From Okeania sp. KiyG1 (GTDB taxonomy: Bacteria; Cyanobacteriota; Cyanobacteriia; Cyanobacteriales; Microcoleaceae), in the NCBI RefSeq assembly GCF_014132355.1, contig NZ_BLZO01000079.1, forward strand, positions 1 through 64,000: a DNA stretch of 64,000 nucleotides. The letters run 5' to 3'. Each line of letters begins with the position of its first letter. The first letter of the stretch is position 1. Under the pieces are notes generated by a model. That model ran no database searches. It had not been told where the DNA came from and was given only the letters and a program-made list of their open reading frames with translations. Positions 1 through 64,000 of this stretch are shown here, one piece after another. Made by a program: the position numbers and the translations under genes.

Positions 1-156
1 GAAGCTTGTATCCAAGCTCGTAACGAAGGTCGTAACCTCTTCAAAGAAGGTGGCGATGTTATCCGTGAAGCTGCTAAGTGGTCTCCTGATTTGGCCGTTG
101 CTTGCGAACTATGGAAAGAAATCAAGTTCGAGTTCGAGGCAATGGATACCCTCTAA
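1..156 (+). CDS. rbcL: RuBisCO large subunit, C-terminal end (partial)
   Basis: The window opens inside this gene; 51 codons and a TAA stop remain. The translation begins [14 protein letters not shown] and ends EFEAMDTL, the C-terminus of cyanobacterial form IB RbcL, which carries helix 8 of the barrel and the tail that closes over the active site. RbcL fixes CO2 on ribulose bisphosphate in carboxysomes. It heads the rbcL-rbcX-rbcS order seen here, which supports the call. The codon usage is richer in C and G at third positions than in the neighbouring accessory genes, as expected for a highly expressed gene. Everything upstream, including the start and the promoter, lies outside the window. 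Confidence 0.97.
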
Positions 157-287
157 GTCTGTCTTTGAGATGTGGGATTTTAGATTTTAGATGGCAATTC
201 TGAAATAGATATGTCAAACTTGTCTGCTAAGGATTTAAAAAGCGTTCAGCTTTCAGCGTTCAGCATTCAGCTTTTTATTCTTAAAAT

Positions 288-443
288 TTGGCTGCTGGAC
301 TAGCAGTGTCAGTCTGTGGAGCGACCGTAAGACCAGAAAGAGGTTTGGCCTCGGAGGCAGGTGCTAGGAAGCAGAAAGTCCTGAGTCGCGAGGTTTAGGA
401 ATCCCGCGTTGTCGCGCCATGCACAACGTCGGGAGGATGTCAA
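288..443 (+). mobile_element. Solo IS200/IS605 right end with tnpB tail remnant (omegaRNA-like)
   Basis: The rbcL-rbcX spacer is 372 bp. From about 291 the plus strand reads in one frame as a degenerate tnpB C-terminal tail (AVSVCGATVRPERGLASEAG, then a stop near 395). This is followed by AGGAATCCCGCG, a loop, and GTCGGGAGGATGTCAA. That GGAATCCC...GGGAGGATGTCAA arrangement is the right end typical of cyanobacterial IS200/IS605 elements, where the 3' end of the tnpB transcript forms the guide (omega) RNA. The tnpB body and any left end are missing. The rest of the spacer (157-287, 444-528) holds simple CAGCTTTCAGC-type repeats and nothing else I recognise. Confidence 0.6.
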
Positions 444-528
444 GTGGACTATCCACGCTGATTGCTAGTTAATCAATCCTTTATCTAAAATCTAAATTCT
501 AACAACAATATTCAGGCTGGGGTCAAAA

Positions 529-909
529 ATGGATATTAAAAAAGTTGCGAAAGATACTGCAAAGGTACTGACGAGCTACCTGACCTATCAAGCTGTGCGG
601 AATGTAACTGCTCAGTTACGAGAGACAAACCCTCCCTTAGCAATTTGGTTAAGTGGTTTTTCCTCAACAGGCAAAATTCAAGATGGAGAAGCTTATCTAC
701 AAGAGTTACTCCAGGAAAATAAAGAATTAGCATTTAGAGTGATGACCGTTCGAGAGCATTTAGCAGAGGAAGTGACTGAGTATTTACCAGAGATGGTTCG
801 CAGTGGTATTCAGAAAGATAATATGGAACATCGCCGTCGGTATCTCGAGAAGATAACGCAACTAGAAATAGCAGACCCTAGTTTAGATCCAGAGCAACAA
901 ACAGATTAG
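529..909 (+). CDS. rbcX: RuBisCO assembly chaperone RbcX
   Basis: The product of 126 residues is all-helical in character, with the RbcX signature LTSYLTYQAVRNVTAQL near residues 15-31 and NPPLAIWLSGFS near residues 34-45. RbcX dimers bind the C-terminal tail of newly folded RbcL and help assemble the RbcL8 core before RbcS docks. Its place between rbcL and rbcS is the classic cyanobacterial order. The ATG at 529 is preceded by a weak GGGGTC stretch and no strong Shine-Dalgarno. The C-terminal tail after residue 110 is acidic and probably disordered. The spacer upstream is invaded by an IS right end, so the distance from rbcL is larger than in compact genomes. Confidence 0.95.
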   Translation: MDIKKVAKDTAKVLTSYLTYQAVRNVTAQLRETNPPLAIWLSGFSSTGKIQDGEAYLQELLQENKELAFRVMTVREHLAEEVTEYLPEMVRSGIQKDNMEHRRRYLEKITQLEIADPSLDPEQQTD

Positions 910-1217
910 CCACGAAAATTTGCGGTTAAAATAGCAGTCAGCACCTCAGGGGTCAGCGGTCAGCTCTCAAGGCATAAAATGGGGGATACTCAAGAGAGCC
1001 GCTCCGCGTCTACAAACCCCCATCAACGTACACCACTAATTTTTCAAATAAATATAGTGGGGGACGCCGAACCCGCCGATTTTAGCTGATAGCTGATAGC
1101 TGATAGCTGATAGCTTGTTAAAAATTCCTCCACGGAGAGACCGGGGGGCTGAGATATAAAATCTTGATTGATTCAAAATTTGGCTCCCTTGCACATTGTA
1201 TTAAACAGTAAAAAAAC
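910..1217 (+). other. rbcX-rbcS spacer with simple repeats
   Basis: There is no gene in this 308-bp spacer. It holds CAGTCAGC/CAGCTCTC repeats, a run of four direct AGCTGATAGC units near 1083-1115, and a GC-rich CCTCCACGGAGAG hairpin near 1126-1140. These simple repeats recur in many spacers of the window. Confidence 0.6.
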
Positions 1218-1553
1218 ATGAGAACATTACCAAAAGAGCGTCGTTACGAAACCCTTTCCTATTTGCCTCCTCTGACAGATATGCAAACTCGTAAACAACT
1301 TGGGTATATTCTAGAGCAAGGTTTCATCGCTGGTGTAGAATTCAGCGAGTCTTCTGCACCAGAAATGCACTACTGGACTTTGTGGAAGTTACCTCTATTC
1401 CATGCCAAAACAGTTGAAGAAGTTTTGATGGAAATTGATGCTTGCCGCTCTGAAAATCCTGATTGTTTTATCCGCGTGATGGGTTTTGATAACGTGAAGC
1501 AGTGTCAAGTATTGAGCTTCATCGTACACAAGCCTAATCAAAGAAGATACTAA
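1218..1553 (+). CDS. rbcS: RuBisCO small subunit
   Basis: The 111-residue product has the full form IB small-subunit sequence: [15 protein letters not shown] near the start, YILEQGF near residues 31-37, the [12 protein letters not shown] core strand and the [21 protein letters not shown]-terminal strands. It caps the RbcL8 core to form the L8S8 holoenzyme. The length matches the cyanobacterial family (about 110 residues). It is the last gene of the rbc cluster and is followed by a terminator hairpin 26 bases downstream. Confidence 0.97.
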
Positions 1554-1578
1554 ATTCATCGCTAAATTAATTTAGTAT

Positions 1579-1614
1579 AGTGGGGTAGGCAATAGTCTGT
1601 CCCACTGTTTTTTT
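1579..1614 (+). terminator. Rho-independent terminator of the rbc cluster
   Basis: An AGTGGG / CCCACT inverted repeat (1579-1584 and 1601-1606) is followed by a seven-T run. It lies 26 bases after the rbcS stop on the same strand, which fits the end of the rbc transcript. Confidence 0.7.
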
Positions 1615-1696
1615 GGGATTTTGTCCGGTAGCGATCGCCTCACTCTGAAACGAGACTTTCTACTTTTCTCCTGACATAAATTTTATAGACCGCGAC

Positions 1697-1800
1697 TGAT
1701 ATAGCGCTACGCGCAAGGCAACAGGCAACAGGCAATAGGGGAATACAAAAGGGCTTCAGTTTCTATTCATGTCCTAACCTTAATGCATAGCGCTATATCA
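1697..1800. repeat. 104-bp inverted-repeat element (MITE-like)
   Basis: Perfect 13-bp terminal inverted repeats, TGATATAGCGCTA at 1697 and TAGCGCTATATCA ending at 1800, enclose CAGGCAACAGGCAATAGGG-type filler. No coding capacity is visible. I found no second copy in the window. The rest of the rbcS-tnpB spacer (1554-1961) shows only the rbc terminator and no gene. Confidence 0.5.
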
Positions 1801-1961
1801 ACTAGGGCAAAATGTACAAATAAATTTGTACTATAACTTTTCGAGCTAAAATGGAACTTATACCACAAAAAGTTGAAATTAGCACCCAAAATATCGCTTA
1901 TTATAAAAGTTCAGGTAAGGGGCTTGTAACTGTTGGCTAAGATCTGGTATTATCTATAAAA

Positions 1962-3144
1962 ATCTGGGATTATCTGTTTTATGTTACTTGGATATCATAC
2001 TGAACTACACCCCACAAAAGTGCAAAAAACATTACTGGCTAAACACGCTGGTGTCGCCCGTCATGCTTATAATTGGGGACTATGGTTAACTAGGAACATC
2101 CTTAATCACAATTCTAATAATCCTGGTAGTAAACTAAAATTTCCCACATCTATCGACCTGCATAAACTTTTGGTAGCAATGGTTAAACCTAATAACTATT
2201 GGTATTATGAAGTATCTAAATGTGCGCCTCAATATGCTTTGAGATATTTATCAGAGGCTTGGAGGCGTTGCTTTAGTAAAGTGTCAGCTCAACCTAAATT
2301 TAAGAAAAAAGGTAGAGACGATAGTTTTACTTTAGATGGTTCAATATCAGTAGGTTTTAATCAGATAAAACTACCTCGAATTGGATGGATTAAAACTTAT
2401 GAAATTTTGCCAGATAATGTAAATCCTAAATCTGTAACTATTAGCAGGAAAGCTGATAGATGGTTTATTAGTTTCAAAATGGAAAGGACACCCCAAATTA
2501 GTGAGAAATCAGTAGATGTAGTTGGCGTAGACTTAGGAATTAAAACTTTGGCAACATTGTCAACAGGGGAAGTATTTGATGGCTCTAAATCGAAAAAAAA
2601 GTTAGAATCTAAACTATCACGACTGCAATACCTAAACAGGCATAAAACCAAGTTTTCCAAGAACTGGAAAAAAGCACAGGTAAAAATAGCCAGACTACAC
2701 AAAAAGGTGGCTGATATCAGGAAAGATGACATAAATAAACTAACGACCTATTTGGCTAAAAACCACAGTCAAATAGTAATAGAAGACTTAAATGTATCAG
2801 GAATGATGTCAAATCATAAGTTGGCTAAGGCTGTTGGGTCCATGGGTTTTTACGAGTTTCGTAGACAGTTAGAATACAAGTGTGAGTTATATGGTTCTGA
2901 GTTAATCATCGTTGATAGATGGTTTCCCAGTTCTAAAACCTGTAGTAGGTGTGGAACAGTCAAAGAGTCTTTGTTGTTATCAGAGCGTATTTTTAATTGC
3001 GAATGCTGCAATTTTAGCTGTGATAGAGACTTGAATGCAGCGTTAAATTTAGCTATGGCGGTCAGTTCGACCGTGACAGCTTGTGGACTGGATAACGCCG
3101 ACGTTGCCAGAATGAAGCAGGAATAGAACAGATAATCATAGATT
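1962..3144 (+). mobile_element. tnpB-only transposable unit with imperfect flanking inverted repeats
   Basis: The tnpB gene fills this unit and no tnpA is adjacent. AATCTGGGATTATCTGTT just before the ATG is the near reverse complement of AACAGATAATCATAGATT just after the stop (16 of 18 positions). Further TTATCTAT/GATTATCATAG motifs lie outside on both sides. Classical IS200/IS605 ends are subterminal hairpins and not inverted repeats, so these may or may not be the real ends. A non-autonomous IS1341-type element mobilised in trans is the simplest reading. Confidence 0.5.
1981..3126 (+). CDS. tnpB: TnpB-family RNA-guided endonuclease (IS200/IS605, OrfB type)
   Basis: This 381-residue protein has the N-terminal helix-turn-helix-like region (LHPTKVQKTLLAKHAGVARH) and a RuvC-like nuclease. 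The catalytic Asp sits in GVDLGIKTLA (near residue 186), the Glu in IVIEDLNVSG (near residue 264) and the last Asp in CDRDLNAALN. Between the last two is a four-cysteine zinc ribbon (CSRCGT ... CECCNFSC). TnpB proteins are omegaRNA-guided DNA nucleases that keep IS200/IS605 elements in place, and they are ancestors of Cas12. All key residues are present, so the protein may be active. No tnpA transposase lies beside it. Confidence 0.93.
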   Translation: MLLGYHTELHPTKVQKTLLAKHAGVARHAYNWGLWLTRNILNHNSNNPGSKLKFPTSIDLHKLLVAMVKPNNYWYYEVSKCAPQYALRYLSEAWRRCFSKVSAQPKFKKKGRDDSFTLDGSISVGFNQIKLPRIGWIKTYEILPDNVNPKSVTISRKADRWFISFKMERTPQISEKSVDVVGVDLGIKTLATLSTGEVFDGSKSKKKLESKLSRLQYLNRHKTKFSKNWKKAQVKIARLHKKVADIRKDDINKLTTYLAKNHSQIVIEDLNVSGMMSNHKLAKAVGSMGFYEFRRQLEYKCELYGSELIIVDRWFPSSKTCSRCGTVKESLLLSERIFNCECCNFSCDRDLNAALNLAMAVSSTVTACGLDNADVARMKQE

Positions 3145-3252
3145 TATATAGATTATCATAGGTTTCTAAGAACGGTATAAATACTATTATGGAAAAAAAT
3201 ATTATTAGAGCAAGAACATAAAGCAACAGGATCGAAGTTTTTTTTAGCTTTT

Positions 3253-3774
3253 ATGGCAAATAGTCATATCAAGTACTTAATCAAGCTTGCTCAAGACGAA
3301 AGTTTAATAGATTTACTTGGTTGGAATACATTCTTTAATCCTCATGATACGGAAGAATTTATAGAGGCAATTTCAAGTTACGCTTTCCCCTATTCTCGCA
3401 AAAGTCGGCCTATACCATTTGGAATTTGCCTAGAGCCATAAAATTTTCCCATTGGATATGTAGTATTAAAAGGCTTAAACATGGATTTGTTAACTGCTGA
3501 AATTGGTATAGCAATTCTGGATGAAAAATATAGAAATAAAGGATACGGACCCCTAGCATTCAAACGACTAATTATTTATGCATTCCAGGAATTAAATATT
3601 CAAACAATTGGAGGCGTAATTTTGTTATCAAATAACAGGTCAATTAATATGTTTAAAAATCTCGGTTTTGTAGTCAGAGAAATTATGTACAAATCATGGC
3701 CAATGCCTAACGGAGATTTAGCAGATATGGTATTGATGGAATTGAAAAATGATAGTATTACGCGCCAGAAGTAA
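3253..3774 (+). pseudogene. GNAT-family N-acetyltransferase interrupted by a nonsense codon
   Basis: Two open stretches (3253-3438 and 3442-3774) are in the same frame and are separated only by TAA at 3439-3441. Reading through gives one protein of about 173 residues with the GNAT core: NFPIGYVVLKG strand, AEIGIAILDEKYRNKGYG (the R/Q-x-x-G-x-G/A acetyl-CoA loop) and a C-terminal NNRSINMFKNLGF motif. GNAT enzymes acetylate amines with acetyl-CoA; the substrate cannot be told. One base change (for example CAA or GAA to TAA) explains the break. The start is uncertain because the N-terminus is short for the family. Confidence 0.75.
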
Positions 3775-3880
3775 GAGAAAATGGCCATTTACTCCCTACA
3801 GCCAGACATGATATAACTTGTGCATTATTAAATTTGATATAATTAATCGGAATAAATTCATCAATTCCCTCACTCGGTTT

Positions 3881-4533
3881 ATGACTGCTAACACTCCTGT
3901 TGTCAAACCTATTAGTCAAATACAACTTGCTGCTGGAAGTGTTATGACTATTCCTAATATCAACTGGCAAGAATTTGAATTAATTTTGCAAGAATTGGGA
4001 GAAAAACGTGCTGCTAAAATCGCTTATAGCAACAACACTTTAAAAATTATGGTTCCTCTACCAGAACATGAAATTTCTAAGGATTTAATTTCTGATGTTA
4101 TCAAAATTTTATTGAAAAAACAGGTCAAAAGTATCAATCTTTCGCATCAACTACTTTTAAAAAGGAAGGTGCAGCAGGAGTTGAACCTGATGCTAGCTTT
4201 TATATTCAAAATTATCAAAAAATAATCGGTATTCGCCGACTACAGTCAGACGACCCACCTCCAGATTTAGCTATTGAAATAGATCTGACATCGAAGACAA
4301 CTATTGATGCTTATGAAGATATTGCAGTACCGGAACTATGGATTTATGATAACGGAAAACTGACTATTTATTTGTTGAGAAATGGCAAATATTTCCTATC
4401 TAATATTAGTGCTATTTTTCCCGAAATACCTATTACTCAGATTGTTCCTAACATTGTTGAACGTGCTTGGCTAGTAGGAAGTTTTCAGGCATTAGAAGAA
4501 TTGGAAAATATGATGATTACTGATGATTTTTGA
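3881..4533 (+). pseudogene. Uma2-family (PD-(D/E)xK-like) protein, frameshifted
   Basis: The first frame runs from ATG 3881 (MTANTPVVKPISQ) and is lost near 4117, inside an A6 run. The second frame continues with TGQKYQSFASTTFKKEGAAG to the TGA at 4531. Adding one A joins the two into a normal Uma2 protein of about 217 residues with VEPDASFYI, DLAIEIDLTSKT and VPELWIYD, the motifs that carry the restriction-endonuclease-fold acidic residues and lysine. Uma2 proteins are very abundant in cyanobacteria and their function is not settled. Two intact but divergent relatives follow on the other strand. The break could be a real mutation or a homopolymer error. Confidence 0.8.
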
Positions 4534-4602
4534 GTGAAGTAAGCAATATCTGTATTAACTATTTTTCTGAATGTTATATATTATTGTCTTTGGCATTAAA
4601 AA

Positions 4603-4800
4603 TTTTACAGCGTTTTTCATTTCAGTAGACCACAGTAGGGGCGTTAACGATAGTTATGCGAAGCAAATGGCATTTGCGCTCCGTAGAGCTGCCGCTTTAC
4701 ATGTCGCGGAGCGTTAACGGAGTTATGCGGTAGCAAAACGCCCTTACAGGGTTTTGGCTATGACGAATGTGGTTTATCAATCAGCAAAAGCGCTGTAAAA
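4603..4800. repeat. MITE family A, copy 1
   Basis: Perfect 10-bp ends TTTTACAGCG and CGCTGTAAAA enclose GTAGGGGCGTTAACG and other palindromic blocks. Shared internal landmarks are CATTTCAGTA, the ACCACAGTAGGGGCG block and TGTGGTTTATCAATC. Copies occur at 45126-45279 and 46490-46846. The remainder of the 4534-4870 spacer holds no gene. Confidence 0.7.
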
Positions 4801-4870
4801 TAGCAGGAGGAAATAGTAGCTTTAATATAGATTATAGATAAATTTTTAAGCTTAATTTCCTCCTTTATTG

Positions 4871-5602
4871 TTATTTTAATTCATCTGGGTCGATACCCAT
4901 TTCCCGTAATTTTTCAGCTAAAAGTTGTGAACGTTTTTTTTCTGACTCTAAAGCTGTTTCTTTCTGTTGTAACTGCTCATCTTTCTGTTGTAACTGTTCA
5001 TCTTTTTGTTGTAGCTGCTGGGCAATTTCTCCATAACTAGAGAAAACTTCACCATTGGGACGATAAAGTTTTAACTCTTCCCCAGACATATCAAAGCGAA
5101 TACCCAACCTCGGACTTACCCAATCATCCATCGACTCTATTATATCTAGATTTCCCTCTAAGCACGAAAAACCACTTAATTCATTTTTATCGGGGTCATA
5201 AATATAGTATTCTTCGACTCCGTGGCGGTTATAAAATAACAACTTTTTATTCATTTCTTTTTGAGTATTGCTAGGAGATAAAATTTCAAATACTACCTGT
5301 GGTGCAATATTATTTTCCTCCCATTGTTTATAAGAACCTCTATCTCCCTTCGGTACTCCAAAAATTACCATCACATCAGGAGCTTGAGTAATTTTCGGAT
5401 TTCCTTGTTGTGGATACCAGAGTAAATCTCCTGCCACAAATACCATTTCATCATCAGCAAATAACCAATCTAAATTACCGTGAATAATAGTTATCCAACG
5501 AAATTGTTTTGTATTATCTGCCATGGGTTGACCATCACTTTCTGGATAAATAATAGTTGATTGTTTTTCAGATTCTAGTTGAGAAACCATTGTTACTTCC
5601 AT
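4871..5602 (-). CDS. Uma2-family protein with C-terminal heptad repeat, paralogue 1
   Basis: The 243-residue protein has a Uma2 endonuclease-like core: APDVMVIFGVPKGDR and APQVVFEILSPSNTQKE, then EEYYIYDPDKNELSGF. These carry the PD, E and lysine or polar positions of the PD-(D/E)xK fold. A C-terminal coiled coil is built from LQQKDEQ heptads (about two and a half copies), then ESEKKRSQLLAEKLREMGID. It is a close duplicate of the gene at 6076-6807. The function of Uma2 proteins is unknown; a nuclease-like role is inferred from the fold only. The first residues (MEVT) may be untranslated, since a second ATG lies four codons in and matches the paralogue start MVSQLESEK. Confidence 0.85.
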   Translation of the reverse strand: MEVTMVSQLESEKQSTIIYPESDGQPMADNTKQFRWITIIHGNLDWLFADDEMVFVAGDLLWYPQQGNPKITQAPDVMVIFGVPKGDRGSYKQWEENNIAPQVVFEILSPSNTQKEMNKKLLFYNRHGVEEYYIYDPDKNELSGFSCLEGNLDIIESMDDWVSPRLGIRFDMSGEELKLYRPNGEVFSSYGEIAQQLQQKDEQLQQKDEQLQQKETALESEKKRSQLLAEKLREMGIDPDELK

Positions 5603-6075
5603 GATAATTTCTGCTTTTAATTAGGGTTTGCGTATGGAAAGTATGAGTGGTAGGGGTAGGAGACAATCCACCCCTCGCCCCTCCCCTCCCAACCCACCCT
5701 AACCCCTCCCAGGAGGGGAGGGGAGGAGGGGAGACAGGAGACAGGAGACAACCCACCCCTAACCCCTCCCAGGAGGGGAAGGACAGGATAAATGGAAATT
5801 ATAGAGGAGGTAGTCGGGTATATTTGTCCCAAGATTTTTCTGCCATAATCATCCCAAAATACTAGCTTTATGCAGCTCTTTAGACCGAAACAGGCGCACT
5901 TTTTAAAGGCAAAAAAAGGCTGAAATCAATATCTGTCTGTGCTTTGAGATTTAATCAGCAAGCCCTAATTAGAACGCTAATTCTATAGCAATTCCTCAAT
6001 GAGCGATCGCCAATTCATCAAAGAGGAGAAGGAAATAAAAATAGTAGCTTAATCTTTAATTTCCTCCCTCGAATT
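5603..6075. other. Spacer between Uma2 paralogues, G/C-rich repeats
   Basis: No gene is visible. From 5660 to 5790 there are several copies of the CCCCTCCCAGGAGGGGAG palindrome and AACCCACCCCTAAC filler common in this genome. Around 5930-5980 GATTTAATCAGCAAGCCCTAATT resembles the end of a further repeat family (TTAGGGTTTGCTGA) also seen near 11870, 47180, 49000 and 56550. Confidence 0.5.
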
Positions 6076-6807
6076 CTATTTTAATTCATCTGGTTCTATA
6101 CCCATTTCCCGTAACTTTGCAACTAAAAGTTCTAACTGTTCATCTTTCTGCTGTAACTGTTCATCTTTCTGCTGTAACTGCTCATCTTTCTGCTGTAACT
6201 GCTCATCTTTCTGCTGTAACTGCTCCTTGATTTGTTCTATACCTTGAAAAATCTCCCCATTCGGAAGATAAAGTTGTAATTCTTCCCCAGACATATCAAA
6301 GCGAATACCCAACCTCGGACTTTCCCAATTATCCATTGAGTCTATGACATCTAAATCTTCCCCAGAACGCAAAAAACCACTTAATTGATTTTTATCGGGG
6401 TCATAAATATAGTATTCTTCTACTCCGTGACGGTTATAAAACAACAACTTTTTACTCATTTCTTTTTGAGTATTGCTAGGAGACAATATCTCAAATACTA
6501 CCTGGGGTGCAATATTATTTTCTTCCCATTGTTTATAAGAACCTCTATCTCCCTTCGGTACTCCAAAAATTACCATCACATCAGGAGCTTGAGTAATTTT
6601 TGGATTTCCTTCTACCGGATACCAAAGTAAATCTCCTGCCACAAACACCATTTCATCATTGGCAAATAACCAACTTAAATTACCATGAATAACTGTTATC
6701 CAACGAAATTGTTTAGTATTATCTGCCATGGGTTGACCATCACTTTCTGGATAAATAATAGTTGATTGTTTTTCAGATTCTAGTTGAGAAACCATCTTAC
6801 CTCCCAT
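6076..6807 (-). CDS. Uma2-family protein with C-terminal heptad repeat, paralogue 2
   Basis: This protein also has 243 residues and is nearly identical to the gene at 4871-5602 over the N-terminal 190 residues. It shares the APDVMVIFGVPKGDR, VVFEILSPSNTQKE and EEYYIYDPDKN motifs. It differs mainly in the coiled coil, where five consecutive QLQQKDE units (21-bp repeats) precede a short QLELLVAKLREMGIEPDELK end. The two genes form a tandem duplication on the minus strand and differ in heptad number, so the repeat array is unstable by slippage. The likely start is the ATG two codons before VSQLESEK. Role unknown. Confidence 0.85.
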   Translation of the reverse strand: MGGKMVSQLESEKQSTIIYPESDGQPMADNTKQFRWITVIHGNLSWLFANDEMVFVAGDLLWYPVEGNPKITQAPDVMVIFGVPKGDRGSYKQWEENNIAPQVVFEILSPSNTQKEMSKKLLFYNRHGVEEYYIYDPDKNQLSGFLRSGEDLDVIDSMDNWESPRLGIRFDMSGEELQLYLPNGEIFQGIEQIKEQLQQKDEQLQQKDEQLQQKDEQLQQKDEQLELLVAKLREMGIEPDELK

Positions 6808-6963
6808 AAAAATTTAAACTTTTATATCACGTCTGGATAATCAGTTATAAAAAAACTTTCTCTCTTATTTTCTTTCCTTTCTTACTCCAAAATGTAAGTA
6901 TTCAACCGAACATGATATTAATCATAGTTCGATCGTTCCCAGATAATTTTGGGAAAAAATCAT

Positions 6964-7725
6964 CTAAACTAAAGCAGCAGAAATAAGTTCATTTGCTATA
7001 TCAAAATTAGCTGTCACATTCTGCACATCATCAAGGTCGTCAAGAGCATCCATTAACTTCAGGAGCGATCGCGCCTGGTCTGGATCTGTCACCTCAACAG
7101 TATTACTAGCAATCCACCGAAACTCTACCTCACTCACATCAAAGCCTTTACCTCGTAGCATCTGACTAAGATTTTCCAAATTAGTAGTTTCAGTAAATAC
7201 CTCTGCACCTTGAAAATCTTCTTCAGAAATCATTTCATAATATTCCGCTTCCCCTTCAACAGATGCTTCCAATAACTCATCCTCATCAACAGACCCTGTA
7301 ATAACCACCACACCCTTGTGGTCAAACATCCAACTGACGCAACCAGTCTCACCTAGATTACCCCCATTTTTAGTAAACGCACTTCTGAGGTCTGCTGCTG
7401 TACGGTTACGATTATCTGTAAGTCCCTCAATCAGAATCGCTACACCACCTGGCCCATAACCTTCATAACGAATCTCCTCCAGTTCATTACCATCATTGAA
7501 CTGACCAGAACCTTTAGCGATCGCCCGCTCAATATTATCATTAGGAATACCTGCCACCTTTGCCTTATCTATCGCTGTACGCAACTGAAAATTACCTGCC
7601 GGATCGGCCCCACTACGAGCAGCAACAATGATCTGGCGAGAAATTTTAGCGAAAACCTTGCCTTTAACAGCATCAACTCTAGCTTTTTGGCGTTTAATAT
7701 TCGCCCATTTACTGTGTCCTGCCAT
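6964..7725 (-). CDS. yebC: YebC/PmpR-family transcription or translation regulator
   Basis: The product, started at MAGHSKWANIKRQK, has 253 residues and matches the YebC/TACO1 family end to end. Markers are the N-terminal helical domain (GHSKWANIKRQKARVDAVKG), NDNIERAIAKGSG, RYEGYGPGGVAILIEGLTDN and a C-terminal NVTANFDI strand. The open frame extends six codons further upstream (MTLFDF), but the family always starts at MAGHSKW, so I use ATG 7725. YebC-type proteins bind DNA as regulators in some bacteria and help ribosomes through proline stretches in others. It stands alone between Uma2 and phosphatase genes. The product is complete. Confidence 0.93.
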   Translation of the reverse strand: MAGHSKWANIKRQKARVDAVKGKVFAKISRQIIVAARSGADPAGNFQLRTAIDKAKVAGIPNDNIERAIAKGSGQFNDGNELEEIRYEGYGPGGVAILIEGLTDNRNRTAADLRSAFTKNGGNLGETGCVSWMFDHKGVVVITGSVDEDELLEASVEGEAEYYEMISEEDFQGAEVFTETTNLENLSQMLRGKGFDVSEVEFRWIASNTVEVTDPDQARSLLKLMDALDDLDDVQNVTANFDIANELISAALV

Positions 7726-8049
7726 AAAATCAAATAGTGTCAAAAAAATACATTTTCATCAGTAATTTTGATAACTATTCACAGGCAAAAAAATCCTGGT
7801 AGAATAGTTATCAAGCTCCTATAAAAATTGTATTTTAACGCTTTTTACTGAAAAATTAAGATTTAAAGCCTCTCCATTCATGGAGAAAAAGCGGTCAAGG
7901 GAGGGCGTTAGCGGAGCTTGACGTTAGTCAATGCCATTCGCCCCTACAGATGGCATTTTCAAGGTGAATTTGCCTAAGTCCTGTAATTATTAATTATTAA
8001 TTATTAATTATTAATTGTTGAAGGCTTTCCTCAAAACTCACCTACAAGG
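7726..8049. other. Spacer with TTAATTATTAATTATTAA repeats
   Basis: No gene is visible. There is a block of direct ATTAATT repeats (7986-8020), an imperfect GGGCGTTAGCGGAG ... ATTCGCCCCTACA palindromic repeat (7900-7950) and AAGCCTCTCCATTCATGGAG at 7867, a phrase repeated at the start of the M16 peptidase gene near 34600. Confidence 0.5.
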
Positions 8050-11000
8050 TTAAACAAACCTGATATTGGTTTCCATATTATCCAGGTGAGAAGTATCGCC
8101 ACTTAATTCCATCACCCATTGTTGTTTTTCACGAACAATTTTAACTAAACAACAAAGAGAGGCTTTAATTTCCATCTTAGCAATTTCACCTACTAACCCT
8201 GCAGCAGTGCCAATAACTGAAGCTCCGTGCCCCAGTAATAAAATATTTTCTGTGGGAAACTGTGCCACTAGATTTTGAGTAGTTTCTCCAGCACGCTTCA
8301 TACAAGCTTCCCAAGTTTCAGGATATTGGGGAGTACCTGCATTGTAAGAAAGATCGATTCTGTTGTAAGTTTTGGCCATTACTTCTAGAGATAGAGTTGT
8401 TAAACTAAGCCAGTTTGTTACCAAACCGACTCGTCTTCAGAACCGGACGTGAGACTTTCACCTCATCACGGCTCCTCTCTTAAACGTCCCTTGTCATGGG
8501 TACATCCTGCATCAGAGTTAACATATCGTCAATCCATATATAATTTTCAGGTAAGTCCTGTGGCTTAAATTTTGGATATGTCTTTTTGTATGATGCAGTT
8601 TTACTGTCGTGGCAATGTCGGTGCAACAGTTGTTTATTCTTATATGTGTTGTCACCACCTTTAGACCTTGGTTTTATATGGTCAACTTCAATTAGGTCAG
8701 TTGGTCTAAAGGTTAGTCCACAAGATGCGCATTTATTCTTTTGCCGTTTTAACAGCGTTGTGACTTCTTTCCTTACGCCTGGGTATTTACCGATTCTATT
8801 ACTCCAATAAGTCCAGTCGCCGTCATAAGGGGATTTATTACCTTTAACTTTGATGTGCCTTATAATAGGAACATCTGAGTGTCGGTTTAGTATATATTCG
8901 CCGTCATTAAGTAACCAATTTATGGTTCCTTTGCAGCGAGGGAAATACTTATCTTTAACCCATTTAGCCGACTTATTTGGATGCCTTCTACTTACCCATC
9001 TCCATAGTCTTATCCATAGGAGATTATCTATTTTACTGAATATCTCTTTACTGACTACGGTTGAGAAGTAGTTAGCCCATCCTCTAATTACCGGATTTAA
9101 TTTAGCTATTAAAGCTTTAGTAGGAGCGGTTTTGTTCTTATCACATATATCCGCAAGTTTCCGATAATGAGTTTTTATACTCTTAGAGGATGGTTTAATC
9201 AGCGTTTTAAATCCTTGTTTGGTTGACTTGGCCTTCCATTGCCTGATTGTGAATCCTAAGAAGTCAAATCCGGGTTTATTTCCTTCATATTCTTCCAAGG
9301 TGTGGGCAATTTTGGTTTTCTCTGGTTTTAGTTCTAATCCTACCTGGTTTAACCATTCCTGTATTACGGCTTTTGCTTGTAGCACTACTTTGATGTCTTC
9401 GTGTAGGATAACAAAGTCATCAGCATAGCGTATTAAAGTTAAGGACTCTTTCTTTTGTCTTTTTTTGTACTTTTCCCCATTATCGTTTCGGATATCTAGG
9501 GTTTTGGCAAATTCCATTAGCCTTTCTTCCATACCGTGTAGGGCGATGTTTGCTAGTAAGGGCGATATTACCCCTCCCTGTGGTGTACCTTCCACAGATT
9601 CTAGGAATTGATTATTGTCAATCACTCCAGACTTTAACCATTGTTTGATTAACCGTCTGTAGGGAGATTGACCTATCTTTCCTAGAAGTGCATCATGGTT
9701 AATTCGGTCAAAACACTTTGATATATCGGCATCTAGTACATATTTTGGTTTTTGCTTGATGCTTTTGTAGATGGCCTCAATGGCATCATGTGTTGACCAC
9801 CGGAAAAGACCATAGCTATTAGGTTCAAAACGTGCCTCCCACTCTGGTTCCATACCTAACTTAACCAAGGCTTGTAACGCACGGTCGTACATTGTTGGAA
9901 TTCCAAGAGGTCTCTTTTCATCCCTCCCTGGTTTTGGTATATAGACTCTGCGGGTCGGGCTTGCTTTGAGGTGTCGTGATGCGAGTAGGTTCACCAAGTT
10001 TAGTCGCTGCATTGGAGGTAGGTTTTTAATACCATCTACCCCGGCAGTTTTCTTCCCTGGTTATCCTGTGTCACGCGCCTAACAGCTAGCAACCTAGCAT
10101 AATAGCTTTTCAAAAGAAGTTTTTGGTATCTGCGCATCTTGCGGAGTTCGCCACTCATGGATGCTTTGTAAATCAATTTTTGTAATCGGAACACAGATTT
10201 CTCTACCTTCTTCCAGTCAATATCCCTCCATTTAAGGTTAGGATTGATTGAAATTTGTGAAGGTATGTCCTCTGTATCCCGTGCTACGCTTAAAAAGCGA
10301 GTGCGTAATTCTGAGGTCTCCTCAGAATGTAAGACGCACTCAAGAAATGGCTTAGGATTTCCTAATCTTCTTTTTAGTGTCTGAGCTTTGTTCATTACTA
10401 TTCATTGCCTTACATTACGTCTAACAGTGGATACGTCTGCAAATTAATGCTTCTTATCCAATCCTACTCTCCCTTTGACCTACAACCGTTGTGCAGATTG
10501 ACCTTGAATGGCTTCCTAAGTTCTCGACCTATATTCTTAGGTGTCTTAGGGAGGTTTCCTCGTTCCCTTATTCCTTTATTACGGCTGATTTAGTGGGGTA
10601 AAATCTCCCGGAGGGTTCGGTATGATTGTTGATAATCTCGCCAAAATAGGATTATCCATTGACCCCCTGACTTTCGTCCTACACTCCATAGCTACCTTTG
10701 GAGCGGTTCTGCTTAACGAGAGTTTAATTACCTTCCTATTCGTCCACTTATCAGCCTTTGCTCGCGGTATCGTTCCTCGGTAACTGGTATTTTCCCGCTT
10801 TTAGACCAGCTTCGGAGATTGATGTTCAGTCTCTACCCGTGGCCTATGCTGTCAACCCAACAACAAGGCGGATGGAATTTCACCATCAAGGTAATAAGAG
10901 TTTTCCAATGACTGAATATTTTACCTCCTTTAGGATTAGTCACGGAAGGCCATTTATATCTAGTTTCCTAGCTTAGTAGCCAACGAGTCGCACTCTGGCA

Positions 11001-11292
11001 TAGCAGGCATCCATTCTGGATTTAACCATTCACAAAGGCCCCAATCTAATTTAATCGGTAAATCAAGAATTTCTGCTACTTCATTGGCAGTTTGTACAGT
11101 TCGCAGAAAGGGGGAGGAAAAAATTTGAGTGATATTTTCCCCAACTAAACGGTTTGCCAGTTGTTTGGCTTGAATCACACCATCATCCGACAGATGAGGA
11201 TCATATGGTCTTTCAGCAGTATTAAACCATTCGGGGTTTACGAAGTCGATGCGGTTTCCGTGCCTTGCTATCCAGACTGTTTGTTGAAACAT
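8050..11292 (-). CDS. Histidine-phosphatase (phosphoglycerate-mutase-like) gene split by a group II intron
   Basis: Exon 1 is 11292 to 10994 and exon 2 is 8398 to 8050 (299 + 349 = 648 bases, 216 codons). Joining them gives MPAMPE|TLSLEVMAKTYN without a frame break. Exon 1 has the RHG motif (VWIARHGNRIDFV) that supplies the phospho-accepting His and FSSPFLRTVQTA; exon 2 has LLLGHGASV with the second catalytic His. Family members are small phosphatases or mutases on phospho-sugars or phosphoproteins; the substrate here is unknown. I start at MFQQTVW (11292), although the frame is open 31 codons upstream. A functional protein requires splicing of the 8399-10993 intron. Confidence 0.85.
8399..10993 (-). 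mobile_element. Group II intron (2,595 nt) with a reverse-transcriptase ORF
   Basis: The 5' end is GTGCGACTCG at 10993, the canonical GUGYG start. Near the 3' end is domain V (minus strand of 8440-8474: GAGCCGTGATGAGG, GAAA loop, ACGTCCGGTTC). A domain VI hairpin, GTCGGTTT paired with AAACTGGC, follows and the intron ends in AC at 8399. The intron-encoded protein lies in domain IV. These ends are set by the boundary motifs and by the fact that removal restores the reading frame of the host phosphatase gene. The intron is in the same orientation as its host, as needed for splicing. Confidence 0.88.
8480..10395 (-). pseudogene. ltrA: Group II intron maturase/reverse transcriptase with HNH domain, one frameshift
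   Basis: The N-terminal part (10395-10036, 119 residues) has the RT-0 region (WRDIDWKKVEKSVFRLQ ... AVRRVTQDNQG). The main part continues in another frame from about 10050 to 8480. It has VYIPKPGRDEKRPLGIPTM, DADISKCFDRINH, GTPQGGVISPLLANI and the catalytic IRYADDFVIL. The maturase X domain follows, then an HNH endonuclease (CASCGLTF, EVDHIKPRSKGG, LHRHCHD). Inserting one base in CAGGGAAGAAAAC restores QGKKTAGVDGIKNL, which spans the gap. The protein would help splice and mobilise the intron. As read it is split in two; it could be a one-base sequencing error. Confidence 0.85.
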
Positions 11293-12572
11293 AGGTTCAT
11301 CTGTTGCAGATTGCAATTTTAAATATATAGCAATTACAGCGCAATTCATTAGACTTTTTGCAGAAGTCAGGGAATAGGGGTGCAACCCAGCGTTGGCGAC
11401 AGACGCAAGGGGTTATATCCCGGCGTTTTGCTCCGCAACATATAAAGCAGAGCGGCTCTGTCAAGAGCTGGTCCACTCGCCATGGAAACGCCGACCAAGA
11501 GAGGAAATGCTGACCAAGAGAGGGAATAGGGACGATTTTTCTTCCTACCTCGTCTATAATTCCCATTTCTCCTGATATCAAATCCGTTTAATTGGACATA
11601 AAAAAATTCTTCAATCGTGATAACTGCTAAATCTTTGTAATTCTCTCTCCTCCTGACTTCCCCTCCCTCCTGGGAGGGGTTAGGAGTGGGTTGGGAGGGG
11701 AGGGGCGAGGGGTGGGTTGGGAGGGGGAGGGGCGAGGGGTGGGTTGACTCCTCCTGACTTAACCATTCTATAACTGTTTAACCGGATTTGATATGACTTC
11801 TAACTTCTAACTTCTGACTTCTAACTTCTGACTTCTGACTTCTAAGTCCTCCCCTTACCAAAAGACTTTTTCAGCAAACCCTAGATATGCTGTGTCTTTA
11901 CAAAATCTTCATAAAACTTTTCAGTATCTTAACCGTATCTTTACACAAAAAGACCGAAATAACTGCTAATGTATAGATAAATAAATATAAGTATTAACTT
12001 ATTTGTTAATGATTATTTTATTGGTTTGTGTGTTGTAATTAGTTTAAGCTTCCTCAAGGAGAGGAGGCTATTTTTTTTGATACCCTGAAATACTTTTTTA
12101 GCTAAACCGTCGAGAAGCCTGCGCGCGAAATTTTAAATTTGGTGTGAGATTAATCGGCGGTAAGCGTAAAATCTGATTGCGAAGCTAGGCGTGTAGTTTT
12201 TCGATCTGCAAAAAGGGCAGCGGGGTATCCCGTCCTTAAAGCACGCGCTTGTCCTATGCAATAGCAGGACTGCGAAGCGAGAGAGCTTAAACTATACCGA
12301 ATGGTTAGTGTGGGAGTATGTCACATGAAGTCCTATTGATTTTGGTAGTGAGTATTTATACAGTTTCGCTTACCGAAAAATTGTGGTATAAAGTCTCCCT
12401 TTTTAAAGGGATATAAAGCGGTCGAGAGATGGCGAGGTCTGGGAGCCATATCCATCAGACCAAGAGAAAAAGAAGATTCCGTATTTTCAAGCCTCCTTAT
12501 TACAGAAGGTACTGTTAGCGTAGCTCCTCCGGAGGAGGCTAACTGATAACTGTTAACTGTTAACTGAAATGA
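11293..12572. other. Long spacer with mixed repeats
   Basis: No convincing gene in about 1.3 kb. Contents: AGACTTTTTGCAGAAGTCAG at 11350 (also near 63865), GGAGGGGTTAGGAGTGGG-type repeats (11660-11750), CTTCTAACTTCTGA repeats (11800-11850), CAGCAAACCCTA at 11872, and a strong terminator at 12047-12078. Between about 12130 and 12330 a GC-rich stretch ends with GGGGTATCCCGTCC ... GTGGGAGTATGTCAC, which resembles a worn IS200/IS605 right end (low confidence). 12530-12570 has AACTGATAACTGTTAACTG repeats. Confidence 0.5.
12047..12078 (+). terminator. Strong Rho-independent terminator, no gene upstream on this strand
   Basis: AGCTTCCTC (12047-12055) pairs with GAGGAGGCT (12061-12069) through nine positions including one G-U, with a five-base loop, and is followed by A and eight T. 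No plus-strand gene precedes it, so it may end a small RNA. TAATGTATAGAT near 11967-11978 could be a -10 region. That transcript is an inference. Confidence 0.6.
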
Positions 12573-13646
12573 CTACATCCGCCTACATAATATCCACCTT
12601 AACTCTACAGGTGGTCTACCATTAGCTAGAGGAAATATATCTTTACCAGTAGCCCAACTTTCAAACCAACTTGTAGGAGGCCAAGCTGTTTGAGGCAGAT
12701 GTTGACGTTCATATTCTATAACTAACTCATTAGAAACGATCGCCAAGGGTAAACCATGCATCGCCGTTGCAAATTCCTTAGCAGTGAACAAACTGGACCA
12801 AGATAACTGTGCCATCTCTCGGACTAAATCATCCGGTACATACCCATCTACAGTTAAAAATATATTGAACAGAAGCATACCACCAGGACAAATAAAATCA
12901 GACATTTTTGCCAGAAATAACCGTAGTTGCTCTACATCGCGAAAATGAGAAACTACTTCTGTAGCGATCGCCAACTGATAAAAAGCTGGCTGCATTCGTG
13001 TCAGTGGGTCAAGAATATCTCCCTTAACCACATTCATAGATAAATTTTCTGTAGCGATCGCCGTTTGCAACTGTTCAATAAAAGCAGGCGTTAACTCTAA
13101 AACATCTACATCATGACCTTTTCGTGCCAGAGGTAAAGCATTCCTACCCGTTCCCCCACCCACATCTAATATTTTTAATGAAGTATTTTTACGAAATTCT
13201 GCCACAGTTGCTAATACTCTAGCATCAGGGTGAGAACCAAACAAGGGAGGCTTTCTCTTCTCTACCCAAGACTCGTACTGTTCCCCTAAAGTTGGGCTAC
13301 GAACAGTTACTTGGCAAGCCATACCTTTTTTGGGAGGCTTCACTAATTCATACTGAATAACTAATATTGAAGTTGAAGAAACATTAAACCCCTCTGCCAA
13401 CTTCCTTTCCATCATTTGACGCAATTGTAGTTGTCTTTCCTTGGGCATTGGTCTACCCAGGTGAGAAAACAAGCTTTCTACAATATTTGTATAATGCTCA
13501 AGCATACCAGGCAGACATGGAAATGCCAACTCACCACGTCCTGAAATATGGCTATCAAGCTTATATATAACAGCTTTTTTCAGAATATCTGGAGAAGTTA
13601 CAAGTGGCAGTTGGTCACTTATTGATAATGTCTGTTCGTGGTTCAT
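12573..13646 (-). CDS. Class I SAM-dependent methyltransferase
   Basis: This protein of 357 residues has a C-terminal Rossmann methyltransferase. Motif I is LKILDVGGGTGRNALPLARKG (near residue 160), the acidic end of strand 2 is VDVLEL, and motif post-I/II is NVVKGDILD. The region LAIATEVVSHFRDVEQL follows. The first 130 residues are helical (KERQLQLRQMMERKLAEGF) and not recognised; they may bind substrate. The substrate class cannot be judged. It stands alone, with repeats on the 3' side and a decayed tnpB directly upstream (19 bp), so the promoter lies in or beyond transposon remains. Confidence 0.8.
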   Translation of the reverse strand: MNHEQTLSISDQLPLVTSPDILKKAVIYKLDSHISGRGELAFPCLPGMLEHYTNIVESLFSHLGRPMPKERQLQLRQMMERKLAEGFNVSSTSILVIQYELVKPPKKGMACQVTVRSPTLGEQYESWVEKRKPPLFGSHPDARVLATVAEFRKNTSLKILDVGGGTGRNALPLARKGHDVDVLELTPAFIEQLQTAIATENLSMNVVKGDILDPLTRMQPAFYQLAIATEVVSHFRDVEQLRLFLAKMSDFICPGGMLLFNIFLTVDGYVPDDLVREMAQLSWSSLFTAKEFATAMHGLPLAIVSNELVIEYERQHLPQTAWPPTSWFESWATGKDIFPLANGRPPVELRWILCRRM

Positions 13647-13664
13647 CAGCAGATTATGCTTTAA

Positions 13665-14367
13665 TTAGTTTTTTTGATAGTCTAGTACAATTTCATAGAT
13701 TACTGTACCTGTCTTAACCTTGAATCCTACTGGTATTGGGCGATTGTCAACAAAGGGGACTAAACCAATCTTTGGTAAATTTATACAAAAACGACTGTTG
13801 GCATTTTTGACGGGTATGGTATTTGATAACTGAGGGTGACAGAATGAATTATAGTAATGCTTTCCTTTTAATTTCGGCCTCCCACTGGTTTTACCGTTTT
13901 TGTCAGGTAAGGCACAAGTTATCCATAGTAGTTTGTACACGCTGAACAACATCCTGTAAAACCTGGGAGTGTATGGATTTGTATTCCCGAAATTGCTTTT
14001 GAGTTTGTGCTAGGTCTGCTAACTGTACTGTTTCCCAAACTACATAACCATTTATGATATTAGGATGCTTATCACCTTTTTTCGTTACTGGATTGCCATC
14101 ACTGTCTTTCTTTCTGCCATGCCGTGTTTGTGTTCTAAATTCGGGGATATGCATGAGAAATTCGTTGTAGGGACGCCCTTATGCAACGTCCCTACTACTG
14201 AAACATTTAGAGGACAGACATTTATTGGTGTGCGCGTTGCTTCAAACCAGTTTAACCTTTGAGCCAAACGATAATTATATTGTATTCTTGCCAATTCTAG
14301 CCAACGCCGCAATAATAACCCCTTGACTTTTATGAGGCTTGAGCTTGTACTTATACTTCAGTAGCAT
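13665..14367 (-). pseudogene. tnpB: Decayed tnpB (N-terminal two thirds, several frameshifts)
   Basis: The order of remnants on the minus strand is MLLKYKYKLKPH (start 14367), RRWLELARIQYNYRLAQRLNW and CISPNLEHKH. Then come REYKSIHSQVLQDVVQRVQTT, KTSGRPKLKGKHYYNSF and NLPKIGLVPFVDNRPIP. These are the consecutive N-terminal blocks of OrfB/TnpB in at least three frames. A palindromic GTAGGGACG...CGTCCCTAC repeat (14168-14196) is inserted into it. The RuvC domain and zinc ribbon are missing at the 3' side. Confidence 0.75.
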
Positions 14368-14498
14368 CCTAGAATCGACCTTTATATCTACATTGGCTAT
14401 TATATCAAAAATCAGGACAAGCTACACACATCAGTGCCCGGCTTTCCCATAGGACGCGCTCATTGAAAATTACAGCGCGGGACTTCCCGCCGGGGGAG

Positions 14499-15566
14499 TT
14501 AATTAAAAGATAAATTGTCGATTCCGACAGTATCGCTTCCAATCATCTCGATGCGTTTAACTCCCTCAAGCTTGCTCAAGTCAAAAGTAGTTAAGGATGC
14601 ATCTGCCCGAGTTGAGCTTGGGAAAGAATTTGAGTAGAGGCTTTCTCCCTTGGAGTTCGAGACTTCTAATGTTATTCCTTGACCAAAGTCAATATCGGCA
14701 ACAAATAAACAGACATTATTTACAGGCTGACTAAAATCAATAACCCTGCTATAGTTAGATCCGCGAAGACTACCCCGCGCACCTGGTTCGGTCAAAAAGC
14801 GACCGTTAAAATTGACTCTATCGGAGGAGATGACCTGGTTTGGGCCAGCAGAGCCACTAAATCCACCCCTGGAGGAACCTACTTCAATGACGTTCAGGCC
14901 CTCAAATGAAACCGTAACCACACCACTAGAGATTGGTTCAGCAGCTGCATTTAATGACTCGGCAGAGTTAAAGTCAATCAAGTTAGCTTTGGGACCATCG
15001 TCACAGGGCGCATCCGGAGCAATAGTTTCCACCAGACTCACTGCATCAATGAAAGTACCCACAGCATCGGATATCTCATTGAGATTATCAAAGCTTAGAC
15101 GGGTGTTATTGCTAGTAGCTTTGAGGTCGTAGGCATAAACCTCCCATTCTGTATCAGTTGCTGTTTTACTGAGATTGGCAACTACAGTATCTCCCCAACG
15201 GACATTCAGCTTGTTCTCAGAAGCGTTAGGGTTAGCCTTGAATGCAAAGCTGAGTTTGTAGGTTTTGCCCGCTTCAGTGGGAATATCCTGATAAATTCCA
15301 CTCACTGCAAAGCTGTCGAGTTCTACAACCTGTGACCCATCTGAGGGCTGGGTGATGAATTTATTATTAATTTCGATGGTGGGGCCAGCAAATAAATCCC
15401 ACCCGGTAATTGACCTGTTGAAGCCGACAAAGTTAGTGACTACGGGTGTTTCAAAGCTACCATTGACGACTAAGTTTGTTTCGGCCGCCAGCGCCTGATT
15501 TGGACTAATATTTACGCAGGTAAATGCCAGTAGCACTGACATGACCCATGCTAGTATTCGTTTCAT
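14499..15566 (-). CDS. Exported DUF642-like carbohydrate-binding protein
   Basis: The 355-residue product starts with a signal peptide (MKRILAWVMSVLLAFTCVNI ... ALA|AET). The first mature domain, residues about 30-185, has the DUF642 / choice-of-anchor pattern. Its markers are NLVVNGSFETP, ITGWDLFAG, SDGSQVVELDS, IYQDIPTEAGKTYKLSFAFKANP and a late TFIDAVSLVE strand. This is a galactose-binding-like beta sandwich. A second beta domain (about 195-355) has repeated aromatic and Gly-rich strands ending in VGIDNLSFN. It has no membrane anchor or sorting motif I recognise. A cell-surface or sheath polysaccharide-binding role is likely by family. Confidence 0.75.
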   Translation of the reverse strand: MKRILAWVMSVLLAFTCVNISPNQALAAETNLVVNGSFETPVVTNFVGFNRSITGWDLFAGPTIEINNKFITQPSDGSQVVELDSFAVSGIYQDIPTEAGKTYKLSFAFKANPNASENKLNVRWGDTVVANLSKTATDTEWEVYAYDLKATSNNTRLSFDNLNEISDAVGTFIDAVSLVETIAPDAPCDDGPKANLIDFNSAESLNAAAEPISSGVVTVSFEGLNVIEVGSSRGGFSGSAGPNQVISSDRVNFNGRFLTEPGARGSLRGSNYSRVIDFSQPVNNVCLFVADIDFGQGITLEVSNSKGESLYSNSFPSSTRADASLTTFDLSKLEGVKRIEMIGSDTVGIDNLSFN

Positions 15567-15884
15567 ATTTATTAGTGGTCTCCCATGTGAGTTGTTTAAT
15601 ATCTTACAGCTCCGAATCTAGCACAAAAAAAGTTACTCTCAAGAATAAATTTTTTTTTCTTGAATCACTCTATTGTTACAACACCAGTAATTTTAGCCCA
15701 TCAATTTTGACCTAAAATATTCTATTATATCAAGTAACATTAATTAACCGCAATGTAGGGACGTTCCATGGAACGTCCCTACCAGGTTGGGTAAAGATTG
15801 TTTATTACAGTTATTTAATGAGACATGATCAGGACTTACGCAGGCGAACCCCCCAAACCCGGTTTCTCGTAGACGTTTACTGTT
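15567..15884. other. Spacer with GTAGGGACGTTCC palindrome
   Basis: No gene. A perfect palindromic hairpin GTAGGGACGTTCC / GGAACGTCCCTAC lies at about 15753-15780 and is related to 14168-14196 and 35729-35757. ATCAGGACTTACGCA at 15829 is a repeat end that recurs near 32900, 39690 and 48475. Confidence 0.5.
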
Positions 15885-16330
15885 TAAAACAACGATACTT
15901 AGGACATGAATGCCAACGCTCTGATAAGCTTTTAGGAACTTTATTGAAGCATTCCCAACAATGTTGAGATGTACCTTTTGGGTTTACGCGTGATAATTCT
16001 TTTACCTAACTTCCAGGCAACATACTCTAAAACATCAAGAAATTGATAGTGGCTGCATCCTGTAAAGATTTATTTAGTCCTGACTTAGCTGATTGACCAT
16101 TGGGCAGGAATTGAGCATTATCACCTAATTTAGCTTTGCAACGTCGGACTAAATTTGATATCTGCAAATCTTCGCGCGAAAATTACGCTCACATCACTGA
16201 ACAAATGGTAAGCCAGTTTGAATTGCCAGTCCAGTCGCTGTCTAGCTATAAGTTGGTGCAGTTTTGCTATTTTGCCCTTGAGTATTTTCCATGCCTTAGA
16301 AAGCTTTTGATTTCTTAGCTAATCTCACCT
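15885..16330 (-). pseudogene. tnpB: Decayed tnpB C-terminal half, minus strand
   Basis: On the minus strand I read LSKAWKILKGKIAKLHQLIA, LDWQFKLAYHLFSDVSVIF, CKAKLGDNAQFLPNGQSAKS, NKSLQDAATINF and SQHCWECFNKVPKSLSERWH. This is the RuvC-II and zinc-ribbon part of an OrfB/TnpB protein. Several frame changes and in-frame stops separate the blocks, so it is not translatable. A different tnpB remnant begins 16 bp away on the other strand. Confidence 0.7.
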
Positions 16331-16346
16331 GAAGTTTAGATAATCT

Positions 16347-17082
16347 ATGTTCACAGAGCCTAAAAAACTTAGGAACTTCTATAAACTCACGATCGCTAGT
16401 CACAGCATAGTGCAACAAACCTACAAGCCTGGCGTGAAACCATTGCTGGTTAATGGGAAGCCACTAAAAAGTGTCAATCAACTGTATAATAAGCGTAAAG
16501 CCAAGTACCAAAGCCATCTCAAAGGGAACATAAAAACCAGCCGTAAGATTAAAGCATTGAGTTATCATAGAAATCGTTTTGTGGAGAATTACCTGCATAA
16601 CACCAGCAAGTTAGTTGTCAATTATTTAGTGAGTAATCAGATTGGTACTGTAGTTATAGGCCAAAATGATAACTGGAAACAAGGAACAAATATAGGCAAA
16701 AAAAACAACCAAAATTTCACTCAAATACCTCATTCTCAGCTAGTAAAACAGATAACTTATAAGTGTATGTTAGCAGGAATTAAAGTGATTGAAACTGAAA
16801 GATTGTTACACCAGTAAAACTTCTGCACTTGACCTGGAATTGCCCTGTAAGCATGAATTGTATGTGGGAAAACGAGTAAAACGGGGTTTGTTTAGAAGTT
16901 CAACAGGTAAAGCGATCAATGCCGATATTAATGGCAGTATATGCGATAATCAGAAAGAAATTCCCAGAGGCATTAACTGCCGAGGGAATAGTGAGCTGCG
17001 CCGAGAGCGCCAGTATTGGTTAATCCAATATCAAGATAAAAGCTGTTTCATTTTTCTACAGTTTTTTTCGTACGGTAGTTAA
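16347..17082 (+). pseudogene. tnpB: Decayed tnpB C-terminal half, plus strand
   Basis: Frame one (16347-16817) carries KPGVKPLLVNGKPLKSVNQL, TSRKIKALSYHRNRFVENYL, VVNYLVSNQIGTVVIGQNDN and PHSQLVKQITYKCMLAGIKV. The second frame (from about 16800) continues with CYTSKTSALDLE, GKRVKRGLFRSS and AINADINGSI, the tail of IS605 TnpB proteins that lack the second CxxC. One extra base near 16799 breaks it and the N-terminal half is gone. It lies head to head with the minus-strand remnant. Confidence 0.75.
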
Positions 17083-17150
17083 AAATATTTTCTACTCCCT
17101 ACTCCCCCACTCCCCACTCCCCACTCCCTACTCCCTACTCCCTACTTAAA

Positions 17151-17450
17151 TTAATTAGTGCCTCCAAGAACTATTTCTGGAAATTTTGATTGAACTTCTG
17201 TAAATGGCCGTCTTCTGCCCTCTTCTTGCCAGTAGTTAATTACCTCAGTCGCTTGATTGAGAAGATCCACCCGGTCAGATTCATTAATCCAATGTTTGGC
17301 TTCTATTTCTTTTCTTAATTCTTCCCAAGCATCATTGCGAGGCCAGAAAAAGTAACAAGTTAAGGGGCTAGTACCATTTCCTACCACTTGATCTACCGCA
17401 AGTGCTACATTATCTTCTAACCAAACTACTTTAAGTATGAATTTGGACAA
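17151..17450 (-). CDS. ycf65: PSRP-3/Ycf65 30S ribosomal protein
   Basis: The 99-residue product is colinear with the Ycf65/PSRP-3 family of cyanobacteria and plastids. Markers are [40 protein letters not shown] and a C-terminal [18 protein letters not shown]. It binds the small ribosomal subunit. The length is normal. It sits alone, divergent from the HAD gene that starts 75 bp away. Confidence 0.93.
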
Positions 17451-17524
17451 TTTACCTCCAGAGCCAATATTAGGCTAATTTCAAAACTTTGCACAATATT
17501 TAATCGTACCACGGAAATTGAGTG

Positions 17525-18352
17525 ATGGACAAAGCAATTTTAGTTTTTGACATTGATGGTGTAATTCGGAATGTTGGAGGGTCTTATCGACGGGCGATCG
17601 TAGATACGGTACAGCATTTTACATCCGGCGCTTTTTGCCCCACTTTGACAGATATTGACCAACTAAAATCTGAGGGTGTTTGGAATAATGACTGGGAGGC
17701 TTCACAAGAGTTAATTTATCGGTATTTTGAAGGCCAAGGTCAAAAAAGGGAGGATGTTGGTTTAGATTATCAAAAGTTAGTGGCTTTTTTTCAGTCTCGT
17801 TATCGAGGTCCCAATGAAGATAATTGGACTGGTTATATTTGTACTGAACCGTTGTTGGTAAGTTCTGATTATTTTCAGAGACTGACCGCAGCAGGATTTT
17901 CTTGGGGATTTTTTAGTGGGGCAATGCGGGCAGAAATTGCTTATGTTTTGGAGGGTAAGTTAGGGTTGAGTTCCCCTGTAGTGGTGGCAATGGAGGATGG
18001 ACCGGGAAAACCTGACCCCACTGGGTTGTTTGCAGTATTGGAGACATTGGAAAAACAGCATGGTTTAACTGAAAATCTACCTGTGATTTATGCTGGCGAT
18101 ACAGTGGGAGATATGTATACGGTGGAGAATGCTCGTCTAGCAATGCCGTCGAGAAGTTGGGTAGGGGTGGGTGTGTTGCCTCCCCATGTGCAGGAAAGTC
18201 AGACAAGGCGAGAGACTTATAGTACAAAACTATTGGAGGCAGGGGCAAAAGTGGTTTTGAGTAATGTTGAAGAATTGTCTGAAGAGGCGATCGCTCGGGC
18301 TTTGTTGAAGAAGGAAGAAGGAAGAAGGAAGAAGGAAGAAGGAAAAGGTTGA
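17525..18352 (+). CDS. HAD-superfamily IA hydrolase (HAD-hyp1 type) with a repeat-encoded tail
   Basis: The product has about 275 residues. HAD motif I is VFDIDGVIRN near residue 9, with both Asp. Motif III lies around GPGKPDPTGLF, and motif IV is VIYAGDTVGDMYTVENAR. This matches a cyanobacterial HAD-IA phosphatase subfamily of unknown substrate. A GTG lies one codon upstream; I use the ATG at 17525. The last residues, KKEEGRRKKEEGKG, are encoded by the GAAGAAGG purine tract that begins the downstream tandem array. The natural C-terminus has probably been overwritten by repeat DNA after ARALL. Confidence 0.88.
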   Translation: MDKAILVFDIDGVIRNVGGSYRRAIVDTVQHFTSGAFCPTLTDIDQLKSEGVWNNDWEASQELIYRYFEGQGQKREDVGLDYQKLVAFFQSRYRGPNEDNWTGYICTEPLLVSSDYFQRLTAAGFSWGFFSGAMRAEIAYVLEGKLGLSSPVVVAMEDGPGKPDPTGLFAVLETLEKQHGLTENLPVIYAGDTVGDMYTVENARLAMPSRSWVGVGVLPPHVQESQTRRETYSTKLLEAGAKVVLSNVEELSEEAIARALLKKEEGRRKKEEGKG

Positions 18353-19712
18353 TGGGGACTCAAACCCCAACTAATTGTAAACACCCTATACACGGCGGGG
18401 TATTAAACCCAAAAGAAAAGGCGTTGAAGAAGGAAGAAGGAAAAGGTTGATGGGGACTCAAACCCCAACTAATTGTAAACACCCTATACACGGCGGGGTA
18501 TTAAACCCAAAAGAAAAGGCGTTGAAGAAGGAAGAAGGAAGAAGGAGTGCGGTTCGTTTGACCTAATGAGCTTTTATGTAAGTTAGGCCAGTCCCGAAAC
18601 TAGGGATAACTCTAGTAGTCATGCAGGTTGAATTCCTGCCCTCTGAGATGCAGAGTGACTCTGAAGTTCAGGATTCCAAGGTAACAACTTGGTCTCTCGG
18701 TGCATGGATTTAAAGCCGTAAAACTAGAAGGTTTTGTCTGGTTATCACGGCCAAGGAAGTTGCATGCATGTTAACGCACAGTCAATCTAGTATAACCGCT
18801 CGTTACCTTCGATTGGTGAAATTAAGCCTGACACACCAAGCCCAAAATGGGAAGCCTCACACAACTGGTAACGTAGTCCTTCGACGTTATCGCATCCAGT
18901 TAGAGGTCGGGTGATACTAGGAGCCTAAGTGCAACGAGAAATGATACTAGGGAACGAAGTAAGCCCTTTGAGACTCTCAGCTTTCGACCACTGAGTAGGG
19001 AAAGTTTAACTAATGTCTTTTAGGGATCAGGAAACTCCTGCGAAGCAAGCCTGGAGTAATGTTCAGGATATGCAGACGTGGGGAGACATTGCAGGTAGCC
19101 GTGAAACTGAAATTGTATCAAGCCAAAACGCAAACTCCGGGGTGAGTAGGCTCAATTCGAGAGTAGGAGACTCTTGTCAAGGAAAATCTCCAGGCATAAA
19201 GCCGAAGAGCAGCGAAAACCGAGGCCAACAAACGTGGACAAACCTTGAAATACAGGTGCTAAATTAGGTGTAACCAACCTTGAATAATCCTGCAATGTTA
19301 GGAGCCGTGTGAGCTGGAAACTCTCACGCACGGTTTTGTAGTAGAGGTGAGGGATAGCGATATCCCCATCGACTACATCAGAAGGAAGAAGGAAAAGGTT
19401 GATGGGGACTCAAACCCCAACTAATTGTAAACACCCTATACACGGCGGGGTATTAAACCCAAAAGAAAAGGCGTTGAAGAAGGAAGAAGGAAGAAGGAAG
19501 AAGGAAGAAGAAAAAGGTTGATGGGGACTCAAACCCCAACTAATTGTAAACACCCTATACACGGCGGGGTATTAAACCCAAAAGAAAAGGCGTTGAAGAA
19601 GGAAGAAGGAAGAAGGAAGAAGGAAGAAGAAAAAGGTTGATGGGGACTCAAACCCCAACTAATTGTAAACAGCCTATACACGGCGGGGTATTAAACCCAA
19701 AAGAAAAGGCGT
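18306..19712 (+). repeat. Five-copy tandem repeat with T-arm-like hairpin, split by a group II intron
   Basis: Five near-identical cores of about 83 bp lie at 18343-18425, 18441-18523, 19393-19475, 19511-19594 and 19631-19712. Each begins GGTTGATGGGGACTC and ends AAAAGAAAAGGCGTTG, with GAAGAAGG spacers between. The first two are 98 bp apart. Each core has a GGGG/CCCC hairpin; on the minus strand it reads TGGGG-TTTGAGT-CCCCA, like a tRNA T arm. A second ACCC/GGGT hairpin follows. The copies differ at almost no positions (one C to G in copy 5). Related single copies are at 56657-56714 (opposite orientation) and 62262-62322. Confidence 0.85.
18547..19379 (+). mobile_element. ORF-less group II intron (about 833 nt)
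   Basis: The 5' end is GTGCGGTTCG at 18547. Domain V is at 19302-19336 (GAGCCGTGTGAGC, TGGAAA loop, CTCTCACGCACGGTTT), with the AGC triad present. A domain VI-like hairpin (GTAG ... CTAC) closes at about 19376. The 3' boundary at 19378-19379 is set by the purine repeat resuming. Only an 84-codon open stretch (19013-19267) without reverse-transcriptase motifs lies in domain IV, so any splicing or mobility would need a maturase in trans. It interrupts a GAAGAAGG spacer of the array, outside any gene. Confidence 0.8.
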
Positions 19713-19808
19713 TGCTGAAATATAATGGTAAGTAGCTGAAGATAAAATTGAAAAACTTATGTTTTGCGTTGATACTTAATCTAAGAATCATTACAACTCA
19801 GCAACGCC
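19708..19808. repeat. MITE family B, copy 1, with 8-bp target duplication
   Basis: The ends GGCGTTGCTGA (19708) and TCAGCAACGCC (to 19808) are perfect 11-bp inverted repeats. The flanks AAAGAAAA (19700-19707) and AAAGAAAA (19809-19816) are an exact 8-bp duplication. The internal 79 bp is unlike the longer copies of the family. It abuts the last unit of the tandem array, whose terminal GGCGTTG is the first 7 bp of this element. Confidence 0.85.
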
Positions 19809-19927
19809 AAAGAAAAACATAAATCATCATAAAAATTCGGTAATTGGGAAACCAGCCAGTTAATATTAGGGCTAGAGCAAAACTACGAGCAACTGTAACT
19901 GATTCAATGAACTTCATTAAATATAAA

Positions 19928-21094
19928 CTAAGCTAACAAATCGTCGATAAATAAGTCAATTTTCATTTTAGAAAGATGTTGCATCACGACAATATGAGCT
20001 AAAGAACCCTGAGTAGCTAATTGCCACTTCTGACAAATCTTGATTGATGGCTTGTCAAATACAACCGTAGTTGAAAAATCATTTAAAAAAGGCTTGTACC
20101 CAATCTCTTCTAGACGTTTATACAAATACCGAGCATTTTCTAAACAAGTCGAAACTTCTCCAGCAAACTGTTGACCTCTGGTCATAATAGCATACCAAAG
20201 AAATAAGCAAGCAAGTCCACTACGAGAACCTGTAATAGTTGTATCATTACAGCCAATATATTCAATTTGATGTTTGATTTTGTCAGTATAAATTTTACGA
20301 GTTAAAACAATTCCATAAGGAATAGGAGAACCAAAAAATTTATGACCACTAACAGCAATACTACCAATGGGATAATCCTGAAAACTAATTTTTGGTGCTG
20401 TTTCCATGAAAGGTAATAACATTCCTCCTAATGCACCATCACAATGAATATAAAAAGGAATTTTTAGCTTTTCTAAAATATCAACTGTTGGTTCTATTCG
20501 ATCCACTGCTCCTCTCATTGTGGTGCCTAAATTGAGATTGAGAATAACACTATGATTTGTTCGTTTTGATATTTCTTGCTTGAGATGTTCGTAATCTATT
20601 TCCCCATTAGGTTGAGAGTTAATAACTACATGAGGTATTTTCAACATACAGGCAGCTTTGGCAATGGAATAATGAGTATCTTTCGAGGAGTAGAGAATTG
20701 CATCAGGGAGTAACTCTCTACCTAAAAACATACCATAGATATTTCCTTCCGTACCACAACTGGTAACGTATCCCCACTCTGCTTCTAGATGATAAAGTTC
20801 AGCTAACCAAGAAATACATTGTTGCTCAATATTTTTGTCTTGAATATACCAGTATCCAGACTCCCACGGATCGCCTAAATTATTGATTAGATATTGAAAA
20901 AAAGGTATCAGAGGGGTGTAATTAAAATTAAGATTGAGTGGATAACCAATGAAAAATTCTGTAGACTCAGCAATACTTTTTTCTAAATTCTTCAACAATT
21001 CTTGTTGTTCTGGGAGAGGAGATGAAAATCTTGTCGCATAGGTGTTGTTATTGATAGGATTTAAATTTTCCCTGACATTACTTAAATTTTTCAT
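19928..21094 (-). CDS. hdc: Pyridoxal-phosphate histidine decarboxylase
   Basis: The 388-residue protein matches group II PLP decarboxylases of the bacterial histidine decarboxylase type in length and motifs. TSCGTEGNIYG (residue about 112) binds the cofactor phosphate, and HCDGALGG holds the Asp (219) that pairs with the pyridine nitrogen. SGHKFFGSP carries the Schiff-base Lys (252). The start is MPFxY-free but typical: a 45-residue arm precedes FIGYPLNLNF. It would convert histidine to histamine in the cytoplasm. It has no obvious biosynthetic partners; both flanks are repeat-filled. Serine decarboxylase is the closest alternative assignment. Start at ATG 21094, just upstream of KNLSNVREN. 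Confidence 0.85.
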   Translation of the reverse strand: MKNLSNVRENLNPINNNTYATRFSSPLPEQQELLKNLEKSIAESTEFFIGYPLNLNFNYTPLIPFFQYLINNLGDPWESGYWYIQDKNIEQQCISWLAELYHLEAEWGYVTSCGTEGNIYGMFLGRELLPDAILYSSKDTHYSIAKAACMLKIPHVVINSQPNGEIDYEHLKQEISKRTNHSVILNLNLGTTMRGAVDRIEPTVDILEKLKIPFYIHCDGALGGMLLPFMETAPKISFQDYPIGSIAVSGHKFFGSPIPYGIVLTRKIYTDKIKHQIEYIGCNDTTITGSRSGLACLFLWYAIMTRGQQFAGEVSTCLENARYLYKRLEEIGYKPFLNDFSTTVVFDKPSIKICQKWQLATQGSLAHIVVMQHLSKMKIDLFIDDLLA

Positions 21095-21700
21095 AGTGCT
21101 TAAGTACTGATTTTGAATTGCTTGTTGTTGAGTAGTTAAATCTTGACTTTTAGTTTTGGCAGAGCTTTGTTGTTCTCACTCAGTTTATATTGTGGCTTCT
21201 GTAAATATTTAGCTAAACTAAGAGCGTGCTATAACTACTATCTATATGAGTTATATGAAATCATGATTACATAAGTTTGTCAAGACATAAAATTATGATG
21301 ACTACGCCAAATCAAGTTTTAACAGTAGTTGTACATAAAAACCAGAGAAAAACTTAAGATTTGGAGGTAGATCGACAACTTGAAAAAATGGGGTTACACA
21401 ACTAAGGATAAAGTACTTGTGGGGTAAGTACCCTATGGATTTTGTTACAGTCAGTGATTGCGATCGCATGGGTAGACCCCCCAAAGACTATCATCCTAAT
21501 GGGGAGATGGGGACCCACCCCTAATATAGAATCCGGTTGAATAGTTATTGTATAGTTGGGAGTATGGGAGTAGGGGAGTGGGGGAGTAGGGGAGATTAAA
21601 TATTTAAGTAATTATAGAATTATCAACATATACTATATAACCTCCCAGGAGGGGAATGTGGGGAGATGGTGAATCTGGAGGCAAATTTCCACCTTTTTTG
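21095..21700. other. Spacer upstream of hdc
   Basis: No gene is supported. The first 180 bp is ordinary AT-rich upstream sequence. GGGAGTATGGGAGTAGGGGA repeats lie at 21560-21595. The short open frames on the minus strand have no recognisable motifs. Confidence 0.5.
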
Positions 21701-21849
21701 GGCGTTGCTGATTCTAGGTATGATGCAAGCCCCCCTAGCCCCCCAAAATTGGGGGGAATAAAACTCTAAAAGTCCCCCAAAATTGGGGTATTTAGGGGGC
21801 TTGACCAGAACCAAACAATCGCACATTCATCCTTCAATTTAGCAACGCC
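21701..21849. repeat. MITE family B, copy 2, with 8-bp target duplication
   Basis: The ends are GGCGTTGCTGATT and AATTTAGCAACGCC, enclosing two CCCCAAAATTGGGG palindromes. The flanks CTTTTTTG at 21693-21700 and 21850-21857 are an exact 8-bp duplication. It lies just after the stop codon of the CHAT gene. Confidence 0.85.
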
Positions 21850-22895
21850 CTTTTTTGCTGCGAACAGCTTACTGTAAACCACCGGAAACAAAACCTGCCC
21901 AATAATAAGGGTTAATAAAGGGATAGTCTTTATCACATAACAACGCCAGGTTATTTTTCATTTTCACAACCAGTTTTTTATTTTCCTCTGTCTCAATATT
22001 CTGCAAATGCGCCTCTAGTTGCTGCCGATACTTATCATTAAGTTGTTTTCCTGTCAAGTTGCGCAAATCAGTTTGAGCTTTGTGTAATGCTTGCGGGCGG
22101 GTGTATTCTGGGTTTTGCCGATGTTCATAATAAAACAAACAAAATAGTGCTGTTGCGAAATCATCCACCGCCCATAATGTACTGACTACACTCTGAGCGC
22201 CTGCACTCAGGAAACCTGCTGCAATAGTTAGAATATCGTCGTTAGCTTTGCTGACTGTGAGATTGGTTTCGCAACAGGAGAGGAAGACATCGGTTAATTC
22301 TGGTAAACGCCAGGTAAACAGATCCCCAAGGGTGACTTCCCCATCAAATAAATGTAGTTTTGAGTCTAGGGGGTTTATTAAGTCGGCGCTAGCGTGATGA
22401 CTGGAATGGAGAAACTGTACTTGTTTTGTGAGTTGACGGTAGTTGTTGACTGTTGCTTGTTGATATTGGAGGCGGTGGTGTTTGGAGACTTGGAACATTT
22501 GGGCGAGGTTTTGACATTCGTATCCGGTGAAAATGAGGTCGCCTGTGGCGTTTTCCACAATACCCATTTTTTGGGAGTAAGTGCTTTTCTTGCGGTTGTC
22601 GCAATAGCTAAGTATTTGGCAACTGGGTATGACTCGCAGGCGGAATAGATCGCTGAGATAGATGGGTTTAGTTTCGGGTGTTTTTGGTTTGTCGGCAGGT
22701 GGTGAGGTAGTTTTGTTGCCAGTGGGAATAGAGAGTCGAGTATTTTCAAATTCCCTTGTCGATCCCCCTTCCGTCCCCCTTAAAAAGGGGGAAACTGAAT
22801 CAGATCCCCCTTCCGTCCCCCTTGAAAAGGGGGAGACCGAATCTTCGTCACCCCCCTTACCAAGGACTGAATCTTCATAGCCCCCCTTGGTAAGG

Positions 22896-24334
22896 CAGGG
22901 CTAATTCATTGTCGCCAGAGAAAAATATTGAGGAGTACAATGATTGTTGTCAAGTATTGAGTTAAGCTAACTATTCTCAATATTAGGGCTTAGATAGAAA
23001 TGAACTTATTACAAATATTGGCCCAATTACCAGATTTTCGAGCTGCTAGAGGGAGACGTTATCCATTATGGTTAGTATTACTGTTAGTAATTATGGGTAC
23101 AATGAGCGGTTGTTTCTCCTATTGTGCCCTAGAAGATTTTGCTCGTCGTCATCATCTGGCATTACAGCAACAACTAGAGCTATCGCCTTTGAGTTTTCCA
23201 ACTGAAGTCTACATTTCGGCGAATTATGACCAGAATTGATTTTGCTCAATTAGCTCAAGTATTCAATCAATGGGCTCAACACCAAATAACAATTCAAGAG
23301 GCCGAATGGTTAGCAGTGGACGGTAAGAGTATTAGGTCTACTGTCAGTGACTGTTATGGTTCTTACCAAGACTTTGTCAATGTTGTTTCTGTGTTCAGTA
23401 ATTGTCAAGGAGTACCTGTAGCCATAGAACAATTTCACGTGGGAAGAAAGTAGTGAAATTGCTGTTGTCCAAGCCATATTGGCTAGTTTAAACCTTGAAG
23501 GAGTAGTTTTTAGTTGCGATGCTTTACATTGTCAAAAAAAAACCGTCAAGTTAATCATTGACAGAGGTAACCATTACACAATAGCAGTCAAGGGTAATCA
23601 AAAAAAAACTGTACCAGCAAGTACAACTAACAACTGAACAAACACAACCAAGTAGTGTTGATATATCAGAAGATAGATCTAGAAATCGTGTGGTTTGTAG
23701 AACAGTGTCTGTGTTTAATAATCTGTTGGGAATTAGCTCTGAGTGGGAAGGAATTAAGTCTGTGATTAGAGTTGAGCGTCAGGGTACACGAGCAAGTGTT
23801 GACTATTATCAAACAGCTTACTACATTAGCAGTCTGAAATTAAGTGCAGCAGAATTTGCAGTAGGAATTCAGGGACATTGGGGAATTGAGAATCGACTAC
23901 ATTGGGTTAAAGATGTAGTGTTTCGAGAGGACACAAGTCTAATTCGGCACTCTCAAGCTGCTGCTAATTTTTCTGTGATTCGTCAGTTGGCGATCGCTAT
24001 CTGTCGCCTTCATGGTTATTCTTCCCTCACTACTGCGATTCGTACCATTGCTCACGATTTGGAGCAGATTTTTCTGATGATTATAAATCTAGAACTGTAG
24101 TCATTGAGAATTGAAATTGGCCCATACACAGAACCTCACTCCCCCCTAGTTTTCGATTTCAATAGTTCTGGTATTGGCGATCGCGACTGATATTAGCGAT
24201 CGCGACTGAGTCTGTGACATAAATTTTTCCTGTATAAGTATGATAATTTAGGGGAAAAGACTATGAAATACTTGACAATATGGCCAAACTTGTACTCCTC
24301 AATATTTTTCTCTGGCGACAATGAATTAGCCCTG
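22896..24334 (+). mobile_element. ISAs1-family insertion sequence (1,439 bp) with 12-bp target duplication
   Basis: The terminal inverted repeats begin CAGGGCTAATTCATTGTCGC and match over about 45 bp (22896 onward, and 24334 inward). The flanks CCCTTGGTAAGG at 22884-22895 and 24335-24346 are identical. The target itself lies in a C/G-rich repeat with several similar words, so the true duplication could be shorter. The transposase inside is frameshifted, so this copy is not autonomous. Confidence 0.88.
23000..24100 (+). pseudogene. ISAs1-family DDE transposase with three frameshifts
   Basis: The blocks in order are LLQILAQLPDFRAARGRRYP, STFRRIMTRIDFAQLAQVFN, AVDGKSIRSTVSD (first catalytic Asp), VFSCDALHCQKKTVKLIIDR (second Asp), RVVCRTVSVFNN and HWGIENRLHWVKDVVFREDT (the Y-(2)-R-x-x-E-x-x-W region). 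They make one ISAs1/H-repeat transposase of about 370 residues. Frames change near 23205 (one extra base), near 23450 (one extra T) and in the A9 run near 23610. All three are insertions. The protein is dead as read. Confidence 0.85.
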
Positions 24335-27251
24335 CCCTTGGTAAGGGGGGTTGGGGGGATCTCTCCTCCACCGGGAGTCAGGGAGACATCCACAGGCAAA
24401 GCAGCAAACGGAATTTGATGTAGAGCTAGATGAGGCACAATAATTAATTCTTTGATACCGCTCAGATGTTGGGTAATAAGTTGATTCAGTTGCAAGCTTT
24501 GGGAGAGTTGTTGGAGAAATGTTTCCATGTTTTCACGCCATTCTTGATTTTTATTATTTCTGTAGTCATCGTAGGGATTTAACCAGTTTATGACTATCCA
24601 GTCTTGCAACGTCTCAAAACCCTGACTTTTGCAAGTGAAAAGTTGAACATCCTGCCGACCCACGATAAATATATAAGTATTATCTTTAGTAGTGTAAAAA
24701 CTTAATATCGCGGTCTCCTTGTCCTTAATTAATTCTCGCATTTGATCAATACTTAGGGGGTCTACCTGCAACTGACGTGCCAATACTGGATCATACTCAC
24801 GAATCTCTCGCCAAACTTGTTGCCGTTTTGTCTCTTTTTCTTCAATTTCTGCCAATCTTTGCTCTGCCTCTATCCCACTGTCGCAACGGTCAAACCGACT
24901 ATTTGCAGTAGCAAGTTGTTTCCTATCGTCGGAAGTGGAGCGACGGAGGTTATATAGAAGTTGTTGCAGGTGATAATATTCTTCTAGGAGTTGAGGCGGT
25001 ATTTCGGCATTTGGGTAAAGGTATTTACTTGCCATTAATTCTACTACCATGCGGGAGCGGGAACGCTCGGCATATTCTACCGCTTTATCGTATTCCTTGA
25101 GGTTGACAAAGCATTGAACGATATTTAGGTAGACTACGATGGCATCTTCCAGGATTTTTTGGCGGCGATCGTCATCTTGAGACCAACTGCGACTAAGTTC
25201 GACTGCAGTTATAGCTTTTTCGTAGGCAGCAATGGCAGGTCGCCATTTGCCTTCATTAAAGTAGAGTTTGCCTAGACCCTTGGAAGTATTGAGGCATTGA
25301 ATCGGATCTGCTTCGGGGGTGTAAACTTCCAATGCCAGATTAAATGCAGCAATAGCATTTTCCAGATTCTGTGCCCGGTCACCTCTGATTCTTTCATTGT
25401 AGGCAACACCTAGATTGTTTTGAGTCCTTGCCCAATCATAGGGGAAATCTTTTTTAGTGTGAACTTCCAACGCTAGATTATGTGCAGCAATAGCATTTTC
25501 CAAATTCTGTGATCGGTCGCCTCTAATTCTGTCACTGTAGGCATAGCCTAGATTATTTTGAGTTAATGCCCAATCATAGGGGAAATCTTTTTTAGTGTGA
25601 ACTTCCAACGCTAGATTATGTGCAGCAATAGCATCTTCCAGATTCTGTGATCGGTCGCCTCTAATTCTGTCACTGTAGGCAACACCTAGATTGTTTTGAG
25701 TGCTTGCCCAATCATAAGAGAAATCTTTTTTAGTGTGAACTTCCAACGCCCGGTTAAATGCAGCAATAGCATTTTCCAAATTCTGTGCCCGGTTGCCTCT
25801 GATTCTATTTCTGTAGGCATTGCCTAAATTATTTTGAGTCCTTGCCCAATAGATGAGGAGGTCTTTTTTGGTACGAACTTCCAACGCCTGGCTAAATGCA
25901 GCAATAGCATTTTCCAAATTCTGTGACTGGTCGCCTCTAATCCTTTTCCAGTATGCATTACCTAGATTATTTTGAGTGCTTGCCCACTCATCTGGGAAAT
26001 CTTTTTTGGTGTGAACTTCCAATGCCTGGCTAAATGCAGCAATAGCATTTTCCAAATTCTGTGCCCGGTCACCACTGATTCTGTCACTGTAGGCATTGCC
26101 TAAATTATGTTGAATCCTTGCCCACTCATCGGGAAAATCTTTTTTGGTGTGAACTTCCAATGCCAGATTAAATGCAGTAATAGCATTTTCTAGATTCTGT
26201 GCCTGGTCGCCTCTAATCCTTTTCCAGTATGCATTACCTAGATTATTTTGAGTCGTTGCCCACTCATCTGGGAAATCTTTTTTGGTGTAAACTTCTAAAG
26301 CCAGATTAAATGCAGCAATAGCATTTTCCAAATTCTGTGCCCGGTCGCCACTGATTCTTTCATTGTAGGCAACACCTAGATTGTTTTGAGTGCTTGCCCA
26401 ATCATAAGAGAAATCTTTTTTAGTGTGAACTTCCAACGCCCGGTTAAATGCAGCAATAGCATTTTCCAAATTCTGTGCCCGGTCGCCTCTGATTCTATTT
26501 CTGTATGCAAGACCCAGATTGTTTTGAGTCTCCACCCAATCATCGGGGAAATCTTTTTTGGTGTAAACTTCTAAAGCCAGATTAAATGCAGCAATAGCAT
26601 TTTCCAGATTCTGTGCCCGGTCGCCACTGATTCTGTCTCTGTAGGCAAGACCCAGATTGTTTTGAGTCTCCACCCAATCATCGGGGAAATCTTTTTTAGT
26701 GTAAACTTCTAAAGCCAGATTAAATGCAGCAATAGCATTTTCCAGATTCTGTGCCCGGTCGCCTCTGATTCTATTTCTGTAGGCATAGCCTAGATTTTTT
26801 TGAATTTTTGCCCAATTGTTCGGGAAATCTTTTTTAGTGTAAACTTCCAAAGCCAGATTAAAGGCAGCAATAGCATTTTCCAGATTCTGTGCCCGGTCGC
26901 CACTAATTCTGTTATTGTAGGCATTGCCTAGATTGTTTTGAGTCGCTGCCCAATTTGCCTGATTACTCTTGCGGGTAAATACTTTTAGCACCGCTTCGTA
27001 ACCAGCAATCGCGATTTCCATGTTATTTCCTTTGTTGTCGAGTGAGAAGTTGCTGAGGCGGTTGCTGAAATAAAAAATGGTACTGGCGATGACCGTTGCT
27101 GTGTCTGTTTCTACTTCCGAAAATTTAGCTGCTGCCCAGTATCGTAATACATCAGCAAAGTTATCGTCGAGTTTGTCTAGGTTTGCTTGCAAGAGTGGGT
27201 AGATAACTTTGGGGTCGCCGTTACTGTCGGCAGTTGCTTGTAGTACCTCAA

Positions 27252-27485
27252 TTAAAAAGTTAAATTGTTCGTCCATTTTTCTTCAATTTGTTGTTGGTAT
27301 TCCAAAGGGTCTATACTAAGTTTTATGGTACCTGCATACTTAGCTAAATCCACATTTTTTGCTTCTATTTTTAACTGAGCAATAGCTAACAACTTTTCAA
27401 TTTCTTGCCAGTCTTCATAATCAATCAAAACTGCTACAGGCCGCATAGTTTCATCAGTAACTATTTTCTTCTTAAAATCCCGCAT
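27252..27485 (-). CDS. Phd/YefM-like antitoxin-type small protein
   Basis: The 77-residue product contains IVTDETMRPVAVLIDYEDWQ EIEKLL split over residues 9-34. This is the cyanobacterial variant of the Phd/YefM N-terminal DNA-binding strand-helix seen in solitary antitoxins. No toxin gene (RelE, Doc or PIN) is adjacent. Instead its 3' end overlaps the start of the TPR-CHAT gene by 25 bp, and the DUF4384-like gene lies 37 bp upstream, so the three probably form one transcript. It may regulate that operon. The annotation rests on a short motif. Confidence 0.55.
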   Translation of the reverse strand: MRDFKKKIVTDETMRPVAVLIDYEDWQEIEKLLAIAQLKIEAKNVDLAKYAGTIKLSIDPLEYQQQIEEKWTNNLTF

Positions 27486-27522
27486 AATTTTCTCTTATCC
27501 ATTAATAAACTGTTCAAATATA

Positions 27523-28440
27523 TTATCCCACTACTTCAACTTCCTGAGCATAAACCCGCCAGTTATTTTGCTTTTCCAATTCTTTCCATAAATCCTGCAT
27601 TCTTTCGGGATTCAAATCTGGTGCTATCTCTTCCTCATTAGGTTTTAACCATTCTAAATCTAGAGGTTTTTCGAGAGCGATCGCTACAAATTTTTCTACT
27701 CCTACTTCGTTAAAAGTAAACCGACATCCTAACTGATAAGTCAAACTTTCTTTTTGTGGCAAAAGCCGAATTTTTTCCAACTCATAATTAATAGCAAAAG
27801 CTTGAGAAGGGCAAACCACACACCGACTCACAACTCCCTGATTTAACAACAGTAAATAACCATCAGATTCGGGCAAATTAATAAATGCCCAATAAGGCTT
27901 TTCTAAACTCAGCTTTAAGGGTTTATTATCAGCTACTTCAGGAATATGTAATTTATCTACTTCTGCCACATCATCTGCAAAATTAATCCAATCCCTATTT
28001 TTATCTGCCTGCTTTTCTAAACATGGCAAAAAATTCACCTCAACCCACCGAGGAAATTGATAATCCCATAACCATTGATAAAGACTTTTCCAAAAATCCT
28101 TACCCCGGCCTGGATTTTTGATGAAATTAACTTTTTCTTCTCCTATATCTGCCATAATTACCTCTGAATATTCAACCAACAGACAATCTCTAACTTGGCT
28201 AGATATTCTTTGAATCGTACTTGTTAAATTTCCCCATCCTTGAGTTTTCAAAATTTGACAAATACTTGTTTTCTCTGCTTCTTCCTTGTCATTGCCATTC
28301 TTATTTTCTAAACGATAATTATCTGGATGATATCTTAACTTGAAAAATTCCCCTTGAACTGTGGGATTACCATTTTCTCTTGGAAATAAACCATCCGCAA
28401 TTTCACTGATAAACTCTGAGTGTAATTTTGTAATCTGCAT
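27523..28440 (-). CDS. DUF4384-like protein, partner of the TPR-CHAT gene
   Basis: About 305 residues from MQITKLHSEF. I choose ATG 28440 because GGAG lies six bases upstream; the frame is open nine codons further. Residues 200-290 (KPYWAFINLPESDGYLLLLN, CPSQAFAI, LLPQKE, KFVAIALEKPLDLEWLKP) look like the DUF4384 beta domain found beside caspase-like and TPR proteins in cyanobacteria. The N-terminal half (QILKTQGWGNLTSTIQR, DFWKSLYQWLWDYQFPRWVE) is not recognised. Its position upstream of the antitoxin-like gene and the TPR-CHAT gene suggests a role as regulator or substrate of that protease. This is inference. Confidence 0.5.
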   Translation of the reverse strand: MQITKLHSEFISEIADGLFPRENGNPTVQGEFFKLRYHPDNYRLENKNGNDKEEAEKTSICQILKTQGWGNLTSTIQRISSQVRDCLLVEYSEVIMADIGEEKVNFIKNPGRGKDFWKSLYQWLWDYQFPRWVEVNFLPCLEKQADKNRDWINFADDVAEVDKLHIPEVADNKPLKLSLEKPYWAFINLPESDGYLLLLNQGVVSRCVVCPSQAFAINYELEKIRLLPQKESLTYQLGCRFTFNEVGVEKFVAIALEKPLDLEWLKPNEEEIAPDLNPERMQDLWKELEKQNNWRVYAQEVEVVG

Positions 28441-28913
28441 ATTAGCTCCAAAGAATAGATATAGCAATTCCTACAGTTATGAGGTACATTTACAATCCCC
28501 CTAAATCCCCCTTGGAAAGGGAGACTTTTTGTTGGCTCCCCCCTTTCTCAGGGCAGCGGGGGGATATAAAACTGTACTTCACAAATTAAAGAACCGCTAC
28601 AGATTAAAAGTTGGTCGGTATGGAATAGCAGTTAACGTCTCAAACCTCCAGCATAAACCAGAGGTACTGATAACTGAAATAACCTATATAACTAATAACA
28701 ATTATATCAACATAATTTCCATAAAAAAACTCCTGAAAGGAGATTAGCTATTTACTGCTATTTGCTGTAATTTTGTGTAATTTAACAGGATTTAAGTGAA
28801 TTTAATTTGATTCAATTTGATTTAATTTAAAGCCCAAAATAGTTATTTCAAACTAATGACATCCCGCTGCAAACCAGGCTAAATTAGTATCAGTTGAATC
28901 CAGAGATAAACCA
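28441..28913. other. Spacer between the divergent CHAT operon and dioxygenase gene
   Basis: No gene is supported. CCCCCTAAATCCCCCTTGG and GGCTCCCCCCTTTCTCAGGG repeats lie at 28497-28565. TTTAATTTGATTCAATTTGA direct repeats lie at 28799-28830. The last 100 bp must hold the promoter of the dioxygenase. Confidence 0.45.
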
Positions 28914-29959
28914 ATGAACGAACATCAACTTGCCAAAAAATTTTCCAACAAAGAAAACACACAATCGCCAATCAATATGAAAGATTTTTTACAGCATCAA
29001 ATACCCGCAGAAACAAACCAAGCATTACAAGCAGAATTGTCAAAAATTCCCCTAGACTTGGAAAATATCACAGAAGAAAAGCTCCAGCAACTAGGTCAAA
29101 TTATTCAACAACTATTACCAGAAGAGATTTTGCAAAGCTTCAAGCAACTAACCAAACCTCACGGTTTACCTTTTTTAGTCATTCATAATTTACCAATAGA
29201 CGAGAAACTAGGTAAACCACCAGTTGATGGCAAACGTCCTCAGCACAAAACTACTGACATTAGTGAGAAAATTTTGCTCGGTATTAGCGCTGTCAGTGGT
29301 TTACTACCACTAGCTTATAAACAAGAAAAAGGAGTGCTAGTGCAAGAAATTACACCAGTCCCCGGTAAAGAGCGATCGCTCTCAAATGAAGGTTCCGTCT
29401 CATTAGGTTATCACACAGATGAGGCTATCTTGAAGCGATGTTATCGTCCAGAGTTTCTGTTTTTACTAGGATTAATCATGATTCAAATACACCTACCTAT
29501 ATTGCAGAACTCAACAAAGCATTCGCAGAACTTAGTCCGCGTCACCGACACCTCCTACAGCAACCTCTGTTTCGAGTTGAACTGCCAGGGTCTTTTAACT
29601 TGTGGAATGGAAAAGTAATTCAAAGTGAGTTGCGTCCCCTAGTTACAGAAAATCACAATGGCGAATTAGAAATAGCAGCAAAGCTCTATGCAATCAAGAG
29701 TATAACTAAGGAAGCAAAAACTGCAGTCGATGCTTTGATCGATGTTTTGCCCTACGTTAGTCAAGCAATAATATTGGAGCGAGGAGATATGCTTTTATTT
29801 GATAATAGTAAATGTCTCCACGGACGTGCTGCTATTTCTCAGACAGGCGATCGTTGGTTGCAACGTTTGTTTTGCCGTCGTTCCTTAATGGATATACGTC
29901 GAGCTACAGACTGCGATAATGGCTTCGTTTTTGATATCAAGTTTCTAGTATTAGAGTAA
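28914..29959 (+). pseudogene. Fe(II)/2-oxoglutarate dioxygenase (TauD/clavaminate-synthase-like), frameshifted
   Basis: Frame one covers residues 1-187, with VLVQEITPVPGKE and YHTDEA, the HxD iron site. The frame changes near 29473 (GGATTAATCATG). Adding one A gives LGLNHDSNTPTYIAELNKAF and joins frame two. That frame carries ERGDMLLFDNSKCLHGRA with the distal iron His and GDRWLQRLFCRRS with the 2-oxoglutarate Arg. The joined protein has about 348 residues, similar to asparagine/arginine beta-hydroxylases and other clavaminate-synthase-like enzymes, often in peptide biosynthesis. No such cluster is adjacent. It could be an intact gene with a base-calling error. Confidence 0.8.
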
Positions 29960-30040
29960 TTTGATCGGGACTTATATCATGTTTCCCCTCCAGGGGAGCT
30001 ACGCTATCGAAAGAGCTGTATTATGTTATTATCTTGGTTT

Positions 30041-30175
30041 GTTGGGTTGCGCTGTCGCTTAACCCAACCTACTCACACTATTTTTGTTGGGTTGCGCTGT
30101 CGCTTAACCCAACCTACTTTTTATCTTATTATCTTGGTTTTTGTTGGGTTGCGAAGTGCGCTTAACCCAACCTAC
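30041..30175. repeat. REP-like palindromes, left of the RAYT gene (3 units)
   Basis: Three units at 30041-30072, 30086-30117 and 30143-30175 each start GTTGGGTTGCG and end CTTAACCCAACCTAC. They fold into GGTTGGGTT-type hairpins with variable centres. They flank a REP-associated tyrosine transposase, the expected source of their spread. Confidence 0.8.
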
Positions 30176-30178
30176 TTT

Positions 30179-30721
30179 TTATTCTCTGCCAATATTGCTG
30201 TCAAAAATCAGCTTTTCTGAAGACCCCCACATTTGGTCATAAATTCCCGCTTTTACATAACGATGAAAACTAGAGTATTCCCAATATGACGGAGCAGTTA
30301 CTAATCTATGATGTACTGGATTATAATGAATATATTCGACATGATTAGCAAAATCGGGATCGCTTTGAATTTGATGTTCCCAAAACCTACGTTGCCAAAC
30401 AGCTTTTTCTCCTTTATTTTGTCGAGATGTTGAAATTTTTCCCTGATATTGAGAATGGCATTGACGACTAAAATAACTTTTAATTAACCGCCAACGAGTA
30501 GAAAAGTTTGCATCATTTTCAGGTAACGTCCAAAGAGAATGAATATGGTCTGGCAAGATGACAATAGCATCTATTTTAAATGGATGTTTTTGCATCACAT
30601 ATCGAAAAGCTTTTCGTAGTAAATCTATGTTTTCCGGTTCGCACAAAATTTTCTGGCGGTTGTATGTCACTACTGTAAAAAAATAGGTTGCTCCTGGTGT
30701 TTTTGCCCGACGATATTCCAT
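30179..30721 (-). CDS. REP-associated tyrosine transposase (RAYT, IS200-like)
   Basis: About 180 residues from MEYRRAKTPGATYFF. The frame is open 20 codons further, but those codons lie in the REP repeat. The HUH motif is DHIHSLW and the catalytic Tyr is in HVEYIHYNPV, both intact. PDHIHSLWTLPENDANFSTR and WQRRFWEHQI are typical Y1_Tnp/RAYT features. RAYTs nick and join single-stranded REP hairpins and are domesticated transposases. Palindromic units lie immediately on both sides. The gene looks intact and may act on REP copies elsewhere in the genome. Confidence 0.92.
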   Translation of the reverse strand: MEYRRAKTPGATYFFTVVTYNRQKILCEPENIDLLRKAFRYVMQKHPFKIDAIVILPDHIHSLWTLPENDANFSTRWRLIKSYFSRQCHSQYQGKISTSRQNKGEKAVWQRRFWEHQIQSDPDFANHVEYIHYNPVHHRLVTAPSYWEYSSFHRYVKAGIYDQMWGSSEKLIFDSNIGRE

Positions 30722-30748
30722 AAAGTTCAAATAATATTTGTTAATTTT

Positions 30749-31082
30749 GTAGGTTGGGTTGAGCGCAGAGAAACCCAACATGATGTCAGTTAATTTTGTA
30801 GGTTGGGTTGAGCGCAGAGAAACCCAACATGATGTCAGTTAATTTTGTAGGTTGGGTTGAGCGCAGAGAAACCCAACATGATGTCAGTTTTTCTTAGCGA
30901 TCGCTAACCAAATATAAAAGTATTATTTTGGTTGATGTTGGGTTGCGAGATACGCTTAACCCAACCTACTAACTACTGATTATTTTGGTTGATGTTGGGT
31001 TGCGCTGCCACTTAACCCAACCTACTAACTACTGATTATTTTGGTTGATGTTGGGTTGCGAGATACGCTTAACCCAACCTAC
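30749..31082. repeat. REP-like palindromes, right of the RAYT gene (3 x 49 bp plus 3 x 56 bp)
   Basis: Three exact 49-bp units (from 30749, 30798, 30847) contain GTAGGTTGGGTTGAGCGCAG. Three units about 56 bp apart (30937, 30993, 31049) contain GTTGGGTTGCG with varied centres. The two sets are in opposite orientation. The array ends 15 bp before the stop of the M16 gene. Confidence 0.8.
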
Positions 31083-31097
31083 TGACTACTACTTCAA

Positions 31098-32585
31098 TTA
31101 ACTAGGTTCTGGAATTGTGATATCTATTGAAGTAATTTTCAGATCGTTTCCGAGACTACTCAGAGGTGGTTGAATTGCTTCTTTGTTGCCCACCACTAAA
31201 GTTACAATTTTATCTGGTTGCAAATATTTTTGAGCTACTCTTTGCACATCTTCAACAGTAATATTTTCTATTTCCTGGCGATAACGGAAAATGAAATCTT
31301 TAGGATAATCATAATATTCATATCTCATTAAACGGGATAAAGTTTGAGCTGGGTCTTGAAAGTTGAAAATAAATGAGTTGAGAGTTGAATCTTTGGCATG
31401 GGTGAGTTCCTCTTTTGTAATAGGTTGAGTGCGAATACGTTCAATTTCTTTATTAACAGATGTGATAAATGGCACAGTTGCATCCGAACGAGTTTCACCC
31501 CCAGCGATAAATACCCCTGGATAATCATAGTTAGGACTCCAATAAGCAGAAACTGAATAAGCTAAACCTTGACGCGATCGAATATTATTAAACAAGCGTC
31601 CCCCCAAACCATTAAGTACCTCATTCATGACGCTCAAAGCTGTATAATCAGGATTATCTAATTTTCCGCCTAAGTGACCCATTTGTACATAACTTTGAGT
31701 TAGCTGAGGTTGGTCAATAAAAAACATATCACCGACTTGAGCTTGACTAACATTTGGTAGAGGAGGTTTCACTGCTTTAATACTTGGTTGCCAGTTGCCA
31801 AATTGCTCTGTAATGAGCGATCGCATTTGTTTGGTCTGAAAATCTCCTACTACTCCCAAAATCATATTCTCAGGATGGAAATATTTGGCATAGAAATCAA
31901 TTAAATCTGACTGGGAAATATTGTTGAGGGTTTCATATTCAACAGTTCGAGCATAAGGACTTTCTGTCCCATAAATCAATTTTTGGAACTCGCGACCAAC
32001 AATAGATTCAGGGTCGTCATTCCGACGAGCAATTGCACCTTGCCATTGTTGTTTGGCAAACTCTAGTTTTGCTGGAGCAAATACGGGTTCGCGAATTACT
32101 TCGGTAAATAATCCAAATACTTCTGTCAAATCTTCAGTCAGGCAACTAAACCTGGCAATACCAGCAGTACTGCCGATTCCTGTTTCTACTACTGCTGCTT
32201 TTTGTTCGAGTATTTGATTTATTTTGTCAGGAGAATGTTGAGTTGTACCACCTGTACGCATGACAGTACCAGTTAAGTCTGCTAACCCTGTTTTATCTTC
32301 GGGTTCAAATCTTGAACCTGTCCGGAATATTGCTCTACCACCTATTAGGGGTAATTCATGGTCTTCCATGAGATAGACAACGATGCCATTATCCAGTTTA
32401 AAGCGAGTGTACTCCGGTAGTTCTAATTCTGGTAGTGGGGGAAATTCTAGTTCGGTATAATGTTTGGCTGGAGCTAGAGCTATGGCTGGTATTTGCCCTA
32501 ATATAGCTAACAGCATTACTACGGCTAAAAATGCTGTGATGAAAATTTTGGATTTAGTAAGTTTTCTTTTGTAGTTAGAAAGCAT
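31098..32585 (-). CDS. M16 peptidase family, non-catalytic subunit
   Basis: The 495-residue product has an N-terminal hydrophobic signal (FITAFLAVVMLLAILGQIPA). Two M16 domains follow: FKLDNGIVVYLMEDHELPLI near residue 62, VVGDFQTKQM, then the C-terminal LNGLGGRLFNNIRSRQGLAY. The HxxEH zinc motif is absent; at its place is TGLADLTGTVMRTGG. The conserved R/Y region of the C-terminal domain (RSRQGLAYSVSAYW) is present. Such proteins pair with a catalytic M16 partner, here the gene directly upstream at 32937-34664. Together they probably form a periplasmic processing peptidase heterodimer. Confidence 0.88.
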   Translation of the reverse strand: MLSNYKRKLTKSKIFITAFLAVVMLLAILGQIPAIALAPAKHYTELEFPPLPELELPEYTRFKLDNGIVVYLMEDHELPLIGGRAIFRTGSRFEPEDKTGLADLTGTVMRTGGTTQHSPDKINQILEQKAAVVETGIGSTAGIARFSCLTEDLTEVFGLFTEVIREPVFAPAKLEFAKQQWQGAIARRNDDPESIVGREFQKLIYGTESPYARTVEYETLNNISQSDLIDFYAKYFHPENMILGVVGDFQTKQMRSLITEQFGNWQPSIKAVKPPLPNVSQAQVGDMFFIDQPQLTQSYVQMGHLGGKLDNPDYTALSVMNEVLNGLGGRLFNNIRSRQGLAYSVSAYWSPNYDYPGVFIAGGETRSDATVPFITSVNKEIERIRTQPITKEELTHAKDSTLNSFIFNFQDPAQTLSRLMRYEYYDYPKDFIFRYRQEIENITVEDVQRVAQKYLQPDKIVTLVVGNKEAIQPPLSSLGNDLKITSIDITIPEPS

Positions 32586-32648
32586 TGTTTGTTTTGGTAT
32601 GAAAGGGAATAGGGAATAGGGAATAGGGAATAGGGAATAGGGAATAGG
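32586..32648. other. GGGAATAG simple repeat between the M16 genes
   Basis: The M16 spacer is 351 bp. It is filled by tandem GGGAATAG units and the MITE at 32649-32800. After the MITE come more GGGAATAGGGAACAG units and a GGGCGAATGCCATTCGCCC palindrome (32868-32888). Apart from these I see nothing in it. Confidence 0.6.
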
Positions 32649-32800
32649 GGCGTTGCTGATTATGGGTATGATTTTGCCCCCCTAGCCCCCCACCCATTGG
32701 GGGGGAATAAAACCCTAAAAGTCCCCCAAGATTGGGGGATGCGCGGGGGCGAAGGCGAGAACAAAACAATCGCACATTCATACTTCAATTCAGCAACGCC
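32649..32800. repeat. MITE family B, copy 3, with 8-bp target duplication
   Basis: The ends are GGCGTTGCTGATT and AATTCAGCAACGCC. The centre is rich in CCCCC/GGGGG palindromes. The flanks GGAATAGG at 32641-32648 and 32801-32808 are identical; because the target is a simple repeat, this one duplication alone is weaker evidence than the others. Confidence 0.8.
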
Positions 32801-32936
32801 GGAATAGGGAATAGGGAATAGGGAACAGGGAATAGGGAACAGGGAATAGGGAATAGAGGGCGAATGCCATTCGCCCCTACTAGATATGACGCTTGGTGCG
32901 TAAGTCCTGTTCACTTTTGACTTTTGACTTTTGACT

Positions 32937-34664
32937 TCACTTGGGAAGTAGTCTGCCAATAGTACGGTTGTTGGCAACGAAAGTTTTTTTAGCCACACGC
33001 ATAATATCTTCTGTGGTTACTGCATTAATGGCATCTAATTCTTTAAACAGATTTTGCCACGAACCAGTTTTAACTTCGTAGCTCAACAGAGCAGAAACCA
33101 TTCCCGTATTAGAGTCAAGAGAGCGCAATAAACCTGCCCGTGCTTGAGTTTTCACCCTTTCTAATTCTTGCTGAGAAACTGGCTCTGTTTTCAATTTTTC
33201 AATTTCTGTCTGCAAAGCTGCTCCGACTTCATCTACATTACTATTTGGAGCAGTCATGGCATAAAATAGCATCAGATGTGGATATTTATCTCCTGGATAA
33301 CTACCAGCTCCTCTTGCTACCAGAGCTATTTGCTGTTTCTCAACTAATGACTGATAGAGGCGAGAAGTACGACCATCACTCAAGATGCTAGTAATCATTT
33401 GATAAACTACATTGTCGGGATGATTTGTTGCAGGTCGGTGATAACCTTCTATATACCAAGGTTGAGATTGCAATTTCATTGTTACTTCCCCTGGTTCAGT
33501 TTGGGGAGGTTCGACAATATTAAGTTGTGGTGGTTTTTCTCTAGTTTCGTAGCGACCGAAGTAAATTTTTGCTAATTTTTTGACTTCTTTGGGATCGACA
33601 TCTCCAACTATCCCTACTGTTAAGTTACTGGGAACATAATGAGTATCAAAAAAGTCACGCACGTTTTCTCTGCTTAAATTTTCGATATCTTCTTGATAAC
33701 CAATAACAGGGCGACGGTAAGGATGAACTTGGAAAGCTTTAATTAAAAACTTTTCCAACAGTTGGGCAACGGGTGAATTTTCTGTGCGCGAGCGCCTCTC
33801 TTCGAGAATTACTTGTTTTTCTTTATAAAATTCTCTAAATACTGGTTCCAAAAATCTTTCTGACTCTAAGGACATCCATAATTCTAGTTTATTGGCAGGT
33901 AAACTGTAGAAGTATAGGGTGTAGTCTGCGGAGGTGGCAGCATTCATTCCTACTCCTCCTGCTTGTTGGACTATTTTGGAGAATTCATTTTGATTTACAT
34001 ATTGAGATGCCAACTTTTGAGTTGCTTCAAATTCTGTTAAAAGTTGGGTGACTTGTTCGGTTTTTTGATTGGCACTAGCTGTTTGAATTTCTGCAAATAT
34101 CTTATCTAGTTTCTCTAAAGTTTGTTTTTCAGCTTGATAATCTTTTGTACCGATTTTTTTTGTACCTTTAAAAGCTAGATGTTCTAGGTAATGGGCCACA
34201 CCTGTTTGACCGTCCGGTTCGTTCGCCCCACCAACATCAGCATAAATAGAAAAAGATATAACTGGGGCATTATGCCTTTCCAATACGATGAATTTCATGC
34301 CATTGTCGAGGCGAAATTCTGTTACTTTTTTGATTACTCGGTCTAGGTAAGGCTTAATTGATATTTTTTGGTCAGGAGTAGATTCCCGTGCTAAGGCCAC
34401 ATTTGCGGGAAGCCCAAACCAAAACAAACTGATGGTAATCAAGCAAAGACATAAGTTGAGCGATCGCTTTCGTAGTTGGGCCAATTCAAAGCTAGCATTC
34501 AAGAATTTAGAATTTAGAATTAAGAATTTAGAATTACCTCTTCTTATAAATAAGAGGATTGAAGCAAAGGATTTTTCTTCTTTTTTCTTCATGAATGGAG
34601 AGGCTTTATACCTAAATTTTTCGGTAATTATTTTTTTACACCAAGCTGGTAAGAAAGTTTGCAT
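32937..34664 (-). CDS. M16 zinc peptidase, catalytic subunit
   Basis: The product has up to 575 residues. The inverted zinc motif HxxEH is present as HYLEH (residues 158-162), within QTGVAHYLEHLAFKGTKKIG, with downstream ERRSRTENSP as expected. The C-terminal M16 domain includes ILSDGRTSRLYQSLVEKQQI. A signal-like segment is SLNLCLCLITISLFWFGLPA. The residues before it (RRGNSKFLILNSKFLNASF) are encoded by the GAATTTAGAATT simple repeat, so the N-terminus has been extended by repeat DNA and the true start is uncertain (34664, 34592 or later). It pairs with the non-catalytic gene downstream. Confidence 0.9.
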   Translation of the reverse strand: MQTFLPAWCKKIITEKFRYKASPFMKKKEEKSFASILLFIRRGNSKFLILNSKFLNASFELAQLRKRSLNLCLCLITISLFWFGLPANVALARESTPDQKISIKPYLDRVIKKVTEFRLDNGMKFIVLERHNAPVISFSIYADVGGANEPDGQTGVAHYLEHLAFKGTKKIGTKDYQAEKQTLEKLDKIFAEIQTASANQKTEQVTQLLTEFEATQKLASQYVNQNEFSKIVQQAGGVGMNAATSADYTLYFYSLPANKLELWMSLESERFLEPVFREFYKEKQVILEERRSRTENSPVAQLLEKFLIKAFQVHPYRRPVIGYQEDIENLSRENVRDFFDTHYVPSNLTVGIVGDVDPKEVKKLAKIYFGRYETREKPPQLNIVEPPQTEPGEVTMKLQSQPWYIEGYHRPATNHPDNVVYQMITSILSDGRTSRLYQSLVEKQQIALVARGAGSYPGDKYPHLMLFYAMTAPNSNVDEVGAALQTEIEKLKTEPVSQQELERVKTQARAGLLRSLDSNTGMVSALLSYEVKTGSWQNLFKELDAINAVTTEDIMRVAKKTFVANNRTIGRLLPK

Positions 34665-35083
34665 AAATATTAAAAATTTAATCCTTCGAGTTGAGTAGAT
34701 TTTATCTCAGAGCTTTCTGTAAATAGTTCTATTTTGAGTTTACCTTTAAGAATTTGAAATTTTGACTTCCACATAGCAATGCTATTTGGACATATCTGCA
34801 TAGGTAATTGAATTTTTGATTGGGCGACAATTAGGATTATATTCTGAAGTCTGAGATTTTGCGAATATTAGCGTAGGGTGCAACTTTTTCGATTATACAA
34901 AATAGCAGTCAGCAGTCAGCGGTCAGCGGTCAGCTATTTCAATTCTATAAAGCTGAAGTGCTGAGGTGCTGTTAGCTCCGCATTCCGCAGGAAATGCTTA
35001 CATAAAATCTTTGTTAATTAATGCTTAAATTGCCAAATTATAAGGCTACAAATGGTTAAAGTAACATAAAATTTTTAACTATT
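34665..35083. other. Divergent spacer between the M16 and TetR genes
   Basis: No gene. CAGCAGTCAGCGGTCAGC repeats lie at 34908-34935 and GTTAGCTCCGCATTCCGCAG at 34971, which also occurs at 44449. The remainder should hold both divergent promoters. Confidence 0.45.
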
Positions 35084-35704
35084 ATGAAAGTTTTAACTAA
35101 GTTGCCAACTTCGGAGATACAAACACGAACTAAGATATTACAAGCAGCTCAAAAATTGTTTGCTAAATCTGGATATGATGGTACTACGATTCGAGATTTG
35201 GCGAAAAAGGCAGGAGTTGCAGAAGGTACTTTGTTTCGTCATTTTACTAATAAAAAAGCGATTTTGATTGAGTTAGCTACGGAGGGTTGGGTAGAAATTC
35301 TCACAGATTTATTAACAGAATTAAGTGAGATGTCTAGTTATAAAGCTGTGGCACAAGTGATGCGCCGACGGATGTTGAATATGCGACCAAATACTGATAT
35401 GATGAAGGTTTGTTTCTTGGAAGCACAATTTCATCCAGAGTTGAGGGATAAAATTCAATCGGAAGTTATTGAGAAAATGACTGACGTAACAGAGGCTTTT
35501 TTTACAACAGCAATGGAGCGGGGTGTATATCGTCAGATGAACCCGAAAATTGTAGCGCGGGTATTTTTAGGAATGTTTGCGATCGCAGGTTTTAGTCAAC
35601 AAACTTTATTAGAACCTGATGCTACCCCCCAAGCAATGCAGGAAATGGCAGAGGGGTTAGCTGATATTTTCTTGAATGGTGTTTTAGCAGAAGTCAGAAA
35701 TTAG
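35084..35704 (+). CDS. TetR/AcrR-family transcriptional regulator
   Basis: The 206-residue protein has a TetR DNA-binding domain at residues 14-60 (TRTKILQAAQKLFAKSGYDG, then TTIRDLAKKAGVAEGTLFRH). The helical ligand domain is of the TetR_C type with no recognisable ligand signature. It is divergent from the M16 peptidase pair across a 419-bp gap and could regulate it or itself; this is inference from position only. Length and architecture are complete. Confidence 0.93.
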   Translation: MKVLTKLPTSEIQTRTKILQAAQKLFAKSGYDGTTIRDLAKKAGVAEGTLFRHFTNKKAILIELATEGWVEILTDLLTELSEMSSYKAVAQVMRRRMLNMRPNTDMMKVCFLEAQFHPELRDKIQSEVIEKMTDVTEAFFTTAMERGVYRQMNPKIVARVFLGMFAIAGFSQQTLLEPDATPQAMQEMAEGLADIFLNGVLAEVRN

Positions 35705-35867
35705 AACTCAGAAGTCAGAAGTTAAATTCGTAGTAGGGAAGTTCCATAGAACGTTCCTACTATAAATCTACTACATTTATGAAGAAAATAAAAATAAAAT
35801 ATTTTCCTTAAGTTCAATCAAGAACCGTTTTAAGGATAGGTAATTATCCATTATCCATTGTTCATTA

Positions 35868-36428
35868 TCAATTGTTGAACCTACCTTGTAAAAGTAATTT
35901 TCCTAATATTTTGCTAATATTCCAAGCATCATCTGCACCTCTATGATGAGTTCCTTCCAAGGGAATATCTAATAATTTTAAAGCATTTGCCATCCCTACT
36001 TCTTTGGGTAAAGCATGAACCAGAGCAAACAAATTTTTTACATTAATATGTCTAATGCCAAAAGGATATTTTATGTTTCTAGATAAACATTGTTTCTCAA
36101 ACATATTTTTGTCGTAATTGCCCCAACTTGCCCAGACTCGTTCTAAAGATTCATATTTTTTCCGTAGTTTGAAACAAGCTTCGGAAAAAGTAATTCCTCG
36201 GTCAACTTCTGCTTGAGTTAAAGTTGTAAGTTGGGTACAAAATTCACTAATTTGGGAACATTCTGGTCTGACTAAAATACTTTCTTTTTCAATAGGTTTC
36301 GCTCTAGCTACATCAACAATACAAATCCCAATTTCAATTATTTCGCTTTCTTGTTCTGGTGGGGAATGTTCTTGCCAACAGGTAGCTTCAATATCAATAA
36401 CAATAATCTTGTCTAGCTTAATAGTCAT
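35868..36428 (-). CDS. DEDDh 3'-5' exonuclease (ERI1-like)
   Basis: The 186-residue protein has ExoI IVIDIEATC (Asp and Glu) near residue 9. ExoII surrounds WASWGNYDKNMFEKQC, and ExoIII is HHRGADDAWNISKIL with the catalytic His and Asp. It belongs to the small cyanobacterial exonucleases annotated as ERI1/KapD-like, which trim RNA or DNA 3' ends. It stands alone, convergent with the TetR gene. All acidic residues are present. Confidence 0.9.
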   Translation of the reverse strand: MTIKLDKIIVIDIEATCWQEHSPPEQESEIIEIGICIVDVARAKPIEKESILVRPECSQISEFCTQLTTLTQAEVDRGITFSEACFKLRKKYESLERVWASWGNYDKNMFEKQCLSRNIKYPFGIRHINVKNLFALVHALPKEVGMANALKLLDIPLEGTHHRGADDAWNISKILGKLLLQGRFNN

Positions 36429-36818
36429 ATTTCTCAGGAATCATATATCAGGGGTCATTTCAGTTATCAGTTATCAGTTATCAGTTATCAGTTACCTCTG
36501 GCTGTTTCGCAGCGTGACCTAGGAAACCCAGAGGCTTGAAATAATAAAATTTATTCTTTCTTGGTCGATTGGATATGTTGAGGGGACATCAGCATCCCAC
36601 CCTACGGGAAGCTCCGCTTTTCATCCCCTTGAAAGGGGAGGCTTTGGACTTCATTTTTTGGTAACTTATACAGATTATACAAAATATTTTGAGTGCATAA
36701 GTTCAAATCATCAGAAACTATACTCAAATAGAACTTTTAGGAAAATATATTGTTAGTGCTGATCAGCATTAATACTAATTGAATAAGGTTAAAAATATAA
36801 TATGGAGGTGTAAGGAGG
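36429..36818. other. Spacer upstream of the sigma-like gene
   Basis: No gene. AGTTATCAGTTATC repeats lie at 36460-36493. The sequence nearest the next gene is AT-rich, and AAGGAGG ends one base before the ATG at 36819. That spacing is unusually tight and may mean the real start is elsewhere or initiation is weak. Confidence 0.45.
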
Positions 36819-38186
36819 ATGAAAAATGGTTCCACCAATAACTACTGGACATTATGCAAAATTGATTTAACTAGCTCTGATGTGTCTGGTTCTCATAGAG
36901 GATATCGACAGGAGGTACTATTACCTGTTCAGAAACAATTTGAAATCTGGTTTCCGTCTATTGCTGAACTCAAAAAACTCTCCTCTCAAGATAACCGAAA
37001 AATTCAAGCTACTTTACTATCTCACTTTCGTTCTCAAAATTCTGCTTCTTCTAAGGAATGCAGCATAACAGCAGGACTTTCTTTACGTTGCTACATTTCC
37101 CATGCCATTGTTGACGCTTGTCAAAAACTGGTTCAAGAATTTGGCGATCGCTATCCTTTTCGCCTCCGAGATGTGTTGTACCTGGTACTCACTGATGATG
37201 GTAAGACAAAAAACATTAAGCAAGTTCAGGAAAACTCTCAGTCTTCTTACTCCTATTTCTGGGAGGAAATTCTGAGAAGTTTCAATCCCGATCAAGGTGG
37301 ACTCTGGGGTTGGACTAATTTATGCACCCGTCGCCACTCAGAACTTACTCGAACGCTATGGGTAGAATTTGGTTTATCTTTAACTACTCCTTGGGCAAAA
37401 CTAAATAAGATAAAGCGTTACCAAATGGAAGCTCTTTCACCTCAAGAACGGGATGTGGTAGAAGCGTTTCATGGGGTATATCGGCGCGACAGACGAGAAC
37501 AGGGTGCAAGGGGCAAATGTCCTGAACCTTCTGAGTCTCAACTTCAGGAAATGCGCGATCGCCTTTTTCCCAGGGGAGTTTTATATAATTCTTCAGATGA
37601 ACTACTTGAACAATTGAAAACTATTGCTCAGTTTCTACAGGAACAAATATTAAATCCAACTGAGATTTCACCACCCTCTAATACTTCAGCAATGGAACTT
37701 GAATTTCTAGACGAACATCGCGATCTAGCTCTTATGGATGCTATTGAGAGAGTGCTTTCTCAACGTTTGCATAAACTACAAAAAAGTGCTTGGTATAGTG
37801 AATTTGCTCCTGATTTTTTGCCTATGTTACGACTAATTTATTGTGAAAATAAATCTCAAAGTGAAGTAGCTCGGCAATTAAATATGAATAATCAATCTCA
37901 AGTTAGTCGCATCTTAAAACTTAAGCAAATGCTGAAGCAAATTCGAGAACAGGTAATGGAGAAAATGCTGCAAATTTTGTTAAAGAAAGCAGAGTTAAAT
38001 TCCAGTCAAGGGGTTTTAGATGCAAATGCTCTTGATTCTTTAATTGAACTATTAAGTCGTTATTTAGATGAAACCGTTTTTATAGAGGCAGTTAAGGAAA
38101 ATTCTACAGGGAGGAAATACAAAAAAATGACAAGTTTGTTTGCTGAAAAAATGCGCTATTATCTTAAGGATAGTCAGCTTATTTGA
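36819..38186 (+). CDS. Sigma-70-like / HTH regulator of the DUF1822-CHAT module
   Basis: The 455-residue product has SLRCYISHAIVDACQKLVQE and FWEEILRSFNPDQGGLWGWT in the middle. VVEAFHGVYRRDRREQGARG is a phrase I associate with cyanobacterial sigma-70-like proteins encoded beside DUF1822 and CHAT/CHASE2 genes. Near residues 345-385 a helix-turn-helix like sigma region 4 is visible (LIYCENKSQSEVARQLNMNN, then QSQVSRILKLKQML). The N-terminal 80 residues are unknown. It starts a three-gene set on the plus strand, 91 bp from the next gene. AAGGAGG ends one base before the ATG. It may direct transcription in response to the CHAT receptor; this is inference. Confidence 0.65.
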   Translation: MKNGSTNNYWTLCKIDLTSSDVSGSHRGYRQEVLLPVQKQFEIWFPSIAELKKLSSQDNRKIQATLLSHFRSQNSASSKECSITAGLSLRCYISHAIVDACQKLVQEFGDRYPFRLRDVLYLVLTDDGKTKNIKQVQENSQSSYSYFWEEILRSFNPDQGGLWGWTNLCTRRHSELTRTLWVEFGLSLTTPWAKLNKIKRYQMEALSPQERDVVEAFHGVYRRDRREQGARGKCPEPSESQLQEMRDRLFPRGVLYNSSDELLEQLKTIAQFLQEQILNPTEISPPSNTSAMELEFLDEHRDLALMDAIERVLSQRLHKLQKSAWYSEFAPDFLPMLRLIYCENKSQSEVARQLNMNNQSQVSRILKLKQMLKQIREQVMEKMLQILLKKAELNSSQGVLDANALDSLIELLSRYLDETVFIEAVKENSTGRKYKKMTSLFAEKMRYYLKDSQLI

Positions 38187-38277
38187 CATAATAATAAGTA
38201 GTAAAATAACTACATTAATCATTCCATAGATTGCAAAGATAAAACTTAAAATTACAACAATAACTGGGAGCCTTAAT

Positions 38278-39534
38278 ATGACTGATTATAACCAAATAAA
38301 CAGACTATATTACCAACAATTGCACTTAGAAACTATTGATTTAGAACCTGAAGATTTTGAGCAAGCAACTCTTTTGAGCGATCGCTTTAAGAACGAAGCC
38401 CAACAATGGCAAGCTTATGTGAAAATTTTGGGTTTATTAGCACTCAAAAAATGGTTGAGCGATCGCCATTTAACATTAGATAATCAAATTGAATCTTTGC
38501 CACCTCATCAAATTATCAGTTCGGAACCAATTTGCCCTCTGCAAGTCAATGGATTTACAGTTTGCTTACTGACAGATGAGAATATAGTAAATGAAGGAAT
38601 TGAAATTCCTGATAAAATGATTAATACCCCAGAATTTGCTGCTCATTTCTATATCTTGATACAGGTTTCAGTAGAGGAGGAAGAAGCTATTTTAATTGGA
38701 TTTATACGGCACGATCAATTCAAAAATCGGTCTTTACAAAAAAATGAAAGAGGAAATTATCCACTTTCTTTGACTCAACTAAATTATGACTCCAGCCACT
38801 TAATTTTAAATTTGAAATATTTGAATCCGGTAGCTATTAAACTTCCAGAAAAGACCTCGGATGAATCAAAATATTGGGAAAAATTAACAAGTTGGTTAGA
38901 AGGTATTTTTACAGAAACTTGGCAACCAGTGGAAGAGCTTATAAAAAATCGCAAACCGATTATACAAATGGCTTTCAGGTCATATCAAACAACAGAAAAA
39001 TTATCTCCCAAAGTAGTTAAAAAATTTCTTCAACAATTCCAAATAACTGAAAAACCAAGAGACAAAACACAGGTAGATTTATCTCAACCTGAACTCTCAG
39101 ACACAGAAGTAAATAAAGCTCTCGTACAGATTTTACAAACAACAGAAGATGAAGAAACACGCTGGCAAATTGCCGAATTGTTGTGGGAAATTAACCCTAG
39201 TCATCCAGCAGCAGGTGTACGTCGCGCTATCGATCTAGGAATGCAACTAGCAGGAGATCCGGTGGCACTAATGATAGCAATTTTACCCAAACCAAACCAA
39301 AGATTTGCTGTTCTTTCCAGAGTTTATCCTCTTCAAGACCAACGTTTTTTACCAGCAAATTTAAAACTAATTGGTTTAGATGAAATGGGGGAATCTTTAT
39401 TTGAAATTCGTGCTAGACAACGAGATGATTATATTCAGTTCAAATTTACCGCCGATCCAGGCGATCGCTTTAGTCTTCAAGTTAGCCTTAATTCTGCTAC
39501 TGTGACAAAGCACTTTATTATTTCAGTAAAATAG
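38278..39534 (+). CDS. DUF1822-family protein
   Basis: The 418-residue product has a GGGAG ribosome site eight bases upstream. Features: LALKKWLSDRHLTL near residue 55, FAAHFYILIQVSVEEEEAIL near residue 120, and a C-terminal region with LPANLKLIGLDEMGESLFEI. The last part is RDDYIQFKFTADPGDRFSLQ ... FIISVK, the end typical of DUF1822 proteins. The family occurs in cyanobacteria next to sigma-like and CHAT genes. A middle VNKALVQILQTTEDEETRWQ block is helical. No transmembrane or catalytic motif is visible. It may be the cytoplasmic link or substrate of the CHAT protease that follows. Confidence 0.7.
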   Translation: MTDYNQINRLYYQQLHLETIDLEPEDFEQATLLSDRFKNEAQQWQAYVKILGLLALKKWLSDRHLTLDNQIESLPPHQIISSEPICPLQVNGFTVCLLTDENIVNEGIEIPDKMINTPEFAAHFYILIQVSVEEEEAILIGFIRHDQFKNRSLQKNERGNYPLSLTQLNYDSSHLILNLKYLNPVAIKLPEKTSDESKYWEKLTSWLEGIFTETWQPVEELIKNRKPIIQMAFRSYQTTEKLSPKVVKKFLQQFQITEKPRDKTQVDLSQPELSDTEVNKALVQILQTTEDEETRWQIAELLWEINPSHPAAGVRRAIDLGMQLAGDPVALMIAILPKPNQRFAVLSRVYPLQDQRFLPANLKLIGLDEMGESLFEIRARQRDDYIQFKFTADPGDRFSLQVSLNSATVTKHFIISVK

Positions 39535-39837
39535 TAGGTTGGGTTAAGCGGTAGCGCAACCCAACAACAACGTCTAAAAATATTGGTCTGCAACAAGAAT
39601 GTAGGGGCGAATGGCATTTGCTAACGCAAAGCTGCGCTAACGCCCTCTCTGGATATGGCATTTGCCCTCTCTGGATAAGCGTGTTCGTGCGTAAGTCCTG
39701 ATAATATGATATTCTTGTGGAATTAAGATTAGGTGTTGGGTTTCCTGTCCTCAACCCAACCTACAAAGAGCAAATTTTGTGGTTATTAACTATTTAAACA
39801 AATATAATTTTAAAACTACAACAATTAATTAAGAATA
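39535..39837. other. Spacer with two REP-like palindromes inside the CHAT module
   Basis: REP-like units at 39535-39567 (GTAGGTTGGGTTAAGCGG ... CCCAACAAC) and 39733-39765 (GTGTTGGG ... CAACCCAACCTAC) match those around the RAYT gene 9 kb away. Between them are a GTAGGGGCGAATGGCATTTG repeat and TGCGTAAGTCCTGA (39689). The promoter of the next gene, if separate, is in the last 70 bp. Confidence 0.7.
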
Positions 39838-42572
39838 ATGCTTAAACAAGTTGTTATCAGAATAGAAGAAGGCAGTTTTGAATCAGGTTTTTCTGTTTCT
39901 CTAGAGTTTTGGCAAGATGATAAAATCATTGATAAAGAACTCGACTGTCCTAAATTGCCCGCTAACCCAGATTTTCCTATAGTTTATGATAAATGGAAAA
40001 CATTTATACTGAGTTGGGATTAGAAAAACGAGCGATGGAGATTCCAGAAAAGCAAATCACCCATGTCTCCAGTATAGAAGGTTGTCAAAATGCCACTCTA
40101 ACCCTAGAAGGTAATGCAAAAAATTGGTTGAGGGAACCTCAATTTGGAGATATTCGAGGGCGAATTATAGGAAGACTAAAAGATGGAACTTCAAATAAAC
40201 CAGTACGAGTTATCATCGATACATCAAATTCTTATCTGCGTAAATTATCCTGGGATTGTTGGGACTTATTTCAGAAAAAGCGTTTTTTACCCCAGGCAGA
40301 ATTTACCCTCTTGTCTCAATATTCTCAATTTAATCGACCAACAGAAACCTTGCAAAAACCAGTACAAATTCTGGCAATTTTTGGCAGCGATCAGGGGAGT
40401 TTAGAACTCAAGCAAGACCGGAAACTCATTGATAACTTAGAAAGACATGGAGCAAGTATTAAAGCTATTCCAGCGACAGAAAATTCGCTGACTTATGAAG
40501 AGCTATTTAATACTCTTTGGCAAGGAAATTGGGATATTATTTTTTATAGTGGGCACAGTGCTGCTGAGACTATTCAAATTGGTAATACTTTAGAGATACC
40601 AATCCATGCTTTAGGAGAAGCTTTAAAGGAAGCTGCTCCCAGAGTCAAGCTGGCAATTTTTAATTCCTGTGATGGACTCGGTATTGCCGAATATTTAGCT
40701 GATTTGGATATCCCCCATTTGATTGTGATGCGAGAACTTGTTCCCGATCTAGTAGCACAGCGTTTTTTGGAATATTTCCTAGACGAATTTACCCAAAGAA
40801 AACCTCTCCACGCCGCTGTTAGAAAAGCACGGAGACGTTTGCAACATCTAGAATTTCATCTTCCAAATAAATCGTTTTATCCCAGAGCATCTAAACTACC
40901 AGTCCTAATACAAAATCCTACTACACCTGAACTATATTGGCCTGAACCTGAACCTGAACCTGAACCCGAACGTCTAACGCGGCCGCCAATAGCACCCAAG
41001 CAGATAATACAGATAATTCTGTTTTTGTTGATTATCGCTGGTTTTTTGGGAATTTCTAAACTAATCCCTAAACCTGAAACCCTTGAAGATCAAATCAGTC
41101 AAGGTGAGGAAATTCTGGTAAAACTATTTTCACCACGAGATAAACAAAGGGGTGTAGAAGCAGTTGCTATATGTCAGAAACCCTGGAATCATTTTCTACC
41201 TATTTGGAAAAGTAATATTCGACAAGATTGGAGTGATTGTTTTGAAAGCAAAAAAAGTTATCGGGAGGCAGCAAGATATCTTCAGGAAAGCTGGGATAGA
41301 GAACGAAGAGATCCAGAAACTTTAATATATCTCAATAATGCAATTTTAGAAGCTACAGGAGCTGATTTCTATACCATTGCAGTTGTGGTTCCAGTTTTAG
41401 AGGATGAAACAGGGAAGAATGCAGAACTTGCTGAAGAAATCTTGCGGGGAGTAGCTCAAATGCAAACAGAAGTTAACTTGAGTTTAAAGGAAAAATTCTT
41501 TAATTTGACTTTACCAGGTGCAGATTTTCTAGAGTCTAAAAGCTTGAATGGAAAAGGTTTAAAAGTCATTATTGCTAATGATGCTAACAATGAGGAGCAA
41601 GCAAAGAAGGTTGCTAATACAATAGTTAAACAGTCAGAGATTCTAGGTGTTATTGGTCATTGGACCAGTGAGATGACGACTGCAACTGTAGATATATATG
41701 ACCAAAATGAATTAGTAATAGTTTCCCCAGGTACAACCACTTCTGAACTCACCGACGATCCCCGACGGTTTTTCTTCCGAGTTACCACAAATAATTATCT
41801 ACCTACAGATGCAGCGGTTGATGTTTTGATGAGTAATCTAGTGAATCAAAAAAGAGTTGCAATTTTTTATAACCCTGCTAGTCCGTATTCCAGTGATTAC
41901 AAAAAACGATTTGAAGAAAAATTCTTAGAAAAAGTAGGAACAGAAGAAGACATTATTGATTCATTTGATATTTCTCAGCGTAATTTTGATGCTCAAAGCG
42001 CTATTCAAAAAATTAGAAACTCTGGGGAATTAGCAATTGTTTTAATACCAGATGGTCAAGTGAGTAATGCTCTAGATAATGCTCTGGAAATCATTAAAGA
42101 AAACGATGGTCAAAATTGGATGATAGGTAATTGGTCGGTTTATAGTCCGAAAACTTTGAATATTGGTCAATCTCAACTCTTAGAAAAACTGATTTTGACC
42201 GTTCCCTGGCATCCTCTAAGGAATCTAACGTCTTATTTTTCTCAGACCAGTAAGCGGCTTTGGGGAGGGTCTGTCAGTCCTCGCACAGTTTTGAGCTATG
42301 ATGCTGCTCAGGTGCTAATTGAAGGGATTCGACAAAAACCTGATCGCTTAGGAATTCAGAAGAGATTAGCAGATGAAAGTTTCAATTTTGAGGGAGTAAC
42401 AGGAAAAATCGAATTTCAACGAGGGACTGGCGATCGGCAAAAACTACCCTTTGAGTTAGTTAAGGTTGTTCCTTGTCCTACGAATAATGAGTACGGTTTC
42501 AAATTTATTCCTCTGGAGTTAACACCTGAAGCGGCAGAAGTGGTAGAGTCGGAATGTTCGGTTCCTGACTAA
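39838..42572 (+). CDS. Membrane CHAT protease with extracytoplasmic periplasmic-binding-protein sensor (one frameshift)
   Basis: The N-terminal 57 codons (39838 on, LKQVVIRIEEGSFESGFSVS) and the long frame from ATG 39993 belong to one protein. One T is missing near 40007: adding it gives KWKTFYTELGLEKRAME. Counting from 39993: DUF-like N-terminus (1-120), CHAT domain (122-300) with catalytic His 188 (YSGHSAAE) and Cys 226 (FNSCDGLG), PEPEPEPEPE linker, one membrane helix (338-356), then a type I periplasmic binding domain (458-830: VVVPVLEDETGKNAELAEEI ... VIGHWTSEMTTATV). CHAT in the cytoplasm and the binding domain outside is the expected topology. Translation from 39993 alone would keep both domains. 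It follows the sigma-like and DUF1822 genes. Confidence 0.85.
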
Positions 42573-42650
42573 TGTTCTTTTCCGATCAGTGCGCTATATC
42601 TAATCCGGTAGGATCAGTATTATTTAGTATTAAAAAGAAGAGTCTATATT

Positions 42651-42678
42651 GTAGGGGTGAATGGCCATTTACCCCTAC
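42651..42678. repeat. GTAGGGGYGAATGG palindromic repeat
   Basis: GTAGGGGTGAATGG and CCATTTACCCCTAC form a 14-bp imperfect palindrome. Related copies are at 7900-7950, 32868-32892, 48512-48540, 57592-57619 and 63747-63774. All are in spacers. Confidence 0.7.
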
Positions 42679-42733
42679 CCATTGTATGACAATCAACGAA
42701 ATTATATTACCCCACTAATAACTGATAATTTAA

Positions 42734-44098
42734 ATGACTGATACTAAAATTTTACACCTAATTAACCGCCTTAGTTTCGGACCGACTCCAGGACAAGTTG
42801 AACAGATTAAAAATATTAGTATTGAAGTCTATATTCAATCTCAACTAAAACCTAATTCTATTCCCTATCCAAAACTATTAACTCAAAAGCTAGAATATCT
42901 CGATACATTGCCTCTCAAACCTGGTGAAATAATCACAGAATTACAAAAACTTCAACAAACAGGAAAAGAATTAAAGTTAGACCAAAGAGGATTAAATAGA
43001 ATCAAAGGACGCTTTGAACAAAAGATTTTTTTACAAGCTAGTAAAGGACGTTTTCTCCGCACTCTAGAAAGTCCGCGTCACTTGGAAGAAGTTATGGTAG
43101 ATTTTTGGTACAATCACTTCAATGTTTTTGGTCGTCAAGGATTAAATCGTTTATATTTCAGTTCTTACGAACAACAGGCAATTAGACCTCATGTTTTGGG
43201 AAAGTTTAGAGATTTATTAGGTGCTACTGCTCATCATCCAGCCATGTTAATTTACTTGGATAATTGGCGGAGTCATCGGGGAAAAATAAATGAAAATTAT
43301 GCTAGAGAATTATTAGAATTACATACTTTAGGTGTGGATGGAGGCTATACTCAAGATGATATTATTGCTCTAGCAAAGATTTTTACTGGTTGGGGTTTAC
43401 CTCCTAATACTAAAAGAGCTGAAGATATAGATGGATTTTATTTTGATGAAAAACGTCACGAACCGGGGAATAAATTTTTTCTCGGACAAACAATTAAAGA
43501 AAATGGCATGGCTGAAGGTGAAATTGCTTTAGATATTTTGGCTAGCCATCCTGCCACAGCTAAACATATTAGTTATAAATTAGCTCAAACTTTTGTATTA
43601 GACCAACCGCCAGAATCTTTAGTTAAAACTTTAGCTCAGATTTTTTTAGAGAGTGAAGGAGATATTTCTGAGGTATTAAAAACTCTCTTCAACAGTTCGG
43701 AATTTTGGCAAGTAGAAACACACAATACTAAATTTAAAAATCCCTATCATTTTGTAGCTTCTGCCATGAGAGCTATTGGTAACGAAGTTGATAATTTTCG
43801 ACCTATTAATGGCATTTTAGACCAGTTAGGAATGCCTCTTTATGGTTGTGTTACTCCCGACGGTTATAAAAATACAAAAGAAGCATGGTTAACCTCAGAT
43901 ACAATGATTCGACGTAGTAGTTTAGCCGTACCTTTATCTGGTGGTTTATTGGGTAGAGGTAAACCTATTAGTGCAGAAAAATTAATGGCGACTTTGGGTA
44001 ATAATTTTTCTGCTCAAACTCGTGCAGTAATTGAAAATAGTTCTCCTGAACTAAGGGCAGCATTAATTTTTGGTAGTCCTGAATTTATGAAGTATTAA
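42734..44098 (+). CDS. DUF1800-family protein
   Basis: The 454-residue protein matches DUF1800 along its length: HLINRLSFGPTPGQVEQI at the start, VMVDFWYNHFNVFGRQGLNR, NENYARELLELHTLGVDGGY, IFTGWGLPP, FLGQTIKENG and a C-terminal CVTPDGYKNTKEAW. The family is secreted or cytoplasmic, of unknown function, and usually encoded directly before a DUF1501 (sulfatase-like) gene. No such gene follows here; an AT-repeat spacer comes next. No signal peptide is visible in this copy. Confidence 0.92.
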   Translation: MTDTKILHLINRLSFGPTPGQVEQIKNISIEVYIQSQLKPNSIPYPKLLTQKLEYLDTLPLKPGEIITELQKLQQTGKELKLDQRGLNRIKGRFEQKIFLQASKGRFLRTLESPRHLEEVMVDFWYNHFNVFGRQGLNRLYFSSYEQQAIRPHVLGKFRDLLGATAHHPAMLIYLDNWRSHRGKINENYARELLELHTLGVDGGYTQDDIIALAKIFTGWGLPPNTKRAEDIDGFYFDEKRHEPGNKFFLGQTIKENGMAEGEIALDILASHPATAKHISYKLAQTFVLDQPPESLVKTLAQIFLESEGDISEVLKTLFNSSEFWQVETHNTKFKNPYHFVASAMRAIGNEVDNFRPINGILDQLGMPLYGCVTPDGYKNTKEAWLTSDTMIRRSSLAVPLSGGLLGRGKPISAEKLMATLGNNFSAQTRAVIENSSPELRAALIFGSPEFMKY

Positions 44099-44568
44099 AC
44101 AATTAATAATTAATAATTAATAATTAATAATTACGTCTTGGAGTGCATCTCATGCAGCAGTTTCCAAAGCTATGAGGGTAAGCATTCAGCTGTCAGCTAT
44201 TAGCCATCAGCTATTGCTTTTAGTTTTAGATAAAAGCTTTACTAATTTAGGCAGAATTTATACTTAAGGAGCCATGATTGAATAAGTTGTACAAATTTTA
44301 TCTGGGATAAATTGTGAAATATAGCTTCCATTAAAAAAAACTGTTCAAGTTATTTTTACACGACTACTAACTATAAAAGCTGGCGCTCAACAGTCTATAT
44401 TCATTAAAACCTCATCATGATAGCTGATAGCTGACTGCTAATAGCTGTTAGCTCCGCATTCCGCAGGAAATGCTTACCTATGAGGTACAGTTGTTTTTAT
44501 TCTTTTCTGTTCCCTGTTCCCTGTTCCCTGTTCCCTGTTCCCTAAAAGCGATAAAATTTTGGCTTTAT
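44099..44568. other. Spacer with simple repeats
   Basis: No gene. AATTAATAATTAATAATTAA lies at 44100-44130. CAGCTGTCAGCTATTAGCC repeats lie at 44190-44215. GTTAGCTCCGCATTCCGCAG is at 44449, and CCTGTTCCCTGTTCCC units are at 44512-44540. AATTGAGATGCACCC near 44571-44585 is a repeat end also seen near 58420. Confidence 0.5.
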
Positions 44569-45012
44569 TCAAAATTGAGATGCACCCAAAAATTGAGCTT
44601 GTTGAATCCATTTTTGAACCAGATCGACAGTAGGACAAAGGTCACGTCTTTGCATAGTTGATACCTGTAATTTGAGGATTTGTTGGTGCAACCTGTGGAT
44701 AGGTATTTGAGCTAGTTGAGTAACTGAAGCAATGCCAGCATGAAGCAGAAGTCCACAGTATTGACAGCCGATACTAGGAACTCTAGCTAAGTCTGCTAAT
44801 GCTACCCATTTCTTGATATATTGAAGGTGAATTTGTAGTTGATTTGCTAGGGTTAATTTTTGCTGGGAAGTGTGAGTTATTTCTAGTAATTTTCTTGTAG
44901 TGGTAATGCCATATTCTATTAGTAATTCTTGATGTTGTTTACTTAAGCCTGGTAATTTTTTAATAGACCAGTTTTGAGATTTTATTGATTGTTTTTTTTG
45001 TATGATGTTCAT
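44569..45012 (-). CDS. DUF4332-type helix-hairpin-helix protein
   Basis: The 147-residue product has a first helix-hairpin-helix block, IKKLPGLSKQHQELLIEYGI. A second one, ADLARVPSIGCQYCGLLLHA followed by GIASVTQLAQIPIHRLHQQI, is the DUF4332 pattern seen in cyanobacteria. Such domains resemble DNA-binding HhH repeats of polymerases and may bind nucleic acid. It stands alone. The CQYC pair in the second block is noteworthy but has no partner pair. The last codons overlap a spacer repeat end. Confidence 0.7.
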   Translation of the reverse strand: MNIIQKKQSIKSQNWSIKKLPGLSKQHQELLIEYGITTTRKLLEITHTSQQKLTLANQLQIHLQYIKKWVALADLARVPSIGCQYCGLLLHAGIASVTQLAQIPIHRLHQQILKLQVSTMQRRDLCPTVDLVQKWIQQAQFLGASQF

Positions 45013-45674
45013 GTTTATTTTTTCTATTTTTCGGCTTTAAATAATTAAATAATATCATGCCCGCTGGGGCGCGTTTGTGTAAAATCAAGGGTGAATATCT
45101 ACAGGAAATTTACGTTTTTTCACACTTTTACAGCCCTTTTCAGATTGATAAACCACATCGTCATAACCAAAAACCTATAAGTGCGCAATACGGAGCTTTG
45201 CGGAACGCAAATGCCATTTGCTTCGCATAACTATCGTTAACGCCCCTACTGTGGTTTACTGAAATGAAAACCGCTGTAAGCCTTCTTCCCTCTTCCCTCT
45301 TCCTTCTTCCAACTTCGGTCTTCCTTCTTCCTTACTTCACTATACAATACCGATGCTACCGGACATGATATAATTAAACAATTCAGCTTTATTAGCCTCC
45401 CCTTGGCTGCGCCACGAGCTGTGGTTCTACAAGGGAAAAAAGCGGTCGTAGCGCAGCTTCCCGGAGAGTGGGATGGCGAGGAAACTTCGCCATATCCAAT
45501 CTACCAAGAGAATAAATTTTTTCGGCGTTGGTCAATCTTCTCCCTAAAAGGGAGAGGTAACTATCCATTATCCATTATCCATTAATGAACTTACTCAGAA
45601 ATATATTTAACTAATTGCTCTCTGGAGTGAGAATAACTATGATCAAAAATCAGATCTATTTCACTTCATGAACT
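45013..45674. other. Spacer holding MITE family A copy 2
   Basis: Apart from the MITE at 45126-45279 the spacer has TCTTCCCTCTTCCTTCTTCC tracts (45283-45330), GACATGATATAATTAAAC (45363) and repeat debris. No gene is supported. Confidence 0.5.
45126..45279. repeat. MITE family A, copy 2
   Basis: TTTTACAGCCCTTTTCAGA at the left and AAAACCGCTGTAA at the right are the ends. Read on the minus strand it follows copy 1 at 4603-4800 closely, including CATTTCAGTAAACCACAGTA and ATAGGTTTTTGGTTATGACG. It shows the uninterrupted form of the site where a family B element sits in copy 3. Confidence 0.75.
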
Positions 45675-46289
45675 TCAATTTTTTACATAAACGCTCGTGT
45701 TTTTTTGAGCTGCTTTAATACCTAAAGTAACCATTCGTGAAATCATAGTTATTAACTTTTCTCGAGCTAGTTCTTGTTGCCAAATCCATCCTTCTCTAGT
45801 AGTAGAATATAGAGGAGGGAGGCGATTGAGAGTATAAGCAATTACATCCACTTTATTAATAGTTCTTGATAGATCGTTGGGTAATACTTTAAGTTGCCGT
45901 TCTATTTCTACAGTTGCTAATGGAATCATAGCATTAAATTCATGTAATATAGGTTTTTGGCGATCGATTACTGCTTTATTATCCTTAAAAGATGGGTGGA
46001 GTGGAGTAGAAAAAATTTTATTGTTTCTTTGGGCTGCTTTAATACCTAAGCTAACTACTCTAGAAATCATATCCGCTAGTTTTTGTGACCGTTGCTGTTG
46101 CCATATTTTTCCTTTTTGTGTTGTAAAATACATCGGTGGTAATCTATTTAGACTATAGGCGGTAACATCAGCTTTATTGATAGAATCAACTATTTCTGGT
46201 GGTAATTTTTGTAACTGTTTTTCTATTTCTAAAATAGTTAGAGGTTCCATTGCATTACGAAAAGTTGAGGTTAAAAGTGACTGACTCAT
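45675..46289 (-). CDS. Tandem double ComFB-domain protein
   Basis: The 204-residue product contains two homologous halves. Half one has EKQLQKLPPEIVDSINKADV ... AYSLNRLPPMYFTT. Half two has ERQLKVLPNDLSRTINKVDV ... AYTLNRLPPLYSTT. Both end with a ...MISR(V/M)V(S/T)LGIKAAQ helix. The ALNRLPPxY signature is that of the late-competence ComFB family, which in cyanobacteria binds cyclic di-nucleotides. ComFB proteins usually have one domain; two in one chain would make a covalent dimer. It is a stand-alone gene. Ligand and partners cannot be judged from sequence. Confidence 0.72.
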   Translation of the reverse strand: MSQSLLTSTFRNAMEPLTILEIEKQLQKLPPEIVDSINKADVTAYSLNRLPPMYFTTQKGKIWQQQRSQKLADMISRVVSLGIKAAQRNNKIFSTPLHPSFKDNKAVIDRQKPILHEFNAMIPLATVEIERQLKVLPNDLSRTINKVDVIAYTLNRLPPLYSTTREGWIWQQELAREKLITMISRMVTLGIKAAQKNTSVYVKN

Positions 46290-46489
46290 ATAATTACTCC
46301 TGACGATCGAGTTTTAATTAGCATTATAAATAATCACGAGTTTTATGCACAAATGTTGTCTGCAATTTTCTTATACTATTTGATGGAAGTAATACATCGA
46401 GTGTGTAATATCAAATCCGCTCGGGTTCGGTATAGTAACTCTGATAAGTATACCGAATAAGTTACTAAAAAACTTCTAATATTCACTAA

Positions 46490-46846
46490 TTACAGCGATT
46501 TTCATTTCAGTAAACCACAGTAGGGGCGTTAACGTAGTTATGCGTAGCAAATGACATTTGCGCTCCGCAAAGCTCCGAATGCCGCCCTTATAGGTTTTTG
46601 GGGCGTTGCTGAATTGAAGTATGAATGCGCGATTGTTTGGTTCTGATCAAGCCCCCGCGCATCCCCCGTGCATTGGGGGACTTTTAGAATTTTATTCCCC
46701 CCAAAATTGGGGGGCTAGGGGGGCTTGCATCATAGAATTTTATTCCCCCCAAAATTGGGGGGCTAGGGGGGCTTGCATCATACCCAGAATCAGCAACGCC
46801 GTTTTTGGTTATGACGATGTGGTTTATCAATCTGAAAAGGGCTGTA
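46490..46846. repeat. MITE family A, copy 3, carrying a nested family B element
   Basis: It begins with TTACAGCGATTTTCATTTCA (46490) and ends AATCTGAAAAGGGCTGTA (46846). Removing 46602-46808 (the family B element plus one target copy) gives a sequence parallel to copies 1 and 2 through the GGTTTTTGGTTATGACG junction. The rest of the 46290-47462 spacer has CCCCTACTCCCC tracts (47100-47160), a TTCCGTTCCGGAATGCTCCG palindrome (47045) and no gene. Confidence 0.8.
46602..46800. repeat. MITE family B, copy 4, nested, with 8-bp target duplication
   Basis: The ends GGCGTTGCTGAATT and CAGCAACGCC enclose GGGG/CCCC palindromes. A segment of about 47 bp, starting at TAGAATTTTATTCCCCCC, is present twice in tandem. 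The flanks GTTTTTGG at 46594-46601 and 46801-46808 are an exact 8-bp duplication of a site that is single in copy 2 of family A. Confidence 0.9.
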
Positions 46847-47265
46847 GGGGTTACTGATTAAATCTCAAAGCACTATTTTGATAAAGATTTTAGCCTTTTT
46901 AGGTCGAAAAAAGTACCTGGTATCACGTTGAGTTCGCTCAAAAAGTTAGCATTTATAGGCAGAATAATAGCAGAAAAATCACGATCAACAAATATATCCG
47001 ACTATCTCCTAATTAATTCCTCGTTTCTCCTGTACGGGCGATTTCCGTTCCGGAATGCTCCGCAAACGCGTTTACGAAGTATTCCGTAGGAAATCGCCCC
47101 CACTCCCCTACTCCCCTACTCCCCCACTCCCTACTCCCCCACTCCCCCACTCCCCTGCTCCTTAAAAAGACTTTTTCAGCAAACCCTAATTATTTGTTGG
47201 GCTTAATTTTAATTTTTTAGTTAAAGTAAGCTTAAGATAAGATTATCTTGTTCGTATTAATACTC

Positions 47266-47291
47266 AAAAAAAATCTGCCCAACCGAGCAGA
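47266..47291 (-). terminator. Rho-independent terminator of the downstream HAD gene
   Basis: On the minus strand TCTGC-TCGGTTGG-GCAGA is followed by eight T. It lies about 170 bases after the HAD stop at 47463, in the right orientation. Confidence 0.65.
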
Positions 47292-47462
47292 CTTGTACTG
47301 TCAACATCTACTTTTTGGAGGTTTCTACCATCCTTCACTTCATCATACCAATATTGTGCATCTTAGTAATAATAGTTTAATTATTATTATATATTTATCA
47401 GAAACTATAATCATAATTGTGTTAAAGTGATGTTCAATAGAGGGTGTCACCCCTCATTTTGC

Positions 47463-48167
47463 CTAGTTAAAGCCATAATCAAAACAATCTAGAAGGGTAG
47501 CAAATTGATTTTTTTCGGGTTGTAAAACTGTATTTCTACTTAATAAAAATGCTTTTATTCCTATATTAATTGCACCCTGATAATCAGCAGTTAAACTATC
47601 TCCAATATGCACAACTTCTTCAATAGCACAACCACATTTTTGTAAAGCAGCGACAAATATTTTTTGATCGGGTTTAGCTGCTCCTACTTCTGTAGAGATA
47701 GTCACATTATCAAAAAAATCTGCTAACTTCAAAGCTAGCAAAACTGGATAAAGTCGAGAATCAAAATTAGATAAAACTGCTAACTTAATTCCACGATCGC
47801 GCCACTTTATTAATGCAGGTTTCACATCAGGGTAAACAAACCAAGGTGCAGCAGTAGCAAAATGATTGTAAAGTCCCCGAAAAAAAACTCTGAAATCAGA
47901 AAACTGCTCAAATACTCCTAGTTTTTTGTAAGTTGCAGTAGCGACCTCACACCACCACTCAAACTCCAATTCGGGTATTTTAGTAGACTCCACCCCAGGA
48001 AATGCCATGGGTGGAGCAGTTTTAAAACTTTCAAAAAAAGCTGCATTGACAGCGACAGGGGAAACATCAACACCCCACTGACTGGCAAACTGTTGATAAA
48101 TCTCACCTACACTACCGCGTACACCAAATAAAGTACCTACAGCATCAAGCAAAATAACTTTAGTCAT
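47463..48167 (-). CDS. HAD-superfamily IA hydrolase
   Basis: The 234-residue protein has motif I VILLDAVGTLF, in which the second Asp of DxD is replaced: D8-A-V. The other motifs are motif II AVLSNFDSRLY, motif III around GAAKPDQKIF, and motif IV VVHIGDSLTADYQGA. This is the REG-2/HDHD3-like cluster, which often has DAxGTL at motif I. The substrate is unknown. It has its own terminator. Upstream are AATTAATAATTAATAATT repeats and a GGAAGGAGGAAG tract, so the promoter must lie within or beyond repeats. Confidence 0.88.
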   Translation of the reverse strand: MTKVILLDAVGTLFGVRGSVGEIYQQFASQWGVDVSPVAVNAAFFESFKTAPPMAFPGVESTKIPELEFEWWCEVATATYKKLGVFEQFSDFRVFFRGLYNHFATAAPWFVYPDVKPALIKWRDRGIKLAVLSNFDSRLYPVLLALKLADFFDNVTISTEVGAAKPDQKIFVAALQKCGCAIEEVVHIGDSLTADYQGAINIGIKAFLLSRNTVLQPEKNQFATLLDCFDYGFN

Positions 48168-48994
48168 ATTTAAGAAGTAAGAAGGAAGAATTCAATAATT
48201 AATAATTAATAATTAATAATTAATAATTAATAATTACCTCTCCTTGAAAGGAGGAAGGAGGAAGGAGGAAGTAAGAAGGAAGGAAAAACATTGATTGATT
48301 GATATTCCGTTGTTTGAGATATTTCATAAGTCAATAGCAGTAATGGCAGAAGAAGGAGGAAGTAAGAAGGAAGAAAAAACATTGATTATTGATGATATTC
48401 CGTTGTTTGAGATATTCCATAAGTCAATAGCAGTAATGACAGTTGCTATATATATCATTAAATGGTAGATCAGGACTTACGCAAATTGACTTTTAGAACA
48501 CCATTTGTAGGGGCGAATGGCATTCGCCCTCCCTATATGTAGAGCCTCTGCGTAGGTCCTGTAGATAATACTATGTCTGGATGATTAAGTATAATAAAAA
48601 TTTTCGACTGAAGCGGTCTTGAAGGAATATCCCAAATTTCTGCTCCGTTTCCAGTGTTAAACCTTAAATTTACACCTACCACCTACTACCTACTACCTAA
48701 GAACTTTATTAATTAGGGCGTGACCGATCTAATCTAAAAGCATTGACATATAAAGACAAGTGCCTTTTTGGGGTCGAATTGCAGTGGAAATTTTTCAGCT
48801 GTTGGTGCTCATGCAAGGAGCGTATTTTAGGCTCATAGTTGGGCAGAAAAATCACTCTTACAATTCTTACTCCTACCTACTCGCTCATTCCCCGTTCTTC
48901 CTGTCTTCCCCTCCCCTCCTGGGAGGGGGAGGGGTTAGGGTGGGTTTGGAGGGGGAGGGGCGAGGGGTGGGTTAAAAGACTTTTTCAGCAACCC
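48168..48994. other. Spacer of 827 bp with a 100-bp direct duplication
   Basis: No gene. A block with AACATTGATTGATTGATATTCCG, GTTTGAGATATT and CATAAGTCAATAGCAGTAATG occurs twice (48285-48345 and 48380-48440), each preceded by GAAGTAAGAAGGAAG. ATCAGGACTTACGCA (48471) and TGCGTAGGTCCTG (48550) bound a small inverted-repeat unit with GTAGGGGCGAATGGCATTCG inside. G-rich GGGAGGGGGAGGGG repeats follow at 48910-48970. Confidence 0.55.
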
Positions 48995-50203
48995 CTAATT
49001 AATTGTTGAAAAACTTGATAGCGCCTCTTGAATAGGATTAACTATCCAGTTGAAAGCAACTTTCATTTGATGTTCCAAGGTTGGTAAGCGATACAAATAA
49101 ACTAGACGTCTTGCCAAATGTGCTACCTGACCATCCAGTTTAATTCCTAAACTGGTAAGAGTCGCATTGTCAAGTCCCAATGCCATCATTTCACCCAATG
49201 CCTGATAGCGGAATGGTAACAAAGGTCGCCCACTCAGAGATGCCCAGATATTCCAGGCCACATAATCAGATTGTTGTATCGCTACTTGAGCAGTGGTGGG
49301 TACTTTTTGCCCGTCTGCATCTTGGCAGTCTGCTAAATCTCCGAGAGCAAAGATTTGTGTATTGTCTTGCACTTGTAGAGTTGCACTGGTGATAATTTGG
49401 TCGCGCTGATTTTTTTTCAATGGTAATGACTTGACTACTGGGGCGACTTTTGTACCCACTGTCCACAAAACAATATCTACAGGGATGGTATCAACTTGCC
49501 CTTTATACTTTAAGGAAATTTGATTAGTTTCAATAGACTCAATTTCTGTTTCTAAGTCAATCCAAATATTTCTTTCTGACAAAGCTTGAGAAGCTGCTTC
49601 CCGGTTAAATTCTGGGGATGTTCGCAAAATCATGTCACTAAGTTCTACTAATCTAATTCGCCCCCGCTCTTGCAAACGATCTGCTAATTTACAAGCTAAT
49701 TCTACCCCGCTATAACCACCCCCGACGATGGCGACCCGAATTTTTTCCCGGTCTGATGCTTCTAAAATTCGTAACTTTTCTTGGAGACGGTAAGCATCAT
49801 CAATGGTGCGGAATGGAATTGCATATTCGGCGACACCTGCGACCATGTCCATTGGCGTTTCACCTCCCATTGCTAAAACTAGGCGGTCATAACTGAATGC
49901 TTGACCGTTTTCTAGTTTTACTTGTTGTTGGTTGATGTCAATTTCAGAGACAACGCCTTGACAAAAACGGATGTTGGTGTTGGTGAATAACTCTTCAAAT
50001 GGCGGAGCTATTTCCCAGGTTTGTAATTCCCCGGTCACAAGTTCATATAATAGTGGGGCAAAGAGGAAGCGATCGCGCTGGTCTATCAATATTATTTCGG
50101 GTTTTTCTGAAGGTTGCCAGGGAAACTGAATTAGGCGGAGGGCGGTATAAAGTCCACCAAACCCACCGCCCAGGATACAAATGCGCTGAGATTTTTCAGT
50201 CAT
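48995..50203 (-). CDS. Type II NAD(P)H:quinone oxidoreductase (NDH-2, NdbB-like)
   Basis: The 402-residue flavoprotein has RICILGGGFGGLYTALRL (FAD Rossmann), FAPLLYELVTGEL, the second Rossmann VAIVGGGYSGVELACKL (NADH) and the late FAD motif TQIFALGDLADC. The quinone-site helix AQVAIQQSDYVAWNIW follows. It oxidises NAD(P)H and reduces a quinone at the thylakoid or cytoplasmic membrane without pumping protons. The length (about 400) resembles cyanobacterial NdbB, implicated in phylloquinone maturation, more than NdbC, which is longer. I am not certain of the subtype. Confidence 0.88.
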   Translation of the reverse strand: MTEKSQRICILGGGFGGLYTALRLIQFPWQPSEKPEIILIDQRDRFLFAPLLYELVTGELQTWEIAPPFEELFTNTNIRFCQGVVSEIDINQQQVKLENGQAFSYDRLVLAMGGETPMDMVAGVAEYAIPFRTIDDAYRLQEKLRILEASDREKIRVAIVGGGYSGVELACKLADRLQERGRIRLVELSDMILRTSPEFNREAASQALSERNIWIDLETEIESIETNQISLKYKGQVDTIPVDIVLWTVGTKVAPVVKSLPLKKNQRDQIITSATLQVQDNTQIFALGDLADCQDADGQKVPTTAQVAIQQSDYVAWNIWASLSGRPLLPFRYQALGEMMALGLDNATLTSLGIKLDGQVAHLARRLVYLYRLPTLEHQMKVAFNWIVNPIQEALSSFSTIN

Positions 50204-50771
50204 AGTTAAGTAGGAGAAGTTAACATTAGGTTACTTTTTTATAGGATAGCAATATCGGAAGGCAGAAGGCAGAAGGCAGAAGGCAGAAGGCAGAAGGGTT
50301 AGAGAAGAAGGGCGAAAAACGTGGTGCATTCAGGACCGGATTTGGTATTATTAATTAATTCTTTCTACCTACTTTCCACGGAGGTTGCATGCAACGTCCC
50401 TACTATCTATTTGATGTCTAATAGACATAGGCGTGAAAATCAAAAATAAAATCAATTCTTACCCATAAATTATCAATTATTCCCCTCCACGGTCGGGGTT
50501 AGGGGTGGGTTCCCTGTTCCCTTATTCCCCTCCACGGTCGGGGTTAGGGGTGGGTTCCCTGTTCCCTGTTCCCTGTTCCCTGTTCCCTGTTCCCTCTTTT
50601 CTGGAGATGTCTAATAATTTAGATTAAAATATATAGCAGTCGAAGGAAAGGACGCGGACATTTCAAAAGTTTAAAACTCAGACAACGTAATACTTTTCCT
50701 TCTTCCTTCTTCCTTCTTCCTTCTTTCTTCTGCTATATCAGAGTTATCGAAGCTGAAAAATTGAGAAAATT
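50204..50771. other. Spacer with GAAGGCAGAAGGCAG repeats and MITE family C copy 1
   Basis: GGAAGGCAGAAGGCAGAAGG (50258-50295) is a direct 9-bp repeat. The family C element at 50422-50613 is followed by CTTCCTTCTTCCTTCTTCC (50697-50730). No gene. Confidence 0.55.
50422..50613. repeat. MITE family C, copy 1 (TA-flanked, IS630-like)
   Basis: The left end is TAGACATAGGCGTGAAAATC and the right end CTTTTCTGGAGATGTCTA. Between them AAAATCAAAAATAAAATCAA and CCCTGTTCCCTGTTCCC units are expanded. Relatives are at 52132-52229, 61073-61154 (worn), 62550-62708 and at the window edge (63986 onward). A lone right end is at 53906-53917. Ends that open and close with TA fit IS630/Tc1 target choice. Confidence 0.65.
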
Positions 50772-51227
50772 ATGATGAACAATTATTTTGAATTTGAGCA
50801 AGATTTTGTAGAATCTCTACGGTGTATTCCCATGATAGTCCGTTATAAATTAGATACCTGCGGAGTTAAGTTAAAATTGTCTCACTGGCATCAATTTAAT
50901 CATTTAATTCGTCAAGAGATAGTGGATAAACCTTGCAGTACACCAGAAGAAATTAAAGATTATCGGGAGTGGCTAAATGAGTTAGTAATTCAACATACAG
51001 ATACTCCTGCTAAAGAATTATCTATAGAACTAAATCCAGGTTGGATGGATGACACAAAAATTCCGGATATAGTTCAAAATAAAGCTCAAGAAACAGGTGT
51101 TGAAATTAAATTAGAACAATGGAAAAATCTAACTCCACTACAAAGATTTGTTTTGATTAAACTTAGTCGCCCAAGCCATGAAAATAAAAACTTTTTACCT
51201 GCTATTAAAGAGTTTCAACTGATATGA
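50772..51227 (+). CDS. narM: Nitrate-reductase-associated protein NarM
   Basis: The 151-residue product matches the cyanobacterial nitrate-reductase-associated family. Markers are FEFEQDFVESLRCIPMIVRY and LDTCGVKLKLSHWHQF near the start, then LQRFVLIKLSRPSHENKNFL and PAIKEFQL at the end. NarM is needed for active assimilatory nitrate reductase NarB in several cyanobacteria. No narB, nirA or nrt gene is in the window. A second ATG follows the first directly. Length is normal. Confidence 0.9.
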   Translation: MMNNYFEFEQDFVESLRCIPMIVRYKLDTCGVKLKLSHWHQFNHLIRQEIVDKPCSTPEEIKDYREWLNELVIQHTDTPAKELSIELNPGWMDDTKIPDIVQNKAQETGVEIKLEQWKNLTPLQRFVLIKLSRPSHENKNFLPAIKEFQLI

Positions 51228-51399
51228 TTTTGTAAGCATTTCCTAGGTCATGCTGTGCAAACAGCAGTCAGCACTTCAGCTATCAGCTATTAGCTCTTCA
51301 GCAATAATACTAGGCTTTTGTAGTAAGCTCTAATTAAACTTTATCTAAAACCAAAAACAATAGCTGATGGCTGACAGCTGACGGCTGATTGCTTACCTA

Positions 51400-52029
51400 C
51401 TATAAGTCAATTAAGCCTAATGGGGGAAGAATTTCAATAATGCCCCCTTCAAAATCAACTACAGGAACAATTTCTTTGACAAAAGGGATTAAAAGATTTT
51501 GAGGAGGGGAAGATTTAGATTTTTTATGATGTTTTTTACGCCTACTTCTTCCACTTTCTTTTGGTGGTTTATCTTGAGTAACAGTTTCAGAAATAATAGG
51601 GGTATTTGTAGATATTTTTTCTACTTCTAACAAATCGTTTCCTGCTGAAATCATACTCACAACTTTACCAATAATTTCCCCATTTAATTGATTAATAACT
51701 GTCAAACCAATTAAGTCTGGTAGATAAAATTCATCCTCTGCTAGTTGGGGGCGATCGCCTCGTTGGACGAACAAATAACTATTCCGTAATGCTTCAGCTT
51801 GTTCGCGATTTTCAATACCTGCCAACTCTATCACATATAACTCTTTACCAGGAAGATAACGACCACCCAGTAACTCAATATCTTGGGGGTCCACCTGTCC
51901 TGGTTGTAATAACCATCTTTTTCCTGGTTCTAAGAATCTTTCTGGAAAGTCAGAGTTAGGATATACTCGTAACTCTCCTCTCAAACCTTGAGGGGCAACT
52001 ATTCTACCAATTTCAATCCATTCAGACAT
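51400..52029 (-). CDS. rimM: Ribosome maturation factor RimM
   Basis: From MSEWIEIGRIVAPQGLRGEL the product has 209 residues. The N-terminal RimM domain has GRIVAPQGLRGELRVYPNSD and GGRYLPGKELYVIELAGIEN. The PRC-barrel has YLPDLIGLTVINQLNGEIIG ... GNDLLEVE and the end LIPFVKEIVPVVDFEGGIIE. A basic insert, GRSRRKKHHKKSKSS, sits in the PRC-barrel. RimM helps process the 3' major domain of 16S rRNA. The frame is open six codons upstream (MTFDLK), but those codons lie in GTCAAAAGTCAAAAG repeats, so 52029 is preferred. Confidence 0.93.
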   Translation of the reverse strand: MSEWIEIGRIVAPQGLRGELRVYPNSDFPERFLEPGKRWLLQPGQVDPQDIELLGGRYLPGKELYVIELAGIENREQAEALRNSYLFVQRGDRPQLAEDEFYLPDLIGLTVINQLNGEIIGKVVSMISAGNDLLEVEKISTNTPIISETVTQDKPPKESGRSRRKKHHKKSKSSPPQNLLIPFVKEIVPVVDFEGGIIEILPPLGLIDL

Positions 52030-52542
52030 TTTTAAGTCAAAAGTCAAAAGTTATAAAGTCAAAAGTCAAAAGTCAAAAGTCAAAAGTCAAAAGTTATAAA
52101 GTCAAAAGTCAAAAGTTTACTATTTCTATAATAGACATCTCCAATAATTAAAAATAAAGTCAATTATAGTACATAAATCATTAATTCTTTCCCCTCTACT
52201 TCCTACTCCCTCTTTTCTGGAGATGTCTAATGCTATAGATAGGAATATTATTAGTTTATAGCAGAAGAAAGAAGAAAGAAGGAACCAGATTGATATTATA
52301 TTCTAGGTTTTATGCCAATTTTATATGAAGCTGTACAGAATTAGGTCTTAGGTATAAGACCAATTTTATGTGAGGTGGCACAGAATTATTTTTTCCTTCT
52401 TCCTTCTTGAAAAAATTGATTAATTTGTCTGTCTCGATCTACACTCAACCCCGATTGAGATATTATTCTATGCAACTTAGAAATGAATTTGGTATTAGAA
52501 GCTATGAGAATTATCAATATGGTAGAGTTTCGCAACAAGCAG
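52030..52542. other. Spacer with GTCAAAAGTCAAAAG repeats and MITE family C copy 2
   Basis: Direct AAAAGTCAAAAGTC units fill 52030-52115. The short family C element is at 52132-52229. ATTTTATGTGAGGTGGCACAG and a similar word at 52315-52385 form a direct repeat. No convincing gene. Confidence 0.5.
52132..52229. repeat. MITE family C, copy 2 (98 bp)
   Basis: TAGACATCTCCA (52132) and TGGAGATGTCTA (to 52229) are perfect 12-bp terminal inverted repeats. This is the shortest and cleanest member of the family, without the expanded CCCTGTT units. Confidence 0.8.
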
Positions 52543-53832
52543 ATGTTAAAAAACCTCAGCAAAGGCTTACCAAAGTCTATTTCTATTTTGATTATAGTCC
52601 TAATATTCTCTATTAGTGGAAATTCTGCATATAGTCAAGGGGCAAAGGATAAAATTAGGGATAATTACCAACAAAAAAATGATTTAAAGTTATTATCTGC
52701 ATTCTCAAAAAATAAAATTTTGGCAACTCATCCAATTGATAGTTTACTAGCTCAAAATCAGGAACAAGTAGCAGATTTTAAATTGAAAGAAGAAATTAGT
52801 ATTCGCGTGCGAGAAGAGGTAGATTATACATTTCGTCATGCCACATCATTACTCAGTATTTTTTTGATTTTGTTGACTTTATTTCCTGCTTCTGCAGCAA
52901 TTTGGGTTTGGTTTCTTCAGACAAAATTATCTAACAAAATTTTTATTACAGAGCAAGAAATTGAAAGTTTTAAATATGACACAATATCTCAGTTAAAAGA
53001 AATCGTCAATGAAGCTCAAATAATATTAGATGAACTGCAACAACAAAGTCAACAAGCTGACGAAAAAATAGAACAACTGCAAAAGGATACCTTGATTCAA
53101 TATTCTGCAGCTCAAGCTGATAATTCTGAACCGTTAATGATGGCAAATGATTATGCGAAACAAGCAGATCAATTTTTCTTTGCTGGTAGACTCAAAGAAG
53201 CTGTTTCTGCTTACAATCAAGCTTTAAAAATTCATCCTGAAATGGCAGATACTTGGAATAATCGAGGGGTGGTATTGACAAGATTGAAGATGTATGAAGA
53301 GGCTATCGCTTCTTATGATAGAGCGTTACAAATTCGCGCTGATTATGCTGATGCCTGGAATAATCGTGGTGTTTCTTTAATAGAATTGCAGCATTATCAA
53401 GAGGCAATTAATTCTTTTGAGCAAGCAATTAAAGTTAAATCTGATTATGCTGATGCGTGGAATAACCGTGGTGTTTGTTTAGCAAAAATTCAAAAATATC
53501 AAGAGGCAGTTAAGTCTTATAATCAGGCAATTGCTATTAAAAATAATTATAGCGATGCCTGGAATAATCGAGGGGTTGCTTTGATGAAATTAGGTATTTA
53601 TGGAGAGGCGATCGCTTGTTATGATAATGCAGCAAAAATTAAACCGGACTTTTTTAGTGCTTGGTATAATAAGGCTCGTTGTTGTGCTTTGAAAGGTGAA
53701 GTTGAAGCAGGTTTAAAAAGCTTGAAAAAAGCAATTAGTCTCAATCCTAGTAGATGCAAGGAAATGGCAAAAAATGAACCTGACTTTGAGGAGATTAGAA
53801 ATAACGAACTATTTAAGAAATTGATTGATTAA
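52543..53832 (+). CDS. Membrane-anchored TPR protein
   Basis: About 429 residues from MLKNLSKGLPKSI; the frame is open 20 codons upstream. A signal-like helix (ISILIIVLIFSISGNSAYSQ) is followed by a linker and a second membrane helix (LLSIFLILLTLFPASAAIWV). A coiled coil (IVNEAQIILDELQQQSQQAD) follows, then five to six TPR units with WNNRGV at each turn (LKEAVSAYNQALKIHPEMAD and similar). TPRs mediate protein contacts; the partner is unknown. The repeats are of the canonical 34-residue type, unlike the 51-residue repeats of the CHAT gene. Confidence 0.85.
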   Translation: MLKNLSKGLPKSISILIIVLIFSISGNSAYSQGAKDKIRDNYQQKNDLKLLSAFSKNKILATHPIDSLLAQNQEQVADFKLKEEISIRVREEVDYTFRHATSLLSIFLILLTLFPASAAIWVWFLQTKLSNKIFITEQEIESFKYDTISQLKEIVNEAQIILDELQQQSQQADEKIEQLQKDTLIQYSAAQADNSEPLMMANDYAKQADQFFFAGRLKEAVSAYNQALKIHPEMADTWNNRGVVLTRLKMYEEAIASYDRALQIRADYADAWNNRGVSLIELQHYQEAINSFEQAIKVKSDYADAWNNRGVCLAKIQKYQEAVKSYNQAIAIKNNYSDAWNNRGVALMKLGIYGEAIACYDNAAKIKPDFFSAWYNKARCCALKGEVEAGLKSLKKAISLNPSRCKEMAKNEPDFEEIRNNELFKKLID

Positions 53833-54299
53833 TAAGTAGTATATTTGAAGTTTCCAATCAACTTATTCCCTATTCTCTGTTCCCTGTTTCCTATTTCCTG
53901 TTCCCTGGAGATGTCTATTTATTTATAAGTATTCAACCGGAGATAATCTTAACAAATAGTTAAGCACCCGTATTGATTTTTATTGCTTAGTTGCAGAACT
54001 TTCTATTTTTTTAACATAAATACATTCATTCATTGTATAATCATCAATGATAAATAAATTTCTGTTGCTCCTGATGCAACCACAGTTCATTAATTGATAA
54101 TGAATAATGAATAATGGATAATTACCTCTTTAACAATGGATAATGAACAATGGATAATGGATAATGAAAAGTATCTCTCATTATCAATTATCAATTATTC
54201 ATTGGTAATGAGAGGCTTTAAACCGAATGGATTAATTATCAATGATAAATTATCAATTATCCATTGGTAAAATAGTTATATTAATTTGAAGAAAAATCT
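53833..54299. other. Spacer with TTATCAATTATCAATTATTC repeats
   Basis: No gene. A family C right end lies at 53906-53917 and the TAATGAATAATGAATAATGG array at 54098-54260. The next gene starts 50 bases after the array. Confidence 0.5.
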
Positions 54300-56267
54300 A
54301 TGTCTGCTCAAAGTAAATTTTCCTGGCAAGAACGCTTTCAATATAAATTTGACAACTTTATGTCAAGGGGTGGATTTTCTGTATTTCTAGCATTGGTCTC
54401 TGCTTTTTTTGGGGCCTTTTTAGTAATGACTGTTCTACGTTATATTTCTGAGTGGCTATTCCCAAATACAGATTTAGAAAGCGATTTACTTTGGGATGTA
54501 TTTGTTCAACTAATAGGTCTCAGAGACACTGGGGACGAAGCAAATTTCTCCACTAAAACTGTAGGGGTATTAACGATTTTTGTAGGTTTGGTACTTTTTT
54601 CTAGTTTAGTAGCTTTTATTACTCAAGAATTTGAATCACGACTGACTTTACTGAAAAAAGGTAAAAGCTTGGTAGTAGAAAAAAACCATACTTTAATTTT
54701 AGGTTTTAATGACAGAATTGTAGATATTATTACTGAGTTAGTAATAGCCAATGAATCAGAATCTGATGCAGTAGTTGTGATTTTATCAGAACAAGATAAA
54801 GAAAAAATGGATGATTTTCTCCGCGATAAATTAGGAGATTTAAAAACTACCAGAGTAGTTACTCGTAGTGGAACGGTAACAAATATAAATAATCTGAAGA
54901 AAGTAGGAGTTAAAGTCGCTAGATCGGTAGTTATTTTAAATGATGCTAAAGGTTCAGATCAAAAAGAATTGAAAAAATTATCTGATGCCAGAGTTGTCAA
55001 AACAATTTTAGCCACTGTAGCAGCTAATGAAGAAAAAAAATCATCTTTACCACCAATAGTAGCTGAAATTCACTCAGAACAATATCGTATTTTAGCTCAA
55101 AGCATTGCTCCTGAAGCTGTAACAACTTTAAATGAAGCTGATATTTTAGGTAGAATTTTAGTCCAAACTTCACGTTCGGTAGGGCTAGCAACGGTATACT
55201 TAAATGTAGTAGGTTTTGCTGGAAATGAAATTTATTTTTATCGTCCTGAATCTGATTGGCAACACCTCCGCTTTAGTGAATTACAATTTCACTTTTATCA
55301 AAGTATTCCTTTAGGTGTACAAGATAAAAATGGCAATGTAATTATCAAACCAGATAATAATTACAACTTAATAGATGCTGAATCAATAATTGTTTTGGCT
55401 GAAGATGACTCCCAAATTAAATTTTATCAAGAACCTTTCGTTAAACCTCAAGTTTTAGGTTATGTTGACTCCCAAAAAATTCTTGCTAGAGAAACAGAAA
55501 AACATTTAATTATTGGTTGGAGTTCAAAAACTAAAATCTGTCTCCAAGAATATGCTAAATATGTAATTGAAGGTTCAGAAATTAATCTAGTTACTCACGA
55601 ATTAACACAAGAAATTGAAGATCAGTTTGATGAAATTCGCGATGCTTATCCTGAAGTTTTAATGCAAATTTGGAAAATAGATGTAGATGTTGTTGAAGAA
55701 CTTAAAACACTCCGACCATATCAATATAACAGCATCTCAATTTTAGCCAGTAAAGGTAAAAACTCTGAAGAAGTAGATGCTAAAACTCTGACAATATTAC
55801 TAGAAATTAGGCAAATATTTTTGCAATATACAGAGCAAACTGGAAACCCAGTTACAACTGAATTAGTAGTAGAGTTGGCTGACTCTGAAGAAACGGATCT
55901 GGTAATTAAAGCTGGGGTTCAAGACTTCCTACTGTCTAATCAATTTGTGTCGAAAATTTTAGCCCAGGTATCTCAAGAACCAGGAGTAATGTTAGTCTAT
56001 CGTTATTTATTTTCGGCAGAAGGTAGCGAAATGTATATTAAACCTATAGAGCTTTTCTTCCCTCCTGAAAAACTTGGTAAATTATCTTTTGCTGACTGTG
56101 TATTTGCTGCTCAATCTCGTAATGAAATTTGTATTGGAGTGAAAATAGCTTCTCAATTTCAAGATAAAGAAAATAATTTTGGTATCTATATAGCGCCAAA
56201 TTTAGATACTCAATTTGACTTAACTATTGAAGATGAACTAATTACCCTCGCTGAAGATGAAATTTGA
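54300..56267 (+). CDS. CASTOR/POLLUX-type ion channel with RCK-like domains
   Basis: The 655-residue protein has two membrane helices near the N-terminus: GGFSVFLALVSAFFGAFLVM and TVGVLTIFVGLVLFSSLVAF. Between them is a pore loop with DVFVQLIGLRDTGDEAN. Two tandem Rossmann-like regulatory domains follow: HTLILGFNDRIVDIITELVI near residue 140 and KHLIIGWSSKTKICLQEYAK near residue 400, with a Castor/Pollux middle domain in each half. Plant CASTOR and DMI1/POLLUX are nuclear calcium-conducting channels; bacterial relatives are poorly studied. Ion selectivity cannot be told. It stands alone. Confidence 0.85.
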   Translation: MSAQSKFSWQERFQYKFDNFMSRGGFSVFLALVSAFFGAFLVMTVLRYISEWLFPNTDLESDLLWDVFVQLIGLRDTGDEANFSTKTVGVLTIFVGLVLFSSLVAFITQEFESRLTLLKKGKSLVVEKNHTLILGFNDRIVDIITELVIANESESDAVVVILSEQDKEKMDDFLRDKLGDLKTTRVVTRSGTVTNINNLKKVGVKVARSVVILNDAKGSDQKELKKLSDARVVKTILATVAANEEKKSSLPPIVAEIHSEQYRILAQSIAPEAVTTLNEADILGRILVQTSRSVGLATVYLNVVGFAGNEIYFYRPESDWQHLRFSELQFHFYQSIPLGVQDKNGNVIIKPDNNYNLIDAESIIVLAEDDSQIKFYQEPFVKPQVLGYVDSQKILARETEKHLIIGWSSKTKICLQEYAKYVIEGSEINLVTHELTQEIEDQFDEIRDAYPEVLMQIWKIDVDVVEELKTLRPYQYNSISILASKGKNSEEVDAKTLTILLEIRQIFLQYTEQTGNPVTTELVVELADSEETDLVIKAGVQDFLLSNQFVSKILAQVSQEPGVMLVYRYLFSAEGSEMYIKPIELFFPPEKLGKLSFADCVFAAQSRNEICIGVKIASQFQDKENNFGIYIAPNLDTQFDLTIEDELITLAEDEI

Positions 56268-56854
<587 letters not shown>

Positions 56855-57532
56855 ATGCAAAATATGAATTTAGAGCAAATATCTGTCCAATTAGATAGTG
56901 AAAATTCTCGCGATCGCCTCCTTGCCCTGGCCCATCTAAGAGAAGTATCTGCGACTGAGGCAGTACCTTTGATAAAAAAAGTATTGAATGACCAAAATTT
57001 ACCAGTACGCTCCATGGCAGTATTTGCCCTGGGTGTAAAACAGACAGAGGAATGCTACTCAATTTTAGTAGAACTGTTAGAAAAAGATGCAGATTATGGC
57101 ATTCGTGCTGATGCTGCGGGGGCGTTAGGATATCTAGAAGATATTAGAGCTTTTGAACCCTTAGCGAGAGCATTTTATGAAGATACCAGTTGGTTAGTAC
57201 GTTTCAGTGCCGCAGTTTCTCTGGGAAACCTGAAAGATCCACGCGCTCATGATTTATTGATCGAAGCTTTAGATAATCAGGAGATGGTGATACAACAAGC
57301 AGCGATCGCCGCTTTAGGAGAAATTGGAGACTTAGAAGCAGTAGAACATATTCTCAAGTTTGCTCTTTCAGAAGATTGGTTAATTCGCCAACGTTTAGCA
57401 GAAGCTTTAGGAAATATGCCTACTCCTAAGAGTATATCTGCCTTGAAATATTTAGAAAAAGATAGCCATTCTCAAGTATCTCAAGCAGCAAGCATATCTC
57501 TGCAACGTTTATCTACAAAAGAGAATAGTTAG
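56855..57532 (+). CDS. HEAT-repeat protein (NblB/CpcE-F-like)
   Basis: The 225-residue product consists of about six HEAT/PBS-lyase-type repeats (LPVRSMAVFALGVKQTEECY, YGIRADAAGALGYLEDIRAF, WLVRFSAAVSLGNLKDPRAH, MVIQQAAIAALGEIGDLEAV). This architecture and length occur in NblB and in the CpcE/CpcF lyase subunits that act on phycobiliproteins. I cannot separate a phycobilisome role from a general HEAT scaffold. It is a single-gene unit. Confidence 0.8.
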   Translation: MQNMNLEQISVQLDSENSRDRLLALAHLREVSATEAVPLIKKVLNDQNLPVRSMAVFALGVKQTEECYSILVELLEKDADYGIRADAAGALGYLEDIRAFEPLARAFYEDTSWLVRFSAAVSLGNLKDPRAHDLLIEALDNQEMVIQQAAIAALGEIGDLEAVEHILKFALSEDWLIRQRLAEALGNMPTPKSISALKYLEKDSHSQVSQAASISLQRLSTKENS

Positions 57533-57591
57533 CATATATAGCAATGAGCGCTGGTATATTTACAAATTGCAGCATTAGTCATGGCAAGAAC

Positions 57592-57619
57592 GTAGGGGCA
57601 AATGGCTATTCACCCCTAC
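57592..57619. repeat. GTAGGGGCAAATGG palindromic repeat
   Basis: GTAGGGGCAAATGG and CTATTCACCCCTAC form an imperfect palindrome of the family also found at 42651 and 63747. It lies between the convergent HEAT and methyltransferase genes. Confidence 0.65.
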
Positions 57620-57624
57620 TGACT

Positions 57625-58377
57625 TCAGATATACTCAGGTTTAGTTGCTGCTATAAAAACCATGCGATCGCTAAATTTCAAAACTGATTTATCCTGATAT
57701 TTCTCTTCCATTTCCTTTAAACCTGCTGCTAATTCAGTATCATTAAATTCAGAAAGCAAAAACATATAACGATTTTCTACCATTTCAAAATACTGACTTT
57801 TTGGCAATTCTAAAGGGTACTCTATAATATCAGAATCGACAACAAAACCTACTTTTTGAAGTAAATCAATTAGTTCTTGATAGTGAGGTTGTTTTTTTTC
57901 GTACAATTCTAGTGCTTTAGCAAATAAAGGATACTCAATAGTGGGTGGTAAGAGCAATAACAAGAAAATTCCTCTAGGAGTTAGTCTTTGCCATAAATTC
58001 TGGAATAGTATAAATTTTTCCTCTATATAATGGATAGCTTCTTTTAAGAAAATTTTGTTATAAATTCCTGGTTTTTGAGAGAATTTTACTCCATCCATTT
58101 CTATGGGATTTAATCGACTATTTGCCGGAATTTTTTCTAGCATTTCAGCAGAAGGATCGACGCAAATAATCGGTTGCTGTAATTGAATGTGATTGATAAT
58201 TTCTTTGCTATAAATTCCTGTTCCACAACCAATATCTACCAAAGTATCTGTGGGAGTTAGGTGTAGATATTCGATAATTTTTTGAGTTGTAAATTTAATA
58301 TATTCAGGAGAGTATGACCAGAGATTATCGTAAATATTGGCGATATTTTTGTAATGATTTTCGGAAGTGTTATTCAT
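57625..58377 (-). CDS. Class I SAM-dependent methyltransferase
   Basis: The 250-residue protein has motif I TLVDIGCGTGIYSKEI near residue 44, IICVDPSAEMLEKI (strand 2 acidic end) and IFLKEAIHYIEEKF (motif II region). A C-terminal lid has DRMVFIAATKP. This is the Methyltransf_11/25 fold acting on small molecules. The closest functional group is not clear. The start is MNNTSENHYKNIANIYDNLW at 58377. Convergent with the HEAT gene, with 92 bp between them. Confidence 0.85.
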   Translation of the reverse strand: MNNTSENHYKNIANIYDNLWSYSPEYIKFTTQKIIEYLHLTPTDTLVDIGCGTGIYSKEIINHIQLQQPIICVDPSAEMLEKIPANSRLNPIEMDGVKFSQKPGIYNKIFLKEAIHYIEEKFILFQNLWQRLTPRGIFLLLLLPPTIEYPLFAKALELYEKKQPHYQELIDLLQKVGFVVDSDIIEYPLELPKSQYFEMVENRYMFLLSEFNDTELAAGLKEMEEKYQDKSVLKFSDRMVFIAATKPEYI

Positions 58378-58538
58378 AATAATTAATATTTTTGCTCAAA
58401 TTTTTGACAAAGTTTTGATGGGTGCATCTCAATGCGTGAATAAAGCCAAAAAAATATTGCTTTTAGGCAACAGGCAACAGGCAGTGAATATATAGGAAAA
58501 AAGTATTTTTGCCAATATGATATGCACCCCTTTTGATA

Positions 58539-58709
58539 TTATAAAGAATTTAATTCCTGTTGTAAAATTGCTAATAGTTGGGCTAAATTACCTGCAAGTC
58601 AAGCCTCTCGAACTAACCATAAACCAGAGAAATATTCACTATAAATAATACTTTTTTTATTGGGTTTAAGTTTAATATATTTCCCTTCTCTTAATTGTAC
58701 CCACTCCCG
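58539..58709 (-). pseudogene. Uma2-family C-terminal fragment with an internal stop
   Basis: The minus strand reads REWVQLREGKYIKLKPNKKS, then IIYSEYFSGLWLVREA, a TGA, and LAGNLAQLLAILQQELNSL. These are the C-terminal strands and helix of Uma2 proteins. Everything upstream is missing, so it is a remnant. Confidence 0.75.
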
Positions 58710-58720
58710 TAATTAGAAAA

Positions 58721-58849
58721 ATGTTAGCCACCTTTGAAGAACCTCTGACCTTAAAACAGCTAGCTCACAATTTAGAGTCTAGCAGTTCCGCCTTATCCCG
58801 TGGTTTTAAGGAGTTATTTGGTCTGAGTCCCAATAGTGAGTTAAGTTAG
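58721..58849 (+). pseudogene. AraC-type HTH fragment
   Basis: The 42 residues MLATFEEPLTLKQLAHNLES and SSSALSRGFKELFGLSPNSE match the first helix-turn-helix of AraC/XylS activators (KQLAH ... LSRGFKxLFGLSP). A TAG then cuts the frame and the second helix-turn-helix is absent. It is probably a remnant. The surrounding spacer (58378-59119) also has a GGGTGCATCTCAATGC ... GATATGCACCCC inverted-repeat unit at 58420-58530 and nothing else. Confidence 0.6.
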
Positions 58850-59119
58850 ACGGAGTGTGGGGAGTATAGGGAGTGTGAGAAGAAATTAAAAAAATATATA
58901 TCTTCACAATTATAATGCAGGACTACCAAATATTTCTGAAAGTTATATCATACCCGGTTCAATACTTATAAATAAATTATCTATTATACAAATATTTTTT
59001 CAAATCGAGGTTTTGTAGCTTTGTTATCCATCATAAAGATAAATTTATTAGCTCACAACAAAAGTATGTTTGTTTAATTTGGTATGATCTAGTTACAGAT
59101 ATATATCAATTACCTGAAG

Positions 59120-60889
59120 ATGATTTTTAATACCCAAAAACTATTATCGTAAATTAGCAATTTTATTTACAGTTATTTTAATATTTTTCTCAGTGCTTGT
59201 AGACCAGCACCATCAAATGATCAATCTCGTATTGTTGTACCTACACCTAGTGATGCCTCTACTTTCAACTATCCATTAAATCAGTCAGCATATAATGTTT
59301 TTGGCTATCTATATGAGGGCTTAATTATTGAAAATGGCATCACAGGAGAATTGGAGCCAGGGTTAGCTGAATCCTGGAAAGTTTCTGATGATGGACAAAC
59401 AATAGTTATTACTTTAAAAGAAGGGTTGAAGTGGTCAGATGGAGAACCTTTAACTGCTGATGATGTAGTTTTTTCTTATAATGAAATATACCTCAGTGAT
59501 AAAATTCCTACTAGCTTTAAAGACATTCTCAGAATTGGCAAAAGTGGAGCTTTACCAGCAGTCAATAAAATCGATAATCTCCGTATAGAATTTTCTACAC
59601 CAGAACCTTTTGCTCCTTTTATTAGATATGCTGGAGGATTACCTATTCTACCTATTCATGCATTAAAAGAATCAGTTCGTACTACTAACTCTAAAGGAGA
59701 ATTAAACTATCTCACAAAATGGGGAACTGATACCCCGGTGAAGGAAATTATTAGTAATGGTATGTATCGCCTCAAAAGTTATACAGCAAATCAGCGAATT
59801 ATTTTAGAAAAAAATCCATTTTACTGGCGTCAAGATGACCAAGGAAATAATTTACCTTATATTGAAAATATTGCCTGGCAAGTCATCGAAAATACAGATA
59901 ATCAACTCTTAAATTTCCGTTCTGGTGAACTAGATACAATTGGGGTAGAGCCAGAAATGTTTCCCCTGTTGAAACGAGAAGAAAATCGTGGCCAGTATAC
60001 TATTTATAATGGCGGTCCCACATCTGCTTCTAGCTTTATTTCTTTTAATTTGAATCAGGCAACAAATGCTCAAGGTCAACCATTTGTCAAACCCTTTAAA
60101 TCTCGATGGTTTAATAATAAATCTTTTCGGCAAGCGATCGCCTATGCAATTAATAGGGAAGCAATGACCAATAATATATACCGTGGATTAGGTGCGCCCC
60201 AATATTCACCAATTCCGGTCACCAGTCCTTTTTATTTATCTCCAGAAGAAGGCTTAAAAGTTTACAATTATAACCCAGAAAAAGCCAAAGAACTTTTACT
60301 GAGTGTTGGCTTTAAATATAATCAAAACGGTGAATTATTAGACAGTGAAGGTAATCGAGTAGAATTTAATTTATTATCAAGTGCTGGTCGGAAAGTCAGA
60401 GAACAAATGGCAACACAAATTAATCAAGATTTAGCCAAAATAGGTATTAAGGTAAATATGCAGTTTCTCAGTTTTAATACTTATGTAGAAAGACTATCTT
60501 TATCCAGAGATTGGGAAGCTTATCTAGGAGGTTTTGGAGGAGGAGGTATTGAACCTCATGGTGGTTATAATATTTGGTCTGTTAATGGTAGATTACACAC
60601 TTTTAATCAAGGACCTCAACCTGGAGAAGACAACATAGAAGGTTGGAAAATTAAGGATTGGGAACAAGAAATAGACAATCTTTATATTAGAGCTTCTCAA
60701 GTGTTAGATGAAGAAAAACGAAAAGAAATTTATGGTCAAGCACAGCAAATTATTGCTGAGGAATTACCTTTTATATATATGGTTAATCCTCTAGAATTTG
60801 AAGCTATAAGAAATCGGATTAAAGGAATTCAATATACTGAACTTGCTGGTGGTTTCTGGAATTTATATGAACTCCAAATTTCTGAGTAA
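59120..60889 (+). CDS. Family 5 extracellular solute-binding lipoprotein (oligopeptide/nickel type), frameshifted signal
   Basis: The mature part from CRPAPSNDQSRIVVPTPSD onward is open to 60889, about 565 residues. It shows SBP_bac_5 motifs: SAYNVFGYLYEGLI, ELEPGLAESWKVSDDGQTIV, LKEGLKWSDGEPLTADDVVF, and the C-terminal RKEIYGQAQQIIAEELPFIY. The signal peptide NYYRKLAILFTVILIFF is in another frame. Adding one A (A5 run near 59140) and one T (T5 run near 59190) yields a single start at ATG 59120 and a lipobox LSAC. A lipoprotein of an ABC importer for peptides or similar ligands is expected. No permease or ATPase genes are adjacent. Confidence 0.85.
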
Positions 60890-61431
60890 AGAAGGAAGCA
60901 GGAAGAAGGAAGAAGGAAGCAGGAAGAAGGAAGAAGGAAGAAGGAAGAAGTAAGAAGGAAAAATCTTACGTTGTCTTATTTTTAAACTTTTGATTTATCC
61001 TAACCTTTCCTTCGACTTATAACTAAAAATAAAAAGTATACCTCTGTGAAATAGAAAGTCAAACAAATTATCTCAAGAAAAGAGGGAACAGGGATAAATA
61101 ATTGACAATTTATAGATAATAATTGCTTTGATTTTTGATTTTTGGAGATGTCTAATATATCAATGATTAATTTATAGGACTTTGCAAAACGATTAGGTAC
61201 AATGCTCAAAGCAATAAGTCAGTCTAGTGGACTAACACAGCTAAAACTGTGCAATAGATTTTTCTTTCTAGGTGTCTTTATCTCCCCTACTCCCCTACTC
61301 CCCTACTCCCCTACTCCCCTACTCCCCCACTTCCCTGCTCCCTACTCCCTACTCCCCTGCTCCCTACTCCCTACTCCCTACTCCCTACTCCCCTACTCCC
61401 TACTCCCTACTCCCTTATTTATTTAATTCTA
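60890..61431. other. Spacer with purine/pyrimidine tracts and a worn MITE
   Basis: GGAAGCAGGAAGAAGGAAG lies at 60894-60960. A worn family C element spans about 61073-61154 (right end TGGAGATGTCTA). CCCCTACTCCCCTACTCCC lies at 61290-61420. No gene. LarB starts 12 bases after the tract. Confidence 0.5.
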
Positions 61432-62226
61432 ATGAAATCAGAAGATTTAAAGCAATTATTAACAGCAATTTCTACAGGAGATGTAACTCCAGAGTCAGCT
61501 TTAGAAAAGCTCAAGAATTTTGACTTTGAAAATGTCGAAAACTTTGCCAAAATTGACCACCATAGAAATATTAGAACAGGTTTTCCTGAAGTTATTTGGG
61601 GACCAGGAAAAACACCAGAACAAATTGTGAAAATCATGGAGGTAATGAGGAAAAATAATCCTGTAGTAATGGCAACAAGAATTGAACCAGAAATTTATGA
61701 AGAATTGCAGGACAAAATTCCTGGTCTTTATTATTATCGAGATGCAAAAATCTGTGCAATTATCTCTGATTTTCCTACTCCAAAACATCAAGGTATAATT
61801 ACAATTGTCAGTGCTGGTACTGCTGATTTAAAAGTAGGAGAAGAAGCAGCAGTTACAGCTAGTCTTTGTGGTTTTTCTGTAAAGCGACTTTGGGATGTAG
61901 GAGTAGCAGGAATACATCGTTTATTAAGCAATAAACATTTAATTGCAGAAGCGGATGTACTAATTGTAGTAGCAGGTATGGAAGGTGCTTTGCCTAGTGT
62001 AGTTGCAGGTTTAGCAGATTGTCCTGTTATTGCAGTACCTACAAGTGTAGGTTATGGAGCTAATTTTGATGGTTTAGCTCCACTATTAACAATGTTAAAT
62101 TCTTGTGCGCCAGGAATAGGTGTTGTGAATATTGATAATGGTTTTGGAGCAGCTATTTTAGCAGGACAAATTATTAGGACAGGAGAGAAATTGGCTATTG
62201 AAAAAGGAAGAAGGAAGAAGGAATAA
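61432..62226 (+). CDS. larB: Nickel pincer cofactor biosynthesis protein LarB
   Basis: The 264-residue protein matches LarB (an AIR-carboxylase/PurE-like fold). Markers are the N-terminal HHRNIRTGFPEVIWGPGKTP, and the PurE-like core ITIVSAGTADLKVGEEAAVT and VLIVVAGMEGALPSVVAGLA. The core ends PVIAVPTSVGYGANFDGLAP and GIGVVNIDNGFGAAILAGQI. LarB carboxylates and adenylyl-activates nicotinic acid adenine dinucleotide in making the nickel-pincer cofactor of lactate racemase. No larA, larC or larE is here. The C-terminal residues GRRKKE come from a GAAGAAGG tract like the one ending the HAD gene at 18352. Confidence 0.93.
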   Translation: MKSEDLKQLLTAISTGDVTPESALEKLKNFDFENVENFAKIDHHRNIRTGFPEVIWGPGKTPEQIVKIMEVMRKNNPVVMATRIEPEIYEELQDKIPGLYYYRDAKICAIISDFPTPKHQGIITIVSAGTADLKVGEEAAVTASLCGFSVKRLWDVGVAGIHRLLSNKHLIAEADVLIVVAGMEGALPSVVAGLADCPVIAVPTSVGYGANFDGLAPLLTMLNSCAPGIGVVNIDNGFGAAILAGQIIRTGEKLAIEKGRRKKE

Positions 62227-62261
62227 GGAATAAGGAATAAGGAAGAAGAAAGAAGGAAGAA

Positions 62262-62322
62262 GTGGATGGGGACTCAAACTCCAAGTGATTGTAAACACCC
62301 TGTAGAAGGCGGGGTGTTAAAC
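62262..62322 (+). repeat. Diverged single copy of the T-arm-like hairpin repeat after larB
   Basis: GGATGGGGACTCAAACTCC and GTAAACACCC ... GGGGTGTTAAAC follow the same plan as the tandem units at 18343-19712, including the preceding GAAGAAGG tract. CACCC/GGGTG pairing in the second hairpin is kept. Confidence 0.75.
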
Positions 62323-62549
62323 AAAAAAAAATGATTAAAAATTTAGGTAGTTAGTAATAGCTGAAACGGCTTAAAAATTTATCTTTTAGGAGGAGTCAGG
62401 AGTCAGGAGGGAAGAAGAAGGAGTTGGAAGGTATAAGGAGGAGAAAGTTTTTTTGTCACGCTCTTATCCGGACATGATATTACACCATTTTGAAAAAAGA
62501 ATGTTACAAATAATAAGCGCCATTAAAAGACTTTATCTAAAATGTCTAT

Positions 62550-62708
62550 TAGACATCTCCAAAAATCAAAAATAAAATCAATTATCCCACACAAATTATC
62601 AATTCTTCCTCCAGGGAGGGGTTAGGGGTGGGTTGGGAGGGGTTAGGGTGGGTTGGGAGGGGAGGGGTTAGGGTGGGTTCTCTACTCCCTCTTTTCTGGA
62701 GATGTCTA
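62550..62708. repeat. MITE family C, copy 3
   Basis: TAGACATCTCCA and TGGAGATGTCTA are perfect 12-bp inverted ends. The interior has AAAATCAAAAATAAAATCAA like copy 1 and GGAGGGGTTAGGGTGGG expansion. Confidence 0.8.
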
Positions 62709-62813
62709 TTTGACGAAAAAGATAATTTACGACATCAAAACTGGCATTAAACCTATTCATTCTGACAACTGACAACTGACAACTGATAACTGATAACTGA
62801 TAACTGAAATGAG

Positions 62814-63512
62814 CTATGCTAAATCAAATAAAAGAATTTCTGCATCTGACTTAGCTGTAATATAAACATCATTAATTTCGCTTAAAGCAGCACCATCACC
62901 TGCTTTTAAAGATAAATCATTAAGGTCTATTTCCCCACGAGCAACTTGAACCCATCCGTAACGTTCAGAATTAAAAGAATAAGAACAGCGATCGCCTTCT
63001 TTCAAAACACCTGCAAATAAATCAACATCCTGATTAATTTTTAGTGCGCCATTTCTACCATCTTTAGCAACTATTAAATTTAATTGACCAGAGTTTTTTT
63101 CTATATCAAAAGAACGTTGATTATATGTTGGTGTTAAACCTCTAGAATTTGGTAGTAACCAAATTTGTAAAAAGTGAACCTCCTCAGATTTTGAGTGATT
63201 ATATTCACTATGCATAATTCCTGTACCCGTACTCGTATGTTGTACTTCTCCAGGATAAAGTACAGCACTATTTCCTGCACTATCTTTATGTTCTAATGCT
63301 CCTTCTAAAACATAAGTAATAATTTCCATATCTCGATGTCCATGAGTTCCGAAACCATTACTAGAAGAAACCCTATCTTCATTAATTACTCTGAGAGAAC
63401 GAAACCCCATATATTCACGGTCAAAATAGTTGGCAAAAGAAAATGTATGATAAGTATCGAGCCAACCATGATTTGCGTGTCCTCTTGCTTCAGCTTTTCG
63501 TATATAAATCAT
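62814..63512 (-). CDS. Pirin-family protein (YhhW/quercetinase-like)
   Basis: The 232-residue bicupin has the pirin signature RKAEARGHANHGWLDTYHTF. The metal ligands are HGHRDMEIITYVLEGALEHK and HTSTGTGIMHSEYN, and the C-terminal cupin follows (DVDLFAGVLKEGD). Bacterial pirins of this size include quercetin dioxygenases; others act as redox-linked regulators. All His/Glu ligands are present. It is a single-gene unit. Confidence 0.92.
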   Translation of the reverse strand: MIYIRKAEARGHANHGWLDTYHTFSFANYFDREYMGFRSLRVINEDRVSSSNGFGTHGHRDMEIITYVLEGALEHKDSAGNSAVLYPGEVQHTSTGTGIMHSEYNHSKSEEVHFLQIWLLPNSRGLTPTYNQRSFDIEKNSGQLNLIVAKDGRNGALKINQDVDLFAGVLKEGDRCSYSFNSERYGWVQVARGEIDLNDLSLKAGDGAALSEINDVYITAKSDAEILLFDLA

Positions 63513-64000
63513 TCTTACTACCTCCGATAACTTGATTTTTTTGTGAAAATTAAACTTGAATTACTGAGATTAATCTTGACTAATAAAAAAATTAATAACT
63601 AGGTTGAATAGCTGAAATTATTTGATAATTTATCAAAATAATTGGGTCTAAAACCCTGCCTTTTAAGGCGAAATATTTTTGGAGCGAAGCTCAAATCCCC
63701 TACTTCCCCTCCCCTCCTCGGAGGGGTTAGGGGTGGGTTAACTTCTGTAGGGGCGAATGGCCATTCGCCCCTACTGACTTCTGACTTCGTTAAGTTTGAT
63801 TACTCCCAAATAATGTTGCATAATTGTGATTTTGCAGAAGTTAATTTTCAGTCAAAATAATTAGACTTCTTGCAGAAGTCAGGGAATAGGGAATAGGGAA
63901 ATGAAATTGTTGATTTCAGATATTGAATTGATTGAATTAATACCTTTGCAAGAGGTCTATTGTTTGATTATGCAACAGTAACAAATAGACATCTCCAAAA
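63513..64000. other. Spacer at the window edge
   Basis: No gene is supported. CCCCTCCTCGGAGGGGTTAG lies at 63712. The palindrome is at 63747-63774. TAGACTTCTTGCAGAAGTC (63864) is a repeat also near 11350. GGGAATAG units follow, and TAGACATCTCCA (63986) begins another family C element that runs off the end. Confidence 0.5.
63747..63774. repeat. Perfect 28-bp palindrome of the GTAGGGGCGAATGG family
   Basis: GTAGGGGCGAATGG followed directly by its reverse complement CCATTCGCCCCTAC. It is the cleanest of about six related spacer hairpins in the window. Confidence 0.85.

Follow-up and report, generated by a model that had tools for sequence, protein, structure and literature searches.

The DUF1822 protein encoded in the window, a 64,000-nucleotide stretch of DNA from the marine cyanobacterium Okeania sp. 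KiyG1, looks two-sided in sequence comparisons: its N-terminal half co-diversifies with the sigma-like protein (SIG) encoded upstream of it, and its C-terminal half co-diversifies with the CHAT domain of the membrane receptor encoded downstream. This two-sided role of DUF1822 seems to be new. Gene order, co-occurrence, the conserved catalytic dyad of the receptor, a sigma-like fold in SIG, and the divided evolutionary ties of DUF1822 are all observed. On this basis, we give an even chance to the proposal that SIG, DUF1822, and the CHAT receptor act together in a single transmembrane signaling pathway, for which we infer the ligand, topology, contacts, cleavage, sigma inhibition, and targets.

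Layout and distribution of the locus

The genes for SIG, DUF1822, and the receptor, which joins a CHAT domain, a transmembrane helix (TM), and a type I periplasmic binding domain (PBP), are consecutive and all on the plus strand in the ORF list of the window (Table 1). An earlier account made from the letters of the DNA (the sequence-only reading) had described a sigma-like gene, a DUF1822 gene, and a membrane CHAT gene in a row, and the ORF list agrees with it in positions and strand. The block 5' of SIG is kept in 6 of 7 upstream regions in a DNA alignment of Okeania relatives, with L087 deviating.

Table 1. Features of the SIG-DUF1822-receptor locus, in window coordinates
Feature	Position	Strand	Basis or assignment
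Upstream block of SIG	36695..36818	+	Likely promoter/leader with AGGAGG ribosome-binding site (predicted function)
SIG, divergent sigma-70-like protein, 455 aa	36819..38186	+	ORF
DUF1822 protein, 418 aa, proposed sigma-protease adaptor	38278..39534	+	Pfam and model
DUF1822 N-terminal domain, aa 1-181, follows sigma type	38278..38820	+	Co-diversification; alpha/beta in model
DUF1822 border segment, aa 172-227, between two co-diversifying blocks	38791..38958	+	Distance matrix and model
DUF1822 helical insert, ~60 aa, aa 240-300, accompanies PBP receptors	38995..39177	+	Sequence comparison and model
DUF1822 C-terminal all-beta domain, aa 313-418, follows receptor type	39214..39531	+	Co-diversification and model
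Repeat element, 231 bp, 15-nt inverted ends, between DUF1822 and receptor	39534..39764	.	Sequence
Receptor N-terminal piece, 61 codons, frame differs from main ORF	39838..40023	+	Match to intact relatives
CHAT-TM-PBP receptor ORF, 859 aa, frame-interrupted versus relatives	39993..42572	+	ORF, Pfam, relatives
CHAT domain, aa 72-286, with His188 and Cys226	40206..40850	+	Pfam; dyad conservation
Transmembrane helix, aa 341-359	41013..41069	+	Hydrophobicity
Type I periplasmic binding domain, aa 464-813	41382..42431	+	Pfam

The three families, which the sequence-only reading had linked, occur together far beyond this genome. Among 79 named cyanobacterial SIG loci, DUF1822 lies downstream in 73 (67 of them within 300 bp), and a gene for a caspase-fold peptidase lies downstream in 53 (42 EACC2-CHAT, 10 TPR-CHAT, and 1 Peptidase_C14). 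Of 150 confirmed relatives, the best 80 were kept and gave these 79 loci, so the named set leans toward relatives of the window. In 29 SIG loci from a 194-genome sample plus the window's own genome, DUF1822 is downstream in 26 and CHAT in 16, and DUF1822 itself was matched in at least 130 of the 194 sampled genomes of the phylum. Unlike the named set, 20 further loci were hand-picked from the strongest CHAT-only rows; another 12 were chosen from the strongest DUF1822 rows plus additional rows. The C-terminal ends of the receptors differ among relatives and include CHASE2, nSTAND/WD40, PBP, AAA_35, and others (one locus, L149, is "other" by our own profile and CHASE2 by Pfam). An invention unique to the Okeania sp. 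KiyG1 genome is ruled out by this survey.

PADLOC assigned no defense or death family to SIG, DUF1822, or the receptor, and a Pfam scan of six neighboring proteins found none that is Cas-like. The suggestion that the locus could be a cell-suicide device finds no backing in the PADLOC result, and no effector besides the sigma-like protein was found. A reading of the three genes as a defense system was set aside on the same PADLOC result.

SIG is a divergent sigma-like protein

By sequence, SIG falls under every sigma cut-off. Pfam detects region 4 only, at 15.9 bits versus a cut-off of 24.1 bits, and two NCBIfam sigma models score 22.2 bits (cut-off, 234 bits) and 19.6 bits (cut-off, 42.9 bits). 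Folds of both sigma region 2 and sigma region 4 are found in its structural model, and this model together with profile comparison supports the assignment of SIG as sigma-like. As judged from these comparisons, SIG is homologous to the ECF sigma factors that partner DUF1822. Direct hhalign alignments of SIG to the short sigma-like family, or to the putative sigma proteins of relatives (the largest ORF at the center of each of 30 loci), did not succeed.

The two halves of DUF1822 have different evolutionary partners

The DUF1822 protein matches its Pfam family (PF08852) at 272.1 bits versus a gathering cut-off of 25, over profile positions 1 to 370 of 370. Its structural model (pLDDT, 82.4) has an alpha/beta N domain, a helical insert with helices at residues 244 to 255, 275 to 288, and 292 to 305, and an Ig-like C domain. 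A low-confidence linker at approximately residues 191 to 240 overlaps the border segment. There is a weak Pfam HEAT_2 match at residues 280 to 307 (E = 0.15), and no TPR array is present in the model, so we rejected the description of DUF1822 as a TPR protein (the wording of Kaur et al., PMC8195603, in their paragraph on these systems). With Foldseek, the anti-sigma factor RsgI4 ranked first through its sensor domain (E = 8.6e-4); this is a common type of beta-sandwich, and we attached no weight to it.

Partial rank correlations of distances in 54 triads are 0.75 for SIG with DUF-N given CHAT and 0.77 for DUF-C with CHAT given SIG, whereas the crossed pairs give 0.01 (SIG with DUF-C given CHAT) and 0.05 (CHAT with DUF-N given SIG). 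The 46 triads without PBP give 0.75 and 0.72 for the matched pairs, in the same order, versus 0.05 and -0.06 for the crossed pairs. Along the operon the matrix forms two blocks, and these meet inside DUF1822, at the predicted interdomain linker.

One alternative is that the receptor gene moved together with the downstream half of DUF1822 as one DNA block, in which case the two-block pattern would reflect recombination and chromosomal neighborhood rather than contact. The order SIG, DUF-N, DUF-C, CHAT would indeed cause neighbors to be co-inherited, and just one exchange is topologically supported. However, linkage alone predicts that the tightest correlation should lie within a gene, and DUF-N correlates with DUF-C at only 0.36 (0.34 without PBP) compared with 0.81 and 0.82 for the pairs across gene borders. 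The position of the correlation minimum, at the predicted domain linker, also argues against linkage alone, which we consider unlikely. The co-diversification data fit a role for DUF1822 in connecting the protease to the sigma factor.

The one supported exchange is seen in trees of the two halves. The tree of the N-terminal half divides by sigma type (support, 100/100), and a PBP clade is rejected (AU test, P = 2.3e-5). In contrast, the tree of the C-terminal half, from which the insert was left out, divides by PBP (100/97), and a short-sigma clade is rejected (AU test, P = 0.002). By these trees, the PBP version is a mosaic whose junction lies within DUF1822. Beyond this case, there is no support for numerous independent exchanges within the protein. 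The insert is present in 15 of 15 PBP-paired DUF1822 proteins versus 0 of 60 other classified ones, with three exceptions among the unclassified rows: L073 has PBP and lacks both the insert and a recognized sigma gene, and L171 and L172 have a segment of insert length without PBP. The trees and the insert count cover 75 of 141 DUF1822 rows, namely, those with a long or short sigma and a PBP, CHASE2, nSTAND, or TPR-CHAT receptor. From 79 CHAT-DUF1822 pairs, 19 were dropped (14 without a recognized sigma gene nearby and 5 with an unclassified receptor). Sets A4 and A5 contain 73 and 64 sequences, drawn from 77 and 70 listed plus the window's own.

The receptor has an invariant catalytic dyad and an interrupted frame

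The architecture previously read from the sequence, a CHAT domain, one membrane helix, and a type I binding domain, agrees with Pfam matches to CHAT (29.7 bits; cut-off, 24) and Peripla_BP_6 (80.9 bits; cut-off, 31.7) and with a single strongly hydrophobic stretch. The catalytic residues it had named, the His in GHSAAE and the Cys in NSCDG, are His188 and Cys226, which are invariant in 101 of 101 aligned CHAT domains. The helix flank on the CHAT side is more positive than that on the PBP side in 14 of 15 CHAT-PBP proteins (the exception is L072), a bias expected when the CHAT domain is inside and the PBP domain outside. The closest solved relatives of the PBP domain are branched-chain amino-acid binding proteins.

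Comparison with intact relatives, whose receptors are 891–912 aa long, shows that position 39993 is not the homologous start of the receptor. In all five intact relatives compared, residues 1 to 54-56 match the window from 39838 to ~40000 in one frame (61-72% identity), and the remaining residues match from ~40000 on in another frame, which indicates a break in the receptor's reading frame close to the 5' end of the gene. A conserved N-terminal stretch of the relatives' receptors is also in the window, in another frame; it is a candidate for the constant alpha+beta EACC2 domain that precedes the caspase in EACC2-caspase systems. Both the frame break and the 231-bp element had been overlooked in the sequence-only reading.

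The frame break is either a sequence error or real decay, and the window's copy of the receptor may be nonfunctional because of it. With the frame interrupted, the pathway may be off, or the receptor may be read without its N-terminal segment. That the locus has decayed, with the receptor a pseudogene here and the operon no longer signaling, is plausible enough to weigh, if on balance doubtful. The frame break after the N-terminal piece of the receptor, the repeat element within the operon, and the fact that other CHAT genes of the same genome are also broken (L007 and L008) are consistent with decay. However, the remaining ORF is open over 859 codons, pairwise dN/dS values for the CHAT and PBP parts (0.40-0.62) are like those for SIG and DUF1822 (0.30-0.52), and a sequence error could account for the break.

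Comparison with known systems

In one paragraph, Kaur et al. (eLife 2021, PMC8195603) predicted neighborhoods of EACC2-caspase, ECF sigma, and DUF1822 genes and proposed a role in transcription and autopeptidase activation. The window shares with those systems a His-Cys caspase-fold module, a variable C-terminal sensor with a TM, and adjacent genes for an above-cut-off DUF1822 protein and for SIG, a homolog of ECF sigma factors. The earlier description of the arrangement as unusual was too strong; modular arrangements of this kind are widespread and were already predicted there, and the window carries one version. The sensors named in that paragraph are CHASE2, STAND, and others, whereas the window's receptor has PBP, which the paragraph does not name. 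The paragraph likewise describes neither the alpha/beta, helical-insert, and Ig-like organization modeled here for its "TPR protein" nor the split role of DUF1822 that we propose.

In the type III-E CRISPR system, as described in the parts of Strecker et al. (Science 2022, PMC10028731) drawn on here, Csx29 cleaves Csx30, which inhibits CASP-sigma; the N part of Csx30 binds the sigma factor, and the cut falls in the C part. Both systems combine a CHAT protease, a middle protein, and an ECF sigma factor. In contrast to the membrane sensor proposed here, the activator of Csx29 is RNA-bound Cas7-11. DUF1822 gave no sequence match to Csx30, which is absent from the 5 sequence matches to DUF1822 at E ≤ 10 and also from the fold matches listed.

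HetF, a membrane CHAT protein of Anabaena, is proposed, in the sections of PMC8406250 and PMC12288457 used here, to degrade PatU3, the restrainer of HetZ. The likeness is a cyanobacterial membrane CHAT protein and the proposed removal of an inhibitor from a transcription regulator; the partners and sensor differ, and the HetF NCBIfam equivalog model scores 11.2 bits on our receptor (cut-off, 1200). Asplund-Samuelsson et al. (PLoS One 2012, PMC3501461) reported one caspase-ANF_receptor protein, in Cyanothece PCC 7424. Their caspase homologs with CHASE2 or ANF_receptor likewise join an intracellular caspase fold to an extracellular receptor domain, but they are C14 metacaspases rather than CHAT proteins, and the portion of the paper cited here describes no sigma or DUF1822 partner.

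A proposed ligand-protease-sigma pathway

In the pathway that we propose, a small ligand, probably amino-acid-like, would be sensed beyond the cytoplasmic membrane by the PBP domain, and a single helix would relay the signal to the CHAT cysteine peptidase on the inner side. This peptidase would target the C-terminal half of DUF1822, docking there and, most likely, cutting the protein within or close to the linker or insert. SIG would be held by the other, N-terminal half, and loss or change of that half would free SIG for transcription. The chain would run from receptor protease to DUF1822 adaptor/anti-sigma to sigma release, by analogy with Csx29–Csx30–CASP-sigma.

Alternatively, the ligand-bound CHAT domain might cut its own chain or an unlinked substrate, with DUF1822 as an uncut scaffold. 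Autoproteolysis was proposed by Kaur et al. in the paragraph on these neighborhoods (PMC8195603), and the invariant dyad is compatible with it, but by itself it leaves unexplained why the CHAT domain and the C-terminal half of DUF1822 co-diversify, and we consider it improbable.

Extending the adaptor pathway to the family, we suggest tentatively, at somewhat less than an even chance, that DUF1822 proteins make up a new class of adaptors that hold sigma factors. Their N domain would serve in the cytoplasm as an anti-sigma module, acting on divergent ECF-type factors, and their C domain would be an exchangeable docking/cleavage module for caspase-fold receptor proteases, with sensors (CHASE2, PBP, and nSTAND/WD40) swapped by joins inside the adaptor. 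Cyanobacteria would thereby have a modular ligand-protease-sigma pathway that runs parallel to the CRISPR route through Csx29-Csx30-sigma and resembles it in mechanism. If this is true, DUF1822, a large family of unknown function, would gain a concrete role, and bacterial caspase-like proteases, which are usually treated as death enzymes, would be signal-transducing receptors that switch genes.

Results

The locus lies in a 10.98-Mb cyanobacterial genome and consists of SIG, DUF1822, and a CHAT-TM-PBP receptor gene, in that order on one strand (see the table). By SIG, its closest named relatives are Okeania (71 to 87% identity among the best 80 of 150 confirmed relatives). The CHAT dyad, His188/Cys226, does not vary in the alignment (101 of 101 CHAT domains). 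The solved structures nearest the PBP domain are branched-chain amino acid binding proteins, and alignment with the Leu/Ile/Val-binding protein indicates that this domain retains the GHxxS serine and the SPxTT threonine, which we take to correspond to the ligand-binding Ser79 and Thr102. At locus L078, a Ser/Thr protein kinase carries the same sensor module behind a transmembrane helix. Farther along the window, the halves of a small protein look alike by eye, each with a KLPxE/N...NKxDVxAYxLNRLPPxY pattern.

Features of the window and of compared loci
Feature	Location	Strand	Size
SIG (long type)	window 36819-38186	+	455 aa
DUF1822	window 38278-39534	+	418 aa
Element with 15-nt inverted ends, separating DUF1822 from receptor	window 39534-39764		231 bp
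Match to relatives' receptor N terminus	window 39838 to ~40000		residues 1 to 54-56
Annotated receptor ORF	window 39993-42572	+	859 aa
Protein with similar halves	window 45675-46289	-	204 aa
Tandem CHAT-PBP genes, Okeania sp. SIO2B3	L081:12504-18293
CHAT-TM and separate PBP genes, own genome, contig C94	L001:6974-16529
Kinase with PBP sensor	L078:6153-8669

In a sample of 194 genomes across the phylum, DUF1822 was matched in 130, the receptor parts in 87, and SIG in 35 (14 of them weak matches, all of one family). At 79 named SIG loci, drawn from the best 80 of 150 confirmed relatives and therefore leaning toward relatives of the window, DUF1822 lies downstream at 73 (median gap, 15 bp). Of the 79 loci, 42 have an EACC2-CHAT receptor downstream, 10 a TPR-CHAT protein, and 1 a Peptidase_C14 caspase. 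No peptidase follows at 16, and 10 sequences end too early to judge; sigma-DUF1822 pairs that lack an adjoining protease weigh against the reading discussed below, as a protease gene at another site may serve them or none may be required. Receptor C-terminal sensors include CHASE2, nSTAND with or without WD40, AAA_35, and PBP. The PBP version accompanies SIG in Okeania, Hydrocoleum, and Lyngbya aestuarii; a second lineage combines a short (~220- to 260-aa) sigma-like gene with DUF1822 and CHAT-PBP (L069, L070, L074, L075, and L076).

Other arrangements also occur. Two CHAT-PBP genes stand behind a single SIG-DUF1822 pair at L081. At L001, a short sigma-like gene and a DUF1822 without the insert described below precede a CHAT-TM gene and separate PBP genes, an arrangement that resembles a receptor divided between two proteins. 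At L161, L162, L163, and L167, one DUF1822 lies between TPR-CHAT and CHAT-CHASE2 genes on one strand. Against the model for type III-E CRISPR sigma factors, ECF sigma factors beside canonical DUF1822 (L210, L211, L213, L215, L219, and L221) score weakly (20.9 to 33.2 bits; cutoff, 100).

The receptor frame in the window is interrupted. The N-terminal residues of all five intact relatives tested match in a frame differing from the rest, and single-ORF receptors in relatives are 891 to 912 aa long. This is either an assembly error or a decaying copy, and the receptor of the window itself may be nonworking. The dN/dS values of its CHAT and PBP parts (0.40 to 0.62) differ little from those of SIG and DUF1822 (0.30 to 0.52), which would fit an assembly error or a recent event. 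The core (~55 bp) of the element upstream is repeated in this genome, with at least 50 matches to the element, and L081 has a comparable insertion 5' of SIG. CHAT-nSTAND-WD40 genes at L007 and L008, both in the genome of the window, are in several pieces after DUF1822, as if decaying.

Across 54 long-SIG triads, partial rank correlations link SIG to the DUF1822 N half (0.75; C half, 0.01) and CHAT to the C half (0.77; N half, 0.05). Without PBP triads, the values are 0.75, 0.05, 0.72, and -0.06, respectively. Segment by segment, SIG with DUF1822 aa 1 to 171 and DUF1822 aa 228 to 410 with CHAT form two blocks that join at aa 172 to 227. The DUF1822 model (pLDDT, 82.4) has an alpha/beta domain (aa 1 to 181), a low-confidence linker, helices (aa 244 to 305), and a beta-sandwich (aa 315 to 414). 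Chromosomal linkage could lie behind part of the two-block pattern, but the lowest correlation is found inside one gene (DUF1822 N versus C half, 0.36) and not across gene borders (0.81 and 0.82).

In whole-protein trees of 60 classified triads, DUF1822 splits by sigma type (100/100; PBP clade rejected, AU P = 0.001), and CHAT groups PBP (85/64, unstarred; short-sigma clade marginally rejected, P = 0.047). The DUF1822 signal sharpened when the protein was cut in two: the N half (aa 1 to 206) splits by sigma type (100/100; PBP clade rejected, P = 2.3e-5) and the C half (aa 303 to 418) by PBP (100/97; short-sigma clade rejected, P = 0.002). Identity between window-type and short-sigma PBP DUF1822s rises from 0.11 to 0.22 (windows to aa 200) to 0.33 to 0.60 (windows from aa 181), while identity to other long-sigma DUF1822s drops from 0.28 to 0.42 to 0.08 to 0.33. 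These opposed shifts and the half-trees mark the long-SIG PBP version as a mosaic whose joint lies within DUF1822. Half-trees of long-SIG triads show no conflicting supported splits, so the PBP exchange is the only demonstrated join and the remainder is matched divergence.

All 15 PBP-paired DUF1822s, which come from both sigma lineages, carry an insert of ~60 residues (50 to 66 aa; aa 240 to 300 in the window DUF1822); the other classified DUF1822s (60 of 60) have 9 to 20 aa instead. Exceptions are unclassified rows (L073, L171, and L172).

Discussion

An eLife 2021 paper (PMC8195603) already predicts this type of neighborhood, and a 2012 paper (PMC3501461) lists receptor-type caspase homologues, one ANF_receptor case among them. 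In our literature search, mostly of papers outside subscription, EACC2 turned up in one relevant paper and DUF1822 in two, the second of which gives nothing beyond a list of sequence variants; no account of DUF1822 as two-sided came up.

The data fit DUF1822 as an adaptor with an N domain that would handle the sigma factor, while its C domain and insert would contact the receptor protease in its cytoplasmic part; we infer cleavage, ligand, and sigma inhibition. One precedent, within cyanobacteria, is HetF, proposed to degrade PatU3, which limits HetZ (PMC8406250 and PMC12288457). The closest experimentally shown logic is Csx29-Csx30-CASP-sigma, in which a CHAT protease cleaves Csx30, a protein that binds the sigma factor through its N domain (PMC10028731). 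There the trigger is target RNA; by analogy, an outside ligand-binding domain would take its place here.
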